Shown here: positions 1 to 64,000 of the stretch, in pieces
Numbering within the stretch: position 1 is the first letter of the stretch
Layout of the letters: the number at the start of each line of letters is the position of its first letter
Assembly: GCA_017560125.1 (NCBI GenBank)
Contig: JAFYOS010000032.1
Location: 62,001-126,000, forward strand
Length of the DNA stretch: 64,000 nt
Direction: 5' to 3'
Source: Bacteroidaceae bacterium
GTDB taxonomy: Bacteria; Bacteroidota; Bacteroidia; Bacteroidales; Bacteroidaceae
Notes under the pieces: model-generated
What the model saw: the letters and a program-made list of their open reading frames with translations, nothing else
What the model was told of the DNA's origin: nothing
Database searches by the model: none
Translations under genes and position numbers: made by a program

Positions 1-2187
1 GATGAGATAGGTAAGGTCGTGACGATGGTTCACATAGGGCAACATCACAGCATAGCGGTCGTGCATAGCCTTCCAGTCGGCACCATGCATATTATCCACA
101 TAGAAGCCATCGCGGAACACACGCCACGATTCGTTGAACATCTGGTTCCACTCGGCGCGGTGGTCGATGGTCATGGGCAGCTTGCTCGCCTCGATGCTTC
201 GGCCCGAAGAGGGATGGTTTATATCGATGATTTTGTTACCATATGTGAGCGCCTTCTTGGTAGAGGGGAAATAGCATATGATAGATGCCATATCCACATT
301 TTTGCTCTCCATCTTGGCAAGGTCGAGCGACTTGTTCTTGCCATTGTGCGAGTAGTAGAGCTTGCCGTTGAACATGCCGTTGAGCGAATATCCGCCGGGC
401 TCGTCGAAAAGCACCACAGCGCGGTCTTCAATGCCGTCGAAATCTATAGCGAAGCTGCTATCCTCTTTCTTCTTATCGGATTTCTTGCCACCCTTCTTCT
501 CGCTCTTGGCCTCGTCGGAATCGGCCTTGGCTGCTACAAATTCGTTGGCCTTGAATTCGTTGGGCAGAGAAGCATCCTTGGTCAAAGGAAGCACGAACAA
601 GTGGTTGCTCTTGCTGAAGCTTGTATTCCACTCAACCGACGAATAGTTGATATTGTATGTACGGTCCGAAACGAAGAAGAGATACTTTCCATCCTCGCTC
701 CAGCGGGGCGAGCCGGCATCGAACCATTTAACGGTCACAGGTTGGCTTTTTCCCGATGCCAGATTGTGGATATATATGCGTGTCATGTCGTTGTCGCCGG
801 GCATGCAGTATGCCACCCACTTATTATCGGGCGATATATTCACATCGTATATATTGCCGTCGTTGCTTGCGAGCACACGTGTGAGCGAACCGTTTACATC
901 GTAGCGATAAACCTCGCGTTTGTCTGTACTGAAGAGGATGAAACGGCTGTCGCCACTCCATTTGGGCGACGAGGGATAGCCATCCTTGAACGATGTCACA
1001 GCCTTGGCCTTCTCGGGCTTGTCGAGGTCGTCGGTAGCAAGCAGATAGAGCTGATACTCGCCCGATTTATCCGAAAAATATGCAATCCATTTGCCATCGG
1101 GCGACCACACTGCATCGCGCTCGTGAGCACCGGGTGTGTTCGACAGGTTATAGATGGCGCCATTCTCGGCAGGAACAGAGAAGATTTCGCCACGCGCAAC
1201 CACAAGAGCACGTTCGCCATCGGGCGAAATTGATGTGGCACGACCACCCACCATGCGGAATTCGGGACGCGACGCAAGGTTAATGTCGTTGAAATGCACT
1301 GTCACCTTCTCGCATTTGCCGGTAGCCACCACATATTTATATATATAGCCACCGTTCTCGAAAACGATATACTTGCCGGAAGCGGCGGGGAACTTCACAT
1401 CGTACTCCTTGAAATCGGTAACCTTTGTGGTTGCGCCACTCTTTGTATCATACTTGAACAGGTTCATTGTGTAGTCGCGGTCGCTCATAAAATAGATGCA
1501 ATCGCCCACCCACATGGGAACAAGATCCTGGTTTTTGTTGTCGGTAATTTTCTTTATCTCGGTAGTGCCTACCTTGTTGAGCCATATCTCATCGGCCTGA
1601 CCACCTACATAGTGCTTCCATGTGCGGAATTCGCGGAACATGCGGTTGAAGGCAAACTGCTTGCCATCGGGAGAATATGAGCACCACGAGCACTCGGTCA
1701 TAGGTATCTGCACGGGATGTCCACCGTTGGCGGGCACTTTGAACACCAAACCGCGTGTGCCGCAGAAGGCATACCACTTGGAACGGAAAATAATCTCCTT
1801 GCCGTCGGGTGTCCATCCGAGAACAATGTTATTGGGGCCCATGCGGTCACCCACATTGTCGCGCTCCACCTTGGCTGTGTATGTAATGCGCTTGGGCTCG
1901 CCACCACCAATGGGCATGGTATATACCTCGGTATTACCATCGTATTGTCCGGTGAAAGCTATGGTCTTGCCATCGGGCGATATCTTTGCAAACATGTCGT
2001 AGCTGTCGCCATAGGTAAGCTTCTTGGCCTCGCCACCATTGATTGACACCGAATAGAGGTCGCCGGCGTAGCTGAAAACCACTGTTTCGCCACCTACCGC
2101 AGGGAAGCGCAACAATCGCGCCTCGTTGGCAAAAAGCATCGTCATTGAACAAACGAATGCTACTGCCGATAAAACAAATCTTTTCAT
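1..2187 (-). CDS. Tricorn-like protease (S41 family), C-terminus beyond left edge
   Basis: The frame is open from ATG at 2187 to base 1 (729 codons visible) with no stop, so the gene runs off the left edge. An N-terminal signal peptide (MKRFVLSAVAFVCSM...) is followed by many beta-propeller repeats of the TolB/Tricorn type, seen as recurring SPDGK-like strands (ISPDGKTIAF, YSPDGKQFAF, WSPDGKWIAY). A charged Lys/Glu/Asp linker comes near residue 560, and the last visible part (ESWRVFRDGFYVDNMHG) matches the helical region ahead of the PDZ and S41 serine-protease domains. Known family role: exported peptidases that degrade oligopeptides. It starts 10 bases after the TIGR02757 stop, so the two are probably co-transcribed. 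The catalytic residues lie outside the window, so activity cannot be judged. Confidence 0.88.
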   Translation of the reverse strand, partial: MKRFVLSAVAFVCSMTMLFANEARLLRFPAVGGETVVFSYAGDLYSVSINGGEAKKLTYGDSYDMFAKISPDGKTIAFTGQYDGNTEVYTMPIGGGEPKRITYTAKVERDNVGDRMGPNNIVLGWTPDGKEIIFRSKWYAFCGTRGLVFKVPANGGHPVQIPMTECSWCSYSPDGKQFAFNRMFREFRTWKHYVGGQADEIWLNKVGTTEIKKITDNKNQDLVPMWVGDCIYFMSDRDYTMNLFKYDTKSGATTKVTDFKEYDVKFPAASGKYIVFENGGYIYKYVVATGKCEKVTVHFNDINLASRPEFRMVGGRATSISPDGERALVVARGEIFSVPAENGAIYNLSNTPGAHERDAVWSPDGKWIAYFSDKSGEYQLYLLATDDLDKPEKAKAVTSFKDGYPSSPKWSGDSRFILFSTDKREVYRYDVNGSLTRVLASNDGNIYDVNISPDNKWVAYCMPGDNDMTRIYIHNLASGKSQPVTVKWFDAGSPRWSEDGKYLFFVSDRTYNINYSSVEWNTSFSKSNHLFVLPLTKDASLPNEFKANEFVAAKADSDEAKSEKKGGKKSDKKKEDSSFAIDFDGIEDRAVVLFDEPGGYSLNGMFNGKLYYSHNGKNKSLDLAKMESKNVDMASIICYFPSTKKALTYGNKIIDINHPSSGRSIEASKLPMTIDHRAEWNQMFNESWRVFRDGFYVDNMHGADWKAMHDRYAVMLPYVNHRHDLTYLI

Positions 2188-2197
2188 TCTTATATAG

Positions 2198-2965
2198 TTA
2201 ACTATTTACACTTTTCTCTTCTACGCCTATGCCAAACAGGGCAAAATCGTATTTCACAGGATCGTCAGGCGAGAGGCTGCGCAGGCACTCAGTGAGCAGT
2301 TCCACACTCTGTCTGTCGTTCTGTTTGCGTTGCAAAAGCCCCAGTTCGCGACTGATTCGCGCTACATGCACATCCAACGGAATCATCAGCTTCGATGGAG
2401 ATATATTTTTCCATATGCCCAAATCCACTATTCCATCCTGCCTAACGAGCCATCGCAACATCATGTGCAGACGCTTGCATGCCGATGCGGGATGCCCTTT
2501 GGTGGCGACGGGGTTGGATATGTGCCGTGTGGCACTGCCTTCGTTGGCCTCGATAAGCAGAGTGCGGAAAGCATCTATCCCCTGCCACAAATCATCGGCA
2601 TCGAAAACCCTCTCGAGCGAGTCGTAATTCGAATATATGCTATGAAGCCCGCGGCAAACATATGCAAAATCGCGCGTGAAGAACGTGCGATGAATGTTGA
2701 CCGAGCCATCCACATTCTCCCATTCGCGCCCCATCACATATTCGTACGGACGGCCATGCATGATGTCGCGAAACATCCTGTTGCCCGAGTTTATAATCAT
2801 TTTTCTGTTACCCCAAGCAATAATGGAGGCCAGCACAGCAACCACCTCGACATCGCGCCGGTCGCTGAAAGCATGCGGAAATTGCACGGGATCGTTCTTT
2901 ATAAAATCCTTGCAATTATAGCGTTGCGCCTTCTCGTTAAGATATGAAGAAATATCGTCTATCAC
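2198..2965 (-). CDS. TIGR02757 family protein (DUF2400), non-ATG start
   Basis: The protein of about 255 residues carries the family hallmarks: a DPVQFPHAF segment near the N-terminus and ASIIAWGNRKMI shortly after. The family is widespread in Bacteroidota and of unknown biochemical function. No ATG is available in frame after the upstream TAA. The candidates are GTG at 2965 (giving MIDDISSYLNEK, close to the usual family length) and TTG at 2977. I favour GTG, but TTG cannot be excluded. A 12-pair hairpin (2982-3009) sits directly upstream. The gene is first in a two-gene unit with the Tricorn-like protease. Confidence 0.82.
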   Translation of the reverse strand: MIDDISSYLNEKAQRYNCKDFIKNDPVQFPHAFSDRRDVEVVAVLASIIAWGNRKMIINSGNRMFRDIMHGRPYEYVMGREWENVDGSVNIHRTFFTRDFAYVCRGLHSIYSNYDSLERVFDADDLWQGIDAFRTLLIEANEGSATRHISNPVATKGHPASACKRLHMMLRWLVRQDGIVDLGIWKNISPSKLMIPLDVHVARISRELGLLQRKQNDRQSVELLTECLRSLSPDDPVKYDFALFGIGVEEKSVNS

Positions 2966-2981
2966 CCTGTAAATCAATATA

Positions 2982-3009
2982 GCATCAGTCCGGAAACCCG
3001 AACTGATGC
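2982..3009 (-). promoter_or_regulatory. Hairpin in the leader of the TIGR02757 gene
   Basis: Two 12-base arms pair around a 4-base loop (AAAC) with a single G-U-type mismatch. The hairpin lies between the predicted promoter and the non-ATG start codon and has no T-run on the minus strand, so it is more likely a leader structure than a terminator. Confidence 0.45.
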
Positions 3010-3020
3010 AAAAAACCTCG

Positions 3021-3050
3021 CAAAATTACAAAAAACAGCCGAAATAGCAA
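3021..3050 (-). promoter_or_regulatory. Predicted promoter of the TIGR02757-Tricorn unit
   Basis: On the minus strand a TAATTTTG -7 box (3021-3028) lies 18 bases from TTGC (3047-3050), matching the Bacteroidota TTTG/TAnnTTTG promoter with one -33 mismatch. Confidence 0.45.
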
Positions 3051-3082
3051 CGGAAAACGCAAGAATAGTATATATAATTAAG

Positions 3083-3119
3083 TGTCGCATTGGAATTTTG
3101 TAAAAACCCCAATGCGACA
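3083..3119 (-). terminator. Hairpin terminator after tex
   Basis: Perfect 11-base arms (3083-3093 and 3109-3119) flank a 15-base loop, 27 bases past the tex stop codon. The T-run is weak. Confidence 0.7.
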
Positions 3120-3146
3120 TATACTACCGCCACACACTCGCAGCAA

Positions 3147-5258
3147 TTAAATACCTTTCATTGTCAGGCTGATACGATGACGCTTGAAATCGACCTCAAC
3201 AACCTTAACCATCACCTGCTGGCCAAGCTTCACCACCTCGGCGGGCGACGATATATATTTGTTTGTGAGCTGCGATATATGCACCAATCCATCCTGATGC
3301 ACACCAATATTCACAAACGCACCGAAAGCGGTGATATTGGAAACAAGACCGGGGAGTATCATTCCCACACGCAAATCCTCAATCTCGTGCACGCTCGCAT
3401 CGAAGGCAAATTCCGTTGCCTGCTCGCGAGGGTCGAGCCCGCGCTTGTTGAGCGCCTCCATAATGTCGTTAAGGGTGGGCATTCCCACCTTGTCGGTGAC
3501 ATATTTTTCGAGCACGACATTTTTTCGCACATCGGCGTTCAGCACAAATTCGCCAACCGACACATTGCAATCCTTGGCCATCTTGGCTACAATGCCATAC
3601 GATTCGGGATGCACCGCCGTGGCATCGAGTGGTTCACAGCCGCCAATGACACGCAAAAAGCCCGCTGCTTGTTCAAATGCTTTACTACCAAGACGAGGTA
3701 CTTTAAGCAATTCCTTGCGCGAAGAAAAATCACCATTCGCCGCACGATAGTTCACTATATTCGATGCGAGCACAGGACCCAATCCCGATATATGCGTAAG
3801 TATCTGCTTGGTGGCAGTATTCACATTCACACCCACCATATTCACGCAGCTTTCCACCACCGTGTCGAGCCTATCTTTCAGTTTGCTTTGATCGACGCTA
3901 TGCTGATATTGACCGACGCCGATTGAGCGTGGCTCAATCTTCACCAGCTCGGATAGCGGATCTATCAATCGGCGACCGATGGACACCGCACCGCGCACTG
4001 TAACATCCTCATTAGGAAATTCTTCGCGCGCCACAGCCGAGGCCGAATAGACCGAAGCGCCATCCTCGTTCACTACAAAAATCTGTGGCGACAGCCCCAA
4101 GCTACGCACAAATTGTTCCGTCTCGCGACCGGCAGTACCATTGCCAATAGCAAAGGCCTCTATTGCATAGTCGCGCACAAGCGAAGATATTTTTTCGGCA
4201 GCGCCCTCCTTGTCGTTTTGTGGCGGATGAGGGTATATCACCGAGTGGGTACAAAGGTTTCCCTGCGAGTCGAGCACCACCACTTTGCAACCGGTGCGGA
4301 AGCCGGGGTCGATGGCCATCACGCGCTTCTGCCCCAAGGGTGCCGACAGCAGCAGTTGTCTTAAATTTTCCGCAAAAACAGCGATTGCCTCATCGTCGGC
4401 ACGCTGCTTCAGTATGTTCTTGGTTTCGTTCTCTATCGAAGGTTCTATAAGACGCTTGTATCCATCCTCGACAGCACTCTGCATATAGGCACGCGAGGCC
4501 GAATTGCGCTTAATGAAATGCCTGTCGAGCTGTTCTAGCAACGGCTCTGCTTCCACCGATATTCCAAGACGCAGGAAGCCCTCTTCCTCGCCACGCATCA
4601 TGGCCAAAATCCTATGCGAAGAGGCACGCGCCACCTGTGCCGACGCCTCGTAGTAATCGGAATATTTTATACCGTCGGCCTCCTTGCCCTTGACCACTTT
4701 AGTGGTCACCACGCCGTAACGGGCAAAACTGCGACGGGCTGCGTTTCTCGCATACTCATCCTCGGAAACACGCTCGGCAATGATGTCGCACGCACCGGCA
4801 ATGGCATCGTCCTTGGTGGGGACATCGTTGCTCACAAACGCCTGCGCCCTACCCTTCACATCGGCAATCTGTTGTGCCATGATGATATCGGCAAGCGGCT
4901 CAAGGCCACGCTCACGGGCAATAGTGGCACGAGTGCGACGCTTGGGGCGATAGGGCAAATAGATATCCTCGAGCTCCACAGCATCGAAGCAGCCCTCAAT
5001 GCGCGCCCTGAGCTCGGCGGTCAGCTTGCCCTGCTCCTCGATGGTCGAGAGCACGGTAGCCTTACGGCGTTGCAATTCGGAATATTTCTCGTGCAAATCC
5101 TTTATATTGCCTATTGCCACTTCGTCCAACGAACCGGTGGCTTCCTTGCGATAACGCGCAATAAAAGGCACGGTCGCACCATCCATCAACAATTCTATCG
5201 TATTGTTCACCTGCTTAATAGACAGATGAAGCTCCTTTGCTATTATCCCTGCCAGCAT
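3147..5258 (-). CDS. tex: Tex-family RNA-binding transcription accessory protein
   Basis: At 703 residues it fits the Tex family. In order it has the N-terminal helical region with the signature GATVPFIARYRKEATGSLDE (residues 27-46), a YqgF/RNase H-like domain starting at RVMAIDPGFRTG, helix-hairpin-helix repeats (ILTHISGLGPVLASNIV, LLKVPRLGSKAFEQA), and a C-terminal S1 RNA-binding domain (GAFVNIGVHQDGLVHISQL). Tex proteins bind nucleic acid and influence transcription and stress tolerance. ATG at 5258 gives the expected N-terminus. It is followed by a hairpin terminator, and the nitroreductase gene lies 70 bases upstream on the same strand. Confidence 0.95.
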   Translation of the reverse strand: MLAGIIAKELHLSIKQVNNTIELLMDGATVPFIARYRKEATGSLDEVAIGNIKDLHEKYSELQRRKATVLSTIEEQGKLTAELRARIEGCFDAVELEDIYLPYRPKRRTRATIARERGLEPLADIIMAQQIADVKGRAQAFVSNDVPTKDDAIAGACDIIAERVSEDEYARNAARRSFARYGVVTTKVVKGKEADGIKYSDYYEASAQVARASSHRILAMMRGEEEGFLRLGISVEAEPLLEQLDRHFIKRNSASRAYMQSAVEDGYKRLIEPSIENETKNILKQRADDEAIAVFAENLRQLLLSAPLGQKRVMAIDPGFRTGCKVVVLDSQGNLCTHSVIYPHPPQNDKEGAAEKISSLVRDYAIEAFAIGNGTAGRETEQFVRSLGLSPQIFVVNEDGASVYSASAVAREEFPNEDVTVRGAVSIGRRLIDPLSELVKIEPRSIGVGQYQHSVDQSKLKDRLDTVVESCVNMVGVNVNTATKQILTHISGLGPVLASNIVNYRAANGDFSSRKELLKVPRLGSKAFEQAAGFLRVIGGCEPLDATAVHPESYGIVAKMAKDCNVSVGEFVLNADVRKNVVLEKYVTDKVGMPTLNDIMEALNKRGLDPREQATEFAFDASVHEIEDLRVGMILPGLVSNITAFGAFVNIGVHQDGLVHISQLTNKYISSPAEVVKLGQQVMVKVVEVDFKRHRISLTMKGI

Positions 5259-5328
5259 ATTTCTGTTGTTTTATCGGGCGAAGATAATCAAAAAGAGGCT
5301 TAAAGCAGCAACCTTTTCCGCTAATTTT

Positions 5329-5925
5329 TCATCGCACCACCCTGAAACGTTCATCGAGCGAAACGACGCTTTTTTCGCCGGGCACATCGAGCGCCTTTCC
5401 AAAAGGCATCTGCCCAATAAGGCGCCAAGTAGCCGGAAGACCGAACATCTTATTTATATCATTCTTCAACAGGGCGTCGTAGTGCTGCAACGAAGCTCCG
5501 TAGCCATTTTCGACAAGCAGCAGCCACACAGCAATCTGGTGCATGGCCGATGTATGCTCGGAATAGATATCAAACGAATCGGCATACAGCGGATACTCCC
5601 TGCGCAAGCCATCGACCACCGCCTCGTCCTCGAAAAAGAGCACAGTACCCAAGCCCGAAGCAAAGCAGCGCTCAATCTTCGCGCGGCTCTTCGCAAAAGC
5701 CTCGGGCGTGACCAGCATCGCTATTTTGTCACACACAGCATTCCACAAACGCTTGTGCGCATCGCCAAGCAACAGCACCAAGCGAGTCGATTGTGAATTA
5801 TAGGCCGAGGGCAGATACAAAAGTAGCTGTCGCAACGATTCGCAAAGAACCTCCTCGGAAACCACCACATCCTCGCTCAACAAATAGTGCGAACGCCTTT
5901 TCTTCAATAGTTCTATAAAATCCAT
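5329..5925 (-). CDS. Nitroreductase family protein (Hbn1-like)
   Basis: This 198-residue protein starts MDFIELLKKRRSHYLL, the typical N-terminus of small FMN-dependent nitroreductases, with SAYNSQSTRLVLLLG as the flavin-contacting strand and a C-terminal LIGQMPFGKALDVPGEK that matches the Hbn1/fatty-acid-repression-mutant-like subgroup. Such enzymes reduce nitro groups or quinones with NAD(P)H. The physiological substrate is unknown. It lies 70 bases upstream of tex on the same strand and may share a transcript. The region upstream (5926-6134) is a divergent promoter region shared with the ferritin-like gene. Confidence 0.85.
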   Translation of the reverse strand: MDFIELLKKRRSHYLLSEDVVVSEEVLCESLRQLLLYLPSAYNSQSTRLVLLLGDAHKRLWNAVCDKIAMLVTPEAFAKSRAKIERCFASGLGTVLFFEDEAVVDGLRREYPLYADSFDIYSEHTSAMHQIAVWLLLVENGYGASLQHYDALLKNDINKMFGLPATWRLIGQMPFGKALDVPGEKSVVSLDERFRVVR

Positions 5926-6084
5926 AATCTATCCAATATCAGTTATTAAATAAAATCCATCGGTAAGGAAACAAACAACGAAACAAATAGGTTGCCCACA
6001 TACAACGTCCCGCAAAGGTTAAAGCGTGTTAAATAAAGAGGTAGTACACATCTATTGAATGCGCAAAAAAGATGTTCGGATATA

Positions 6085-6092
6085 TACATTTG
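6085..6092 (+). promoter_or_regulatory. -7 box ahead of the ferritin-like gene
   Basis: TACATTTG fits the TAnnTTTG consensus and lies 43 bases before the ATG. No good -33 TTTG is seen at the usual distance, so an activator may be needed. Confidence 0.45.
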
Positions 6093-6134
6093 TGCAATTC
6101 TTAATATTGAGAAGAAATCAAACACCCCAAAACC

Positions 6135-6647
6135 ATGATAAGCAAAAAACGCAACCCCAAAGAACTAATAAACATAGCCCTTAACGCCGACCTGAGCTCG
6201 GCTCATTGTTTCTTAACAATGTACAACACAGCCGTGCACCTGGAATACTTTGGCATTGCCAATTGGATATACGCCGAATATCAAGAACGACTTGCACGCG
6301 CTTTAAGAACCATGAATTATCTGCATTCCCGCAAGGTGATAACACGCGTCACAGGTATAAAACACATGCCCAATCTGATTACCACCATCATACATGTGTT
6401 AAAATTTATTGCAACGTCCGAAATAGACAATGAAGAGCACATAGACATAGTAAGACATGAATTAGAAGAAACGGACGACCAGGAAGCCAAGGATTTTATA
6501 ATAGCCCTAAACGACGAACAAGACATCAAGGTGAAAGAGGCCGAAGCGCTATTCATTGAGCTGAAAGGAACCAGTGGCAATAAGGTCAAACTACGCGAAA
6601 TAGACGAAAGGTTCAAAAATATAGTATATAAAAAGCCTGTTCTTTAG
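6135..6647 (+). CDS. Ferritin-like protein with substituted ferroxidase ligands
   Basis: The 170-residue protein aligns along its whole four-helix core with bacterial ferritins: LINIALNADLSSAHCFLTMY with INEQISAEMWSSNLYLSM-type helices, GIANWIYAEYQERLARAL with GFAHWM...QSQEEMGHA, and FIIALNDEQDIKVKEAE with FVREQVEEEA. Helix spacing is kept without large gaps. The di-iron ligands are not: the first-helix Glu is Asp19, the ExxH pair is Arg52/Arg55, and the last-helix Glu is Lys132. Glu96 and Gln129 remain. By inference it cannot oxidise iron in the usual way and may be a structural or regulatory subunit, or bind something else. It is a single gene with its own terminator. The family call rests on my own reading of the alignment. 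Confidence 0.65.
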   Translation: MISKKRNPKELINIALNADLSSAHCFLTMYNTAVHLEYFGIANWIYAEYQERLARALRTMNYLHSRKVITRVTGIKHMPNLITTIIHVLKFIATSEIDNEEHIDIVRHELEETDDQEAKDFIIALNDEQDIKVKEAEALFIELKGTSGNKVKLREIDERFKNIVYKKPVL

Positions 6648-6670
6648 AGCACAGAAACGCATTTCCGTCT

Positions 6671-6713
6671 AAAGACCGTGGGGTGAATAACAAATTCACT
6701 CTGCGGTCTTTTT
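6671..6713 (+). terminator. Hairpin terminator of the ferritin-like gene
   Basis: Outer arms of 8 bases (6671-6678 and 6704-6711) and an inner pair (6683-6688 and 6694-6699) form a long stem followed by a T-run, 23 bases past the stop. Confidence 0.8.
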
Positions 6714-6862
6714 CGTGCATCAGCAAGCAAAAAAACGGCCAAAAACAAGAAATATTAAAAAAAACCAAAGGTTTTTAAAAAAACATACTCCACAATCGGA
6801 CAATTTGTAGTATTTTTACAAAAAATTATGAAACCGTAAAATACAAACCAAACTCATCAAAT

Positions 6863-8017
6863 ATGAAAAAGACAACAAAAAACCTTTTGGGTATTGCCTT
6901 TGCCGCAATAGCGCTATGCTCATGCGGTGGCCAGAAGCAACAGGAGTGCACAATGACCGAGTCGGGTCTGAACCCTGAAAAATTCGTTCAGGTATTCGAC
7001 GGCAAACAGACTGCGCTCTACACACTCACCAACAAGAACGGCGTTGAAGTATGCATCACCAACCTCGGTGGACGCATCGCATCAATCATGGTTCCCGACA
7101 AGAACGGTGTTAAGAAAGACATTGTTCTCGGATTTGACAACGCAAACGACTACAAAAACATATCTTCGGACTTTGGTGCATGCATCGGCCGCTATGCCAA
7201 CCGCATCAACCAGGGTAAAATTACCGTTGAGGGCGTTGAATACCAGTTGCCCCAGAACAACTTCGGCCACTGTCTTCACGGAGGTCCCGAGGGATGGCAG
7301 TACAAGGTATTCGATGTAGAGCAGGTAACAGAGAACACACTCGCATTGGTACTCAACTCACCCGATGGCGACGCCAATTTCCCCGGTAACGTAGTTGCAA
7401 AGGTAAAATACACACTCACCGACGACAACGCTATCGACATCGCTTACGAGGCTACAACAGACAAGACAACAGTCATCAACATGACCAACCACTCATACTT
7501 CAACCTCACAGGCGACGCATCGAAGCCCATCACCGACTGTTTGCTCACCATCAACGCCGACAACTACACACCCGTTGACAGCACATTCATGACAACAGGC
7601 GAGATTGTACCCGTTGAGAACACACCCATGGATTTCCGCGCAGCAAAAGCAATTGGCGCCGAGATTAACAACTACGATTTCGTGCAGTTGAAGAACGGTA
7701 ACGGTTACGACCACAACTGGGTGCTCAACACAGCTGGCGACATCAACCAAGTTGCAGCCAAGGTTGTATGCCCCGAGACAGGTATCACACTCGAGGTTTA
7801 CACCGACGAGCCCGGCATTCAGATCTACACAGGTAACTTCCTCGATGGCACAGTAACAGGTAAGAACGGCATCGCATATCCCCAGCGTTCGGCTATCTGC
7901 CTCGAGACACAGAAATACCCCGACACCCCCAACAAGCCCGAGTGGCCTTCGGCTACACTCAAGCCCGGTGAGAAATACACAAGCCACTGTATTTTCAAGT
8001 TCGGTGTAGAAAAATAA
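6863..8017 (+). CDS. galM: Aldose 1-epimerase (mutarotase), lipoprotein
   Basis: The 384-residue protein has a lipoprotein signal peptide ending at Cys21 (AIALCSC), so it should be anchored in the envelope rather than cytosolic. The GalM fold follows: GRYANRINQGK, the FGHCLHGG loop, the catalytic-His motif MTNHSYFNLTG, and the C-terminal AICLETQKYPDTPN that carries the catalytic Glu. It interconverts alpha and beta anomers of hexoses, here probably on sugars released from glycans in the periplasm. Transketolase begins 85 bases downstream on the same strand with no hairpin between, so the two may be co-transcribed. Confidence 0.93.
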   Translation: MKKTTKNLLGIAFAAIALCSCGGQKQQECTMTESGLNPEKFVQVFDGKQTALYTLTNKNGVEVCITNLGGRIASIMVPDKNGVKKDIVLGFDNANDYKNISSDFGACIGRYANRINQGKITVEGVEYQLPQNNFGHCLHGGPEGWQYKVFDVEQVTENTLALVLNSPDGDANFPGNVVAKVKYTLTDDNAIDIAYEATTDKTTVINMTNHSYFNLTGDASKPITDCLLTINADNYTPVDSTFMTTGEIVPVENTPMDFRAAKAIGAEINNYDFVQLKNGNGYDHNWVLNTAGDINQVAAKVVCPETGITLEVYTDEPGIQIYTGNFLDGTVTGKNGIAYPQRSAICLETQKYPDTPNKPEWPSATLKPGEKYTSHCIFKFGVEK

Positions 8018-8102
8018 CAAAATATAGCAGATAAAAGCAACAGACCAGTTGTTATAAACCATATAAAACAAACATTTATACAATATATATAATTGTAAAG
8101 AC

Positions 8103-10115
8103 ATGAACAATAAAGAGCTGATGAACAAAGCCGCCGACAACATACGCATATTGACGGCAGCTATGGTAGAGAAAGCAAAATCGGGACACCCCGGAGGTGC
8201 TATGGGAGGTGCAGACTTCATCAATGTACTATATTCCGAGTTTATGGTATTCGACCCCGAGAACCCCACTTGGGAAGAGCGCGACAGATTTTTCCTCGAT
8301 CCGGGTCACATGTCACCCATGCTCTACTCGGTGCTTTCGCTTTGCGACAAATACACGCTCGACGAACTCCAGCAGTTCCGCCAGTGGGGCAGTTGCACAC
8401 CCGGTCACCCCGAAGTAGATCTCAAGCACGGTATAGAGAACACATCAGGACCCTTGGGTCAGGGTCACGTATATGCAGTGGGAGCAGCTATTGCCGCTAA
8501 ATTCCTCAAAGCACGTTTGGGCGAAGAGACAATGAAGCAGACCATCTATGCCTTCATCTCGGATGGTGGTATCGAGGAGGAGATTTCACAGGGTGCAGGA
8601 CGCACAGCAGGTTTCCTTGGCCTCGACAACCTTATCATGTTCTACGACGCCAACCAGATACAGTTGTCAACACGTTGCGACAAGGTGATGTTGGAGAACA
8701 CAGCCATGAAGTACGAGGCATGGGGTTGGAAGGTTATCACCATCGACGGTAACGACTGCGACGCCATCCGCGAAGCACTCAAAGAGGCTAAGGCCGAGAG
8801 CAAGCGCCCCACCCTCATCATCGGTAACACCGTAATGGGTAAGGGAGCACGTCGCGCCGACAACACAAGCTACGAGTTCGACTGCGCTACACACGGTGCA
8901 CCCCTCGGTGGCGACGCATATATCAACACCATCAAAAACCTTGGCGGCGATGTAGAGAACCCCTTCCAGTTCTTCCCCGAGGTGAAAGCAATGTACGATG
9001 CACGCCTTCAGGAGCTGAAAGGAATTGTAGCCGAGCGCAAGCAGCAGAAGGCTATGTGGGCTGCACAGCATCCCGACCTCGCTATTAAAGAGGCTGAGTG
9101 GTTTGCAGGCAAAAAGCCCGAAATCGATTGGAATTCTATAGAGCAGAAGGCCGACGCCCCCACACGTAACGCTTCGGCTACAATACTTGGCGTTCTTGCC
9201 GAGAAATACGAGAACATGATTTGTTCATCGGCCGACCTCAGCAACAGCGACAAGACCGACGGCTTCCTTAAGAAGACACACGCCATCGAGCCCGGCGATT
9301 TCAGCGGAGCATTCCTCCACGCAGGTGTATCGGAACTCACCATGGCATGCCTCTGCATTGGTATGACATTGCACGGCGGTGTGCTCGCAGCATGCGGTAC
9401 ATTCTTCGTGTTCAGCGACTACATGAAACCCGCCATCCGTATGGCAGCCCTCATGGAGCTCCCCGTTAAGTTCATCTGGTCACACGACGCATTCCGCGTA
9501 GGTGAGGATGGTCCCACACACGAGCCCGTTGAGCAGGAGGCACAGATTCGCCTGATGGAGAAACTGAAGAACCACCACGGCAAGAACTCAATGCTCGTTT
9601 TGCGCCCCGCCGATGTAAACGAAACAACCATGGCATGGAAATTGGCAATGGAGAACACCGACAGCCCCACAGCACTTATCCTCTCTCGCCAGAATGTGAA
9701 CAATCTTCCCGCAGGTAACGACTACTCGCAGACCGAAAAGGGTGCATACATCGTTGCTGGTTCGGACGAAGAGTACGATGTAATACTCCTCGCTTCGGGT
9801 TCAGAGGTTTCTACGCTTGTCGATGGTGCCAAGCTCCTCAAAGAGGATGGTATCAAGACACGTATTGTATCGGTACCCTCTGAGGGTCTTTTCCGTTCGC
9901 AGTCTAAGGAGTACCAGCAGAGCATCCTTCCCTGCGGTGCAAAAATCTTTGGCCTCACAGCCGGTTTGCCCGTAAACCTCGAGGGCCTCGTAGGACATAA
10001 TGGTAAAGTATATGGCCTCGATTCATTCGGTTTCTCAGCCCCCTACAAAGTACTCGACGAGAAGCTCGGCTTCACAGCACAGAATGTATATAACCAGGTA
10101 AAATCAATGTTATAA
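8103..10115 (+). CDS. tkt: Transketolase
   Basis: This 670-residue enzyme has the full transketolase layout: the N-terminal thiamine-diphosphate domain with KSGHPGGAMGGADF (from about residue 26), GPLGQGHVYAVGAA, the metal-binding region SDGGIEEEISQGAGRTAGFLG, and FYDANQIQLS; the pyrimidine-binding domain with HAGVSELTMACLCIGM and SHDAFRVGEDGPTHEPVEQ; and a C-terminal domain. It moves two-carbon units between sugar phosphates in the non-oxidative pentose phosphate pathway. Its stop overlaps the rpiB start by one base (TAATG), so the two genes are translationally coupled. The codon use is that of a highly expressed gene. Confidence 0.97.
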   Translation: MNNKELMNKAADNIRILTAAMVEKAKSGHPGGAMGGADFINVLYSEFMVFDPENPTWEERDRFFLDPGHMSPMLYSVLSLCDKYTLDELQQFRQWGSCTPGHPEVDLKHGIENTSGPLGQGHVYAVGAAIAAKFLKARLGEETMKQTIYAFISDGGIEEEISQGAGRTAGFLGLDNLIMFYDANQIQLSTRCDKVMLENTAMKYEAWGWKVITIDGNDCDAIREALKEAKAESKRPTLIIGNTVMGKGARRADNTSYEFDCATHGAPLGGDAYINTIKNLGGDVENPFQFFPEVKAMYDARLQELKGIVAERKQQKAMWAAQHPDLAIKEAEWFAGKKPEIDWNSIEQKADAPTRNASATILGVLAEKYENMICSSADLSNSDKTDGFLKKTHAIEPGDFSGAFLHAGVSELTMACLCIGMTLHGGVLAACGTFFVFSDYMKPAIRMAALMELPVKFIWSHDAFRVGEDGPTHEPVEQEAQIRLMEKLKNHHGKNSMLVLRPADVNETTMAWKLAMENTDSPTALILSRQNVNNLPAGNDYSQTEKGAYIVAGSDEEYDVILLASGSEVSTLVDGAKLLKEDGIKTRIVSVPSEGLFRSQSKEYQQSILPCGAKIFGLTAGLPVNLEGLVGHNGKVYGLDSFGFSAPYKVLDEKLGFTAQNVYNQVKSML

Positions 10116-10552
10116 TGGAGAAAAAGATTATAGGATTGGCAAGCGACCACGCCGGTTACCCCTTGAAGGAGCAGGTTAAAGAGTGGCTTGCAGCCAAAGG
10201 TTACGATTACATAGATTTCGGCACCAACAGCACAGATAGTTGTGACTACCCCACCTTCGCACACGCGTTGGCCAACGCCATCGAAAATGGCGAATTCACA
10301 ACAGGTATTGCCATCTGCGGTACAGGTAACGGCATCAACATGACGCTGAACCACCACAAAGGCATTCGCAGTGCACTTTGCTGGCAGCCCGAAATAGCAG
10401 CGTTGGCAAGACAGCACAACAACGCCAATGTACTTGTGATGCCCGGACGATTCATCGAGACAGAGGCAGCCAAAGAGTGTGTAACGACATTCCTCGATAC
10501 TGAATACGAAGGAGGTCGCCACCAGCGCCGAATAGATGCAATCCCCGTATAA
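10115..10552 (+). CDS. rpiB: Ribose-5-phosphate isomerase B
   Basis: At 145 residues it is the standard RpiB/LacAB size. It opens with IGLASDHAGYPLKEQVKEWL, contains GTNSTDSCDYPTFAHALA, and the GIAICGTGNGINMTLNHHKG segment with the active-site Cys, followed by LARQHNNANVLVMPGRF. It interconverts ribose-5-phosphate and ribulose-5-phosphate and so feeds the transketolase encoded immediately upstream. The ATG overlaps the transketolase stop. Confidence 0.96.
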   Translation: MEKKIIGLASDHAGYPLKEQVKEWLAAKGYDYIDFGTNSTDSCDYPTFAHALANAIENGEFTTGIAICGTGNGINMTLNHHKGIRSALCWQPEIAALARQHNNANVLVMPGRFIETEAAKECVTTFLDTEYEGGRHQRRIDAIPV

Positions 10553-10606
10553 TATATATAAGGTAAAAACACCTGATGTATAGAAAAGGGTAACAACCAT
10601 AACAGG

Positions 10607-10640
10607 ACAAGGGCGTGTCAAGCATTTGACACGCCCTTGT
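10607..10640 (+). terminator. Hairpin terminator after rpiB
   Basis: Perfect 15-base arms around a 4-base loop (GCAT), 54 bases past the rpiB stop. The stem contains the GTGTCA/TGACAC core also found in other hairpins of the window. Confidence 0.8.
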
Positions 10641-10672
10641 TGAATAACACCAGCCCATACGCAACAAAACAC

Positions 10673-12025
10673 ATGCACACTATATCCGAAAAATACCTCT
10701 CGAACTACAAAAGGATAATCCGTCTGGGAACACCTATCGTAATAGGCCAGTTGGGAAACATCATACTAGGCTTCATCGACACCATCATGGTGGGCCGCTA
10801 CAGCGCCGATGCACTGTCTGCCTCGGGATTCGTAAATAATATCTTCAACCTTGGCATCATATCGCTGATAGGCTTCAGCTATGGAGCCACACCGGTCATA
10901 GGAGCATATTTCGGACGAAAAGAGAACGACAATGTAGGAGCAGCCTTCAAGGACAGCATATGGGCAGGCAGCATAGCAGGAGCAATAGTTTTCGCAATAT
11001 ATACAATGCTCTACCTAAACCTGCACAACATGGGACAACCGCAAGAACTACTCCCATTGATGCGCCCCTACTTCCTGATACTATTGCTATCGTTGCCCTG
11101 CACAGTGCTCTTCAATACACTGAAACAGTTCACCGACACAGTGGCAGCCACAAAGACCGCCATGTGGGTGATAATGGCAGGTAACATCACGAACATAGTG
11201 CTCAACTACCTGCTGATATACGGCATAGGCATATTCCCCGAAATGGGACTCACCGGCGCCGGCGTAGCCACATTCACGGCACGACTGCTGATGATAGCGC
11301 TGTTCGTGGTATTCATAAAACGCGAAAAACGGTTCAAGGCATTTTCCAACGGCTTCCACAGCCGAGGAAGGGATAACAAAGCAATAGCACACCTATGCAA
11401 AATAGGCACACCGCTTGCCATGCAAATGGGCATGGAAACAGCATCGTTCTCGCTTGCATCGCTCTTCATGGGGTGGCTAGGAGCTACAGAACTGGCAGCT
11501 TTCCAGGTGATGTGCATCACTGGCTCGCTATGCTTCCTTATATATTATGGAATAGGCGCAGCAGCCTCCATACGCATAAGCCACCACTACGGACGGGGCG
11601 AATGGGAGGGCCTGCGAACCACAGCCACAGCGGCATTCCACATAATAATGGTTGCAGCCGCAATACTATCGACCATGATAGCACTCACACAGAACCACTT
11701 GGCACAACTATTCACACAGGATGCAAATATACAGGCAATGTATGCAGCACTCATCATCCCCATGCTTGCCTACCAGATAAGCGACGGCATACAGACCAAC
11801 TACGCAAATGCCCTGCGCGGGATAGCCGTAACAAAACCACTCATGGGATACGCATTCGTGGCATACATCTGCATATCGCTACCTACAAGCTACCTGTTCG
11901 GATTTACCATGGGAATGGGAGCAATAGGCGTGGCTATGGGCCTTCCGTTCGGACTGACAGCAGCAGCCCTGCTCTACTATTTCCGCTTCCGCAAAGAGGT
12001 AAATTACCATTTGCAAGGTAAATAA
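10673..12025 (+). CDS. MATE family efflux transporter
   Basis: The 450-residue integral membrane protein has about 12 hydrophobic segments in two related halves and the MATE features GTPIVIGQLGNIILGFIDTIMVGRY at the N-terminus (helix 1) and GTPLAMQMGMETASF opening the second half. MATE proteins export drugs or metabolites using a Na+ or H+ gradient. A longer reading frame opens at 10637, but that start lies inside the rpiB terminator stem, so ATG at 10673 (MHTISEKYLSNYKRI) is preferred. No substrate can be inferred. Confidence 0.93.
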   Translation: MHTISEKYLSNYKRIIRLGTPIVIGQLGNIILGFIDTIMVGRYSADALSASGFVNNIFNLGIISLIGFSYGATPVIGAYFGRKENDNVGAAFKDSIWAGSIAGAIVFAIYTMLYLNLHNMGQPQELLPLMRPYFLILLLSLPCTVLFNTLKQFTDTVAATKTAMWVIMAGNITNIVLNYLLIYGIGIFPEMGLTGAGVATFTARLLMIALFVVFIKREKRFKAFSNGFHSRGRDNKAIAHLCKIGTPLAMQMGMETASFSLASLFMGWLGATELAAFQVMCITGSLCFLIYYGIGAAASIRISHHYGRGEWEGLRTTATAAFHIIMVAAAILSTMIALTQNHLAQLFTQDANIQAMYAALIIPMLAYQISDGIQTNYANALRGIAVTKPLMGYAFVAYICISLPTSYLFGFTMGMGAIGVAMGLPFGLTAAALLYYFRFRKEVNYHLQGK

Positions 12026-12037
12026 AAAGATTTTATA

Positions 12038-12068
12038 TTTGTTCCTTGCAAATATTTCACTACCTTTG
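12038..12068 (+). promoter_or_regulatory. Promoter of the GT2 gene
   Basis: TTTG (12038-12041), 19 bases, then TACCTTTG (12061-12068): a near-consensus Bacteroidota promoter, about 50 bases ahead of the chosen ATG. Confidence 0.75.
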
Positions 12069-12118
12069 AAGTTAACCTTGAACACAGTGCCATGTGCACT
12101 GTAAAACACAAAGACAAA

Positions 12119-12940
12119 ATGAAGAAGCCCAAAACAATAGGAGTGGTAATTTCCACATACAACAACCCGGCATGGCTCGAAAAGACATTGTGGGGATATC
12201 TGTACCAAACACGTATGGCCGACGAAATTGTGATAGCCGACGACGGTTCGCGCGACGACACAAAAGAACTTATCGACAGCTTCCGCGACCGACTGCCCAT
12301 AAAACATGTATGGCACGAGGACAACGGCTTTCAGAAATCGCGCATACTGAACAGCGCCCTCATTGCTTCGGAATCGGAGTACTTGATATTCACCGACCAG
12401 GATTGTATTCCGCGTGAAGATTTCATTGCCACACACGAGAAATTTGCCGAGGAGGGTTATCTGCTGTCGGGCGGTTACTTCAAATTGCCTATGGATATAA
12501 GCAAACAGCTCACACACGACGATGTGGCCACCAAGCGAGCATTCGAGCTCAAATGGCTGAAAGAGCAGCAGTTGCCCATATCGTTCAAATGCACCAAGCT
12601 ATTCAGAAGCACAGCCTTCGCCGCATTCATGAATTTCATAACCCCCGCCAAGGCCACATGGAACGGTTGCAACGCCTCGGGCTGGCGCAAAGATATGATG
12701 CGTATAAACGGTTACAACGAGGAGATGCAATACGGCGGTCAGGATCGCGAATTCGGCGAACGTCTTTTCAACCTCGGCATCAAATCGAAACAGATACGCT
12801 ACTCGGCAATAGTTCTGCACCTCGACCACAAGCGTCCCTACAAGACAAAGGAATCAATAGAGAAGAACAGAGCCATACGCCGCAATACACGCCGCTCGGG
12901 AATAATAGAAACCCCTAACGGAATAAAGCAATTACATTGA
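12119..12940 (+). CDS. Glycosyltransferase family 2 with GT7-like C-terminal domain
   Basis: About 273 residues. The N-terminal GT-A domain starts TIGVVISTYNNPAWLEKTL and has the ADDGSRDDT nucleotide-sugar loop and a DQD metal motif (FTDQDCIPRED). The second half has the galactosyltransferase-type region WNGCNASGWRKDMMRINGYN with GGQDREFGERL, seen in chondroitin-synthase-like and LPS enzymes. Donor and acceptor are unknown, but an envelope or glycoprotein glycan is likely, and the convergent neighbour is a fucosyltransferase-like enzyme. ATG at 12119 puts the start directly before the fold. An in-frame ATG at 12092 would add nine residues. It has its own promoter and shares a terminator with the next gene. 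Confidence 0.9.
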   Translation: MKKPKTIGVVISTYNNPAWLEKTLWGYLYQTRMADEIVIADDGSRDDTKELIDSFRDRLPIKHVWHEDNGFQKSRILNSALIASESEYLIFTDQDCIPREDFIATHEKFAEEGYLLSGGYFKLPMDISKQLTHDDVATKRAFELKWLKEQQLPISFKCTKLFRSTAFAAFMNFITPAKATWNGCNASGWRKDMMRINGYNEEMQYGGQDREFGERLFNLGIKSKQIRYSAIVLHLDHKRPYKTKESIEKNRAIRRNTRRSGIIETPNGIKQLH

Positions 12941-12958
12941 TAACAAAAGACACCTATA

Positions 12959-13000
12959 AAACTGAAGGGTAGAACCGCAAGCGATTCTACCCTTCAGTTT
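12959..13000. terminator. Bidirectional hairpin between GT2 and GT10 genes
   Basis: Perfect 16-base arms (12959-12974 and 12985-13000) with A-rich and T-rich flanks on opposite sides serve both convergent genes. Confidence 0.85.
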
Positions 13001-13019
13001 ATATTTATAGATATTGTAT

Positions 13020-14066
13020 CTATTTTTTTTGCTCCAATATCGATTTGCCCTTAAACAACGAGCGTACGCACTTCTTCAGTTTAAACAGGTTGCGCTCAAC
13101 AAAATAGAGATATACATTGTGTAGGTCGTGCATCGATTTCGCAGGACGGATGAGTACCTCGCTCTTGGGAGCGGCGGGGTTCAGTCTATCGAGGCACGAT
13201 GCAATGTAGTTGAACATATTGTAATCCTCGAGAACGAGCTCCTTGCTTTCGAGCAGCGCATCGGTGCTTTTCTCGTAGGTATCGGCCGCTATCAATGCAT
13301 CGATAGCCTTGACGCTACCCTCGAAATCGTGTATATCTATTTTGCAATAGGCCTTCTCGGGGAAATAGTCGTTCACATTGGTGCAACCATGATATATAGG
13401 ATAGCAACCGGCAAGATAGCAATCGGAGAGCTTTTCGGTCCAATAATATTTAGATGCCGAATTTTCTATCGCAATATGATATTTGTATGGAGCAAGCACA
13501 TCCCATTTATCGTCGAAATCGTTGTATCCGCGACCGAACACATCGAGCTTGTCGCCGTAATAGGCCTTCAGCTTCTCTACAAAATCTATTCTGTCCTGAT
13601 GGCCCTGTGTGAAGGCTTTGTTACTGGTAACCACAGAAATAAGCTTCTTCTTTTCGGGCAGCCCCATAGCCTTGAACTGGTCGTAGCTAATGCGGCTCTC
13701 TACTCCACCCTTGCCGAAGACGGCACCCACAAACCAGAATATCATGGCGGGAGTAAATACCACATTCCTGTGCTTTAGATTTTCCTGACACGAGCAGACC
13801 ATTCCAAACTGCTTGCAATAGTCGGCCGGATAGGCAAGCACCGAATAGGGCTCGCTCGTAGAGAGCACCACATTCTCGGGAGCGACATTGAACACCGTCG
13901 GATTCTTCAACGATTTTCCTCTGATTACCACAAAATCGGGGTCGGGTATAATTTCGTTCACAAAGAACTGATATTTACCACATTTGGAAATACCTTTACC
14001 ACCGGGCGTCTGACGCAATATCCAACTACCGTTGTTGCCGCCATTCAACAGGATTACCTTGTACAT
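13020..14066 (-). CDS. GT10-family alpha-1,3-fucosyltransferase-like enzyme
   Basis: The 348-residue protein contains the GT10 signature in its second half: YKYHIAIENSASKYYWTEKL followed by SDCYLAGCYPIYHG and a FP motif, which forms the GDP-fucose site in FucT enzymes. An SVVTSNKAFTQGHQDRIDFV stretch precedes it. GT10 enzymes move fucose from GDP-fucose onto GlcNAc or Glc of surface glycans. Bacteroidales fucosylate capsules and glycoproteins. A C-terminal Lys/Arg-rich tail (about 30 residues) may bind the membrane, as in Helicobacter FucTs. It has a strong promoter and no same-strand partner in an operon. Confidence 0.85.
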   Translation of the reverse strand: MYKVILLNGGNNGSWILRQTPGGKGISKCGKYQFFVNEIIPDPDFVVIRGKSLKNPTVFNVAPENVVLSTSEPYSVLAYPADYCKQFGMVCSCQENLKHRNVVFTPAMIFWFVGAVFGKGGVESRISYDQFKAMGLPEKKKLISVVTSNKAFTQGHQDRIDFVEKLKAYYGDKLDVFGRGYNDFDDKWDVLAPYKYHIAIENSASKYYWTEKLSDCYLAGCYPIYHGCTNVNDYFPEKAYCKIDIHDFEGSVKAIDALIAADTYEKSTDALLESKELVLEDYNMFNYIASCLDRLNPAAPKSEVLIRPAKSMHDLHNVYLYFVERNLFKLKKCVRSLFKGKSILEQKK

Positions 14067-14101
14067 TCTTGTTTTACTGTTATGTATTCAAAACTATTTC
14101 A

Positions 14102-14133
14102 CAAAAGTACGAATTAAAGGGATTTTATACAAA
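14102..14133 (-). promoter_or_regulatory. Promoter of the GT10 gene
   Basis: On the minus strand TTTG (14130-14133), 20 bases, then TACTTTTG (14102-14109), about 36 bases ahead of the ATG: a consensus Bacteroidota promoter. Confidence 0.75.
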
Positions 14134-14322
14134 TATATTCGTTTTTTTCGGCCACATAGCCCAAATGGAGCCCCGCAAAAGCATAAAATGAGAATAAAAG
14201 CAGTTGGTATTTCATCATGGGGCAATAATTTTGAAAGAAAATCGGTCTGCATCTTATTTTTTTCACTAATTTCGCAGATTGAATATAATACACTATCGAG
14301 AACATAAAAAAGAAGAACATAT

Positions 14323-16080
14323 ATGTATCGTACAACAACCTGCGGCGAGCTCAGAATCGCCGACGTAGAAAAGAGAGTAACCCTTAGCGGCTGGGTGCAG
14401 CGCGCACGCAAAATGGGCGGAATGACATTTGTCGATCTTCGCGACCGCTACGGAATAACACAGTTGGTATTCAGCGAGGACACCAACCCCGAGCTGTGCG
14501 AAAAAGCATCACACCTGGGACGCGAATTCGTGATACAGGTGAGCGGCACAGTGCGCGAACGCCAGAGCAAGAACAACAACATCGCCACAGGCGATATTGA
14601 AATCATAGCCGAGACGCTCAACATACTGAACAGCGCCGAAACACCTCCCTTCACCATCGAGAACAACACCGATGGCGGCGACGAGCTTCGCATGAAATAT
14701 CGCTATCTTGACCTTCGTCGCGAATGTGTAAGAAGCAACCTCGAGCTGCGCCACAAAATGACAATGGAGGTGCGCCGCTACTTGGATGCAATGGGATTCA
14801 TCGAGGTGGAAACCCCCATGCTCATCGGCTCAACCCCCGAAGGCGCACGCGACTTCGTTGTGCCCTCACGCATGAATCCCGGACAGTTCTACGCCCTTCC
14901 CCAGAGCCCCCAGTTGTTCAAGCAGTTGCTCATGGTATCGGGCTTCGACCGCTACTTCCAGATAGTAAAATGTTTCCGCGACGAGGACCTTCGCGCCGAT
15001 CGTCAGCCCGAGTTCACACAGATTGACTGCGAGATGAGCTTCGTGGAGCAGGAGGATGTAATTTCACTCTTCGAAGGAATGGCCAAGCACCTGTTCAAGA
15101 CCATCCGCGGCGTGGAGATTAACGATGCATTCCCCCGCATGACATGGCACGATGCAATGAAATACTACGGAAGCGACAAGCCCGACACACGCTTCGAAAT
15201 GAAGTTCGTAGAGCTCATGGATATAATGAAAGGCCACGGCTTCGGAGTATTCGACAGCGCAGAATACATCGGTGGTATTTGTGCCAAGGGAGCAGCGACA
15301 TACACCCGCAAGCAGCTCGACGCACTTACCGACTTCGTACGTCGTCCGCAGATTGGCGCAAAGGGAATGGTATATGCCCGCGTCGAGGCCGACGGTACAG
15401 TAAAATCGAGCGTCGATAAATTCTATACACAGGAGGTGCTCCAGCAGATGAAAGAGGCCTTCGCAGCAGAGCCCGGCGACCTTATCCTCATACTCAGCGG
15501 CGACGACACCATGAAGACACGCAAACAGCTTTGCGAGCTCCGCCTCGAGGTTGCATCGCAGCTCGGCCTTCGCGACAAGAACAAGTTCTCGTGCCTGTGG
15601 GTTGTCGATTTCCCCTTGTTCGAGTATAGCGAAGAGGAGGGACGCTACATGGCAATGCACCACCCCTTCACCTCGCCCAAGCCCGAGGATATTCCCTTGC
15701 TCGACACCGATATGGGTGCCGTTCGTGCCAACGCATACGACATGATTATCAACGGTGTTGAAGTAGGTGGCGGCTCAATACGTATATTCGACAGCGCATT
15801 ACAGAACAAGATGTTCGAGCTGCTAGGCTTCACACCCGAGCGTGCACAGCAGCAGTTCGGATGGTTGCTCGACGCCTTCAAATATGGTGCACCTCCTCAC
15901 GGAGGTCTTGCATACGGTCTCGACCGCTGGGTGAGCCTCTTCGCAGGACTCGACAGCATCAGAGATTGCATCGCATTCCCCAAGAACAACTCGGGACGCG
16001 ACACCATGATTGAGGCCCCCGCAGCCCTCGAGCAATCACAGCTCGACGAGCTCAACATCAAACTTGATATAAAGGAATAA
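14323..16080 (+). CDS. aspS: Aspartyl-tRNA synthetase
   Basis: At 585 residues it is the bacterial type. It has the OB-fold anticodon-binding domain ([20 protein letters not shown], residues 19-38), class II motif 2 ([20 protein letters not shown]), the bacterial insertion GAD domain, and motif 3 ([15 protein letters not shown]) with a typical C-terminus ending in a helix. It charges tRNA-Asp. The upstream region to 14067 is the divergent control region with the GT10 gene. Confidence 0.97.
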
Positions 16081-16096
16081 TTGCAAACAAATAGTG

Positions 16097-16133
16097 CAGA
16101 GGCTGTGTCAATAGAAATTTGGCACAGCCTCTG
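16097..16133 (+). terminator. Hairpin terminator after aspS
   Basis: 13-base arms with a single G-U pair around an 11-base loop, followed by T-rich sequence. It shares the GTGTC/GGCAC core with other hairpins here. The cupin gene starts 12 bases later. Confidence 0.75.
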
Positions 16134-16145
16134 TGAATTTAGAAC

Positions 16146-16553
16146 ATGATGAAAATAATAGACAACAAGCTAATAGACAGCGTGGTAGAGAAGGCCAAGA
16201 CATCGCCCCGCCTGCGCATGAACCACAATTTTCACCAAAGCCTCGACGACAAGTGCCACCGCTTTCTGAACGCATTGGAGGTGGGTACACAGGTACCCGT
16301 ACACCACCATGTGACCAAGGACGAAACCTTCATCCTGTTGCAGGGTCGCGTACGCGTAAACACCTATAACGACGACGGCGAAATCGTGGAGAGCATCATC
16401 CTCGACAGAGAAAAAGGCTGCATAGGCGTTGACATCCCCCGCAACACATGGCACAACCTTGAGTGCCTTGAATCGGGCAGCGTAATTTTCGAAGTGAAAG
16501 AGGGCCCCTTCGTCGAACACGAAATAGATGGCATACTGCACATAAAGAAATAA
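16146..16553 (+). CDS. WbuC-family cupin-fold metalloprotein
   Basis: The 135-residue protein carries cupin motif 1 (VPVHHHVTKDETFILLQGRV, residues about 51-70) and motif 2 (CIGVDIPRNTWHNLECL), with the His/Glu metal ligands in place, and the RLRMNHNFH N-terminus of the WbuC family. WbuC proteins are often found by O-antigen genes and their reaction is unknown. Two ATGs are adjacent (16146 and 16149). The preceding hairpin suggests partial read-through from aspS or an unseen promoter within the terminator region. Confidence 0.85.
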   Translation: MMKIIDNKLIDSVVEKAKTSPRLRMNHNFHQSLDDKCHRFLNALEVGTQVPVHHHVTKDETFILLQGRVRVNTYNDDGEIVESIILDREKGCIGVDIPRNTWHNLECLESGSVIFEVKEGPFVEHEIDGILHIKK

Positions 16554-16593
16554 AAAAAACAGCGACAAGGCACGCAATATTCTTTGAATATTA

Positions 16594-16633
16594 TTCGCAT
16601 ATCCGACCTAAATTCCATAAATTTGTAACTTTG
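16594..16633 (+). promoter_or_regulatory. Promoter of the hydrolase-Mur ligase-Ddl unit
   Basis: TTCG (16594-16597), 20 bases, TAAATTTG (16618-16625), immediately followed by a second box TAACTTTG (16626-16633). The position favours ATG at 16652 as the start. Confidence 0.6.
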
Positions 16634-16651
16634 TTGAAAGCTAGCGCAAAT

Positions 16652-17410
16652 ATGATATACAAATACGACGACAAAGAGGTTTTTATAGAGGTTACAGGCA
16701 AAGGCGAAGCAGTCCTTCTGCTACACGGTTGGGGATGTACACACGACATTTTCAAATCGTTGGCATCGCTACTTGCCACACAATACAGGGTCTATTCATT
16801 CGATTTTCCGGGCTTCGGAGCATCGCAGGAACCCGACGAAGTGTGGGGAGTGGAAGAATACACACGCCTTGTGGAAAAATTTGTCAAGGACAACGCCATT
16901 GAATCGCCGGCACTCGTAGGCCACTCATTTGGCGGCCGCGTATCGCTGCTCTACTCATCGCGCAACAGCGTATCGAAGGTCGTATTGGTCGATGCTGCCG
17001 GCATAAAGCCCAAGCGTTCGTGGAAATACTACTACAAGGTATATACATACAAATGTGCTAAATGGCTTTGCAACACATTGTTGCCCAAAGAGAAAGCCGA
17101 AGCAGCCTTGAACCGTTTCCGCAAGAATGCCGGCTCGTCCGACTACAACAACGCATCGCCCATGATGCGCCGCATACTGTCGAAGGTGGTTAACGAGGAT
17201 TTGAAACATGTGATGCCACTGATAAAAGCACCTGTACTGCTCTTTTGGGGCGACCGCGACACAGCTACACCGCTCGCCGACGCCAAATACATGGAGCAAC
17301 ACATAAAGGACGCCGGTCTGGTGATAGCCCACGGCACCGGCCATTTCTCGTTCCTCGATAACCCCGGTCTTTTTGCATCGGTAATGAAAAGTTTCTTCAA
17401 AATAAAATAG
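16652..17410 (+). CDS. Alpha/beta hydrolase
   Basis: About 252 residues with the classic fold: the oxyanion loop LLLHGWGCTHDIF, the nucleophile elbow LVGHSFGGR (Ser), a catalytic Asp near FWGDRDTATPL and His in HGTGHFSFLDNP. There is no signal peptide, so it is cytoplasmic. It is followed after 4 bases by a membrane Mur ligase and then a D-Ala-D-Ala ligase-like gene. In this setting it might hydrolyse or transacylate an amino-acid or cell-wall intermediate, but that is inference. The start at 16652 is chosen because 16631 lies within the predicted promoter. Confidence 0.88.
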   Translation: MIYKYDDKEVFIEVTGKGEAVLLLHGWGCTHDIFKSLASLLATQYRVYSFDFPGFGASQEPDEVWGVEEYTRLVEKFVKDNAIESPALVGHSFGGRVSLLYSSRNSVSKVVLVDAAGIKPKRSWKYYYKVYTYKCAKWLCNTLLPKEKAEAALNRFRKNAGSSDYNNASPMMRRILSKVVNEDLKHVMPLIKAPVLLFWGDRDTATPLADAKYMEQHIKDAGLVIAHGTGHFSFLDNPGLFASVMKSFFKIK

Positions 17411-17414
17411 AACA

Positions 17415-18974
17415 ATGGATATATTCTCAATCATATACACAGTAGCATGCGTAATCTGCTGCATCGTGACATTGCGCTACGACATGCAGATGTTCCAACT
17501 GAGTTCATACCGCTACGACCGCTATTTTCGCTGGTGGTATCCCAAGAACATACTCACCCACCGCAAATGGTGGCCCATAGTCATGCTCGCATGCCTGTTT
17601 AGCAAATGGCTCATGCCGGTAGCAGCCGCAATGGCCGCCCTGAGCATATACAAGGAGCTTACCGAAAAATACAAAACCCCCATTGTATTCACCATGAGGG
17701 TGAAGCGCCTGTACACCACTGCCATCGTCATGATGACAATCGCAATGGCTATCGTAGCCCTTACGGGCGGTAGCGCCGCTCTGCCCGTCGCTGCAGCCAC
17801 CACCCTGCTCCTGTCGAACATACTGGTGCTGCTTGCAAATGTGATCAACACCCCCATAGAGAAAAGCATCACACGCTGGTACTACAACGACGCCAAGCGA
17901 ATAATAGAATCGCACAAAGGGCTCACAATCATCGGCATCACCGGCAGCTTCGGCAAGACAAGCACCAAGAACTATCTTGCCAGCGTGCTTTCCGAAAAAT
18001 ACAACGTGCTCGTCACACCCGGTAATTTCAACACCCTGTTGGGCGTGGTGCGCACCATACGCGAGCAGCTGCGTCCCTACCACCAGGTATTCATTGTGGA
18101 GATGGGCGCCAAGCAGCCCAACGACATCAAGGAGATATGCGACCTTGTGCACCCACAGATAGGCATACTCACCGCCGTTGGCGAAATGCACCTCGAAACA
18201 TTCAAAAGCTTCGAGAACATACAGAAAACGAAATTCGAGCTCATAGATTCACTGCCACAGAACGGCTTGGCCGTACTGAACTACGATTCGGCAGGAATAA
18301 GCAGCTACAAAAACATTAAATCGAATTGCGAAATCCTCACATACGGTGTGGAGAACAGCGCCGCCATGCTGAAGGCTAAGAACATTGAATATGGAGCAAG
18401 CGGAGTAGGCTTCACATACAGCGACGGCAATGGCGAGGAGCAATACACAAGCCGCCTGCTCGGCAGCGGCAACCTGCTGAACATATTGGCCTCTATAGCA
18501 GTAGCCAACAGACTGCAGGTGCCCGTAAGCAAACAGAAGGCCTCCATTTCGCGTCTGCAACCGGTGGAACACCGCCTGTCGTTACGTCGCGCCAATGGCA
18601 TCTCGGTGCTCGACGACGCATACAATTCGAACCCCACAGGCGCTGCCATGGCAATAGATGTGCTCAAAGGCTTTGCAGTGGGCAGCGATAACAAACGCAT
18701 AATCATAACCCCCGGATTCGTGGAAATGGGCGCAAGGCAATTCGAAGCCAACAAGCAACTGGGACGCCTGATAGCCCAAGGATGCGACTACGCGATAGTG
18801 GTTAACGAGACCAACCGCCAGGCCATAAAAAGCGGCATCGAAGAAGGCGGCATGAACGAGAACAAAGTATATTTGGCGGCGAACCTCACAGACGCACACG
18901 CCCACCTTGCCACAATATTGAAAGCAGGCGACGTGGTGCTGTACGAAAACGACCTTCCCGACAATTTCAAATAG
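17415..18974 (+). CDS. Membrane-anchored Mur ligase (MurF-like)
   Basis: The 519-residue protein begins with about 150 residues holding several hydrophobic segments instead of the MurF substrate-binding domain. The ATP-binding Mur ligase core follows: P-loop GITGSFGKTSTKNYLASVL, EMGAKQPNDIKEI, ILTAVGEMHLETF, and the ligase C-terminal domain with LDDAYNSNPTGAAMAIDVL. The closest known relative by motif is MurF, which adds D-Ala-D-Ala to UDP-MurNAc-tripeptide. Loss of the N-terminal domain means the acceptor may be different, perhaps lipid-linked. It sits between an alpha/beta hydrolase (4 bases) and a Ddl-like gene (28 bases). Confidence 0.85.
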   Translation: MDIFSIIYTVACVICCIVTLRYDMQMFQLSSYRYDRYFRWWYPKNILTHRKWWPIVMLACLFSKWLMPVAAAMAALSIYKELTEKYKTPIVFTMRVKRLYTTAIVMMTIAMAIVALTGGSAALPVAAATTLLLSNILVLLANVINTPIEKSITRWYYNDAKRIIESHKGLTIIGITGSFGKTSTKNYLASVLSEKYNVLVTPGNFNTLLGVVRTIREQLRPYHQVFIVEMGAKQPNDIKEICDLVHPQIGILTAVGEMHLETFKSFENIQKTKFELIDSLPQNGLAVLNYDSAGISSYKNIKSNCEILTYGVENSAAMLKAKNIEYGASGVGFTYSDGNGEEQYTSRLLGSGNLLNILASIAVANRLQVPVSKQKASISRLQPVEHRLSLRRANGISVLDDAYNSNPTGAAMAIDVLKGFAVGSDNKRIIITPGFVEMGARQFEANKQLGRLIAQGCDYAIVVNETNRQAIKSGIEEGGMNENKVYLAANLTDAHAHLATILKAGDVVLYENDLPDNFK

Positions 18975-19002
18975 TAACAAACAACAAAAACATAGAAAAA
19001 CG

Positions 19003-20214
19003 ATGAAAACAAATGTAGGCGTAGTATTCGGCGGACGTTCTGTCGAAAACGAAATTTCGGTTGTTACAGCCAACCAGATGATGCACGCAATGGACTCCGA
19101 AAAGTACAATATAATTCCTATATATATAACCAAAAGCGGAAAATGGTACAGCGGCGACGCACTGATGAACGTCGATAACTACCGCGACACTAAGAAACTG
19201 CTTGCACAGTGCGAGGAGGTATATGTACGCCCCGTATATGGCGACACCAACCTCTATCGTTGCAACAAGGGATTGTTCCAGAGCGCAGTCGTTGCCAAGC
19301 TCGATGTAGTAGTTCCCACCCTTCACGGAACAAACTGCGAGGACGGAACATTCCAGGGTGTCATGGAATTTGCCGGCATCCCCTATGCAGGTTGCAACAC
19401 ACTTGCATCGGCCAACGGCATGGACAAAATAACCATGAAGATGATACTCAAGGAGTGCGGCATCCCCGTAATCGACTACTGCTGGTTCTCGGACAAAGAG
19501 TGGTTCGACCGTCAGGAGGCTGTGATGGAGAAGATCGAGAGCAAGCTCGGCTTCCCCGTAATCGTAAAACCCGCCAACCTCGGTTCGAGCGTCGGCATCA
19601 AGGCTGCACACAACAAGGAAGAGCTCGTAGATGCCATTGAGAACGCCATACAGTTCACAAACAGAGTAATCATAGAAAAATATGTTCAGAAACTGAAGGA
19701 GGTCAACTGCGCCGTACTCGGCAACTACTACGACTGCGAAGCATCGGTGTGCGAGGTGCCCGTACGCAGTGGCGAAATCCTCTCATATCAGGACAAATAC
19801 ATGAACGGTGGCGGCAAGCAGTCGCAAGGTATGCAATCGACAGTGCGCGAGATACCCGCCAACCTGCCCGAGGCAACCACCAAGTTCATACAGAACGCAG
19901 CATGCGAAACCTTCCGCGCACTATCATGCGACGGAGTATCGCGCATCGACTTCATCATCGACGAAGCAACCGACGAGATATTCGTAAACGAGATTAACAC
20001 CATCCCCGGCTCGCTGTCGTTCTACCTGTGGGAGTACAGCAACATCAATTTCTGCACATTGGTAGATAAGCTCATCGAGATAGCAATACGCCGCCAGCAG
20101 GACGCCAACAAAAAAGTTGTGAACTACGGCGACAACATTTTCTCGGGCAAAACCGTTCAAGGAGCAAAGATGGGTAAAATGGGTGGCAAAATGGGAGGCA
20201 AGTTCGGCAAATAA
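19003..20214 (+). CDS. D-alanine--D-alanine ligase family protein (ATP-grasp)
   Basis: The 403-residue ATP-grasp protein starts VGVVFGGRSVENEISVVTAN, where the usual GGxSxEHxVS His is Asn, has TLHGTNCEDGTFQG in place of the usual HGxxGEDG loop, then FPVIVKPANLGSSVGIKAA (ATP grasp) and FVNEINTIPGSLSFYLWEY (metal ligands). It joins D-alanine to D-alanine or a related acid. It is about 80-100 residues longer than classic Ddl and ends in a Gly/Lys/Met-rich tail (GAKMGKMGGKMGGKFGK). Its pairing with a MurF-like enzyme suggests a D-Ala-D-X branch distinct from the housekeeping enzymes, which are presumably elsewhere. Confidence 0.88.
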   Translation: MKTNVGVVFGGRSVENEISVVTANQMMHAMDSEKYNIIPIYITKSGKWYSGDALMNVDNYRDTKKLLAQCEEVYVRPVYGDTNLYRCNKGLFQSAVVAKLDVVVPTLHGTNCEDGTFQGVMEFAGIPYAGCNTLASANGMDKITMKMILKECGIPVIDYCWFSDKEWFDRQEAVMEKIESKLGFPVIVKPANLGSSVGIKAAHNKEELVDAIENAIQFTNRVIIEKYVQKLKEVNCAVLGNYYDCEASVCEVPVRSGEILSYQDKYMNGGGKQSQGMQSTVREIPANLPEATTKFIQNAACETFRALSCDGVSRIDFIIDEATDEIFVNEINTIPGSLSFYLWEYSNINFCTLVDKLIEIAIRRQQDANKKVVNYGDNIFSGKTVQGAKMGKMGGKMGGKFGK

Positions 20215-20237
20215 CCCCCCACCACCATCACAAAAAA

Positions 20238-20387
20238 ATGAAAAAAGAGATAGAAACATTCTCACCCGAGAAGGATAGCAACATAGAGCTTCCCCTATCG
20301 GAGAATCGCGTATCGGCAGGCTTTCCATTGCCTGCCGATACGCGATTTATCAATAAGCCTCGACATCTACGCACGCATAAAAAGTGA
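20238..20387 (+). pseudogene. Remnant or miniature of a UmuD-like gene
   Basis: A 49-codon frame begins MKKEIETFSPEKDSNIELPL and continues ENRVSAGFPLPAD, which matches the N-terminal cleavage region of Bacteroidales UmuD/LexA-like proteins (VSAGFPSPAD). After that the similarity ends, and there is no Ser/Lys protease domain. It starts 23 bases after the Ddl-like gene. The VSAGFP-PAD codons coincide with the 18-base arms of the hairpin at 20304-20347. I read it as a truncated umuD whose sequence now serves as a terminator. Chance similarity is possible. Confidence 0.45.
20304..20347. terminator. 18-base-pair hairpin after the Ddl-like gene
   Basis: Perfect arms 20304-20321 and 20330-20347 around an 8-base loop. 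It lies between the plus-strand Ddl-like gene and the convergent sensor kinase gene. Confidence 0.75.
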
Positions 20388-20427
20388 TTCTGATATTGTC
20401 GCCATCATCCGATGACTACACCTAATA

Positions 20428-21864
20428 CTATTTCCGTAGCGTGAAATCAAATTGCAGGCCACCAATCGGACGGTTGGTGACGAGAATAGTGCCACCATGA
20501 AATTGAACAGCATGTTTAACAATAGCCAATCCGAGCCCCGTGCCACCCATTCGGCGTGAACGACCTTTATCTATACGGTAGAATCGCTCGAACAGTCGTG
20601 ACAACTGCTTGTCTTCTACTCCGCAGCCATCATCCTCAAAGCGTATCTTACACATCTTATCATCATTCTCTATTAGCGAAATGTAGATATTACGACCACC
20701 TGAATAGGCAATCGCATTCTCTGTAAGGTTGCGGAAAATAGAGCCTATTAACGATAGGTTGCCCTCAATAACAACCTGTTCTTGGAAATCTGTATGCAGT
20801 GTAAATCGCTCCTCTTCGGGCATTATATCTAATTCATCGGCTATCTCGTCAATGATACTGTTTATATTTACAAGTTCCTTGCATATGAGCTGACTACCAT
20901 CCTCCATACGGGTAATGAGCGAAACATCGCCTAACAATCGTCTTAGACGCTCGTTGTTAGCGTAGCAGCGTTCGATTAGTTCCTGGCGTTTCTCTTCGCT
21001 AAGGTTAATACCCGAAAGCAGCGTCTCCAAACATACTTGAATAGATGCTACAGGCGTCTTTAGTTCGTGGTTGATATTATTTGTCAGCTGTCTTTTGATG
21101 CGAATCTTCTCTTGCTCCTCGCGCATAGCCGTTTCGTGTGCTATATCTCTATCCTTTATAGTCTGCTGCCACTGTGCGTACAACTGGACTATGTGGTTAG
21201 ATATTGAGCCTAGTTCATCGTTGGGAAATGGCTCAGATTCGTTAAACGATTCCCCCTTCTTAGCTTTTGCCGCAAAGCGGTTAAGACGCTCTATGGTTTT
21301 ACCCAATCGTCGTGTAGCGAAGTATGCCACAATGCTCACCGTAAGACTAATGGCAAGCATCACACCCAAATAGTCCCATTCAGCCTTCAACAGCTCGCGC
21401 AACGATGCCGAATAGGGTATCGCAGTACGAACAACCACTCTATCGCCTCGTGTTGCAGAGTAGAAATACTCGCGACCATCACTTGTAGATTGCCTTCCTA
21501 TATGATAGCCCGAACCGTTCCTTATTGCCTCGGCTACTTCGGGGCGATAACGATGATTATCGAGCGAATCGAGCGACAGCATATTATCGTAAACCACAGC
21601 ACCAGAGAGAGCAATGATGGATATACGCAAATCATCAAATGGCTTCTCATATGTGGTTATAAATTCCTCGTATGATAGACCATCCTCTACCGTTTCTAGA
21701 ATAAGTCTATTGTATAGCTGTAGCTCTGCACTTATAAACTCCGATTTATATCGTTTCTCTCTAAGGTATTGAAAACCTATGGAGCAAAGGATTATAGTCC
21801 ACGAGAATGCAAGCAACATCACAAATAGTCGCTTGTGATAGGATAGTTTAATCACGGAAGCCAT
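20428..21864 (-). CDS. Sensor histidine kinase (PhoR-like)
   Basis: The 478-residue protein has two membrane segments (about residues 12-32 and 160-185) flanking a periplasmic sensing region, a HAMP-like linker, the HisKA phosphoacceptor box NNINHELKTPVASIQ, then N box (FRNLTENAIAYSGG), the G1 region EDDGCGVEDKQLSRLFERFY and the G2 region MGGTGLGLAIVKHAVQFHGG. It would phosphorylate the response regulator encoded just upstream, whose 3' end it overlaps by 17 bases. Its position facing porin-pstSCAB suggests phosphate sensing, although no PhoU gene accompanies it. Confidence 0.92.
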   Translation of the reverse strand: MASVIKLSYHKRLFVMLLAFSWTIILCSIGFQYLREKRYKSEFISAELQLYNRLILETVEDGLSYEEFITTYEKPFDDLRISIIALSGAVVYDNMLSLDSLDNHRYRPEVAEAIRNGSGYHIGRQSTSDGREYFYSATRGDRVVVRTAIPYSASLRELLKAEWDYLGVMLAISLTVSIVAYFATRRLGKTIERLNRFAAKAKKGESFNESEPFPNDELGSISNHIVQLYAQWQQTIKDRDIAHETAMREEQEKIRIKRQLTNNINHELKTPVASIQVCLETLLSGINLSEEKRQELIERCYANNERLRRLLGDVSLITRMEDGSQLICKELVNINSIIDEIADELDIMPEEERFTLHTDFQEQVVIEGNLSLIGSIFRNLTENAIAYSGGRNIYISLIENDDKMCKIRFEDDGCGVEDKQLSRLFERFYRIDKGRSRRMGGTGLGLAIVKHAVQFHGGTILVTNRPIGGLQFDFTLRK

Positions 21865-22546
21865 AGCCGAAACCTGAACGGGTTACAATATAAGAGCCGT
21901 ATGCACCTATTTTTGAGCGTACTCGGGTGATATTTACATCGATAGTGCGATCCAGCACCACTACCTCATCGCTCCATATTTTACTAAGAATCTGTTCACG
22001 AGAAAGTATCTTGCCACGATGCAATATGAGGTATGCCAACAGCTCAAATTCCTTACGGGCGAGCTTCACCTCGACACCGTCCACCGTACAACGCTTAAAT
22101 TCCATATTAAGCTTCAGTCCCTCCACCTCCAGGATATGAGGTTTCTCTGCTTGTACATTTTGGCCCTTATATCCCGCCGTGCGACGCAATACACTCTTAA
22201 CCCGAGCTATCACATTGCGTATGGTATAAGGCTTCACTATATAGTCGTCAGCACCAATATTGAGCCCCATTATCATATCATCCTCCGTATCTCGCGCGGT
22301 ACAAAAGATAATAGGTATATCTGCCGTGGTAACATCAGCCTTTAACATCTTGGCCATTTTGACACCACTTATCTCACCCATCATAATATCGAGCAGGATA
22401 AGAGAATAGCTCCTAAGATTGAGGGTCAGAGCCTCCTCTGCACTGAAAGCTATATCAACATCATAGCCCTCGTTTTCGAGATTAAGTTTAAGGACCTCAC
22501 ATAGGGTTTCCTCGTCGTCCACTATCAATATGCGTTCTGTAGCCAT
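21848..22546 (-). CDS. OmpR/PhoB-type response regulator
   Basis: 232 residues: a receiver domain with acidic pair DDEE (residues 10-13), phospho-acceptor Asp53 in ILLDIMMG and the CTARD switch region, followed by a winged-helix domain ending RTIDVNITRVRSKIG...TRSGFGYGF. It should bind direct repeats at target promoters. Divergent to porin-pst, so phosphate control is likely. A GAAACCT repeat (22661-22667 and 22688-22694, 27 bases apart) in the shared region is a possible binding site. A -7 box TAATTTTG lies at 22574-22581 on the minus strand. Confidence 0.93.
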   Translation of the reverse strand: MATERILIVDDEETLCEVLKLNLENEGYDVDIAFSAEEALTLNLRSYSLILLDIMMGEISGVKMAKMLKADVTTADIPIIFCTARDTEDDMIMGLNIGADDYIVKPYTIRNVIARVKSVLRRTAGYKGQNVQAEKPHILEVEGLKLNMEFKRCTVDGVEVKLARKEFELLAYLILHRGKILSREQILSKIWSDEVVVLDRTIDVNITRVRSKIGAYGSYIVTRSGFGYGFRD

Positions 22547-22702
22547 ATATATACCTTAATAATTATTCCTGTACAAAATTATAGAGAAATATTTATTCTG
22601 TTACACCCCAAAAACAGATTTAATAAAAATGTAATATTTTCATAGAAAACGCATTTAACCGAAACCTAATTTTTTTGAAATATTTATGAAACCTCAACGG
22701 GA

Positions 22703-22710
22703 TACTTTTG
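22703..22710 (+). promoter_or_regulatory. -7 box of the porin-pst operon, with upstream repeats
   Basis: TACTTTTG lies 24 bases before the porin ATG. The nearest TTTG upstream (22674-22677) is 25 bases away, longer than usual, which fits an activator-dependent promoter. Two copies of GAAACCT (22661 and 22688) flank that element. Confidence 0.45.
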
Positions 22711-22734
22711 CAGTGTCAAATTAAAACACACAAA

Positions 22735-23721
22735 ATGACAATGAAAACAAAAGTAATCTTGGCAGGTCTTTTAGCCTGCATCGGTATCACTGCTCAGGCG
22801 CAGGATGCAAAGAGTGAAGAACCTAAAGGAAAAGCAATCGTGCAGATGTTCGGTAATTTCCACAGCGGATTCGGGGCCGAAAATGACGACAGAGGTTTCG
22901 AATTGGAGCGCAGCTATTTGGGCTACGAGTACAAACTAAACAAAGAGCTTTCTGTAAAAGGAGTAATGGATATCGGTAAATCAAACGACGTTTCCGATTA
23001 TCAGCGCATCGCTTACATCAAAAACGCAATGGTATCATGGAAGAAAGAAAACCTCACATTGAACGGCGGTCTTATCTCAACCACTCAGTTCAATTTCCAA
23101 GAGAAATTCTGGGGCTACCGTTACATTATGAAATCTTTCCAGGACCAGTACAAGTTTGGTAGCAGCGCAGACCTCGGATTGTCGGCTACCTACAAATTTG
23201 CAAACTGGATCTCGGCAGATGCTATTATCGTAAATGGCGAAGGCTACAAAAAGATACAGAAAAACGATGGTTTGAACTATGGATTGGGTGTTACACTTAC
23301 CCCGCTTAAGGGTCTTAATGTACGCTTGTACGGCGGATTGAACGAAGGAAGCGAGAGCGGAAAAGAGGATATCAAAAACCTTGCAGCATTCATAGGCTAC
23401 AAATGTGAAACATTCACCGTCGGTGCAGAATACAACTATATGCAGAATGCCTCTAACAAGAATGATGCCGACCAGAGCGGATACTCGCTTTTTGCCTCGA
23501 CAAAATTGTCAAAGAGCGCCGAGGTGTATGCACGTTTCGACGACTTATACTCAAAGAACGATTGGAATAAATCAAAGGATGAGCAAGCGGCCATTCTCGG
23601 CGCACAGTTCAAATTGGGAAAATATGTAAAAGTAGCTCCTAACGTAAGAATGAGCATGCCCAAGGCCGACGGTGCAGACAATAAATATTCAGCTTATGTA
23701 AACTGTTATTTCGGTTTCTAA
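22735..23721 (+). CDS. Outer-membrane porin, phosphate locus
   Basis: About 328 residues with a signal peptide (KTKVILAGLLACIGITAQAQ). The rest is alternating beta strands with a terminal aromatic (YVNCYFGF), typical of a 16-strand-like outer-membrane barrel. GAENDDRGFELERSYLGYEY resembles the N-terminus of phosphate-selective porins of the OprP/OprO type in Bacteroidota. It is first in the pst operon (25 bases before pstS), so it probably admits phosphate through the outer membrane. The frame also opens upstream at 22708, but that lies inside the promoter box, so ATG at 22735 is preferred. Confidence 0.85.
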   Translation: MTMKTKVILAGLLACIGITAQAQDAKSEEPKGKAIVQMFGNFHSGFGAENDDRGFELERSYLGYEYKLNKELSVKGVMDIGKSNDVSDYQRIAYIKNAMVSWKKENLTLNGGLISTTQFNFQEKFWGYRYIMKSFQDQYKFGSSADLGLSATYKFANWISADAIIVNGEGYKKIQKNDGLNYGLGVTLTPLKGLNVRLYGGLNEGSESGKEDIKNLAAFIGYKCETFTVGAEYNYMQNASNKNDADQSGYSLFASTKLSKSAEVYARFDDLYSKNDWNKSKDEQAAILGAQFKLGKYVKVAPNVRMSMPKADGADNKYSAYVNCYFGF

Positions 23722-23746
23722 TACACACACTTTAATAAAGAAGAAT

Positions 23747-24808
23747 ATGAAAAAGATTATTTCATCAGTAATGACATTGCTGGTTGCCATTGCAGTAGTA
23801 TCTTGTGGCGGCAATGCGACAAACGAAGTCCGTAGTGCACAGGAACTTTCAGGTGCGGGCGCAACATTCCCTCTTCCTTTCTACAATGTGGTTTTCGAAG
23901 AATTTGCTCAGGTAAATGGCGATGCGGTAGCATATGGTGGTATCGGCTCTGGTGGCGGTGTGCGTAACCTACGCGACAAGATTGTCGATTTTGCGGGCAG
24001 CGATGCCTTCCTCAGCGACAAAGAAATGTCTGATATGAACGCTGTAATTCACGTTCCAACCTGTATGGGTGCTGTGGTTCTTGCCTACAACCTTGATGGT
24101 GTAAACAACCTTAACCTTTCAGGCGATGTTATTGCTGATATCTTTGCAGGCAATATCAAGATGTGGAACGATGAGCGTTTGGCTGCACTCAATCCCGGTG
24201 TAGAACTCCCTGCCGAGGCAATCATCCCTGTATTCCGTTCAGACGGCTCGGGTACCACATTCGTGTTCACCGACTATCTTACAAAGGTTAGCCCTATGTG
24301 GAAAGAGAAGTTCGGCGCCGGCAAGTCTGTAAACTTCCCTTCAGGACAGGCTGCAAAGGGTAACCCCGGTGTTGCAGGTGTAATCAAGCAGACAAAGAAC
24401 TCTATCGGTTATGTAGGTTCGGAGTATGCCTTTGCACAGAAGATTGCATACGCAAAAATCCAGAACCAGTGTGGCGAGATTGTGGAGCCTACTGCAGCAA
24501 GCATTTCTGCAGCCGCTTCGGGCGAGATTCCTGCGGACACACGTTGCTCAATCACCAATTCTGATGCAACTGGAGCATATCCTATCTCAACCTTCACTTG
24601 GATGATTATATACAAGGAGCAGAACTACTCTAACCGTTCAAAGGAGCAGGCAGTGGCAACCCTCGACCTCTTGCAGTACATTCTCTCTGACGAGGCGCAG
24701 AAGATTACATCGGAGGTACACTATGCACCGCTTCCTTCAAAGGCAAAGGAACTGAGCCTAAAGAATCTGAAGACTGTGACTTATGACGGAGTTGCAATAC
24801 TGCAATAA
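23747..24808 (+). CDS. pstS: Phosphate ABC transporter substrate-binding lipoprotein
   Basis: 353 residues with a lipobox ending at Cys20 (IAVVSC). The mature part begins LSGAGATFPLPFYNVVFEEF, and has YGGIGSGGGVRNL, FAGSDAFLSD and the phosphate-contacting FRSDGSGTTFVFTDYL, all diagnostic of PstS. It captures inorganic phosphate and delivers it to PstCA. It is the second gene of the porin-pst operon. Confidence 0.96.
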   Translation: MKKIISSVMTLLVAIAVVSCGGNATNEVRSAQELSGAGATFPLPFYNVVFEEFAQVNGDAVAYGGIGSGGGVRNLRDKIVDFAGSDAFLSDKEMSDMNAVIHVPTCMGAVVLAYNLDGVNNLNLSGDVIADIFAGNIKMWNDERLAALNPGVELPAEAIIPVFRSDGSGTTFVFTDYLTKVSPMWKEKFGAGKSVNFPSGQAAKGNPGVAGVIKQTKNSIGYVGSEYAFAQKIAYAKIQNQCGEIVEPTAASISAAASGEIPADTRCSITNSDATGAYPISTFTWMIIYKEQNYSNRSKEQAVATLDLLQYILSDEAQKITSEVHYAPLPSKAKELSLKNLKTVTYDGVAILQ

Positions 24809-24817
24809 CAGAGCTTT

Positions 24818-25675
24818 ATGAACGATAAAATATATAGAGTAATTCTATTCATAGCAGCATTAATTGTACCTGTAGTGTGCGGGGGCGTAGTTTACGCTCT
24901 CGTCACTGACGCTTATGAGGCTTTTGAACATTTCGGATTCTTCAAGTTCCTCACTTCGTCTGAGTGGAGTTACACCGATGGCGCTGAGCAATATGGCGCA
25001 TTGCCATTCATCACGGGTACGCTAATGACCACGCTTTTGGCACTTATCTTCTGTATTCCTTTTTCATTGCCGGTAGCATTGTTCGTTGGCGAATATTTTA
25101 AAGGGACTAAGATTGCTGCTGTGCTGAGTACGGTTACCGACCTGCTAGCAGGTATTCCCTCGATTATCTATGGTCTTTGGGGTTTCTACACCTTGCGCCC
25201 AATCATTATGGCACTTAATATATCGCCACAGGGTTCGGGTATTCTCACAGCATCATTGGTGCTGGCAATTATGATTATCCCTTATGCGGCATCGCTGAGC
25301 GCCGAGTTTATAAAGATGGTGCCGAATGACCTTAAGGAGGGTGCATACAGTCTTGGTGCGACACGTGCCGAGGTTATCCGCAGGGTGGTGTTCCCTGTTG
25401 CAGGTTCTGGAATATTCTCATCGTATGTATTAGCTATAGGCCGCGCCCTGGGCGAGACAATGACTGTGACTATGCTCATTGGTAACACAAACAACATCCC
25501 CGATTCCATTACTTCTACCGGAAACTCGATGGCATCGATCATTGCCAACCAGTTCGGCGAGGCCGATGGCCTGCGACTCTCATCGCTCATTGCAATAGGC
25601 CTTGTATTGTTCCTTATTACGGCTGCAATAAATATGGTGGGTAAGATAATGATTAAACGTGCAAGAATTGTATAA
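24818..25675 (+). CDS. pstC: Phosphate ABC transporter permease PstC
   Basis: 285 residues with six membrane segments and the permease EAA-type loop (KEGAYSLGATRAEVIRRVVF) that contacts PstB. It starts 9 bases after pstS and ends one base before the pstA start. Confidence 0.95.
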   Translation: MNDKIYRVILFIAALIVPVVCGGVVYALVTDAYEAFEHFGFFKFLTSSEWSYTDGAEQYGALPFITGTLMTTLLALIFCIPFSLPVALFVGEYFKGTKIAAVLSTVTDLLAGIPSIIYGLWGFYTLRPIIMALNISPQGSGILTASLVLAIMIIPYAASLSAEFIKMVPNDLKEGAYSLGATRAEVIRRVVFPVAGSGIFSSYVLAIGRALGETMTVTMLIGNTNNIPDSITSTGNSMASIIANQFGEADGLRLSSLIAIGLVLFLITAAINMVGKIMIKRARIV

Positions 25676-25676
25676 T

Positions 25677-26543
25677 ATGACTACATTCAAAATAAAAAAT
25701 CGATTGGCAAAGGACAAGCTGATGCTTTGGGGTGTCTGCATTCTTGCAGCGCTTACAGCCGTTCCCCTGCTTGCCATTTTGGGAGAAGTATTATTGCGTG
25801 GTTATGACCAGCTTTCGTGGTCGTTCTTTACCGAATCTACACCCACCGCCTATAAGGCTATGAAGGCTATCGAGGCGGGTGAACCTATACCCGGCGGTAT
25901 TGCAAATGGTATTATCGGTACGATGATAATGCTGGGTATGGCAGTAGTCGTTGCTGTCCCCGTAGGTATCTTGTGCGGTGCGTTCCTTGCCGAGAACAGC
26001 AAGAAGCGTTTTGCTCAAGTGGTGAGTTACTTGACAGACCTCCTGCAAGGTACACCGTCGGTGATTATCGGTATCATCACCTATATTTGGGTGGTTGTGC
26101 CAATGAAGGGCTACTCGGCCATTGCCGGTAGCGTTGCTCTATGCATTATGATGCTCCCGCTTATAATCCGTTCTACAGAAGAGACACTGAAAATTCTCCC
26201 TGCATCGCTCAAGGAGGCGGGCTTGGCATTGGGTGGCAACAAGGCGCGTGTTATGCTCAAGGTGCAGTTGCCTGCGGCATTTGGCGGTATATTTACTGGT
26301 GTATTGCTTGCAATCTCACGTGTGATTGGCGAGACTGCACCGTTGATGTTCACAGCACTCGGCTGCTCGCTTATCAGATGGTCTATCGACAAGCCAATCT
26401 CGGCAGTACCACTACTTATCTGGGAGTTCTTCAACGACCCCAACCTACAGGAACTTATTTGGGGCGCATCGCTCTTCCTCTTGTTATTTGTACTCACTTT
26501 GAATCTTACAGCTAAATATCTTGCAAAGAAATGGAATCAGTAA
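25677..26543 (+). CDS. pstA: Phosphate ABC transporter permease PstA
   Basis: 288 residues from ATG at 25677 (MTTFKIKNRLAKDKLM), one base after the pstC stop. Six membrane segments with the EAA loop (KEAGLALGGNKARVMLKVQL) and the PstA-typical LLQGTPSVIIGIITYIWVV. An upstream frame start at 25659 would overlap pstC and is less likely. The last 13 bases overlap pstB. Confidence 0.95.
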   Translation: MTTFKIKNRLAKDKLMLWGVCILAALTAVPLLAILGEVLLRGYDQLSWSFFTESTPTAYKAMKAIEAGEPIPGGIANGIIGTMIMLGMAVVVAVPVGILCGAFLAENSKKRFAQVVSYLTDLLQGTPSVIIGIITYIWVVVPMKGYSAIAGSVALCIMMLPLIIRSTEETLKILPASLKEAGLALGGNKARVMLKVQLPAAFGGIFTGVLLAISRVIGETAPLMFTALGCSLIRWSIDKPISAVPLLIWEFFNDPNLQELIWGASLFLLLFVLTLNLTAKYLAKKWNQ

Positions 26544-27298
26544 AACCTATATTGGAGTTCAAGAAGACTTGTGTATCATATACCAAGCAGACTATGGCGG
26601 TGAAATATGTGTCTGCGGCTATCGAGCGAAATACAATCACTGCTATTATGGGACCTTCGGGTTGTGGTAAATCCACACTTCTGCGTGCCGTAAACCTTAT
26701 GCACAACCTATATGATAATATTCGCGTCGATGGTGAAATACTGCTCAATGGCGATAATATTCTCTCAATGGAACCCATCGATGTGCGTCGCCGTGTGGGT
26801 ATGGTATTCCAGCGCCCTGCACCGTTCCCTACGATGAGCATCTACGACAACGTACTTTCAGGCTTTGCCCTTAACGGCATAAAGCTCTCAAAGGCCGAGA
26901 AGGATGCTACCGTAGAACGTTGCTTACGTAGCGTGGCCCTTTGGGACGAGGTAAAGGATGTGCTGAACAAGAAGGGTACATTCCTTTCGGGTGGCCAGCA
27001 GCAACGTCTGTGCATTGCCCGTGCCTTGGCAATGAAGCCCGATGTGCTGTTGATGGATGAGCCTACATCGGCTCTCGATCCTATTGCAACAAAGCATATC
27101 GAGGAGCTATTACTGGAATTGCAGAAGGAGGTTACAATCCTCATTGTTACCCACAACATGGGACAGGCCAAACGTATATCCTCAAAATCGATGTTCATGT
27201 ACTTGGGAGAACTTGTTGAATATGGAGATACTGCAACAATGTTCTCAAATCCTGCCGATGAACGCACTAAAGCATATTTGACCGGCAAGATGGGATAA
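26531..27298 (+). CDS. pstB: Phosphate ABC transporter ATPase PstB
   Basis: 255 residues with Walker A GPSGCGKSTLLRAVN, the Q loop (GMVFQRPAPFP), the signature FLSGGQQQRLCIARAL and Walker B VLLMDEPTSALDP with a switch His (THNMGQ). It powers phosphate uptake. It overlaps pstA by 13 bases. Unlike many pst operons, no phoU follows: the next 97 bases up to the terminator hold no credible gene. Confidence 0.96.
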   Translation: MESVKPILEFKKTCVSYTKQTMAVKYVSAAIERNTITAIMGPSGCGKSTLLRAVNLMHNLYDNIRVDGEILLNGDNILSMEPIDVRRRVGMVFQRPAPFPTMSIYDNVLSGFALNGIKLSKAEKDATVERCLRSVALWDEVKDVLNKKGTFLSGGQQQRLCIARALAMKPDVLLMDEPTSALDPIATKHIEELLLELQKEVTILIVTHNMGQAKRISSKSMFMYLGELVEYGDTATMFSNPADERTKAYLTGKMG

Positions 27299-27395
27299 TA
27301 TGAAATTTCAACAAGATAAAAAAGCAAAAAACAGACAACGGTGTGTCATTGAATCGGGCGTTTCGCCTTCAAAAGATTTCAATCCCCCGTTAAAT

Positions 27396-27433
27396 ACAAA
27401 ATGGATGTACGATTGTTCGTACATCCATTTTGT
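27396..27433. terminator. Bidirectional hairpin after pstB
   Basis: Perfect 17-base arms around a TTGT loop, between the end of pstB and the convergent end of the GH35-like gene. Confidence 0.85.
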
Positions 27434-27447
27434 GTATTATGTGCTAG

Positions 27448-29298
27448 TTACATTATCTCGTAATCGAGTCCCTTTACAATGTTTTTTTCAGGGCCTATCC
27501 AGTCGAGAACTATAATCTCGTTGCTGCCGTTGTTCAACCAGCATGCCGGCACATAGAGTGCCTGCTGCGGGCCATCGCTCCAGAAACGTCCAATGTGGTG
27601 ACCGTTAATCCACACATGGCCTTTGCCCCAATCGCCCATATAGAGGAAGAAATCGCCGTCGCCGGGTTTCAGAATGGTTCCTTTGTAATATCCAGGAACA
27701 TTGGCATCGGGCAACTGCTTGTAGTTTGCAGCCGTCGCAAGCGAATGGTCCGAAGGCAATGGAGTGATGCTCCATCCGGTCAGTTCCATCGAAGCGCCAT
27801 CGGCCGTAGCCATCGCTACCCCTTTGGTTATACCTTTGTAATCCTTGTATCCTTTCACATTGCCCACACGACCAGTTGCATCGACAAGAATATCGAGTTT
27901 GGTATCGGCCGACAACGAGGGCAAAGCTATCTCGGCATCCTCGACCTCGCGTCTATCGACACGGGCAAAGGGCTTGCCATCGATGAATATCTGTGCGTAA
28001 TCGTGCACACCCTTCAACTGCAATTTGCAGCCCTCGGTTGCAGCGGGCAGCTTGGTCGAATAAAGGAGTGCTCCGGCGGTCACATTGCACTGCTCCATAG
28101 TGAGAGGTTTTCCCGATTCGATGGCAGCAGGAAGGTTTTCGAACAGGGGTGCCACCATAGATAGCTTCACATCGTTGAACGAGGTAAGCGGTGTTGCATC
28201 GGCAGGTTTCTGAACGGTCGCGCCATGGGGCTGAGCATATATGTGCAGTGTTTTGCCGAAACGGAAATAGTCGTCGTTGTAACCGCCATACGGAGTGATG
28301 AGCGCATCGCTATTGTGGACAGTGGTATAGGGCTCATACTTACCCGATGTACTGATGCGGGCACCGGCAGTAGCTCCGAATGAATTACCGCCGACAATGC
28401 CGTTCATGCTCACAGAATTGGCACGCTGCAAAAGCTCGAACATACGCATGAACACCTTGTTCCAGTTGCGGTTAGCCGATTCGCCACCCCACACAGTCTT
28501 GTAGTCGCCACCCAACGACGAGCATACTAGGGGCACATCGACACGGAATTTGGTTACTCCTACGAAATGCTCATCGGCCTTCACCTCGGAATTCATATCG
28601 ATTGCGAAGTATGCATCCTTCAACGAGGTCTGCATGAAATTGTTCTTTGTAGCAGCCGTAAAGATAGGCAGGTTGTCGAAGCCATGCTTCTTGGCGCAGT
28701 CGAGCAACGCCTGAAGATACTCCTTGTCCTTCTTCTCTATGCCGTCGGACTCCTCTATCTGCACGATGGCTATATTTCCACCATTGTGGATGAGCGATTT
28801 ACCGAGCTCGGCACCCAACGCAGCAAAATAGGTATCGACCAGCTGCATGAACTGCGGCTGTCTGCTGCGCAATCTGATGCCATCTACATTGAGCAACCAC
28901 CAAGGCAAGCCGCCCATGTCCCACTCGGCACCCACATAGGGGCCAATGTGCAACCACACAAGCAGGCCTTTCTGCTGAGCAATGCGGCAGAACTCCTTGA
29001 CATCGTTCATTCCCGTGAAATCGAAATTGCCCTTCGTGGGTTCGTGCAACATCCAGGGCACCTTAACGGTCACCGTATTGTAACCCATTCCGGCCACAAG
29101 GTCGAGCTGCTTGCTCCAGTACTCGCGAGGGGTACGGGCATAATCCAATTCGGCCGATGCCACCACAAAGGGATTTCCATCGAGCATGAACGTCGCATTT
29201 TCAATGCTCATAATACGCTTATTGTTACCGCAGGCCATAAAAGCCATTGCGGTAACAATAAGTAGTATGGAATAAAAGATTGTTATACTTTTTCTCAT
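27448..29298 (-). CDS. GH35-like lipoprotein, catalytic glutamates replaced
   Basis: The 616-residue protein has a lipobox at Cys23 (AMAFMAC), then a GH35 beta-galactosidase-type TIM barrel (ELDYARTPREYWSKQLDLV, VPWMLHEPTKGNFDFTG, WLHIGPYVGAEWDMGGLPWW) and C-terminal jelly-roll domains ending with the GH35-type GHVWINGHHIGRFWSDGPQQ. The two catalytic sites are altered. In the acid/base motif (normally IENEYG) it reads IEESDG, putting Ser184 where the acid/base Glu sits. In the nucleophile motif (normally PLxxxEFxxGW) it reads PLVCSSLGGDY, with Ser261 in place of Glu. It may be a sugar-binding pseudoenzyme or use other residues. Last gene of the five-gene operon, 4 bases after nagB. Confidence 0.85.
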   Translation of the reverse strand: MRKSITIFYSILLIVTAMAFMACGNNKRIMSIENATFMLDGNPFVVASAELDYARTPREYWSKQLDLVAGMGYNTVTVKVPWMLHEPTKGNFDFTGMNDVKEFCRIAQQKGLLVWLHIGPYVGAEWDMGGLPWWLLNVDGIRLRSRQPQFMQLVDTYFAALGAELGKSLIHNGGNIAIVQIEESDGIEKKDKEYLQALLDCAKKHGFDNLPIFTAATKNNFMQTSLKDAYFAIDMNSEVKADEHFVGVTKFRVDVPLVCSSLGGDYKTVWGGESANRNWNKVFMRMFELLQRANSVSMNGIVGGNSFGATAGARISTSGKYEPYTTVHNSDALITPYGGYNDDYFRFGKTLHIYAQPHGATVQKPADATPLTSFNDVKLSMVAPLFENLPAAIESGKPLTMEQCNVTAGALLYSTKLPAATEGCKLQLKGVHDYAQIFIDGKPFARVDRREVEDAEIALPSLSADTKLDILVDATGRVGNVKGYKDYKGITKGVAMATADGASMELTGWSITPLPSDHSLATAANYKQLPDANVPGYYKGTILKPGDGDFFLYMGDWGKGHVWINGHHIGRFWSDGPQQALYVPACWLNNGSNEIIVLDWIGPEKNIVKGLDYEIM

Positions 29299-29302
29299 CT
29301 AA

Positions 29303-31225
29303 TCAACAAAGTTTTACAAACAATTCAATTGCCTGATATTCAGGTAATCCGATTTTATCGAATATGTGCGCGGTATTCTGCATTCTCTCTTCGGCGCGCT
29401 CCCAGAACTCGCGTGAATCCTCGCCGGGGAAGGGAACAATGTCCTTCTGAGAAAGGTGGCGGAAGATTGCGTGTCGTTTTCTGATCATCTCGGCGGGGCT
29501 CAAGGGCACAGCCATGTCGGCTACGGCCAAATCCCACTCCTGCCATGCACCGCGATAGAGCCATATGTGGCACTCCTTGGCCCACTCCTCGTCCTTGAGG
29601 CGCTCGAAAGCTCTGAGCACAGCCTCTACACAGATGCGGTGTGTACCATGGGGATCGGTAAGGTCGCCCGCAGCATATATCTGATGAGGTTTAACCTTTT
29701 GCATCAGTTCGACAACGATATCGATATCTTTTTCGGTCAACTCGCCCTTCTTGATACCACCTGTTTCGTAGAACGGCAGATTAAGGAAGTGAGCATTTGT
29801 TCTGTCATCAAGACCGAGTGTGCGACAAGCTGCGCGAGCCTCGGCACGTCTGATGGCGCCCTTGATATCGAGCAGACGACGCGGCTCGGGCATACCCGCT
29901 TTCTTGGATGCGATGACCTCTTTTATTTCGTCGTAGATGTCGCCGAATCCCATCTCGCGTGCTGTATCGATGTTCTGAAGAACTACATCGTCATACACTG
30001 CCACGTTACCCGAGGTTTCGTATGCCACATGAACATCGTGTCCCTGCTGCACAAGTCGGTTGAAAGTTCCACCCATCGAAATAACATCGTCGTCGGGATG
30101 GGGCGAGAATATAATCACTCGCTTGGGATAGGGGTTCGAAGGAACAGGGCGTGTAGAATCGTCTGTATTGGGCTTTCCTCCGGGCCAGCCCGAAATAGTG
30201 TGCTGTATGTCGTTGAAGACACGGATATTTACCTCGTCGTATGAACCTACACGCTCAAGAAGGTCGGTAAGCGAGTTCTTCACATAGTCCTGATTGGTGA
30301 GCTTCAGTATAGGTTTATCAACAGTTTCGCACAACCACAGCACCGCCTTTCTGATGAGCTTGGGCGACCATTCAACGGGAGGAGCGATGAGCCAAGGCAT
30401 CTTCACACGTGTGAGCTCCTGTGCAGCATTCTCGTCTATCACAACATGAATGTTACCATGCTCCTGCAAGCATGTAACGGGTATATTGTCGTTCTCTACA
30501 CCCTCTACAAGGTCGTAGGCCACCTTGGCCTTGTCCTCGCCCCAGATGATAAGCACCAACTGCTTGGCCTTCATGATGGTATCGAGGCCCATGGTAATGG
30601 CCATCTTGGGCACGTCGTTGGGGTTCGAGAAGAAGCTGTTCTGCGTCTTGCGCGAATTGTAGCTCAACTGCACTCGGCGTGTTGTCGATTTCGCGTATGT
30701 TCCGGGCTCGTTGAATCCCACCTGACCAAGCTCGCCCACACCCATAATCATAAGGTCAATCTTACCGCTGATTTTGCGTTCGAGCTTTTCGCAATATGAA
30801 TTTATCTGCTCCATAGGAACGGTACCGTCGGGGAAGTGTACATTCTCGGGGGCGATATCTACGTGGTTCAAAAATTCCTCGTGTATGCGGTAGTTACGGC
30901 TCTGAGGCGAATTGGGCGCCATGGGATAGAACTCGTCGAGGCTATATACCTCTACGTTCTTGAAGGTAACCTCGCCGTCCTTATACATCTTAACCAGCTC
31001 CTTATATAGTCCTACGGGAGAACGGCCGGTTGACAAGCCCAATACAAATTTAGAATCGCCCTGATGCTCATTTATGGCTTTCACCACAAGCGACGCCGCA
31101 TATTTTGCACCCTCAACCTCTGTGGGATGAATACTCGTGGGGACTTTCTCGTATCGGCATATGCTGTCAACAGAAACTGAGGCTGACAATTCACCGATTT
31201 TAGGCAAAACAAATTTACTTTCCAT
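29303..31225 (-). CDS. nagB: Glucosamine-6-phosphate deaminase fused to PIG-L deacetylase-like domain
   Basis: 640 residues. Residues about 30-275 form the NagB/6PGL fold with LGLSTGRSPVGLYKEL and SLDEFYP (Asp97 as the isomerisation base). The ring-opening triad of E. coli NagB (Asp141/His143/Glu148) reads Leu166/Gln168/Glu173 in GVGELGQVGFNEPG, so two of three are missing. Residues about 370-600 form a PIG-L/LmbE domain with zinc motifs SPHPDDDVISMGG and DPHGTH, which in relatives removes acetyl groups from N-acetylglucosaminyl compounds. NagB converts glucosamine-6-P to fructose-6-P and ammonia. The fused form is usual in Bacteroidota. Its place by sulfatase genes suggests it handles freed amino sugars. 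Confidence 0.85.
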   Translation of the reverse strand: MESKFVLPKIGELSASVSVDSICRYEKVPTSIHPTEVEGAKYAASLVVKAINEHQGDSKFVLGLSTGRSPVGLYKELVKMYKDGEVTFKNVEVYSLDEFYPMAPNSPQSRNYRIHEEFLNHVDIAPENVHFPDGTVPMEQINSYCEKLERKISGKIDLMIMGVGELGQVGFNEPGTYAKSTTRRVQLSYNSRKTQNSFFSNPNDVPKMAITMGLDTIMKAKQLVLIIWGEDKAKVAYDLVEGVENDNIPVTCLQEHGNIHVVIDENAAQELTRVKMPWLIAPPVEWSPKLIRKAVLWLCETVDKPILKLTNQDYVKNSLTDLLERVGSYDEVNIRVFNDIQHTISGWPGGKPNTDDSTRPVPSNPYPKRVIIFSPHPDDDVISMGGTFNRLVQQGHDVHVAYETSGNVAVYDDVVLQNIDTAREMGFGDIYDEIKEVIASKKAGMPEPRRLLDIKGAIRRAEARAACRTLGLDDRTNAHFLNLPFYETGGIKKGELTEKDIDIVVELMQKVKPHQIYAAGDLTDPHGTHRICVEAVLRAFERLKDEEWAKECHIWLYRGAWQEWDLAVADMAVPLSPAEMIRKRHAIFRHLSQKDIVPFPGEDSREFWERAEERMQNTAHIFDKIGLPEYQAIELFVKLC

Positions 31226-31242
31226 AATTTTATACTTAGTAT

Positions 31243-32505
31243 TTATTTATTGCGTTGCCGAGCCCATTGCATGACCTCCATAGGCGAACGCTCTTTTTGT
31301 AATAACATTTTCATATACCGCATATATGGGTCGGTGTGGCGGAAAAACATTTTATAACCCTCACACAGGACATTCATATATGGCTCGCCGTTGCGCGATG
31401 TTGCGAAACGATGCTTCGGACACTCGCCACGACAGAGGAAATTGTATGTACATCGCTTGCACTCCATGGGCAAAGCCTCGCGCTTGTCGCGTCCGAAAGA
31501 GCGCTGCTCCTCAGATGTGTACATATCTGCAAGGGAGCCCTGCAGGATATTTCCCAAACGATATTCGGGATAGACGAAATGGTCGCACGAATATACATCG
31601 CCGTTGTGCTCCACAACAGGGGCATCGCCACATGTTTCGCAGAAGGCACACAGCGACGGCGGCACTCCGCACCAGTTGGCAAGCGTTATATCGAACAGCT
31701 GTACGAAGCAGTGGCCCACATCGGCCTTCATCCATTCGTCGAACACGTCGCACATGAAGCGGCCATAGGCTGTTGCCGACACCGACCACGGCGCCGGCTC
31801 GGCACCCTCGTCGTCGGGCGACACTATCAACGGTCGTTTACCCTCGTCGTCGCGACGGCGCACATATTCCACCACAGGAAGGAACTGAATGAAACGGCTT
31901 ATCCCTTTAAGGAAATTATATACCTCGGCTCCCCTACCCTCGGAACGGGCGTTCACCGTAGCAAGTATATTGTACTCGACGCCACTGCCGCGCATGAGCG
32001 CAATTGCATCCATCACCTTTGCGAAGGTGGGTGCACCGCCACAATCGCGTCGATAGGCATCGTGCACATCCTCGGGGCCGTCGAGCGATACACCTACAAG
32101 GAAATCATTCTCGCGGAAGAAACGACACCACTCCTCGTCGATGAGCGTGCCATTTGTCTGCAAGGTGTTCTCGATGCGACGACCGGCTGCGTAGCGCTGC
32201 TGCAATTCGACGGCTTTTCTATAGAAATCGATGCCGGCAAGCAACGGCTCGCCACCATGCCAGCAGAATGTAACGATGGGCAAATCCACCGCCTCGAGAT
32301 ATTGCTTTATATACATTTCGAGCAACTGTTCGCTCATGACCATGCGCTGAGCATTGTATATCTCGGCCTTGTCGCGATAGTAACAATAGGCACAGTCGAG
32401 GTTGCATGTGGCACCCACCGGCTTCACCATAGTGGTGAAGGCCGGGTTGCGCCTCATTTTTGCGACATCGGCCAGATGTATATTGTTACGTTTGTTGCTC
32501 TTCAT
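31243..32505 (-). CDS. Anaerobic sulfatase-maturating radical SAM enzyme
   Basis: 420 residues. The radical SAM cluster motif is CNLDCAYC (Cys34, Cys38, Cys41) with FCWHGGEPLL after it. The C-terminal SPASM region holds two further cluster-binding groups (CAFCETCGDAPVV and CKRCTYNFLCRGECPKHRF). anSME enzymes oxidise an active-site Ser or Cys of sulfatases to formylglycine in the cytoplasm before export. Its start lies 27 bases after the sulfatase stop, and that sulfatase is Ser-type, which needs this class of maturase. Confidence 0.95.
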   Translation of the reverse strand: MKSNKRNNIHLADVAKMRRNPAFTTMVKPVGATCNLDCAYCYYRDKAEIYNAQRMVMSEQLLEMYIKQYLEAVDLPIVTFCWHGGEPLLAGIDFYRKAVELQQRYAAGRRIENTLQTNGTLIDEEWCRFFRENDFLVGVSLDGPEDVHDAYRRDCGGAPTFAKVMDAIALMRGSGVEYNILATVNARSEGRGAEVYNFLKGISRFIQFLPVVEYVRRRDDEGKRPLIVSPDDEGAEPAPWSVSATAYGRFMCDVFDEWMKADVGHCFVQLFDITLANWCGVPPSLCAFCETCGDAPVVEHNGDVYSCDHFVYPEYRLGNILQGSLADMYTSEEQRSFGRDKREALPMECKRCTYNFLCRGECPKHRFATSRNGEPYMNVLCEGYKMFFRHTDPYMRYMKMLLQKERSPMEVMQWARQRNK

Positions 32506-32532
32506 ATTGCTTTAATGGTTATTGCAGGGGTG

Positions 32533-34098
32533 TCAGCGGGCGATATACTCATCCTCGCCATACTCGCGCTGCAATTCGGTCAAACGGTTTTTCAACTGCG
32601 CGGTTATCTCCTCGGTACCCTCGGCACCATAGATATTGTTCATTTCCGAAGGATCGTTCTCGAGGTCGTACAGTTCCCATACATCTACATCGTCGTAGAA
32701 ATGTATGAGCTTGTATCTGTCGGTGCGAACGCCATAGTGCTTCTTCACCATGTGCTCGGCCGGATATTCGAAGTAGTGGTAATATAGGGCATCGCGGCCA
32801 TCGATGCTCTGCTCGCCTTTCAGCAGTGGCAGCAACGACACACCCTGTATATCCTCGGGAATCTCCACACCGGCTACATCGAGAAATGTGGCAGCGTAGT
32901 CGATGTTCTGTACAAGCTCATCGACCTGGCCTTTCGCTCCGCCGGGCATTCGCATTAGCAACGGGGTTCTGAACGACTCCTCGTACATGAAACGCTTGTC
33001 GAACCAACCATGCTCGCCCATATAGAAACCCTGGTCCGAGGTATATACCACAAGGGTATTTTCGTCGAGTCCGCTCTCTTTCAGGTAGTCGAGCACGCGG
33101 CCCACGTTGCGGTCGATTGATGTGATTACCCTGAGATAGTCGCGCATATATTGGCGGAATTTCCACTCGTCGAGTGCTTTTCCTGTAAGCCCCTGTTGCT
33201 TGAAATCGGCAATGACCGCATCGTAGTGGGCATCCCAAGCTGCTTTTTGCGCTGCATCCATATTATTATATATGCGGCGACCCATCTTCTCGAGATTTTC
33301 GTTTGAATGTATCTCGTTCTCTTTGTCGGCGAGCTTCAGGTCATAGACCAAGTCCATATCCTTCACCACCGACATCTCCTGCGAAGCTGCTGCCACACGA
33401 CCTTCGTAGTTGTCGTAGAAGTTCGCGGGGAGCTCAAACTGCTTATCGCTGAATAGCTCTAAATCGCATGTGTCGGGCATCCACGTTCTATGGGGTGCCT
33501 TGTGGTGCAACAACAGGCAGAAGGGCTTCGCTTTATCGCGACCGCTGTCGAGCCACTCGAGCGCCACATCAGTGGTGATATTTGTAGCATATCCACTGCG
33601 TTGCAATGTGTCGCCGTTGCAGATGAATGTGGGATTGTAGTAATCGCCCTGCCCTATGAGTATATCCCAATGGTCGAAGCCCGTAGGCTCGGTCACAAGG
33701 TGCCACTTACCTATTACGGCTGTTTCGTAGCCACCCTTCTGCAACAATTTCGGGAACGTCTGCTGCGAGCCATCGAAACTGCGGGTGTTGTCGGTGAAAC
33801 CGTTAGTGTGGCTATGCTTGCCGGTGAGCATGCATGCACGACTGGGGCCGCTGAGCGAATTTGCCACAAAACTGTTTGCAAATTTCACACCGTCGTTGGC
33901 TATGCGGTCGATGTTGGGTGTACTTATATATCTGTTGTCATATGCACTTATCGTCTGGTACGAATGGTCGTCACACATGATGAAGAGTATGTTCATTCTC
34001 TTCTCTTCGACCTTTTCACGGCAACTGACGATGGGCAACGCGGCCGCACCAATCAGTGCATACGACGCTATTTTCGCTATTTTATCCTTCAATTCCAT
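32533..34098 (-). CDS. Ser-type sulfatase, lipoprotein
   Basis: 521 residues with a lipobox at Cys26 (LPIVSC). The metal-binding DD pair (Asp43, Asp44 in MCDDHSYQT) is followed by the formylglycine motif S-G-P-S-R (Ser83 to Arg87 in NSLSGPSRACMLTGK), then KWHL and the second metal site TSDQGFYMGEHGWFDKRF. It is a family S1 sulfatase that removes sulfate from a carbohydrate, probably a sulfated host glycan or glycosaminoglycan. The exact linkage cannot be read from the sequence. It is 16 bases after the CotH gene and 27 before its maturase. Confidence 0.94.
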   Translation of the reverse strand: MELKDKIAKIASYALIGAAALPIVSCREKVEEKRMNILFIMCDDHSYQTISAYDNRYISTPNIDRIANDGVKFANSFVANSLSGPSRACMLTGKHSHTNGFTDNTRSFDGSQQTFPKLLQKGGYETAVIGKWHLVTEPTGFDHWDILIGQGDYYNPTFICNGDTLQRSGYATNITTDVALEWLDSGRDKAKPFCLLLHHKAPHRTWMPDTCDLELFSDKQFELPANFYDNYEGRVAAASQEMSVVKDMDLVYDLKLADKENEIHSNENLEKMGRRIYNNMDAAQKAAWDAHYDAVIADFKQQGLTGKALDEWKFRQYMRDYLRVITSIDRNVGRVLDYLKESGLDENTLVVYTSDQGFYMGEHGWFDKRFMYEESFRTPLLMRMPGGAKGQVDELVQNIDYAATFLDVAGVEIPEDIQGVSLLPLLKGEQSIDGRDALYYHYFEYPAEHMVKKHYGVRTDRYKLIHFYDDVDVWELYDLENDPSEMNNIYGAEGTEEITAQLKNRLTELQREYGEDEYIAR

Positions 34099-34114
34099 TG
34101 TACACTATTGCAGA

Positions 34115-36634
34115 TTACATTGGTTTAAGATATATGCGCTGGCCGTTTACAATTATCATGCCACGGGGCGCAAGAGGATAAATATTTTCTCCGAGGCCGA
34201 CCTCTATTTCGCCGGCTACGGTACCATCCACGCGGTATATCTTGAGGGTTGTTTCAACGGTTGATTCGATGGTCAATGCACCACCCTTGACGGTGACAAC
34301 CATTCCATTGTGCTCCTCTTTTTTGTCGTTCCATTCGAGCCACTTCTCCTCTTCGATGCCCAAGGGAACATCAAACACCGTCAGGTTGCTGTAGATGTAA
34401 TCCACGCGGTTCTTGAGCCATGTCTTGAATGTAGAAAAGTATGACGCATAGGAGCTGTTGGCAAGGCCATATTGTACGCTGTGAGCATACGAGGGATTAG
34501 CGTATGCATAGTAGTCATCCATCCAGTTCAGAAGCTCTTCGAGGCCGTTGCTCTCAACAAAATTTTTCCAAACGAAATAGTACTGACGAAGGATATCTTC
34601 GTGGCTCATCATTGCCGAGAAGAATGTTTTTCCCGAGCCACTCATCACGCCGATGGTCTTGTATGAATATGAACGGAAGTATGAGCCATATGTCTGATAA
34701 CCAAATCCCCAGTCGAAGTCCCATCCGGGGCCGAAGATAAAGCGGTCTGTTCCGGTAGGTTTGTAAAGGAATGTGCTCTTGGGGTGGTTGAGCTCGGTGT
34801 TTCCGCAGAGGTCGTTCATGAACATGAACATCGCAAACGAATCGACGCTCAGACGCTCTGTGAGGTCTTTCTTGCGACGCAACAGGTCTTCAAATTCATT
34901 CCAATCGTTCTTCACCTCAGCTAATGTAATTGGGCAACCCTCCTCCGAAAAATCGGGGTTCTTCACATTCACTGGCAAGCCATAGAAGCTCGAGTAGAAC
35001 TTATATGTTTCATCGTAATATGAATCGAGCTCGATCATCACCGACCAATCGTCCTCATCCACGCAGTTGTTGTGTATGCCTATGTGTTCGGTAAGGGTGT
35101 AACATCCGTAATAGCTGCCGTTCACATAGAGCTCGATGGGAATACTATGGGGCTGATATGGTGCACCAACCATACGACCAGCCTTGAAGATGGTAGCATT
35201 CATCATCTCCGTTACATCCTGGTAATTGGACATCAGATTCCAGCGTTTGCCCTTCTTCAATCCGCAGAGTTTGGTCTTCTCGGCAAATTTTATTGTATAG
35301 GGTTTTTTAGACCATCCCCACGAACTGTTTCCACGGCCCTTAATCTGTATCGAGTCCTCAACCGATTCGTACATGCCGTTACCGTTAAGGGTAAATTTAG
35401 CCTTCAGCCATATCTCCTTGCTTGTAATTCTCTTGCCGCCGTCAATATCGATATCGATGCGGGGAACGGCTGCCGTATCGGCGCGGTAACTGAGGTCAAC
35501 CTTATATTCACGACCAATGGGGCGTGTAAAGTACTGATAGTAATCCTGAGGGGGTGTTGCGACATTGGGGTTCGGCTCGTACAATTTGAGCTCGGCAAGA
35601 CAGAGATAATTTTTGTAGTTGCTCTTGCAGCACTCAATACGTACATATCGTACATTGCGGCCGGCATCCATTATAGGCGAGAGGAATGTGGCATTAGCAC
35701 CGGTGTCGGGTATGCCATCCTCTACCCCGAACGTATCTATGAGTTCCCAATCGAGATTGTCGTTGCTCACATATATGTTAAACGCCAGGGGCTGACGCTG
35801 GTCGGTGTCATGACGAGTCATGTAGTAGAATGCAAAGTATTGTTTGCGGGTTGTAAGCTTGATGTCAATATAGGGGCACGAGTCGAGCGGCAGCACATCG
35901 TATGTGCCTCTGTCGGCCGAGCTTGTACAATGGTAGAATGTAGTGGGCAGGTTGTCTATTGCACACTCCAACGAATGGCTTGTCACTGTGGGAGCATTTG
36001 TCGAGAGCATATCTACGCTCAAAGGTATCTCAAGCAGTGAATCGTTATTGAAAATAACCTTCACGAAAGATCTGTCGAGAATAACTCCGGGGGTGTCATC
36101 GGAAACGGTGTATGTAACCTCCTTGTCGAAGCGCACACGCGACACGCGGGTTTCCTGTTTCACCGTATCGACAAACACCGATGCGGGGCGGTCGGTCTCG
36201 AACGAAGGACGCAAATCCTTGCCAATCATATTGCCCATGTCGCCATAGATGCGATTGCCGTTTATCACGCAATAGACATCCTTGTCGAGGTCTTTGTTGT
36301 ATTTGTTGTTTATCTTGAACGATGTAAATTTGGGTGCCGCGTACATTGAGCGCGACACTGAATCGACATCACTCTTCGCAAAAGAAATAAGGCTGTCGTT
36401 GAGCAATGTAAAATTCAGTTCCGACGCGGTCTGCTCATATATCTTCACCAACGAATCGGGCAAGGCATAGACGCCCTCGCCTGTGTTTCGATAGACGTAA
36501 TAAACAGAATCGCCGGCCGCTGTCTGCGCCTTGGCCTCACCGGTGCCAAACAGCACGACAGATAGCAAAAACATCGCAAAGAAGGTCGATGTAGAAACCA
36601 TCGATTTTCCCCAAGATTTAATATCAAATTTCAT
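34115..36634 (-). CDS. Secreted CotH-kinase protein with discoidin-like domain
   Basis: 839 residues. A signal peptide (residues about 12-37) is followed by an F5/8 type C (discoidin-like) domain at about 210-355 (sugar or matrix binding), and a CotH-kinase domain from about 410 to 770: IKGRGNSSWGWSKKPYTIKF, MSNYQDVTEMMNATIF, NGSYYGCYTLTEHI, LNHPKSTFLYKPTG and the catalytic FGPGWDFDWGFGY. CotH domains are atypical protein kinases, and in Bacteroidota they occur on surface proteins of unknown target. The last 60 residues resemble a type IX secretion tail (ETTLKIYRVDGTVAGEI... IIVNGQRIYLKPM). First gene of the operon that ends with GH35. Confidence 0.87.
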   Translation of the reverse strand: MKFDIKSWGKSMVSTSTFFAMFLLSVVLFGTGEAKAQTAAGDSVYYVYRNTGEGVYALPDSLVKIYEQTASELNFTLLNDSLISFAKSDVDSVSRSMYAAPKFTSFKINNKYNKDLDKDVYCVINGNRIYGDMGNMIGKDLRPSFETDRPASVFVDTVKQETRVSRVRFDKEVTYTVSDDTPGVILDRSFVKVIFNNDSLLEIPLSVDMLSTNAPTVTSHSLECAIDNLPTTFYHCTSSADRGTYDVLPLDSCPYIDIKLTTRKQYFAFYYMTRHDTDQRQPLAFNIYVSNDNLDWELIDTFGVEDGIPDTGANATFLSPIMDAGRNVRYVRIECCKSNYKNYLCLAELKLYEPNPNVATPPQDYYQYFTRPIGREYKVDLSYRADTAAVPRIDIDIDGGKRITSKEIWLKAKFTLNGNGMYESVEDSIQIKGRGNSSWGWSKKPYTIKFAEKTKLCGLKKGKRWNLMSNYQDVTEMMNATIFKAGRMVGAPYQPHSIPIELYVNGSYYGCYTLTEHIGIHNNCVDEDDWSVMIELDSYYDETYKFYSSFYGLPVNVKNPDFSEEGCPITLAEVKNDWNEFEDLLRRKKDLTERLSVDSFAMFMFMNDLCGNTELNHPKSTFLYKPTGTDRFIFGPGWDFDWGFGYQTYGSYFRSYSYKTIGVMSGSGKTFFSAMMSHEDILRQYYFVWKNFVESNGLEELLNWMDDYYAYANPSYAHSVQYGLANSSYASYFSTFKTWLKNRVDYIYSNLTVFDVPLGIEEEKWLEWNDKKEEHNGMVVTVKGGALTIESTVETTLKIYRVDGTVAGEIEVGLGENIYPLAPRGMIIVNGQRIYLKPM

Positions 36635-36716
36635 AATTCTAAGATTTTACAAACCACAAATACCGTGCGCTCACTTTACCCATAGATACAGCAAACGCAT
36701 TATAATATAATTATTG

Positions 36717-36724
36717 CAAAAGTA
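36717..36724 (-). promoter_or_regulatory. -7 box of the CotH-sulfatase-NagB-GH35 operon
   Basis: On the minus strand TACTTTTG lies about 83 bases ahead of the CotH start, leaving a long leader. No clear TTTG is seen at the -33 distance: AT-rich TTTA/TTAA sequence occupies it. Confidence 0.5.
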
Positions 36725-36845
36725 GTAATTAAACCTTAATTAAATAGCATGCAACACTTAATTTATGTTATAATAAAAGAAATTATGAACATTTTTCCTT
36801 TCGACAAGAACAATTCGGCGACAAGATTGTTCTACATAATAAAAG

Positions 36846-36879
36846 CGAAATGCGCCACCCGCATGGGCAGCGCATTTCG
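36846..36879 (-). terminator. Hairpin terminator after the ROK gene
   Basis: 10-base arms with an additional inner CCC/GGG pairing, starting 19 bases past the ROK stop. Followed on the minus strand by T-rich sequence. Confidence 0.8.
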
Positions 36880-36897
36880 TTATGCATTGAATTACAA

Positions 36898-37854
36898 TTA
36901 CTTCCAACCCAAAGCAGAAGCACCGAGCACTGCAGCATCGGCACCCGAAAGGCTCGACTGAAGAATATCGACCTTGTTTTTCCAGAACGAAACAACCTTC
37001 TCGTTCATGCGGGTTCTGATGGGCGACAGCAACAGCTCGCCGGCATTGGCAAGACCACCGAAAAGGATGATAGCCTGGGGTACCGAGAAGGCAATGAAAT
37101 CGCAGAAGGCCTCACCAAGAATAGCACCTGTAAATTCGAACAATTCCTTGGCAAAAGCATCGCCTGCAACAGCCGCATCGTAAATCATTTTCGATGTAAG
37201 CTCTTCCATTGGGATATCGCGAAGCATTGTTGCATCATTACGTGTCACAAGCCATTTTTTGGCTGTACGCACAAAACCGGTAGCCGATGCATATGTTTCA
37301 AGACAATCGATACGTCCACAGCCACACTGACGTCCCTCGCGCTCGTAAGCAGTCACATGACCAAGCTCGCCGGCAAGACCGTCGTGTCCGTAAATGAGAT
37401 TACCACCCGACACAATACCACTACCAACACCGGTACCGAGGGTAATAACAATGAAGTCGCGCATACCCTTAGCTGCACCATACTTCATTTCGCCGATAGC
37501 AGCCGCATTGGCGTCGTTGGTTACCTTTGTGGGAAGACCGCTCTTCTCGGTAAGCAGCTTGCCAAGGGGCACACGACCCTTCCAGGGAAGGTTGGCTGCA
37601 TTCTCAATGTCACCGCTGTAATAATTGCCCATGGGAGCCCCCACACCAATACCTTCAATATCATCCATAGACACCGAATTTTCTACAGCAAGCTTCTTGA
37701 TTACAGCAGACACGACATCCACATAATCCTCCAGTTCTGTATATTTTTGTGTTTTTACAGAATCGTCCTTAGCAAGAATTTTGCCATTGACATCAACAAG
37801 ACCTATCACAGTGTTTGTTCCACCAAGGTCAATACCAATTACATAATTAGCCAT
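36898..37854 (-). CDS. ROK-family glucokinase
   Basis: 318 residues with the ATP motif VIGIDLGGTNTVIGLVD, NDANAAAIGEMKYGAAKG (catalytic Asp), ITLGTGVGSGIV, and the zinc motif GHVTAYEREGRQCGCGRIDC, all in place. ROK kinases phosphorylate glucose or another hexose on O6. It has its own promoter and terminator, so it is a single-gene unit between the CotH operon and the HTH/DUF2975 pair. Confidence 0.94.
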   Translation of the reverse strand: MANYVIGIDLGGTNTVIGLVDVNGKILAKDDSVKTQKYTELEDYVDVVSAVIKKLAVENSVSMDDIEGIGVGAPMGNYYSGDIENAANLPWKGRVPLGKLLTEKSGLPTKVTNDANAAAIGEMKYGAAKGMRDFIVITLGTGVGSGIVSGGNLIYGHDGLAGELGHVTAYEREGRQCGCGRIDCLETYASATGFVRTAKKWLVTRNDATMLRDIPMEELTSKMIYDAAVAGDAFAKELFEFTGAILGEAFCDFIAFSVPQAIILFGGLANAGELLLSPIRTRMNEKVVSFWKNKVDILQSSLSGADAAVLGASALGWK

Positions 37855-37883
37855 ATTATATCGAATTTAAATTAGTCATTTGT

Positions 37884-37916
37884 CAAATATAGAGAGAAAA
37901 TCTCAATCACGCACAA
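37884..37916 (-). promoter_or_regulatory. Promoter of the ROK glucokinase
   Basis: On the minus strand TTGT (37913-37916), 21 bases, then TATATTTG (37884-37891), about 30 bases ahead of the ATG. Confidence 0.6.
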
Positions 37917-37971
37917 TTTTTTCAAAAAAATACATAGTTTTGAAATCAAAGGGCCAAGCCGAGAATAGAAA

Positions 37972-38003
37972 AACAGCGTACAAGCCGCATGCTATACGCT
38001 GTT
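37972..38003 (-). terminator. Hairpin terminator after the HTH gene
   Basis: Perfect 9-base arms around a 14-base loop, 22 bases past the HTH stop, followed by T's on the minus strand. Confidence 0.7.
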
Positions 38004-38024
38004 CGCATATGATTTATATATCAC

Positions 38025-38234
38025 TTATTCCTCGTTGCGAAATTCCAAAATGTCACCTGGCTGGCAATCAAGCTCCCTGCAAATGGCCTCCAACGTAGAG
38101 AAACGCACAGCCTTGGCCTTACCGGTCTTCAGGATAGAGAGATTGGCAGGAGTGATATCCACCCGCTCGGCTAAATCACCCAGCGAAATCTTTCGTTTCG
38201 CCATCATAACATCAAGATTTACAATAATTGGCAT
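38025..38234 (-). CDS. Small XRE-type HTH regulator (YozG-like)
   Basis: A 69-residue protein made of a single helix-turn-helix: ISLGDLAERVDITPANLSIL with the recognition helix, then FSTLEAICRELDCQPGDILE, which is the signature of the small regulators that accompany DUF2975 membrane proteins. It starts 12 bases after the DUF2975 stop. Two palindromic TATCG-N5-CGATA sites near the operon promoter are plausible operators for it, so it probably controls its own operon. Confidence 0.92.
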   Translation of the reverse strand: MPIIVNLDVMMAKRKISLGDLAERVDITPANLSILKTGKAKAVRFSTLEAICRELDCQPGDILEFRNEE

Positions 38235-38246
38235 AGGGCTGTCTGT

Positions 38247-38933
38247 TTAGATGGTTAGGTCTTGTTCTTCCTGCATTTTCACACCGATACTGAATATTCG
38301 GCCAAAGAATAATATAAATACTGCCAGCAATCCGAAGTTGATGGCAACAGTATCGTTGGGAATCATGGGTGTTGCTTCCCAATAATACCTCTGTATGGTG
38401 ACACTGAAAATCAGTATCATTCCAATGCCGTATATGAGCCTCGCGTTTGAACGATCAAATACCTTTTTCTTATATACATTATATGCAATCACAGCAATGA
38501 GCACGCTGCATGAGAATAATGTCACAACGCTTACAATATTCGGAGCCACCACCTCTGAAAAATATCCCTGTTCGCATTGGTTTGAAACGATATCCTCCAC
38601 CACTCCGGAGCCCAAGGAGAGCGAATACCACAAACTGAGGATTGCTATTATTGCCAACCCCACCATCCTAGCCTTTGGCTTAGATTTAGCATTCTCGACC
38701 ACGCACTTCTTTTCCATCTCGAGAACGGTATCTTTCCATTTGCTCTTCAACAGCCATTTAGAAAGAAGATTTTGTCCCAAAACAAGCATTGGCACGCAAC
38801 ACGCGAACAGAACTAGTGTCGGCAAATTGAATAACGATTTAAGATAGCTGACTGCAGCTATAAATACTACAACCATAAGTGTCATTGCCACGGCAATAAT
38901 ACATGAGACTTTCTTTTCCGGTGTCATTTTCAT
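38247..38933 (-). CDS. DUF2975 membrane protein
   Basis: 228 residues with about six hydrophobic segments and a C-terminal MQEEQDLTI, the hallmark of DUF2975. The family is almost always paired with a small HTH gene, as here, and is thought to be a membrane partner that affects the regulator. The signal and function are unknown. It is longer than the common 160-residue members. First gene of the two-gene operon, whose promoter carries two palindromic operators. Confidence 0.85.
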   Translation of the reverse strand: MKMTPEKKVSCIIAVAMTLMVVVFIAAVSYLKSLFNLPTLVLFACCVPMLVLGQNLLSKWLLKSKWKDTVLEMEKKCVVENAKSKPKARMVGLAIIAILSLWYSLSLGSGVVEDIVSNQCEQGYFSEVVAPNIVSVVTLFSCSVLIAVIAYNVYKKKVFDRSNARLIYGIGMILIFSVTIQRYYWEATPMIPNDTVAINFGLLAVFILFFGRIFSIGVKMQEEQDLTI

Positions 38934-38955
38934 AACAATATACTTTAAGATTATT

Positions 38956-38970
38956 TATCGTTTATCGATA
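38956..38970. promoter_or_regulatory. Operator-like palindrome 1 (TATCG-N5-CGATA)
   Basis: The palindrome lies 2 bases downstream of the -7 box of the DUF2975-HTH promoter, overlapping the expected transcription start. A second copy of the same element is at 39022-39038. Confidence 0.65.
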
Positions 38971-38972
38971 TG

Positions 38973-39003
38973 CAAAAGTATAATACAATTTTGAAACGAC
39001 AAA
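38973..39003 (-). promoter_or_regulatory. Promoter of the DUF2975-HTH operon
   Basis: On the minus strand TTTG (39000-39003), 19 bases, then TACTTTTG (38973-38980): a consensus Bacteroidota promoter, framed by the two operator palindromes. Confidence 0.75.
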
Positions 39004-39021
39004 GAAAAAAAACACAATAAA

Positions 39022-39038
39022 TTATCGTTTTTCGATAA
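39022..39038. promoter_or_regulatory. Operator-like palindrome 2 (TTATCG-N5-CGATAA)
   Basis: It lies upstream of the -33 box of the DUF2975-HTH promoter and has six-base arms with a TTTTT spacer. It matches palindrome 1 in both half-sites. Confidence 0.65.
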
Positions 39039-39132
39039 ATATTTAATAAAATGCGCTATTATGTAGGATATTCCAGCCCGCAAGATTAGCAGCCCAAGCG
39101 AATTGGATAGAAATCAGACATGCAGGGAAATC

Positions 39133-39178
39133 AAATAGCAAAGCGGGTGTGTCGTGTGACACACCCGCTTTGCTATTT
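39133..39178 (-). terminator. 21-base-pair hairpin terminator after dnaK
   Basis: Perfect arms 39133-39153 and 39158-39178 around a GTGT loop, 25 bases past the dnaK stop codon. It contains the GTGTC/GACAC core shared with other hairpins. Confidence 0.88.
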
Positions 39179-39202
39179 ATATCGTTTTAATGCGATATTC
39201 TA

Positions 39203-41113
39203 TTACTTCACTTCCTCGAACTCGGCGTCCTGAACATCGTCAGCACCGCCTGAGGTCTGCTGGCCACCCTGAGCACCCTGACCTGCGCCCTGTGCGCCGG
39301 GCTGTGCACCGCTCTGAGCATACATCTCAGCACTTGCTGTCTGCCATGCGTTGTTGAGTTCTGCGATAGCAGCATCAATTGCAGCAAGATCCTGAGCCTT
39401 GTGAGCATCCTTCAGTTTCTGCAATGCACCCTCGATGGGAGCCTTCTTGTCGGCAGGAATCTTGTCGCCAAGTTCCTTGAGCTGGTTCTCTGTCTGGAAT
39501 ACCATTGAGTCGGCCTGGTTGAGCTTGTCAATCTTCTCGCGCTCTTTCTTGTCGGCATCAGCATTTGCCTCAGCCTCCTGCTTCATGCGCTCGATTTCCT
39601 CTTTGCTCAAGCCCGATGAAGCCTCGATGCGGATAGCCTGTTCCTTACCCGTTGCCTTGTCCTTGGCAGAAACCTTGAGGATACCATTAGCGTCGATATC
39701 GAATGTAACCTCAATCTGAGGAATACCACGACGAGCGGGAGCGATACCTGTAAGGTTGAACTGACCGATTGACTTGTTCTGTGACGCCATGGGACGCTCA
39801 CCCTGAAGTACATGGATGGTAACCTCGGTCTGATTGTCTGCAGCAGTAGAGAATGTCTCGCTCTTCTTGCAGGGGATAGTTGTGTTGGCATCGATAAGCT
39901 TTGTCATCACGCCACCGAGTGTCTCGATACCCATTGAAAGGGGAGTTACGTCGAGGAGCACGATATCACCTACACCACCCTCTTTGTTAAGGATAGCACC
40001 CTGGATAGCTGCACCTACTGCAACCACCTCGTCGGGGTTAACGCCCTTCGAAGGAGCCTTGCCGAAGTAATCCTCAACAAGCTGCTGAACAGCGGGGATA
40101 CGGCTTGAACCACCTACGAGGATAACCTCGTCGATCTCCGATGTGCTGAGACCAGCGTCGCTCATAGCCTTCTTACAGGGCTCAAGACAAGCCTGGATGA
40201 GGTTGTGAGCAAGAGCCTCGAACTTAGCACGTGTAAGTGTCTTTACAAGATGCTTGGGACCTGTAGCTGTTGCTGTGATATAGGGAAGGTTAATCTCGGT
40301 AGATGTTGTAGATGAGAGCTCGATTTTTGCCTTCTCGGCAGCCTCTTTAAGACGCTGAAGAGCCATGGGATCACACTTGAGATCCATACCCTCCTCGGCC
40401 TTGAACTCATCTGCCAACCAATCGATAATTACCTGGTCGAAGTCGTCACCACCAAGGTGTGTATCACCGTTTGTAGAAAGCACCTCGAACACACCGCCAC
40501 CGAATTCAAGGATTGAGATATCGAATGTACCACCACCAAGGTCGAATACAGCAATCTTCATATCCTTGTTAGCCTTATCTACGCCATATGCAAGCGCAGC
40601 AGCTGTAGGCTCGTTAACGATACGCTTAACCTCGAGGCCTGCAATCTGACCGGCCTCTTTGGTTGCCTGACGCTGTGAATCCGAGAAGTATGCAGGCACA
40701 GTGATAACAGCCTCTGTAACCTCCTGACCAAGATAGTCCTCGGCTGTTTTCTTCATTTTCTGAAGCACCATAGCCGAAATCTCCTGGGGTGTGTAAAGAC
40801 GACCGTCGATATCGACACGAGGCATGTTGTTTTCGTTTACTACTTTATAAGGAACGCGAGAGGTCTCGGTCTGAACCTGCGACCAGTTCTCACCCATAAA
40901 TCGTTTGATAGAGAAAATTGTGCGCTGAGGGTTAGTAATAGCCTGACGTTTTGCAGGATCACCCACCTTACGCTCGCCACCATCTACAAAAGCCACTACA
41001 GAGGGAGTTGTACGCTTACCCTCGCTGTTGGTAATAACCACAGGCTCGTTGCCCTCGAAAACTGATACACATGAGTTAGTTGTACCTAAGTCAATTCCAA
41101 TAATTTTTCCCAT
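39203..41113 (-). CDS. dnaK: Chaperone DnaK (Hsp70)
   Basis: 636 residues with all DnaK landmarks: [16 protein letters not shown], the phosphate-binding [30 protein letters not shown], the linker and substrate-binding region ([16 protein letters not shown]) and a Gln/Gly-rich tail ending DAEFEEVK. It folds and refolds proteins with DnaJ and GrpE, whose genes are not in this window. Divergent from recA. No CIRCE element was recognised upstream. Confidence 0.98.
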
Positions 41114-41284
41114 AATTAAAATCTCCTATTTTTTATTTATACTTTTCAAATTAAAAAATCATTTACCAAGCTCGGGATTAGCGCCCAGCTCACAGTATAT
41201 AAAACAAACTGCGTGCCAAAATGATTAAATCGCTTTTTCTGCCACAAAAAATGACTTTTTTGCCATAAACGAAAGCACATAATG

Positions 41285-41313
41285 TGACAAGATGTCATAT
41301 TTGTGACACAAAT
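41285..41313. promoter_or_regulatory. Palindromic sites in the dnaK-recA intergenic region
   Basis: The 369-base divergent region holds two adjacent symmetric elements: TGACA-AGA-TGTCA (41285-41297) and a perfect 15-base palindrome ATTTGTG-A-CACAAAT (41299-41313). They lie 48-76 bases upstream of the recA -33 box. The spacing suggests a regulator such as a Crp/Fnr-like protein or LexA, but no consensus is confirmed. Besides these and the recA promoter I see nothing else in the region. Confidence 0.5.
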
Positions 41314-41360
41314 CAACAATTATTATATCTTATTTAATAATTAAATATTAAAACGCATAA

Positions 41361-41392
41361 TTTGTTTTTACCGACATATTGAACTATATTTG
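41361..41392 (+). promoter_or_regulatory. Promoter of recA
   Basis: TTTG (41361-41364), 20 bases, TATATTTG (41385-41392): full consensus, giving a leader of about 85 bases. Confidence 0.8.
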
Positions 41393-41482
41393 CACAAGAT
41401 TGCGGTAAAAGGCATTTTTCGCTATATTACACTGCAATCGAAGTGCATTTACATATATAAATAACACTTTATAAGGAAAACA

Positions 41483-42514
41483 ATGGCAAAAAAAGAAGAA
41501 CTGGAGAATGTAGCAGCATCGGAGAGACTGAAAGCTCTTCAGGCAGCTATGGACAAAATAGAGAAGAGCTTCGGTAAAGGCTCCATCATGAAGCTCGGCG
41601 ACGACAACGTCGAGGAGATTGATGTTATCCCCACCGGCTCTATCGCGCTTAACAACGCGCTTGGCGTAGGCGGTTACCCCCGCGGACGAATAATCGAGAT
41701 CTACGGCCCCGAGTCATCAGGTAAGACCACCCTTGCAATACACGCAATAGCCGAGGCACAAAAGAACGGTGGCATTGCAGCCATCATCGACGCCGAGCAC
41801 GCATTCGACCGTTTCTATGCTCAGAAGCTGGGTGTAGATATCGACAACCTGCTCATTTCGCAGCCCGACTGCGGCGAGCAGGCACTGGAGATTGCCGAGC
41901 AGCTCATCCGTTCATCGGCAATAGACATCATCGTCATCGACTCGGTTGCAGCGCTTACACCCAAGGCCGAGATTGAGGGCGAAATGGGCGACAACAAAGT
42001 GGGCCTTCAGGCACGCCTGATGTCACAGGCACTGCGCAAGCTTACATCGGCAATAAGCAAGACCAACACCACCTGCATCTTCATCAACCAGTTACGTGAG
42101 AAGATTGGCGTCATGTTCGGCAACCCCGAAACAACCACAGGTGGTAACGCGCTCAAGTTCTACGCATCGGTACGCCTCGATATCCGTCGTGTTACACAGC
42201 TCAAAGAGGGCGAGGAGGCTATCGGTAACCAGGTGCGCGTGAAGGTAGTGAAGAACAAGGTAGCTCCCCCCTTCCGCAAGGCCGAGTTCGACATCATGTT
42301 CGGCGAAGGTATTTCGCGCATAGGCGAAATTGTTGACCTTGGCGTCGAGTACGGCGTAATAAAGAAGAGCGGCTCATTCTACAGCTACAACGACACCAAG
42401 CTGGCACAGGGACGCGACCGCACAAAACAGATTATCGCCGACAACCCCGAACTGGCCGAGGAGCTCGAAGCACTCATCAGCGAAGCTATGAAAAATTCAA
42501 ACAACCTAGAATAA
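41483..42514 (+). CDS. recA: Recombinase A
   Basis: 343 residues with [23 protein letters not shown], the P-loop [33 protein letters not shown] and the DNA-binding loop region [20 protein letters not shown]. It catalyses homologous strand exchange and activates LexA/UmuD cleavage. The C1 peptidase gene starts 6 bases after its stop, with no hairpin between, so the two are probably co-transcribed. Confidence 0.98.
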
Positions 42515-42520
42515 TTAAAA

Positions 42521-43708
42521 ATGAAGAAAACAATCCTTTTGGCAGCCGCCGCGCTGCTTTCTATGGGCTCATTCGCTCAGGAGAACAAAGATGGTTTCGA
42601 ATTTACAGTGGTAAAAGAGAACCCCATCACAAGTGTAAAAGACCAGAGCCGTGCAGGTACATGCTGGTGCTACTCAAGCCTCGGTTTCATCGAGTCGGAG
42701 CTTATCCGCATGGGTAAGGGCGAGTTCGATTTCAGCGAGATGTTCATCGTTCACAACACATACCTCGACCGTGCCGACAGAGCAGTTCGCACACACGGCG
42801 ATGTATCATTCTCACAGGGTGGTTCATTCTACGATGTAATGTACGGTATGAAGACATTCGGTCTTGTACCCGAGGCAGAGATGCGTCCCGGTGTAATGTA
42901 CGGTGACACACTCAGCAACCACGGCGAGCTCACTGCAGTAAGCAATGCAGTTGTTGCAGCTATCGCAGAGGGTAAGAGCAGAAGCCTCCAGACAGATGTA
43001 AACGGCATGCCCCTTTGGAAGAAGGCTATCGAGGCCATCCACAACATCTACCTCGGTGAGCGCCCCGAGAAATTCACATACAATGGCAAGGAATATACAC
43101 CCAAGTCATTCTATGAGTCATTGGGTCTGAATGCAGATGACTACATCTCATTGACATCTTACACACACCACCCCTTCTACACATCATTTGCACTCGAAAT
43201 CCAGGACAACTGGCGTTGGGCACACTCATACAACCTTCCCTTGGACGAGTTCATGGAGGTATTCGACTACGCAATCAACGAGGGTTACACCATTGCATGG
43301 GGTAGCGACGTAAGCCCCGCCTTCAACAACAGCGTAGCATCACTTCCCGACGAGAACAAGGCACAGGAGATGAGCGGTTCGGACATGGCTAAATGGTTGA
43401 ACCTCCCCGCTTCAGAGAAGAAGCTCCACACAAAGCCCCAGCCCCAGAAGTGGGTTACTCAGGAGGAGCGCCAGAGAGCATACGACAACTGGGAGACAAC
43501 AGACGACCACGGTATGCAGATCTACGGTATCGCAAAAGACCAGCTCGGCAACGAGTACTACATGGTTAAGAACTCATGGGGTAAGGGTGGCGCATACAAA
43601 GGCCTTTACTATGCTTCAAAGGCATTCGTTCGCTACAAGACTATGAACATCGTAGTTCACAAGAACGCTATTCCCAAGGCTATCCGCAAGAAAATTGGCA
43701 TCAAGTAA
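42521..43708 (+). CDS. Secreted C1-family aminopeptidase (bleomycin hydrolase-like)
   Basis: 395 residues with a signal peptide (MKKTILLAAAALLSMGSFAQ). The papain-like active site reads DQSRAGTCWCYSS (Gln42 and nucleophile Cys48), with the catalytic His in TTDDHGMQIYG and Asn in MVKNSWGKGG. The large insertion and length match the bleomycin hydrolase/PepC subfamily of Bacteroidota, which trim peptides from the N-terminus. It is 6 bases from recA and followed by a strong terminator. Confidence 0.92.
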   Translation: MKKTILLAAAALLSMGSFAQENKDGFEFTVVKENPITSVKDQSRAGTCWCYSSLGFIESELIRMGKGEFDFSEMFIVHNTYLDRADRAVRTHGDVSFSQGGSFYDVMYGMKTFGLVPEAEMRPGVMYGDTLSNHGELTAVSNAVVAAIAEGKSRSLQTDVNGMPLWKKAIEAIHNIYLGERPEKFTYNGKEYTPKSFYESLGLNADDYISLTSYTHHPFYTSFALEIQDNWRWAHSYNLPLDEFMEVFDYAINEGYTIAWGSDVSPAFNNSVASLPDENKAQEMSGSDMAKWLNLPASEKKLHTKPQPQKWVTQEERQRAYDNWETTDDHGMQIYGIAKDQLGNEYYMVKNSWGKGGAYKGLYYASKAFVRYKTMNIVVHKNAIPKAIRKKIGIK

Positions 43709-43735
43709 TATCGCATCGATATACGAATAAATCTT

Positions 43736-43781
43736 AAAAAGCGGGACTTTTTCGAAATATTTCGAAAAAGTCCCGCTTTTT
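43736..43781 (+). terminator. 22-base-pair hairpin terminator
   Basis: Perfect arms 43736-43757 and 43760-43781 separated by only two bases, followed by T's. Ends the recA-peptidase unit. Confidence 0.88.
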
Positions 43782-43838
43782 AGCTTCTTTTTTTATAACT
43801 TTACGAATTGAATTGGAGTATAATGCTCCGTTCGCTGA

Positions 43839-43860
43839 TTATCTGCCGCCGAGCAGATAA
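43839..43860 (+). promoter_or_regulatory. Small hairpin in the recJ leader
   Basis: Eight-base perfect arms (TTATCTGC and GCAGATAA) around a six-base loop, 37 bases before the recJ ATG, with no T-run: a leader structure rather than a terminator. Confidence 0.4.
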
Positions 43861-43897
43861 GTAACGATTTATAAGACAAGAAGATAAACTACACGCT

Positions 43898-45619
43898 ATG
43901 GGTCAGAAGTGGAATTACCAACCTCCTACAAACAAACAGAAGGAGGATGCCAAACGCCTCGCCGAGGAGTTGGACATGAGCCCCATACTCTGTGCGCTCC
44001 TGCTCAACAGAGGCATAAAGAGCGTAGCGGAGGCTAAAAACTTCTTTCGTCCCAAACTGAGCAATCTTCACGACCCGTTCCTGATGAACGACATGGATAT
44101 TGCCGTTGAAAGGCTCAACAAGGCCCTGGGACGCAAAGAGCGCATCCTTGTTTACGGAGATTACGACGTCGATGGAACGACAGCTGTAGCATTGGTATAT
44201 AAATTCCTGCAGCAATTCTCGTCGAACATCGACTACTACATCCCCGACAGAAACGAGGACGGCTATGGTATTTCCCGACGCGGAATAGACTACGCAAGCA
44301 CAACAGGCGTGAAACTGATTATAGTGCTCGACTGCGGAATAAAGGCAATAGACGAAATTGCATACGCAAAGAGCAAAGGTATCGACTTCATCGTATGCGA
44401 CCACCATGTGCCCGACGAGGAGATGCCATGCGCCGTAGCCATTCTGAACCCCAAGCGCCCCGACTCCACCTACCCCTACCCCCACCTATCGGGTTGCGGT
44501 GTAGGCTTCAAGTTCATGCAAGCCTTTGCCAAGGACAACGGCATCCCCGCCGACCAGCTCTACTCGCTGCTCGACCTTGTAGCCGTGAGCATAGCATCGG
44601 ATCTTGTGCCCAACATGGGCGAAAACCGCATACTCTCGTACCACGGACTGAAACAGATAAACCACTGTGCCAGCACCGGCCTGAGAGCAATTATACAGAC
44701 ATGCGGACTGAAGGAGAAGGAGATAACCATCAACGACATCATTTTCAAGATTGGACCGCGCATAAACGCATCGGGACGCATCCAGCAAGGCAAAGTAGCA
44801 GTCGATCTGCTCATTGAGAACAACCTTGCCAAAGCGCTCGCCATGAGCCAACAGATAAACGAATTCAACGAAACGCGTAAGGACCTCGACAAGAGCATGA
44901 CCGAGGAGGCAAACAAGATTGTAGCCGAATTGGAGAACCTCGACGAGAAGCGCGCCATAGTCATATTCAACGAAAAATGGCATCGCGGCGTCATAGGCAT
45001 AGTAGCCTCACGCCTCACCGAGGACTACCACCGCCCCGCAGTGGTCATCACCTGCACTGGCGAGATAGCAACAGGCTCGGCACGTTCCGTTCCCGGATTT
45101 GATGTGTACAAGGCCATGGAGCACTGTCGTCACCTGCTCGAAAATTTCGGTGGTCACACATACGCAGCGGGATTCTCGTTGCGCGTGGAGAACATCCCCG
45201 CATTCAAGGAGCTTTTCGAGGAGTATGTGGCCGAGAACATACGCCCAGAACAGACCGACTCGACCATCGACATAGAGGCCATTCTCGATTTCCGCGACAT
45301 AACACGAAAATTCTTCAACGACCTCAAGAAATTCAGTCCCCACGGCCCCAACAACCCCAAGCCCATATTCTGCACATACGGAGTATATGACTACGGAACA
45401 AGCAAGGTGGTAGGCCGCCGACAGGAGCACATAAAGCTCGAGCTCGTCGATAACAAATCGAACAACGTGATAAACGGTATCGCCTTCGGCCAAAGCCAGC
45501 AGGCACGATACATAAAATCGAAACAGTCGTTCGACATCTGCTACACCCTCGAGGACAATACATACAAACATGGCGAGGTACAACTGCAAATAGAGAGCAT
45601 ACGCCCCAAAGGGAAATAG
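43898..45619 (+). CDS. recJ: Single-stranded-DNA-specific exonuclease RecJ
   Basis: 573 residues with DHH-family motifs: VYGDYDVDGTTAVALVYKF (motif I), IIVLDCGIKAIDEI, IVCDHHVPDEEMP (DHH) and SGCGVGFKFMQA, followed by the DHHA1 and OB-type C-terminal domains. The DHHA1 motif is present as SARSVPGFDVYKAM with FGGHTYAAGFSL. It degrades 5'-ended single strands in recombination and repair. RecQ starts 28 bases downstream. Confidence 0.96.
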   Translation: MGQKWNYQPPTNKQKEDAKRLAEELDMSPILCALLLNRGIKSVAEAKNFFRPKLSNLHDPFLMNDMDIAVERLNKALGRKERILVYGDYDVDGTTAVALVYKFLQQFSSNIDYYIPDRNEDGYGISRRGIDYASTTGVKLIIVLDCGIKAIDEIAYAKSKGIDFIVCDHHVPDEEMPCAVAILNPKRPDSTYPYPHLSGCGVGFKFMQAFAKDNGIPADQLYSLLDLVAVSIASDLVPNMGENRILSYHGLKQINHCASTGLRAIIQTCGLKEKEITINDIIFKIGPRINASGRIQQGKVAVDLLIENNLAKALAMSQQINEFNETRKDLDKSMTEEANKIVAELENLDEKRAIVIFNEKWHRGVIGIVASRLTEDYHRPAVVITCTGEIATGSARSVPGFDVYKAMEHCRHLLENFGGHTYAAGFSLRVENIPAFKELFEEYVAENIRPEQTDSTIDIEAILDFRDITRKFFNDLKKFSPHGPNNPKPIFCTYGVYDYGTSKVVGRRQEHIKLELVDNKSNNVINGIAFGQSQQARYIKSKQSFDICYTLEDNTYKHGEVQLQIESIRPKGK

Positions 45620-45647
45620 CCCCGCCACAATCGAACAAACATAGAGC

Positions 45648-47570
<1,923 letters not shown>

Positions 47571-47604
47571 TGTGCCACAGCCACTGCACCAACGGCAGCG
47601 ACAA

Positions 47605-48861
47605 CTACACCGCAAATGAATCGTCACCAATCACATCCCATCGACCACGGGTAAAATCGGGTATCTCCACGGGCGCTCCACCTGCCAATGCCGATTTCTC
47701 GGTCAATTCCACAAGCGACGACCATTCGGCAGCGTCATACACATCCATATCCAGCGGCAATCCGTTTCGCAAGCAATAGACAAGACGCCTGTCCATAGAA
47801 TAATCTATCCAACGACGGCCACAGAGCTCCCTACCCTTCCAGGCATACTCCTCTACAAATGAGTGGCGGTACTCCTTCAGGAATTCGTCGCACGCATCGC
47901 CACAAATAATATTGTCGCTATCGGGAGCGAACGAAAGGCATTTCACAGGATATTTCTGCACATAGCCCTTAGTGCCACTTATCACAAACGAGCGACTATA
48001 GGGGCGAGGCAATGTGGTGCAGTGCTGCACAAGGATGGTCTTGCCCTTCTCGGTAGTGATGAGCGACGAATTCATCGTACCGCTCAGCTCCACACCCGTT
48101 TCGCTGTTCGACGACACGCTGCGCGTAGATACCGACACCAGCGATTTCATCCTGTCGCCACGATGGATGGACATCGCAAGCGCCACAGGGCCCAAGCCAT
48201 GCGTGGGATAGGGGTTGCCAATGTGGGTATTCATATATTCCACCTGCCAATTGGTCCACAGACGACCGCCGTCGTCGTTGGTCGATAGACGCTTCCTGAG
48301 ATCGTGCATATAAGAGGCCTCGGCATGAACAACCTCGCCAAGAACACCGGCGCGCACCATATTCAGCGTGGCAAGTTCAAATTCGTCATAGCAACAGTTT
48401 TCGAGCATGATGCAGTGGCGACGATGCTCCTCGGCCGCATTGACCAGTCGCCAGCAATCGGCAACCGTCATGGCAGCGGGCACCTCCACAGCCGCATGCT
48501 TGCCACATTCGAGAGCATAGAGCGCAATCTCGGCATGGCTCATCCAGTCGGTACAGATATAGACCACATCCACATCGTCCGACTCGCACAACGAACGCCA
48601 ACCATATCCACCCGAATAGGAGACCGGAATCTGACCTCCATACTTGTGCACAATGGCATTTGCCGCATCGATATTTTCAGGAACAAAATCGCACAAGGCG
48701 GTAATCATGGTTCCCTCGATATTCATCATCCTCTCCAATGCGCGCTTGGCCCTTACGCCAAGGCCCACAAAGCCCAAACGCACTACATCAAGCGGCTCGC
48801 AGGCCAATCGCAGAACGCTTTCGCGCTCCTTGTGTCTAATCATACGCTCTATTCCATCCAT
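47605..48861 (-). CDS. GH109-like Gfo/Idh/MocA oxidoreductase-fold glycosidase, no signal peptide
   Basis: 418 residues. An NAD-binding Rossmann region (VRLGFVGLGVRAKRAL) is followed by the GH109 hallmarks ENCCYDEFELATLNMVRAGV and EASYMHDLRKR, with IGNPYPTHGLGPVALAM. GH109 enzymes remove alpha-N-acetylgalactosamine using a redox step on NAD+. Most are exported, but here there is no signal peptide, so it may act in the cytoplasm. The call to GH109 rather than another Gfo/Idh/MocA subfamily rests on these motifs. It begins 8 bases after the HD gene. Confidence 0.82.
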   Translation of the reverse strand: MDGIERMIRHKERESVLRLACEPLDVVRLGFVGLGVRAKRALERMMNIEGTMITALCDFVPENIDAANAIVHKYGGQIPVSYSGGYGWRSLCESDDVDVVYICTDWMSHAEIALYALECGKHAAVEVPAAMTVADCWRLVNAAEEHRRHCIMLENCCYDEFELATLNMVRAGVLGEVVHAEASYMHDLRKRLSTNDDGGRLWTNWQVEYMNTHIGNPYPTHGLGPVALAMSIHRGDRMKSLVSVSTRSVSSNSETGVELSGTMNSSLITTEKGKTILVQHCTTLPRPYSRSFVISGTKGYVQKYPVKCLSFAPDSDNIICGDACDEFLKEYRHSFVEEYAWKGRELCGRRWIDYSMDRRLVYCLRNGLPLDMDVYDAAEWSSLVELTEKSALAGGAPVEIPDFTRGRWDVIGDDSFAV

Positions 48862-48869
48862 GACATTCT

Positions 48870-49358
48870 TTATATTTCGTAATTTTCAACCAAATGAATA
48901 TTTACCGCATAGTAAGCACCTTGCTCCGTAGCCATTTTCTTCGGATCGGGAGTAATGCCCACCCTACCCAAATCTAAACGGTCGGCATCGAAGCAGACAT
49001 CAACAGTGGGGTTACCCATGCGGCGCCTGGTAGTGTGATATCTGCACGCCTGTTCCAGCAAGGCGACCTCCTCGTCTGTAAAATCCCTGAGTATGGTATT
49101 CCTGATGTCGGGCAACATATCGGCAGCCCTTACACCATGCTCCAAATCCTCCCAATCATCCACACGGCATTTGTCGTGCAAATAAGCAAAAGCACGAACT
49201 ACCTTTATATTGATACCCTCGCGAACAGCTCCATTTTCGGTGCTCAGCAGCACACCATTCCGCTCCACCCTTTGCCAATGCGACAGGCCGTGAGTGGCGC
49301 CCAGCGTCCACCCCTTCTCGGCAAATTGTTTAATTTCGGTAATATCAAAAAGCTCCAT
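48870..49358 (-). CDS. HD-domain phosphohydrolase
   Basis: 162 residues with the HD metal motifs: His27 (GLSHWQR), His61-Asp62 (AYLHDKCR), His108 (CRYHTTRR) and Asp124 or Asp126 (CFDADRLDLGRVG). Relatives hydrolyse nucleotides or other phosphate esters. It is 8 bases upstream of the GH109-like gene on the same strand, so it is co-transcribed, but no shared pathway is clear. It lies close behind the BspA-like gene. Confidence 0.85.
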   Translation of the reverse strand: MELFDITEIKQFAEKGWTLGATHGLSHWQRVERNGVLLSTENGAVREGINIKVVRAFAYLHDKCRVDDWEDLEHGVRAADMLPDIRNTILRDFTDEEVALLEQACRYHTTRRRMGNPTVDVCFDADRLDLGRVGITPDPKKMATEQGAYYAVNIHLVENYEI

Positions 49359-49379
49359 AATTAAGGCAATGATTATATA

Positions 49380-50420
49380 TTACTTCTTCACTTTCAGCGT
49401 TTTATTCCCTACACGTACAATATATACACCCCTGCCGAGTGCGATTTCTTCTCCTGTGTAGCAGGCTGTTTTTTCCACTAAAGCACCGTTGGCCGAATAA
49501 ACAGCAACAGCCTTACCCTCGGCATCTGTGAGCATTATTCCATTGGCTGTTACCCTGATTGCCACATCGTTTGCAGCGGCATTGCCTATTCCTGTCACAT
49601 CGAATTCGCGTATATTCTGGAAATTTTTCCATTTATCAGCATTTCGATATGTTTCCAACGAGCCGCTTGGTACATACAACGTTATTTTTGCGCATTGCTC
49701 TTCGGTCATATTGTAAAAAGAAGGCGGCATTTCGCCCAATAGATAAATGCTGGCAAGCTTACCACAAGCAGCAAACGCGTAATCCTCTATCATTGTTACA
49801 CTGCTAGGGATTGTTATGGTTGCAAGATTGCCGCACCACTGGAACGCATATTGTCCAATCGTTGTTACACTGTTTCCAATAGTTACACTTGCGAGGTTGC
49901 CACAACCCTGAAACGCGAATTGTCCAATCGTTGTTACGCTGTTAGGGATACTTACGCTTGTGAGGCTGTTGCATGATGCAAATGCATACTCACCTATATA
50001 TGTAACGGTGTTACCAATTGTAACACTCGTAAGGCCTTTGCAATTCTCGAACGCATAATCAGCTATGCTTTTTACGCCATCGAGGAATGTCACGCTTTCA
50101 AGATAGAAGCAGCTGCTGAACGCAAAAATTCCGAAGTATTTCACACTGCCGGGAATTGTTACGCTTGTAAGACCCATGCTGAAATTGAACGCATTTCCTT
50201 CGATATTTGTAACCGCATAAGTATTAGATTCGTGTGTTACCGCCGATGGCACAACAACATCGCCCGCATATTTGTTATCGCCGCGAGTAACACTTACGGT
50301 CAAATCGCTTGCAGAAGTAATTTTATAATATATTCCATCGACCTCGAAATCGTAGGCACTTGCGGCTACGCTGTACAGTAGCACTGCTACCGTCATCAGC
50401 AATTGTTTAATAGTTCTCAT
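49380..50420 (-). CDS. BspA-like leucine-rich-repeat secreted protein
   Basis: About 346 residues from ATG at 50420. The frame extends up to 50507, but that longer start would lie upstream of the expected transcription start, so 50420, which gives a clean signal peptide (MRTIKQLLMTVAVLLYSVAA), is used. The middle holds several 23-residue BspA-type leucine-rich repeats (LTSVTIGNTVTYIGEYAFAS, NLASVTIGNSVTTIGQYAFQ). The C-terminus (GVYIVRVGNKTLKVKK) fits a type IX secretion tail. BspA proteins bind host matrix proteins and are surface-exposed. Confidence 0.9.
   Translation of the reverse strand: MRTIKQLLMTVAVLLYSVAASAYDFEVDGIYYKITSASDLTVSVTRGDNKYAGDVVVPSAVTHESNTYAVTNIEGNAFNFSMGLTSVTIPGSVKYFGIFAFSSCFYLESVTFLDGVKSIADYAFENCKGLTSVTIGNTVTYIGEYAFASCNSLTSVSIPNSVTTIGQFAFQGCGNLASVTIGNSVTTIGQYAFQWCGNLATITIPSSVTMIEDYAFAACGKLASIYLLGEMPPSFYNMTEEQCAKITLYVPSGSLETYRNADKWKNFQNIREFDVTGIGNAAANDVAIRVTANGIMLTDAEGKAVAVYSANGALVEKTACYTGEEIALGRGVYIVRVGNKTLKVKK
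49790..50170 (-). repeat. 69-base tandem repeats encoding leucine-rich repeats
   Basis: The DNA repeats with a period of 69 bases: the string TGTCCAATCGTTGTTAC recurs at 49852 and 49921, and further units extend to both sides with drift. Each unit encodes 23 residues. The closest copies look recent. Confidence 0.75.
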
Positions 50421-50509
50421 TGCGGACATCCTAACCTTGTGGAAACCTGTTTTAATACCTCTTAAATAGAAAGACGCTCCCTTGCATATTACACAACGGG
50501 CAAGCATTG

Positions 50510-50540
50510 CAAAAATAGTAAAGCTATGCTATTTTATCAA
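50510..50540 (-). promoter_or_regulatory. Promoter of the BspA-like gene
   Basis: On the minus strand TTGA (50537-50540), 19 bases, TATTTTTG (50510-50517), about 90 bases before the ATG. Confidence 0.6.
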
Positions 50541-50585
50541 GCCAATGGCATATAATCTTTTTAATAGCAGCAATATAAAACAACC

Positions 50586-50597
50586 TTCGAACCCACG
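50586..50597. repeat. 12-base copy of the tRNA-His T-arm
   Basis: TTCGAACCCACG here is identical, in the same orientation, to 58857-58868 in tRNA-His. The rest of a tRNA is not present. Together the two copies bracket the restriction-modification and Fic genes. Between the BspA and hsdM promoters (50541-50729) I see nothing else beyond AT-rich sequence. Confidence 0.5.
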
Positions 50598-50729
50598 GCC
50601 TGCGGTCCCATATAAATCAGCCACTTAGCGTCTCTGCAATGTCGAGCGTTTGCATGAACAAAGGTACAAACTAAAAATCAACCTAAAAGACATATAATAA
50701 AATTATATTTCAGATAATTTTTCGTGTTT

Positions 50730-50763
50730 TTTGTTGGGGTTCAATAATACTTCTATATATTTG
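50730..50763 (+). promoter_or_regulatory. Promoter of the type I restriction operon
   Basis: TTTG (50730-50733), 22 bases, TATATTTG (50756-50763). Transcription would start just ahead of the leader ORF. Confidence 0.65.
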
Positions 50764-50786
50764 TTGAAAATTATATAATAATATTG

Positions 50787-50840
50787 ATGTATTACAGCCG
50801 CAAGGATTTGGAGGAACTTCTTAACACTTTACAAGATTAA
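50787..50840 (+). CDS. 17-codon leader ORF ahead of hsdM
   Basis: ATG at 50787 opens MYYSRKDLEELLNTLQD and stops at 50838-50840, 13 bases before hsdM. It lies entirely in the leader between promoter and hsdM. The peptide is amphipathic and matches nothing I recognise. It might couple translation to hsdM, or be chance. No independent evidence of translation. Confidence 0.35.
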   Translation: MYYSRKDLEELLNTLQD

Positions 50841-50853
50841 ACAAGACAAGACT

Positions 50854-52347
50854 ATGATAACCGGAGAAATTAAGAACCGCATAGATACTATTTGGGATGC
50901 CTTTTGGACTGGTGGTATAACCAATTCAATTACCATTTTGGAGCAGATGACATATCTGTTCTTTATGAAGATGCTCGATGATGCTCAGAAGACAAAGGAG
51001 GCGAATGCGAGCATTATGGGTGTAGCGGTGAAAGACCCTACATTCGGAGAGGGAATGTGGCACAACCCAGAGAGCGACAGGGATGTTGAATACAACACTT
51101 TGCGTTGGAGCGTATTCAAGAACAAGGAAGCTGAGGAAATGTACCGCATCATCAGCCGTGATGCCTTTGCTTTCATCAAGAACTTGAATACTGGCAAGGA
51201 ATCGGCATACAGCAAATTCATGGCGAATGCAACATTCCTCATTCAGAACCCACGTACTCTGGTTAAGATTGTAGAAGGCATTGATGCCCTTGATATGAAC
51301 AACCGTGATACAATGGGCGATGTCTATGAGTATGTTCTTGGCAAGATGGCTGCAAGTGGTAATAACGGACAGTTCCGCACTCCACGACATATTATCAAAA
51401 TGATGGTTGATATGATGCAACCCACATTGCAGGACAGCGTGTGCGACCCCGCAATGGGTTCGGCTGGATTCATTGTCGAGAGTGCAAAATATGTTCAAGA
51501 GCACTACAAGACAGAACTTCTGAAACCGGAGAACATGAAGCACTACAAGAACGGGCTATTGCACGGCTTTGATACCGACACAACAATGCTTCGTATCGGT
51601 GCAATGAACCTTATGCTACACGGTGTGGATAACCCTGATGTAGAGTATAAGGACAGCCTTTCAACCGACAATATCGATGAGAACAGATATACTCTTTGCT
51701 TGGCTAACCCACCATTTGCGGGAAGCCTCGACTATGATGCAGTAAGTAAATCACTGCTCGCCATTACCAAAACAAAGAAGACAGAGCTTTTGTTCATGGC
51801 TCTATTCGTAAGAATGCTTCAGTTAGGCGGTAGATGTGCATCCATTGTGCCCGATGGTGTTCTCTTTGGCACAAGTACAGGGCATTTGGCTATACGCAAA
51901 GAGATTGTAGATAACCAGAGATTACAGGCTGTGATTTCAATGCCAAGCGGTGTGTTCAAGCCATACGCAGGAGTATCAACCGCTATTCTCGTATTTACCA
52001 AGACAAATGCAGGAGGTACAGACAAGGTTTGGTTCTATGATATGACTGCCGACGGTTTCTCTCTCGATGACAAACGCAACCCCATTGCCGACAATGACAT
52101 TGAGGATATTGTTTCACGATTCCATAACCTCGATGCGGAGGCTGACAGAACCAGAAAGGATAAATCGTTCTTTGTACCAGTTGAGGAAATTCGTGAAAAG
52201 GGATATGACTTATCAATCAACAAGTACAAGGAGATTGAGCGTGAAAAGGTGGTATATGAGAGCAGTGATGTAATCTTCGGCAGAATAGCATCATTGGAGA
52301 GCGAGATTATGAATGCCATCAATGATTTCCAAACTAAATTTATGTAA
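50854..52347 (+). CDS. hsdM: Type I restriction-modification methyltransferase subunit
   Basis: 497 residues. The N-terminal HsdM domain (TIWDAFWTGGITNSITILEQ) precedes the adenine methyltransferase with the SAM motif DPAMGSAGFIVES and the catalytic NPPF (LCLANPPFAGSL). It methylates adenine in the recognition site with HsdS. One base separates its stop from hsdS. The base composition of this gene and the next two is visibly richer in A+T than the flanking chromosome. Confidence 0.96.
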   Translation: MITGEIKNRIDTIWDAFWTGGITNSITILEQMTYLFFMKMLDDAQKTKEANASIMGVAVKDPTFGEGMWHNPESDRDVEYNTLRWSVFKNKEAEEMYRIISRDAFAFIKNLNTGKESAYSKFMANATFLIQNPRTLVKIVEGIDALDMNNRDTMGDVYEYVLGKMAASGNNGQFRTPRHIIKMMVDMMQPTLQDSVCDPAMGSAGFIVESAKYVQEHYKTELLKPENMKHYKNGLLHGFDTDTTMLRIGAMNLMLHGVDNPDVEYKDSLSTDNIDENRYTLCLANPPFAGSLDYDAVSKSLLAITKTKKTELLFMALFVRMLQLGGRCASIVPDGVLFGTSTGHLAIRKEIVDNQRLQAVISMPSGVFKPYAGVSTAILVFTKTNAGGTDKVWFYDMTADGFSLDDKRNPIADNDIEDIVSRFHNLDAEADRTRKDKSFFVPVEEIREKGYDLSINKYKEIEREKVVYESSDVIFGRIASLESEIMNAINDFQTKFM

Positions 52348-52348
52348 T

Positions 52349-53473
52349 ATGAAACAAGGTTGGGAAATAAAGAAACTGGGTGACGTTTGTGATATTTTGG
52401 ATTCTCAGAGAAAACCAGTTGCCAAAAAAGATAGAAGGGAAGGATGCTATCCTTATTATGGAGCGACAGGAATCCAAGATTATGTTGATTCATATATTTT
52501 TGATGGACGGTACTTACTTGTTGGCGAGGACGGAGCAAAATGGGGTGCAAATGACAAAACCGCATTCATTGCAGAAGGCAAGTGCTGGGTAAATAATCAT
52601 GCTCACATATTGAAGTTGTATAACAACATTATAGATAAATTCGCAGAATACTACTTAGTATTTAGAGATTTGAATGAGTTTATTACAGGTGCCATTGTTC
52701 AAAAGTTAACACAACAAGCATTAAGAAATATACCTATACCAATTCCACCTCTTGCAGAACAGGAAAAGATTGTTGCAGAGTTGGATTGTCTTTCTGGTAT
52801 CATTGAGAAGAAGAAGCAACAGTTGAAGGAATATGAAACACTGGCGCAGTCTATATTCTACGAAATGTTCGGCAATCCTATTGACAATGAAAAGGGATGG
52901 GAATATGAAAAACTTAGTAATAAGGCTGAGATTTCAAGCAGTAAGAGAATTTTTGCAAACGAATATTCTGACAGTGGCATTCCTTTTTATCGTGGTAAAG
53001 AGATAACAGAAAAAAGCAAAGGAAATCCAATCTCTGTTGAATTATTCATTTCTCAGAAAAGATTTGAAGAAATAAAATTAAAATATGGTATTCCGGCAAT
53101 TGGTGACATTTTAGTTACAGCAGTTGGAACAATTGGTAATATCTGGGTTGTGGATTCTGATGAACCATTCTATTTTAAAGATGGTAATGTTTTATGGCTT
53201 AAAATTAAAGACGATACAAATCCTATTTATTTCAAATATATACTAACGATTTTGATTGATGAGTATAAAGAAATGATGGCAAATGGATGTGCATATTCTG
53301 CACTTACTATTGCAAATCTTAAAGATATGCCAACTTGCATAACTCCTCTTGCTCTTCAACAAGAATTTGCATCTAAGATTGAAGCAATAGAGAAGCAAAA
53401 GGAACTGATAAAGCAATCCATTGCAGAAACTGAAACACTATTCAATAGCCGTATGGATTATTATTTCAACTGA
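52349..53473 (+). CDS. hsdS: Type I restriction specificity subunit
   Basis: About 374 residues with two target-recognition domains, each followed by a conserved coiled-coil spacer (PPLAEQEKIVAELDCLSGII for the first; QQEFASKIEAIEKQKELIKQ for the second). ATG at 52349 follows the hsdM stop by one base, and the frame upstream overlaps hsdM. It sets the DNA sequence that the complex reads. No inverted repeats or recombinase that would shuffle it were seen nearby. Confidence 0.94.
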   Translation: MKQGWEIKKLGDVCDILDSQRKPVAKKDRREGCYPYYGATGIQDYVDSYIFDGRYLLVGEDGAKWGANDKTAFIAEGKCWVNNHAHILKLYNNIIDKFAEYYLVFRDLNEFITGAIVQKLTQQALRNIPIPIPPLAEQEKIVAELDCLSGIIEKKKQQLKEYETLAQSIFYEMFGNPIDNEKGWEYEKLSNKAEISSSKRIFANEYSDSGIPFYRGKEITEKSKGNPISVELFISQKRFEEIKLKYGIPAIGDILVTAVGTIGNIWVVDSDEPFYFKDGNVLWLKIKDDTNPIYFKYILTILIDEYKEMMANGCAYSALTIANLKDMPTCITPLALQQEFASKIEAIEKQKELIKQSIAETETLFNSRMDYYFN

Positions 53474-53479
53474 TACATT

Positions 53480-54160
53480 ATGACTAATGGAGAGCATCAA
53501 AAGTTAATAGAAACGCATCATATCTTGCCAATAATAAATTATCTAAGTGTTAATTTGGAAGATGTAAAGATTGGCGATAAACCAGATGTAATTATCAGGA
53601 ACTATGAAGGCAAGGTGATTGGTGTAGAGAATGTTGAGTATCACCCTACGCAAAATAGACAAAGAACAGATAAAAGACTCACCAAAATATGTAAAGAGTA
53701 CGAGGATATATTAAGAGAACGTGGAGAAGTTGGCTTTTTCTTAAATGTACATTTTAGCGAATATGCTTATTCCGTTAAACGACTTGAGAGCAAAGAGGTA
53801 ATCGAGGATATTGAATATAGCAGAGGTAGAGAAGTTGGTAAAAGATTTGTTTGGTATAGTATGCGTTCTGACATACTGAAAGACAATGTAAGAGTTCTAC
53901 GAATGGAAACGAAAATTTTCAGCAATAAAATCGATTACTCAACAATAAAGACACTGATTGAAAAGAAAGAACGAAAACTGACAGGTTATAAGCAACTTGA
54001 AAAGAATAAATTTATTGATGAATATTGGTTGAACATCAATATACCTTTTAACGAGGGAGTTATATATAAACCAGACGATACACTAAGCGTTGAAAGTGAC
54101 TATACACGTATTTATCTTTCAACATACGAATTAGGAGATACACCTCTAAGGATAAAATAA
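53480..54160 (+). CDS. Unknown protein in the type I RM operon, nuclease-like motif
   Basis: 226 residues, AT-rich, between hsdS (6 bases) and hsdR (4 bases), so it belongs to the operon. I do not recognise the family. A strand-turn-strand segment, KPDVIIRNYEGKVIGVENVE (residues 34-53), places Asp36 and Glu50/Glu53 like the core of PD-(D/E)xK nucleases, but with Val where the catalytic Lys usually stands. The surrounding text (EYHPTQNRQRTDKRL) is basic. It may be a degenerate or noncanonical nuclease, an RM accessory, or a DNA-binding partner of HsdS/HsdR. No signal peptide or membrane segment. Confidence 0.7.
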   Translation: MTNGEHQKLIETHHILPIINYLSVNLEDVKIGDKPDVIIRNYEGKVIGVENVEYHPTQNRQRTDKRLTKICKEYEDILRERGEVGFFLNVHFSEYAYSVKRLESKEVIEDIEYSRGREVGKRFVWYSMRSDILKDNVRVLRMETKIFSNKIDYSTIKTLIEKKERKLTGYKQLEKNKFIDEYWLNINIPFNEGVIYKPDDTLSVESDYTRIYLSTYELGDTPLRIK

Positions 54161-54164
54161 AGAT

Positions 54165-57100
54165 ATGAGGAACTTTGACTACATAAAGGAATTGGGGATA
54201 ACCGAGTTGCACCGTTTCTGCTCGATAGCAGAGGAGCAACAGGTAACTAACCCGGACATCAGTGCTATCAATGCAAGGCGAGCATTGGAGTACATTGTGC
54301 GTGCCTTGTACGAAATGAAGAACATCGACATTCCCGAAAGGACATCACTGTTTGAGTTGGTGGATGGCGAGCCATTCAAGGAGTTCATTGGTGATGACAG
54401 GGTGATGATGGCAGTTCACTATGTGCGCAAGGTTGGTAACTGTGGTGCTCATGCAGCAACGGTAAGCAAGAAGGAGTCATTCTTCTGCTTGCTCAACATC
54501 TACAATGTAGTTGCGGCTATCCTCATTAAGCTCAGGGTTGTAGAAAGCGTAAAACCATTTGACAGGAACTTGATACCGGAGGTACCACAAGCCCCTGTAA
54601 TGATTCCTATTCCTGTAAAAGCAATTACCCCATCCGAAAAGATACTCGAAGTAGTTGATAAAGTTGCCGTTGAATCAAAAGCACCTGTTGAGGTGCTTCC
54701 AATGGATATTTCAGAGGCTGAGACCCGCAGATTGTATATTGACTTGATGCTAAAAGAGGCGGGATGGGATATACTCGACACCAACGGACTGATTCAACCC
54801 TCAAAGGCTTGTATTGAGGTAGAATTGCAGGGTATGCCTAACACTCACGATGTAGGTTATGCCGATTATGTACTATTCGGCAGTAACGGTAAGCCTCTTG
54901 CTGTAATTGAGGCAAAAAGGACATCAGTATCACCTGTGAAGGGCAAGCATCAGGCAGAGTTGTATGCCGATTGTTTGGAGGCTAAATATGGTGTACGCCC
55001 AGTGATATACTACACCAACGGATTCCAGACATTCATCATTGATGGACTTGGTTATCCTCCACGCAAACTGTTCAGTTTCCATACTGAGGATGATTTGGAG
55101 CGTATGCTTCAAAAACGTGGCAGAAAGGATATAACAGACTTTACCATCAACGACAATATAAGTGACAGATATTATCAGAAAACTGCTATAAAGGCGGTTT
55201 GCGAGCATTACAACAGCAAGCACAGGAAAGGTTTGCTTGTGATGGCAACAGGAACCGGAAAGACACGTGTTTCCATTTCACTGGTTGATGTTCTCAAACG
55301 CAATGACTGGGTGAAGAACGTGCTGTTCCTTGCCGACAGAACATCATTGGTGAAACAGGCTCACAAGAACTTTGTTAAGCTGTTGCCCAACGAGACTACT
55401 TGTGTGTTGAACGAGGGCGGTGAGCGTGATTTGAATGCCCGCATAACCTTCTCTACGTACCAGACAATGATAAACTTCATCGACACCGAGGAAAAGCCTT
55501 TCTCTGTGGGTCGGTTCGACTTGATTATCATTGATGAGGCACACCGTTCAATCTTTGGCAAGTACGGAGCAATCTTCAACTACTTTGATGCAATGCTCAT
55601 TGGACTTACCGCAACCCCACGTGATGAGGTAGATAAGAGCACATACGACATCTTTGAAATGGAGCAGGGTTCGCCCAACTATGCCTACGAACTGGAAGAT
55701 GCTGTTGCCGATGGTTACTTGGTGAACTATGCAGGTTTCAAGCGTGGTTCGGTAATACTTAAAGAGGGTATCAAGTATAGCAGTCTGAACGAGGATGAGA
55801 AGGAACAGATGGAAAAAATCTGGGAGTATGAACAGACCCGCAAGGCACTTGATTATTACCCTATGTTAGTGGCTGAGGATGGTGCTGAATATATCAAAGC
55901 TAAGTATGTGCGAGACATCAACAACAATGAGATATTTAGTTACATCTACAATATTGATACCATTGATGCCGTAATTCAGGACTTGATGGAGAACGGCTTG
56001 AAGGTGCAGAGTGGCGAGAGAATTGGCAAGAGCATTGTTTTTGCATATAACCACCGCCACGCTGAACTGATTGTAGAGCGTTTCAATGCCCTGTACCCAG
56101 AGTACGGTTCGGGGTTCTGCGTGCTGATTGACAACTATGTTACATACGCACAGGACTTGATTGACAAATTCGAGAAAAGGGATGCAGAACCGCAGATTGC
56201 AGTATCTGTGGATATGCTCGACACAGGTATTGACGTACCCGATGTATTGAACTTGGTGTTCTTCAAGCCAGTAAAATCCAAAATCAAATACTTGCAGATG
56301 ATTGGACGAGGAACACGCTTGTCAAAAGGCATATTCGGTGACAAGGACAAGGAGGTGTTCTATATATTCGACTGGTGCTGTAACTTTGATTACTTTGAGA
56401 AGTACCCCGATGGCAAAGAGGCTCCAAAGACAATATCGCTGACTGAGAAATTGTTTGGCTTGCGTACCGACATTGCTTTCCACCTGCAACATCAGAAGTA
56501 CCAAGAGGATGAATTTGCAAAGAAACTTCACGATGACATCAAGGCTATGTTGAAGGAACAGGTAACGATGTTATCTGATAGTCATATCTCGGTAAGAGCA
56601 AAATGGGAACAGGTAAGCCACTTTAAGGAAGCCTCAGCGTGGGTGTATATATCAGAGCTTGATACACTGACATTGAAGAATGACATATCTTCACTGCTTG
56701 CAAAGAACACGTTAGATGAGAATGCCAAGAAATTTGATGTACTGGTATTGGCGATAGAGCTCTCTCTGCTTGATGACGACACGAATGCTCATAAGTCTAT
56801 CCAGAACGTACAGTTCGTGGCTGAGAAACTGCAACAGAAGGCTTCTATCCCACAGATTAAGGCTAAGATGGGTACTATAAACGAGGTGCTTAATCCTGTA
56901 TATTGGGAGAATGTTTCTCTGGGTTGGTTGGAGAAGATACGTGAGGATTTGAGAGACTTGACTAAGTTCCTCATTGGCGACAAAAAGCAGTGGTTCGTAG
57001 TCGATATAAAGGACGTGGTTACTCTCGGTGGCGAGACTGTTGGTGTCACTCCAAAGGTATCATACAAACAGAAAGTGATGGATTTCCTTGCCGAGAACAG

Positions 57101-57521
57101 ACATCTGCCAGTGCTTGATAAGATATATGCGATGGAACAGCTTACCATTGCCGATATAAGGGAACTGGAACGCATATTGTGGCAGGAACTGGGCGATAGG
57201 CAGGACTATGACAAATATACTCTTGGAATGCCTTGCGGAACGAATGTGGCGATGTTCATACGTTCTATCATTGGTGTGAACCGCAAAGAGGCGGTTGAGA
57301 AATTCGCTACGTTCATATCTGGTTCGCAGTTGAACTATGAGCAGGAGGAATTCTTGACTACAATAATATCATACGTGTGCGAGAATGGTGACATCACAAA
57401 GGAGATTGTTGTAAACGAAGCTCCGTTTGATGAGAAACTGGCTGTGTTCAGTGCATACATGCTACCACTGGCAAAGTACATCGATAATATCCATAATGTA
57501 ATTACACCAGTAACGGCATAA
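54165..57521 (+). CDS. hsdR: Type I restriction enzyme endonuclease subunit
   Basis: 1118 residues. A DUF4145-like helical domain (residues 1-125) and linker precede the nuclease core (GYADYVLFGSNGKPLAVIEA with the catalytic E-x-K in EAKRTS), then the Snf2-type motor: Walker A (VMATGTGKTRVSI), DEAH (IIDEAHRSIFG), GLTATP, and helicase C (GRGTRLSKGIFGDKDKEVFY). It translocates DNA and cuts away from the site. It ends with a terminator, and Fic follows under its own promoter. Confidence 0.95.
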   Translation: MRNFDYIKELGITELHRFCSIAEEQQVTNPDISAINARRALEYIVRALYEMKNIDIPERTSLFELVDGEPFKEFIGDDRVMMAVHYVRKVGNCGAHAATVSKKESFFCLLNIYNVVAAILIKLRVVESVKPFDRNLIPEVPQAPVMIPIPVKAITPSEKILEVVDKVAVESKAPVEVLPMDISEAETRRLYIDLMLKEAGWDILDTNGLIQPSKACIEVELQGMPNTHDVGYADYVLFGSNGKPLAVIEAKRTSVSPVKGKHQAELYADCLEAKYGVRPVIYYTNGFQTFIIDGLGYPPRKLFSFHTEDDLERMLQKRGRKDITDFTINDNISDRYYQKTAIKAVCEHYNSKHRKGLLVMATGTGKTRVSISLVDVLKRNDWVKNVLFLADRTSLVKQAHKNFVKLLPNETTCVLNEGGERDLNARITFSTYQTMINFIDTEEKPFSVGRFDLIIIDEAHRSIFGKYGAIFNYFDAMLIGLTATPRDEVDKSTYDIFEMEQGSPNYAYELEDAVADGYLVNYAGFKRGSVILKEGIKYSSLNEDEKEQMEKIWEYEQTRKALDYYPMLVAEDGAEYIKAKYVRDINNNEIFSYIYNIDTIDAVIQDLMENGLKVQSGERIGKSIVFAYNHRHAELIVERFNALYPEYGSGFCVLIDNYVTYAQDLIDKFEKRDAEPQIAVSVDMLDTGIDVPDVLNLVFFKPVKSKIKYLQMIGRGTRLSKGIFGDKDKEVFYIFDWCCNFDYFEKYPDGKEAPKTISLTEKLFGLRTDIAFHLQHQKYQEDEFAKKLHDDIKAMLKEQVTMLSDSHISVRAKWEQVSHFKEASAWVYISELDTLTLKNDISSLLAKNTLDENAKKFDVLVLAIELSLLDDDTNAHKSIQNVQFVAEKLQQKASIPQIKAKMGTINEVLNPVYWENVSLGWLEKIREDLRDLTKFLIGDKKQWFVVDIKDVVTLGGETVGVTPKVSYKQKVMDFLAENRHLPVLDKIYAMEQLTIADIRELERILWQELGDRQDYDKYTLGMPCGTNVAMFIRSIIGVNRKEAVEKFATFISGSQLNYEQEEFLTTIISYVCENGDITKEIVVNEAPFDEKLAVFSAYMLPLAKYIDNIHNVITPVTA

Positions 57522-57538
57522 AGTCAAGTGAAGCGATT

Positions 57539-57583
57539 AAACAAGCTATTCTCGTCATATTTTGATGCGAATAGCTTGTTTTT
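57539..57583 (+). terminator. Hairpin terminator of the RM operon
   Basis: 13-base perfect arms (57539-57551 and 57569-57581) then a T-run, 17 bases past the hsdR stop. Confidence 0.8.
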
Positions 57584-57605
57584 TCACATCATTGTACTAT
57601 CTTTG
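57576..57605 (+). promoter_or_regulatory. Promoter of the Fic gene
   Basis: TTGT (57576-57579), 18 bases, TATCTTTG (57598-57605). It overlaps the end of the RM terminator. Confidence 0.5.
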
Positions 57606-57623
57606 CACTAAAATTAAGCGATT

Positions 57624-58733
57624 ATGAGAGCAGTATATATATGGCAACAGCCCACTTGGGCGAAGTTTCAATGGGATAATGAGAGGTTGATAACACTTCT
57701 TTCCGAGGTGCGAAATCTCGAAGGTCGCATTATGGGGTTGATGGAGGGTGTTGGCTTTAATGTGCAGAATGCAACCTCTCTTGATGTGATGGTTGAGGAT
57801 GTATTACGTTCGTCTGAGATTGAAGGTGAACTGCTCAATGCCGATAGAGTGCGATCATCTATTGCCCGTCATCTTGGTCTTAATACCGAAGGATTACCAG
57901 AACCTGACCACTACACTGAGGGTGTTGTACAAGTAATGCTCGATGCGGTGAGAAATAGTAATGAAGCATTAACACATGAACGACTATTCAACTGGCACGC
58001 AGCACTCTTCCCGACTGGTCGCAGTGGAATGTATCCTATAACCGTTGCGGCTTATCGTGTGGGTGCAGAACCTATGCAGGTAGTATCAGGTGCTATGGGT
58101 AGAGAAAAAGTGCATTATGAAGCTCCTGCATCAGAGGTTGTCCCGGTTATGATGGACGAGTTCTTGAAATGGATAAATGAAGAACAGAACATAGACCCGA
58201 TATTAAAGGCAGGAATTGCGCATCTTTGGTTTGTTGCTATACACCCATTTGATGATGGCAACGGTCGTATAACTCGCACTATAACTGATATGCTCTTAGC
58301 AAAAGCAGATGGCATGCCACATCGCTTTTATAGTATGTCTGCCGAGATATTGCGAGAGCGTAAAGGGTATTATGAAGCATTGGAGAAAACCACAACCGGA
58401 ACAATGGATATAACACTGTGGCTTGAATGGTTCTTGCAGACCCTGCGTAGTGCAATATTGCGCTCAGAGGTAACAGTTAAACGAGTGGTTGCAAAGTCTT
58501 TTTTCTGGCAGAAAAATCGAGAAATATCCATGAATGACCGTCAAGTTAAAGTAGTAAATATGCTTTGGGATGGCTTTGAGGGTAAACTTAACACTTCGAA
58601 ATGGGCGAAGATAACTAAGACATCGCAGGCGACGGCTTTGCGTGATATTACAGACCTCATAGATAAAGGCATATTGGTACCAGCCAATGAAGGTGGTAGA
58701 AGTACTAATTACCTACTTAAAGAGGATTTATAG
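57624..58733 (+). CDS. Fic family protein with built-in inhibitory motif (class II)
   Basis: 369 residues. A DUF4172/Fic N-terminal domain carries the inhibitory helix SSEIEG (Ser63 to Gly68), which matches the (S/T)xxxE(G/N) rule of self-inhibited Fic proteins. The active motif HPFDDGNGRITR starts at His207. A C-terminal winged-helix segment (SKWAKITKTSQATALRDITD) is present. Fic enzymes usually transfer AMP to a target protein, and this one should be kept off by its own helix until a signal releases it. It shares the AT-richer island with the RM operon, but its link to restriction is only positional. Confidence 0.93.
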   Translation: MRAVYIWQQPTWAKFQWDNERLITLLSEVRNLEGRIMGLMEGVGFNVQNATSLDVMVEDVLRSSEIEGELLNADRVRSSIARHLGLNTEGLPEPDHYTEGVVQVMLDAVRNSNEALTHERLFNWHAALFPTGRSGMYPITVAAYRVGAEPMQVVSGAMGREKVHYEAPASEVVPVMMDEFLKWINEEQNIDPILKAGIAHLWFVAIHPFDDGNGRITRTITDMLLAKADGMPHRFYSMSAEILRERKGYYEALEKTTTGTMDITLWLEWFLQTLRSAILRSEVTVKRVVAKSFFWQKNREISMNDRQVKVVNMLWDGFEGKLNTSKWAKITKTSQATALRDITDLIDKGILVPANEGGRSTNYLLKEDL

Positions 58734-58798
58734 GGTATAACATTTAACGGTTTGCCATTACGGTTCACCTACCACCATCTAAAAAACCGGCCACAAAA

Positions 58799-58840
58799 GA
58801 GAAATTCCTCGATAATCATACGATTATCGAGGAATTTCTC
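58799..58840 (-). terminator. 19-base-pair hairpin, terminator of tRNA-His
   Basis: Perfect arms 58799-58817 and 58822-58840 around an ATAC loop. A T-run follows on the minus strand just past the tRNA 3' end. It also separates the convergent Fic gene from the tRNA. Confidence 0.82.
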
Positions 58841-58842
58841 TG

Positions 58843-58917
58843 GGTGACTAGTGGGATTCGAACCCACGACATTCAGAACCACAATCTGACGCTCTAACCG
58901 ACTGAACTATAGTCACC
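58843..58917 (-). tRNA. tRNA-His (anticodon GTG)
   Basis: The minus strand folds into a complete cloverleaf: acceptor GTGACTA with TAGTCAC, D-arm GTTCAGTCGGTTAGAGC, anticodon loop TTGTGGT in a 5-pair stem (anticodon GTG, histidine) and T-arm CGTGGGTTCGAATCCCACT. The extra encoded G at position -1 opposite C73 is the histidine identity pair. CCA is not encoded. Its 3' half carries the 12-base sequence repeated at 50586. Confidence 0.95.
58857..58868. repeat. T-arm sequence repeated at 50586
   Basis: TTCGAACCCACG inside the tRNA-His T-arm is identical and co-oriented with 50586-50597, as expected for a duplicated integration site, though the two copies could also match by chance. Confidence 0.5.
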
Positions 58918-59073
58918 ATCTGTTATGTGCGCTCTTCCTTAGAAAAGCGATGCAAAGGTAGGCATTCCTTTTTACATAAGCAAGTAATTTTGCAAAAATT
59001 TATCACTTTTCGATGAAGTTTTTTTATACAAAAAGTGTTACTCACTCATTATAGCGATGTTACATGCAGCGCA

Positions 59074-60117
59074 CTACTCGAGCGTAAATTCGCCGGCGAG
59101 AGGAATTTTCATCAGTTCGGTTATCTCCTGCGACGATTTATTCTGACCGAGCAGGAACATGAGCTTGGTGAGCAAGCATTCTACCGTGCTGTCGTAGCCG
59201 CCGATGACTCCGGCATCAAGTAGTCGCAGACCTGTTTCGTAGAGGCGCATCTGCACGGTGCCGGCAAGGCATTGCGATACGTTGACGATGACAATACCCC
59301 GCTCTATTGCTTCGCGCAGCAGTTTTATAAACGACGGTTTCTGCGGTGCATTGCCGGCGCCATAGGTTTTGAGCACAACGGCGCGAAGGCCAGGGGTATT
59401 CAGTATATTGCGTATGATATTTTCCTGCAGGCCGGGAAAGAGCGTAAGCACAATAACGTTGGTGTCGCACGCATAGTGGGGCTTCAGCGGTTTAGTAAAA
59501 TCGGGCTTGGCTATCCTGTCACGCTCATATTTTATGTTGATGCCGGCTGTCGCCAGGGGTGGGTAATTATAGGAGCGGAAGGCATTGAAGTTCTCGGCGT
59601 TTATTTTCGTTGTACGATTACCGCGCAGCAGATGATTTTCGAAGAAAATGCACACCTCGGGCACAACGGGGGTACCGTCGTCGTTGCGTGCAGCCGCAAT
59701 CTCTATGGAGGTGATAAGGTTCTCCTTGCCATCGGTACGCAGCATGCCTATGGGCAACTGGCTGCCGGTGAGCACCACAGGTTTGTGCAAATCCTCGAGC
59801 ATGAAGCTGAGCGCCGAAGCTGTATAGGCCATGGTATCCGTGCCATGCAGCACCACAAAACCATCGTAGCTGTCGTAGTTGTCGTTAATCACCTGCACCA
59901 ATTTGCTCCACGCCGTAGGCTCAATGTCCGAGGAGTCGATGGGCGAAGAAAACTGATAGGAATCTATGCGGTAATTGAAACGCTTGAGCTCGGGGACATT
60001 CTCTATGAGCTTATCGAATTTGAAGCTCTCGAGCGCGCCTGTTTCGCTATTTTGTATCATACCAATCGTTCCGCCTGTATATATAAGCAGCACCGAAGAA
60101 AGGTTACTATTTTCCAT
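59074..60117 (-). CDS. ansA: Cytoplasmic L-asparaginase (type I)
   Basis: 347 residues without a signal peptide. The N-terminal threonine motif IYTGGTIGMI (nucleophile Thr) and the second motif VVLHGTDTMAYTASAL are intact, and the C-terminal KTYGAGNAPQKPSFI matches type I enzymes. It hydrolyses L-asparagine to aspartate and ammonia. It starts 18 bases after the CotH/lamin-tail stop and may be read with it, although no functional link is obvious. Confidence 0.94.
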   Translation of the reverse strand: MENSNLSSVLLIYTGGTIGMIQNSETGALESFKFDKLIENVPELKRFNYRIDSYQFSSPIDSSDIEPTAWSKLVQVINDNYDSYDGFVVLHGTDTMAYTASALSFMLEDLHKPVVLTGSQLPIGMLRTDGKENLITSIEIAAARNDDGTPVVPEVCIFFENHLLRGNRTTKINAENFNAFRSYNYPPLATAGINIKYERDRIAKPDFTKPLKPHYACDTNVIVLTLFPGLQENIIRNILNTPGLRAVVLKTYGAGNAPQKPSFIKLLREAIERGIVIVNVSQCLAGTVQMRLYETGLRLLDAGVIGGYDSTVECLLTKLMFLLGQNKSSQEITELMKIPLAGEFTLE

Positions 60118-60135
60118 ACTACATTTATTTACATG

Positions 60136-63042
60136 TTATCGTTTGATATACTTACGCGTCACCACACGGCCATCGCCATACTTGGTCCAACGTATATATA
60201 GTCCCGCGGGGAGGTCGTCGGCATACACCTCGACACCCTTCAGATTGTAATATTTCTCGGCGACAACCACATCGCATTCCACGGGGGTGTCAATGGAGGT
60301 CACATCGCTCATTTGGTAGCCGGTAACCGTGTCGTTGACTACAAAACGGTTGTAGCTGCTGAAAAGATTTGTGCTACCAGGCGTGGGACGATGTATCACA
60401 TAGAGGCGTTCGCCACCATCGGGATAACGGCCGAATGTACGGTCGTCGGCGTGCGGCGAATAGTCCATGACCTCGCGCCACAGCAGTGTGCAATCGTCAT
60501 CGGCATAGGCGCTCACGATGATGCGGCCACCCGACGAGGGCAGTTTGAACGGCAGATGCAGCTCACGCTTCGATGGTTCCTCGTCGGCCCACAGCATCAG
60601 GTGTCCGTGGGGAGCGATGCGCGTCATTCTCGGCGAGGAATCGGGTATGCGATAGAGCTTGGGCCTGTCCTCGCGGTTGCTTATGTACAGCCCTGCAATG
60701 TCGAACAGCGTATCGGTTCTGTTATAGAGCTCTATCCAATCGCTCTTTTCGAAATTGTCGTTGCGCACAAGCTCCTTATTTGCACCGAGCTCGTTTATGC
60801 GCACTGCGGGGACAAGATGACCATGCAGCGTATCTTTGCGCACGAAACGCGGCGTCACCGTATAGGTCGAAGCAGCCACTTCGAGATTGAGCTCCACATC
60901 GGTGTAGTTGGGAGCATACTCCACTGCATTCTCCGATGCCGGATTTTTGCTCGCCGAAACCGTCCAGTGGCTGAATTTGTAGCCATAGGGCACCTCCACA
61001 GAGAGGCGGTAGCTTCTGTCTCTGCTCACATAGCCCTCGAACACACCAGTGGGAACCTCCACCCCATCGACATAGAGCGCTGTCTTCGCCGTTGGCCTCA
61101 CAGTGAGCATGGCCGGCTCGCCCATAGAGAAATAGTCGGCCATCTGCCTTGCATACACCTCTTTGCGGTCGGCTGCATACTGCACATACTGCTTGCATTG
61201 CGAGGCAAGGCTACTGTCTGTGCTCCATCGCTTGGCGTGATAGGGCATCTCACCCGATATGCGGCTATATATATCATCAATGATGCTCTGCACACGCTCC
61301 TCGCGCACGGCACCGCCGATGACGGCCGTCGCGTGGGCTATGAACTTGTCGCGGAAGGGAGCATATTTTATCAACGACTGAAAAATGCGTCCGGTGGGAA
61401 CCCTCACATTGGTGAGGCCCGAACGGTCGGTGGCTGTAAACTGGTTGTAGCTGAGGCTGGAGAAGCCGTGGTCGAGGTCGAACAGCACCCAGCGGAAGCC
61501 GCCGCCATTGCGATAGCGATAGAACTTCACATTGTTACTCATCCAGTCGCTGTTTCCCGAAAAGCTCTGCACCACAATATAGTTTATATACTCATCGACA
61601 TCTATCAGGGTGAGAATCTCCTTGTACGAAGCATCGGTTACATCCGCACCAACCAGTGCGAGCAATCGCTCCAAGGCCGTATCGTCGCCCGCAACCTCAC
61701 TTCCCGATGCGCTGTTATAGACAACGTCAATATCCTCCTTCTCGTACCCCCAGTTGCTATAGGCATGGTGGTGGTTGGAGCGCTCGCGTATGTTTATTAT
61801 GCCATAGTATTCGCCGTTGATGAAATGCACCGCCGGCTGATAGGCAAGGTAATCGACATCGACCGTACCGGCATATATGCACTGCTGGAAGGCATCGCGA
61901 CACATAGAGGAATAGAAATCGTTACCACTGTTGCGCAGATTGAGGCTCTTGAAGCGATAGTAGGGCTTTTGGGCAAACAGGCGCACATCGAACGAATTGC
62001 GTCCTTCGTATTTCTTCTCGGCATTCAGTTCAATCGATTTCAGGGGATAGGCACGCGAATATCCTCCGCCGATGGAGATATCGCACTGCTGCGAAAAATA
62101 GCGGTCGTGAGGGTTGTTGATGATTTCCACATTCGCTGGACGGCGCCAGTCGCGGTTCCAGTTCGCAGGGTACGATACGCCATTGCCCGATTCGCCGTTT
62201 GTACCCTCGCAATATATACCAATGGTGTCGTCCCACAGGTTGTCGGGGTCGGTGGTGATCGATATGATGGGCAATGTGATGGTGCGGTCGCGGTCGATGA
62301 CATAGGTTGCCGTAAATATCTCCGAGGGAATGCATCCCTTCTTGAATGTGCGCGCACGCAGCACTGTAGTTTCGCCTATATACATCCTGCCGCTCCACAC
62401 TGCACTACGGTTGTCGGGCTCGCTGCCGTCGATGGTATATTTTATGGTACCACCGTCCGAGGAGAGCTCCACCATTATGTTATCGGAATACAATCCCGCG
62501 GGGGTATTGGCACGCGGCTTGCTGGCACGCTTCACCGAAAACTGGGCACCGTTGTTCGTTGCACCCGGCGAGGGAGTGATGCATGTGCTCCACTCCTCTT
62601 CGGCATCGCCCTTGCGGGCGTATGATGTCTCGGGATAGGCAAATGAGTACTCCACATGGTCGATTGACACCCCGGCTGCATCGTAAAGATAGAGCGCCGA
62701 TCCGTCGGCGTCGAGCTTGAAATCGACGTGGTAGGCATTGAGCCCGTGGTTATCGAAATATATAATCTTGTATTCACCCGGTGCAAGCACACCCGCATTC
62801 TGAAAAAATTCATATTTGCGCGGGTTCGATGCATCGTCACTAAGGCTGTAACCTGCAAGATTTATGCTCTTGCGACTATTGTTGTAGAGCTCCACCCAAC
62901 CGCCGTAGTTATATGTGTCGTCGAGCATATAAGAAACATTGGCTGCCATAAGCTCGTTTATGACCAGATTTTGCAACCTCGCCTGCAAGCCGGTTGCAAG
63001 CGACAGAAGCAGCAGCAATATATATATGCGCGACAATCTCAT
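60136..63042 (-). CDS. Secreted CotH-kinase/lamin-tail surface protein
   Basis: 968 residues. Signal peptide (RIYILLLLLSLATGLQA), then a lamin-tail domain (LVINELMAANVSYML...), a chitobiase-type Ig-like domain (GGTIKYTIDGSEPDNRSAVW), the CotH-kinase domain (NSFDVRLFAQKPYYRFKSLN; INGEYYGIINIRERSNHHHA; VLFDLDHGFSS as catalytic loop), a second lamin-tail domain (VRINELGANKELVRNDNFE) and a type IX-like tail (KYYNLKGVEVYADDLPAGLY). It should be exported to the surface. The protein-kinase target is unknown. It lies 7 bases after a tandem paralogue. Confidence 0.87.
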   Translation of the reverse strand: MRLSRIYILLLLLSLATGLQARLQNLVINELMAANVSYMLDDTYNYGGWVELYNNSRKSINLAGYSLSDDASNPRKYEFFQNAGVLAPGEYKIIYFDNHGLNAYHVDFKLDADGSALYLYDAAGVSIDHVEYSFAYPETSYARKGDAEEEWSTCITPSPGATNNGAQFSVKRASKPRANTPAGLYSDNIMVELSSDGGTIKYTIDGSEPDNRSAVWSGRMYIGETTVLRARTFKKGCIPSEIFTATYVIDRDRTITLPIISITTDPDNLWDDTIGIYCEGTNGESGNGVSYPANWNRDWRRPANVEIINNPHDRYFSQQCDISIGGGYSRAYPLKSIELNAEKKYEGRNSFDVRLFAQKPYYRFKSLNLRNSGNDFYSSMCRDAFQQCIYAGTVDVDYLAYQPAVHFINGEYYGIINIRERSNHHHAYSNWGYEKEDIDVVYNSASGSEVAGDDTALERLLALVGADVTDASYKEILTLIDVDEYINYIVVQSFSGNSDWMSNNVKFYRYRNGGGFRWVLFDLDHGFSSLSYNQFTATDRSGLTNVRVPTGRIFQSLIKYAPFRDKFIAHATAVIGGAVREERVQSIIDDIYSRISGEMPYHAKRWSTDSSLASQCKQYVQYAADRKEVYARQMADYFSMGEPAMLTVRPTAKTALYVDGVEVPTGVFEGYVSRDRSYRLSVEVPYGYKFSHWTVSASKNPASENAVEYAPNYTDVELNLEVAASTYTVTPRFVRKDTLHGHLVPAVRINELGANKELVRNDNFEKSDWIELYNRTDTLFDIAGLYISNREDRPKLYRIPDSSPRMTRIAPHGHLMLWADEEPSKRELHLPFKLPSSGGRIIVSAYADDDCTLLWREVMDYSPHADDRTFGRYPDGGERLYVIHRPTPGSTNLFSSYNRFVVNDTVTGYQMSDVTSIDTPVECDVVVAEKYYNLKGVEVYADDLPAGLYIRWTKYGDGRVVTRKYIKR

Positions 63043-63049
63043 GGCAGGC

Positions 63050-64000
63050 CTATCTCTTTAATATTTTACATGTCTGAACAGCACCGTTCATATAGCGGGT
63101 GTGACGAACATAAATGCCGGCGGGCAGGTCGTCATACGAAGCACCCTGCTCCACTCCGTTTGTATCGTAATAGACAACCGAAAGGACCTCGGCATCCGTT
63201 TCCACCTGTTTCACAGAGGTTTTCGTATCATCTATATGGTAACCGGTGAGCGTATCGTTGGCCACAAAGCGGTTGAAACTGCTATAGAGGTTGGTCGATC
63301 CGGGCGTGGGGCGGTTCATCACATACAATTTATCGGCACCGTCGGGGAAGCGCGCAAATGTGCGGTCGTCGTCATGCGAACCATACTCCAGTTCGTCGCG
63401 CCACAGCAGTGTGCAGTCGTCCTCGGCATAGGCACTTACAATAAGGCGGCCACCCGACGACGGCAATTTGAACGGCAGATGAAGGTCGCGGTTATCAGCC
63501 TCCTCGTCGGCCCACAGCACAATGTGTCCGTGGGGGGCGATGCTTGTAACATCGGGGCGACCGGTAGGAATGCGATAGAGCCTGGGAGCCTCTTCGCTAT
63601 TGCTTATGTAGAGCCCCGCAATATCGAGCGCACTATCAGTAGTATTATACAGCTCCACCCAATCGCTCCTATCATAGTAGTCATTCTGAACAAGTTCCTT
63701 GTTTGCACCAAGCTCGTTGATGCGAACAGCCGGCGGCAGATGACCGTTCAACGAATCGAGCTTCTCGAAACGGGGAATGAGCGTGTATTCACCACTAACG
63801 GGTAGGAGCTCATACTTAGTCGAATAGATATTGGGCTTGCGTGCCTGCTTTTTATCCTTGTCGCCTGTGGCGCTTTCGGTGGTGGTTATCTCCACATCCC
63901 ACTGCTTGAATTTATACCCACAGGGAACATCGACCGACACATTATACATGCTGCGTGCGAAGAGATAGCCATCGAATTTTCCGGTCGGCACCTGCACACC
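63050..64000 (-). CDS. CotH/lamin-tail paralogue, N-terminus beyond right edge
   Basis: 316 codons visible, open at the right edge. They correspond to the C-terminal third of the neighbour: the region from PTGKFDGYLFARS, the second lamin-tail domain (VRINELGANKELVQNDYYD) and a type IX-like tail (YDDLPAGIYVRHTRYMNG). DNA identity to 60136-63042 is high across the lamin-tail part, so this is a tandem duplication. The CotH domain must lie beyond the window. Confidence 0.88.
   Translation of the reverse strand, partial: GVQVPTGKFDGYLFARSMYNVSVDVPCGYKFKQWDVEITTTESATGDKDKKQARKPNIYSTKYELLPVSGEYTLIPRFEKLDSLNGHLPPAVRINELGANKELVQNDYYDRSDWVELYNTTDSALDIAGLYISNSEEAPRLYRIPTGRPDVTSIAPHGHIVLWADEEADNRDLHLPFKLPSSGGRLIVSAYAEDDCTLLWRDELEYGSHDDDRTFARFPDGADKLYVMNRPTPGSTNLYSSFNRFVANDTLTGYHIDDTKTSVKQVETDAEVLSVVYYDTNGVEQGASYDDLPAGIYVRHTRYMNGAVQTCKILKR
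63245..63760 (-). repeat. Tandem paralogous segment, copy of 60310-60830
   Basis: The lamin-tail-coding stretches of the two genes share long identical runs, for example the codons for HLPFKLPSSGGR at about 60530 and 63460. Divergence is concentrated at the linker and tail. Confidence 0.7.

Follow-up and report, generated by a model that had tools for sequence, protein, structure and literature searches.

UDP-N-acetylmuramoyl-tripeptide--D-alanyl-D-alanine ligase (MurF, TIGR01143) is usually taken as a conserved and essential step of wall synthesis and as a drug target. Its relative MurT, which adds ammonia and not a dipeptide, is marked by a DUF1727 domain and a GatD partner. The lipid II amidotransferase MurT/GatD is reported to use lipid I and lipid II and none of the UDP-linked precursors (PMC6085368). 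In Bacteroidia a further MurF homologue occurs as a fusion with alanine racemase (MurF-Alr, PRK11930), which coexists with canonical MurF. Ligases of the Ddl type (NF002528, TIGR01205) carry a Lys-Tyr pair which we take to be typical of D-Ala-D-Ala ligases.

The window analyzed here is the whole stretch of 64,000 nucleotides. As read from the sequence, three of its genes are arranged head to tail and encode an alpha/beta hydrolase, a Mur ligase and a Ddl (Table 1). The term TM-Mur is used throughout for a Mur ligase with hydrophobic segments replacing the UDP-binding domain. The original prediction of a hydrolase, a membrane Mur ligase and a Ddl separated by gaps of 4 bases (hydrolase to TM-Mur) and 28 bases (TM-Mur to Ddl) was borne out by the sequence and by Pfam. 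Upstream of the trio, TAACTTTG resembles the Bacteroidetes -7 element and is a candidate for one; no good -33 box was seen at the usual spacing from it on reading the sequence. In each of the 80 named loci used, the closest 80 of 509 relatives, a hydrolase gene precedes TM-Mur in the same orientation; the gap does not exceed 30 bases in 73 of them, and Ddl followed TM-Mur in 77. Cultured trio species among these loci include Mucilaginibacter flavidus RT5R15 (L111) and Barnesiella sp. An55 (L109). The trio is not universal. Of another four order-sample genomes with TM-Mur, two contain it (L139, L140), while in the other two (L135, L137) TM-Mur has neither a hydrolase nor a Ddl neighbor in the stretch taken. 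Ten neighbors of TM-Mur in the class to which genome G033 belongs (below, the G033 class) showed no conserved theme.

Table 1. Features of the hydrolase, TM-Mur and Ddl locus, in positions of the window.
Feature	Position	Strand	Basis or remark
TAACTTTG, candidate -7 element of the Bacteroidetes type, ahead of the trio	16626..16633	+	read from sequence
Alpha/beta hydrolase, 252 aa, Ser92-Asp203-His231 triad	16652..17410	+	PF00561/PF12697
TM-Mur, putative membrane-embedded MurF-type ligase, 519 aa	17415..18974	+	Mur_ligase_M and Mur_ligase_C; best NCBIfam match murF
N-terminal part of TM-Mur, roughly four hydrophobic stretches (residues ~3-20, 54-78, 103-121, 124-144)	17421..17846	+	family-averaged hydropathy
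TM-Mur residues 168-519, catalytic domain and C-terminal ligase domain	17916..18971	+	motif comparison
Ddl, D-alanine--D-alanine ligase, 403 aa	19003..20214	+	NF002528, TIGR01205; sole Ddl type detected in this genome
Lys265-Tyr266 in the omega loop of Ddl	19795..19800	+	invariant in 35/35 aligned Ddl
C-terminal tail of Ddl, NYGDNIF and then a Gly/Lys/Met-rich end	20119..20211	+	tail pattern count

In Pfam, residues 175-364 of the TM-Mur in the window matched Mur_ligase_M with 140 bits; a match to Mur_ligase_C (46 bits) was also obtained, and none lay before residue 175. A middle ATPase domain with P-loop and a C-terminal ligase domain are thus common to TM-Mur and MurF. The best NCBIfam match was murF with 236.9 bits, which is below the family cutoff of 288.6 and begins at model position 72. 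What TM-Mur lacks is the N-terminal UDP-MurNAc-binding domain of MurF, with about four hydrophobic segments found there instead. Ahead of the P-loop, 2 to 5 such segments were counted in all 66 aligned TM-Mur, that of the window included (38 have four), versus none in 22 and one in the last of 23 soluble Mur ligase controls. The N-terminal parts of four TM-Mur, again including that of the window, gave no Pfam or NCBIfam match above cutoff when used alone. The catalytic motifs were found retained by motif comparison (P-loop TGSFGKTS, HLETFK, EHR, DDAYNSNP, TPGFVEMG and a C-terminal ENDLPD). Compared to MurF, TM-Mur shows a TPG[FM]VE[LM]G-type motif (TPG-type in 65 of 66 aligned proteins) where MurF has LGDMxELG, and ENDLPD (66 of 66) where MurF has a KGS-type motif. 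A MurT-type amidotransferase was rejected on domain content, as Pfam showed Mur_ligase_C and no DUF1727, and no glutaminase is encoded among the three genes. A plasmid search with TM-Mur matched 96 records, and in none did the match span 80% or more of the query; the 20 matches listed, of these 96 records, all start at query residue 153 or beyond.

Phylogenetic analysis placed TM-Mur as a single clade (support 100/100). In both trees this clade shared a clan with MurF and MurF-Alr, separate from MurE and MurD (100/98, and 100/99 in the second tree). For the second tree, 8 soluble MurF from the G033 class were added and a single long-branch MurC row was left out. These 8 proteins were the nearest relatives of TM-Mur (91/85), which makes TM-Mur look derived from soluble MurF. 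Canonical MurF did not form one clade in either tree.

Besides TM-Mur, the Mur-type genes of the window's genome were MurC, MurD, MurE, FolC and a MurF-Alr fusion, and no stand-alone MurF was found in it. Using PF07478, two Ddl only were detected in this genome, that of the window and a second on the 5.2-kb contig C18. There it belongs to another Mur-Ddl pair, which looks like contamination from a congener. Contamination as the origin of the window trio was rejected, because among the 31 genomes of the genus sample 29 were listed with TM-Mur and 28 with a close Ddl; a MurF over the cutoff was present in none of the 31. The original prediction had envisaged a second route running beside housekeeping murF and ddl, and had named the lack of separate copies of both in the genome as the observation that would speak against it. 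Exactly this lack was observed, as Ddl of a single kind was found and MurF did not occur on its own, and the parallel pathway was given up: the trio appears to replace the housekeeping genes. Of the conservation expected at the outset, the arrangement itself was kept across most named loci, while the separate murF and ddl genes were not found in the window's genome.

Across genomes, TM-Mur and canonical MurF were almost perfectly mutually exclusive. In the phylum sample (61 genomes), the 13 genomes with TM-Mur were exactly the 13 without a MurF over the cutoff, and the other 48 had MurF. None of the 5 TM-Mur genomes in the order sample (74 genomes) carried a stand-alone MurF, which was found in 67 of the remaining 69 (in one, G155, assembled from neighboring matches). 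For the 80 genomes of the G033 class, a single MurF-type match starting at model position 59-74 was scored as TM-Mur type. Using a cutoff of 1e-52, 66 were of this type, 13 had a full-length MurF, 0 had both and 1 had neither (G240, no match); the murF family cutoff was reached by 0 of the 66. Stand-alone MurF was also absent at 1e-52 from 49 of 50 named trio genomes. Dysgonomonas sp. 25 carries canonical MurF, MurF-Alr fusion and TM-Mur together. In the dcw cluster, no murF was located between murE and mraY in 6/6 TM-Mur genomes outside Bacteroidia, while it was present there in 4/4 genomes from other classes that have MurF. However, G043, which has MurF and shares the class of the TM-Mur genomes, also lacks murF in this slot and keeps it elsewhere, which weakens the deletion as a mark of TM-Mur.

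Taken from these genomic patterns, TM-Mur is most probably the MurF of these bacteria and the cassette a swapped version of the housekeeping D-Ala-D-Ala branch in peptidoglycan synthesis (probability roughly 0.85). Ddl would join two D-alanines. TM-Mur, a ligase of the MurF clan that is without the UDP-MurNAc-binding domain it once had and uses its hydrophobic segments as an anchor, would do the job of MurF on the inner side of the membrane by linking this dipeptide to the stem tripeptide. It occupies the place of MurF in the genomes and, like MurF, is accompanied by Ddl. We infer the activity, and D-Ala-D-Ala as the unit, from this genomic replacement. The earlier idea that TM-Mur and Ddl make a D-Ala-D-X group and attach it to a lipid-linked acceptor thus survives in part: making and attaching are probable, with the Lys-Tyr pair kept, and such an acceptor is possible, while the separate second route was lost.

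The Ddl of the trio contains both Ddl domains (Dala_Dala_lig_C, 177 bits; Dala_Dala_lig_N, 114 bits), and, like other Ddl, has the Lys-Tyr pair and scores above the curated cutoffs (NF002528, 330.3 versus 262; TIGR01205, 283.6 versus 245.65). In the TM-Mur genomes compared, Ddl differ by forming a clade of their own, by a C-terminal tail motif and, in many, by a Gly/Lys-rich stretch behind the Lys-Tyr pair. Ddl from 17 TM-Mur genomes, including unlinked ones, fell into this one clade (100/100). The pattern [STND][YF]xxN[IL][FL] was found near the C-terminus in 35/35 Ddl from TM-Mur genomes and 0/17 from MurF genomes, and the tail may dock to TM-Mur or to the membrane. Pairing of Ddl with MurF extends to the soluble form: in the G033 class, ddl adjoins murF in 6 of the 8 MurF genomes for which the murF neighborhood was taken. 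A second, weaker Ddl-like match was seen in several TM-Mur genomes (G033, G038, G048, G060, G080, G088, G141). The unusual Asn16 and Cys112 pointed out originally proved real in an alignment of 35 relatives, window included, with His in 22 and Asn in 13 at residue 16, and Gly in 25, Cys in 8 and Val in 2 at residue 112; Cys112 also occurs outside the window's genus.

As for the acceptor, we lean slightly toward lipid I/II-tripeptide, because the uridine-binding domain is missing and MurT/GatD, with its lipid-linked substrate, provides a precedent (PMC6085368). Action at the lipid stage is plausible by domain absence and analogy, and the substrate of TM-Mur could differ from that of MurF, given its score under the murF cutoff and the clade-specific motifs. 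The full scheme is more tentative, at a little under even odds. In much of Bacteroidota, the membrane would have taken over from the cytosol as the site of the last stem amino-acid step. MraY would transfer UDP-MurNAc-tripeptide, and lipid I or lipid II would then receive D-Ala-D-Ala from TM-Mur, fed by the docked, tailed Ddl. This would turn around the textbook sequence, in which MurF acts before MraY. Alternatively, and compatible with TM-Mur being the MurF of these bacteria, it might act on soluble UDP-MurNAc-tripeptide, with the membrane part merely siting it by MraY and MurG for channeling. This somewhat doubtful possibility would keep the textbook reaction order, and it agrees with MraY over its cutoff in 17/17 TM-Mur genomes, with MurG in the window's genome and with the apparent descent of TM-Mur from soluble MurF. 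Against it, TM-Mur lacks the uridine-binding domain of Mur ligases, and the related MurT/GatD is reported to take lipid I and II and no UDP-linked precursor (PMC6085368).

Less easily reconciled with the data is the proposal that these Bacteroidia have their real MurF in the MurF half of the MurF-Alr fusion, with TM-Mur and Ddl modifying, for example, lipid II or another envelope lipid. We regard it as unlikely. The fusion accompanies TM-Mur in many genomes, among them 30 of the 31 of the genus sample including the window's, where its MurF half is largely intact (full-length match, E 2.2e-80; P-loop GSDGKT). Unlike TM-Mur, it keeps the N-domain, has no hydrophobic N-terminal segments and forms its own clade. 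In two genomes of the order sample (G131, G149) the fusion alone was seen, with neither TM-Mur nor stand-alone MurF. However, the 66 TM-Mur genomes of the G033 class and G139 of the order sample showed no fusion or MurF at 1e-52, and of the 50 named trio genomes 23 had no MurF half at this cutoff and 3 more only part of it. MurF did not become dispensable through the fusion, since Bacteroidia with a stand-alone MurF mostly retain the fusion as well (second MurF-type match in 61/67; fusion in 12/14 of another sample). Moreover, the YNxNP motif kept by TM-Mur is absent from both fusions compared.

A D-Ala-D-Lac or D-Ala-D-Ser ending, as made by glycopeptide-resistance ligases, is highly improbable. 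The Ddl does match VanG-type models and is encoded together with a hydrolase, but among the best 25 of 55 families the van models stayed far under their cutoffs (best VanG, 241.7 versus 495 bits). The invariant Lys265-Tyr266, a pair of the D-Ala-D-Ala type, argues against both endings, and the trio Ddl is no extra ligase in its genome; the candidate was rejected. Just as improbable is a presence-absence pattern created by incomplete genomes or by a profile missing divergent MurF: many genomes are drafts, and G131, G149 and G240 have neither form, so that absence from a draft is no proof of loss, but TM-Mur-only genomes include single-contig ones of 99-100% completeness (G033, G060, G217), and the identical profile detects full-length MurF in relatives from the same class.

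No membrane MurF was named in the titles and abstracts of our literature search results, several of which were swamped by the muscle protein MuRF. If TM-Mur is the MurF of these bacteria, MurF inhibitors against the UDP-binding domain would spare many Bacteroidota (66/80 genomes sampled in one class, together with many Bacteroidales of the gut), and the annotation profile for MurF would overlook theirs. The order of the pathway steps would become directly testable, and Ddl and MurF would be a case of two enzymes exchanged together.

For the hydrolase (PF00561, 102 bits), no named function was found over an NCBIfam cutoff among the best 25 of 26 families (best lipase_V, 133 versus 300). PF00561 was matched in 42/42 homologues, and S92, D203 and H231 were invariant across the 42 aligned. 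The hydrolase is a frequent accessory, and our guess for its putative role is a membrane-facing esterase.

Three genes, encoding an alpha/beta hydrolase, a Mur ligase in which hydrophobic segments replace the UDP-MurNAc-binding domain (TM-Mur) and a Ddl, form a trio in the window. Sequence reading bore out their originally predicted positions and the intergenic gaps of 4 and 28 bases.

Genes of the trio and their Pfam assignments
Gene	Position	Pfam
alpha/beta hydrolase	16652-17410	alpha/beta hydrolase match
TM-Mur	17415-18974	Mur_ligase_M and Mur_ligase_C, first match at residue 175
Ddl	19003-20214	both Ddl domains matched

Residues 1-168 of TM-Mur contain about four hydrophobic segments. The predicted replacement of the UDP-MurNAc-binding domain by membrane segments held throughout, as all 66 aligned TM-Mur carried 2-5 such segments ahead of the P-loop, while 22 of 23 soluble Mur ligases used as controls had none and the remaining one a single segment. 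TM-Mur retains the P-loop, DDAYNSNP and the EHR arginine. Two other motifs differ: LGDMxELG of the MurF rows shown is replaced by a TPG[FM]VE[LM]G-type motif (65 of 66), and the KGS motif of those rows by ENDLPD (66 of 66). TIGR01143 was matched by all 66; the 11 NCBIfam families listed were models of known Mur ligases, and the TM-Mur form had no model of its own among them. The catalytic triad of the hydrolase was invariant in 42 aligned homologues, and the families matched gave no named function above cut-off. Its basic, aromatic stretch IKPKRSWKYYYKVYTYK (from the window) could, at a guess, be a membrane-facing lid.

Judged from sequence, Ddl and TM-Mur very probably constitute the D-Ala-D-Ala branch of the window organism and of many Bacteroidota. 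Most likely, Ddl would make D-Ala-D-Ala and TM-Mur would attach it to the stem tripeptide. By analogy, a lipid-linked acceptor is plausible; alternatively, TM-Mur would be a MurF tethered beside MraY, which preserves the textbook order of steps. The originally predicted route parallel to housekeeping murF and ddl was rejected, since neither a separate murF nor a second kind of ddl was found in the window's genome. A full-text literature search, outside which most subscription papers lie, returned no paper on TM-Mur as a form of MurF.

A PF07478 search of this genome detected Ddl twice, once in the window and once on contig C18 (5,221 bases). At 1-2125 of this contig (stretch L010) lie the end of another TM-Mur (68% identity to the window copy) and the second Ddl (81% identity); as the stated contamination of the assembly is 6.41%, the contig is probably from a congener. 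The remaining Mur-type genes were MurE, MurD, MurC, FolC (367 bits versus a cut-off of 162.65) and a MurF-alanine racemase fusion (MurF-Alr). Among 31 genomes of the genus, TM-Mur was listed in 29, a close Ddl match in 28, the fusion in 30 and MurF above cut-off in none. Neither TM-Mur nor Ddl was seen in genomes G019 (87% complete) and G028 (85% complete). The other matches of the Ddl search in the genus were weak, with E no better than 9.8e-7; most lay in frames near 1,080 aa, a length that makes carbamoyl-phosphate synthase probable.

TM-Mur and MurF were then compared in wider samples, many of whose genomes are drafts. With TM-Mur scored at E < 1e-90 and MurF at its cut-off, 13 of 61 genomes of the phylum had TM-Mur and the other 48 had MurF. 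In the order, stand-alone MurF was found in 67 of 74 genomes and TM-Mur in 5, none of them with stand-alone MurF; genomes G131 and G149 had only the fusion. For the class of genome G033 (outside Bacteroidia; as a guess, Rhodothermia), a single MurF-type match was obtained in 79 of 80 genomes. Thirteen were full-length MurF (frames of 431-485 aa); 66 began at model position 59-74 and were called TM-Mur by this start, hydrophobic segments being checked for A4 members only. Both forms co-occurred in none of the 80, and genome G240 gave no match at 1e-52. Of the genomes that hold the 80 named loci, 50 were compared, and stand-alone MurF was missing from 49 of these. Solely Dysgonomonas sp. 25 (locus L106, genome G198) had canonical MurF, fusion and TM-Mur; the four other above-cut-off MurF matches were fusions. 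The MurF half of the fusion may be decaying or repurposed, because it was not seen at 1e-52 in 23 of these 50 trio genomes and, in the fusion at L011 (3377-5857, minus strand), it lacks the YNxNP motif and has NSNSDT. MurF-Alr frames of 1,019 and 1,170 codons (genome G200, contig C45; genome G205, contig C4; usually 830) may hold an extra domain.

In a first tree of 44 catalytic regions, TM-Mur formed one clade (100/100), and a branch (100/98) parted TM-Mur, MurF and MurF-Alr from MurE, MurD and MurC. MurC, a long branch, was omitted from a second tree, to which eight MurF from the class of G033 were added. TM-Mur was again one clade (100/100) within the MurF clan (100/99), the eight added MurF were nearest to it (91/85, under the starred level), and the 14 Bacteroidia TM-Mur grouped together (100/100), nested among the remaining TM-Mur. 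These groupings suggest that TM-Mur originated from a soluble MurF and entered Bacteroidia a single time, whether by inheritance or by transfer.

The window Ddl scored above two Ddl cut-offs, and Lys265-Tyr266 was invariant in 35 Ddl relatives. The Ddl of 17 TM-Mur genomes formed one clade (100/100), with the Ddl of 17 MurF genomes outside it. Among its members are five Ddl from the class of G033 that are unlinked to TM-Mur, as well as the Ddl of Dysgonomonas sp. 25, a genome with both MurF and TM-Mur. A tail motif, [STND][YF]xxN[IL][FL], was present in 35 of 35 Ddl from TM-Mur genomes versus 0 of 17 from MurF genomes; in most cases a Gly/Lys-rich end comes after it. This tail might dock to the membrane or to a partner. 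Genome G141 and six of the TM-Mur genomes sampled from the phylum additionally gave a weaker Ddl-like match; three of these sequences, placed in the tree, grouped apart. The GEDG motif reads GENG at five loci of the class of G033 (L126, L128, L141, L143, L144).

At least 509 TM-Mur relatives were confirmed in GTDB contigs, and the best 80 were kept for locus comparison. They include Bacteroidaceae, Alistipes, Rikenellaceae, Muribaculaceae, Barnesiella, Tannerella, Dysgonomonas and Mucilaginibacter, and one Pseudoflavonifractor MAG suspected to be mislabelled. The expected conservation of the trio stood in these closest loci (hydrolase upstream in 80 of 80, Ddl downstream in 77 of 80; median gaps 3 and 28 bases, respectively), whereas of 8 loci in the class of G033, 4 had the hydrolase beside TM-Mur or no more than about 3 kb away and none had Ddl there. 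Linkage is thus looser in more distant genomes. The sequence past TM-Mur stops after 246 bases at L046 and 466 bases at L113; at L114, 6,000 bases were available and Ddl was absent. TM-Mur and Ddl are 3.7 kb apart at L056, with other genes between them (7552-11219; one DNA methylase-like by eye), and 1.1 kb apart at L106, with a 314-codon gene (7119-8060). Four further TM-Mur genomes of the order showed the trio (L139, L140) or TM-Mur alone (L135, L137).

Ten dcw genes were scanned in the window's genome, with best matches, some under their own cut-offs, to penicillin-binding protein, MurE, MraY, MurD, FtsW, MurG, MurC, none, FtsA and FtsZ; MurF was not among them. Outside Bacteroidia, six TM-Mur genomes (L145, L148, L149, L150, L161, L163) showed the order FtsI-MurE-MraY-MurD-FtsW-MurG, and four MurF genomes from other classes (L146, L147, L153, L154) had MurF between MurE and MraY. 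PMC11915815 describes murE and murF as usually in tandem there. A dcw cluster without MurF is no mark of TM-Mur by itself, because the MurF genome G043, which belongs to the class of G033, has no MurF between MurE and MraY (L189) and carries it elsewhere. In this class, ddl adjoined murF in 6 of 8 MurF genomes with murF surroundings taken, as if regained or moved as a unit; the pairs lie outside the dcw cluster (L185, L186, L190, L191, L192, L193). This would fit a picture in which a ddl-murF pair and the set of TM-Mur and its Ddl can stand in for each other. MraY was above cut-off in all 17 TM-Mur genomes searched for it. Its model match was in two pieces in 5 of 5 Bacteroidia TM-Mur genomes (for example L012, 6793-8046), interrupted near model positions 111-135.
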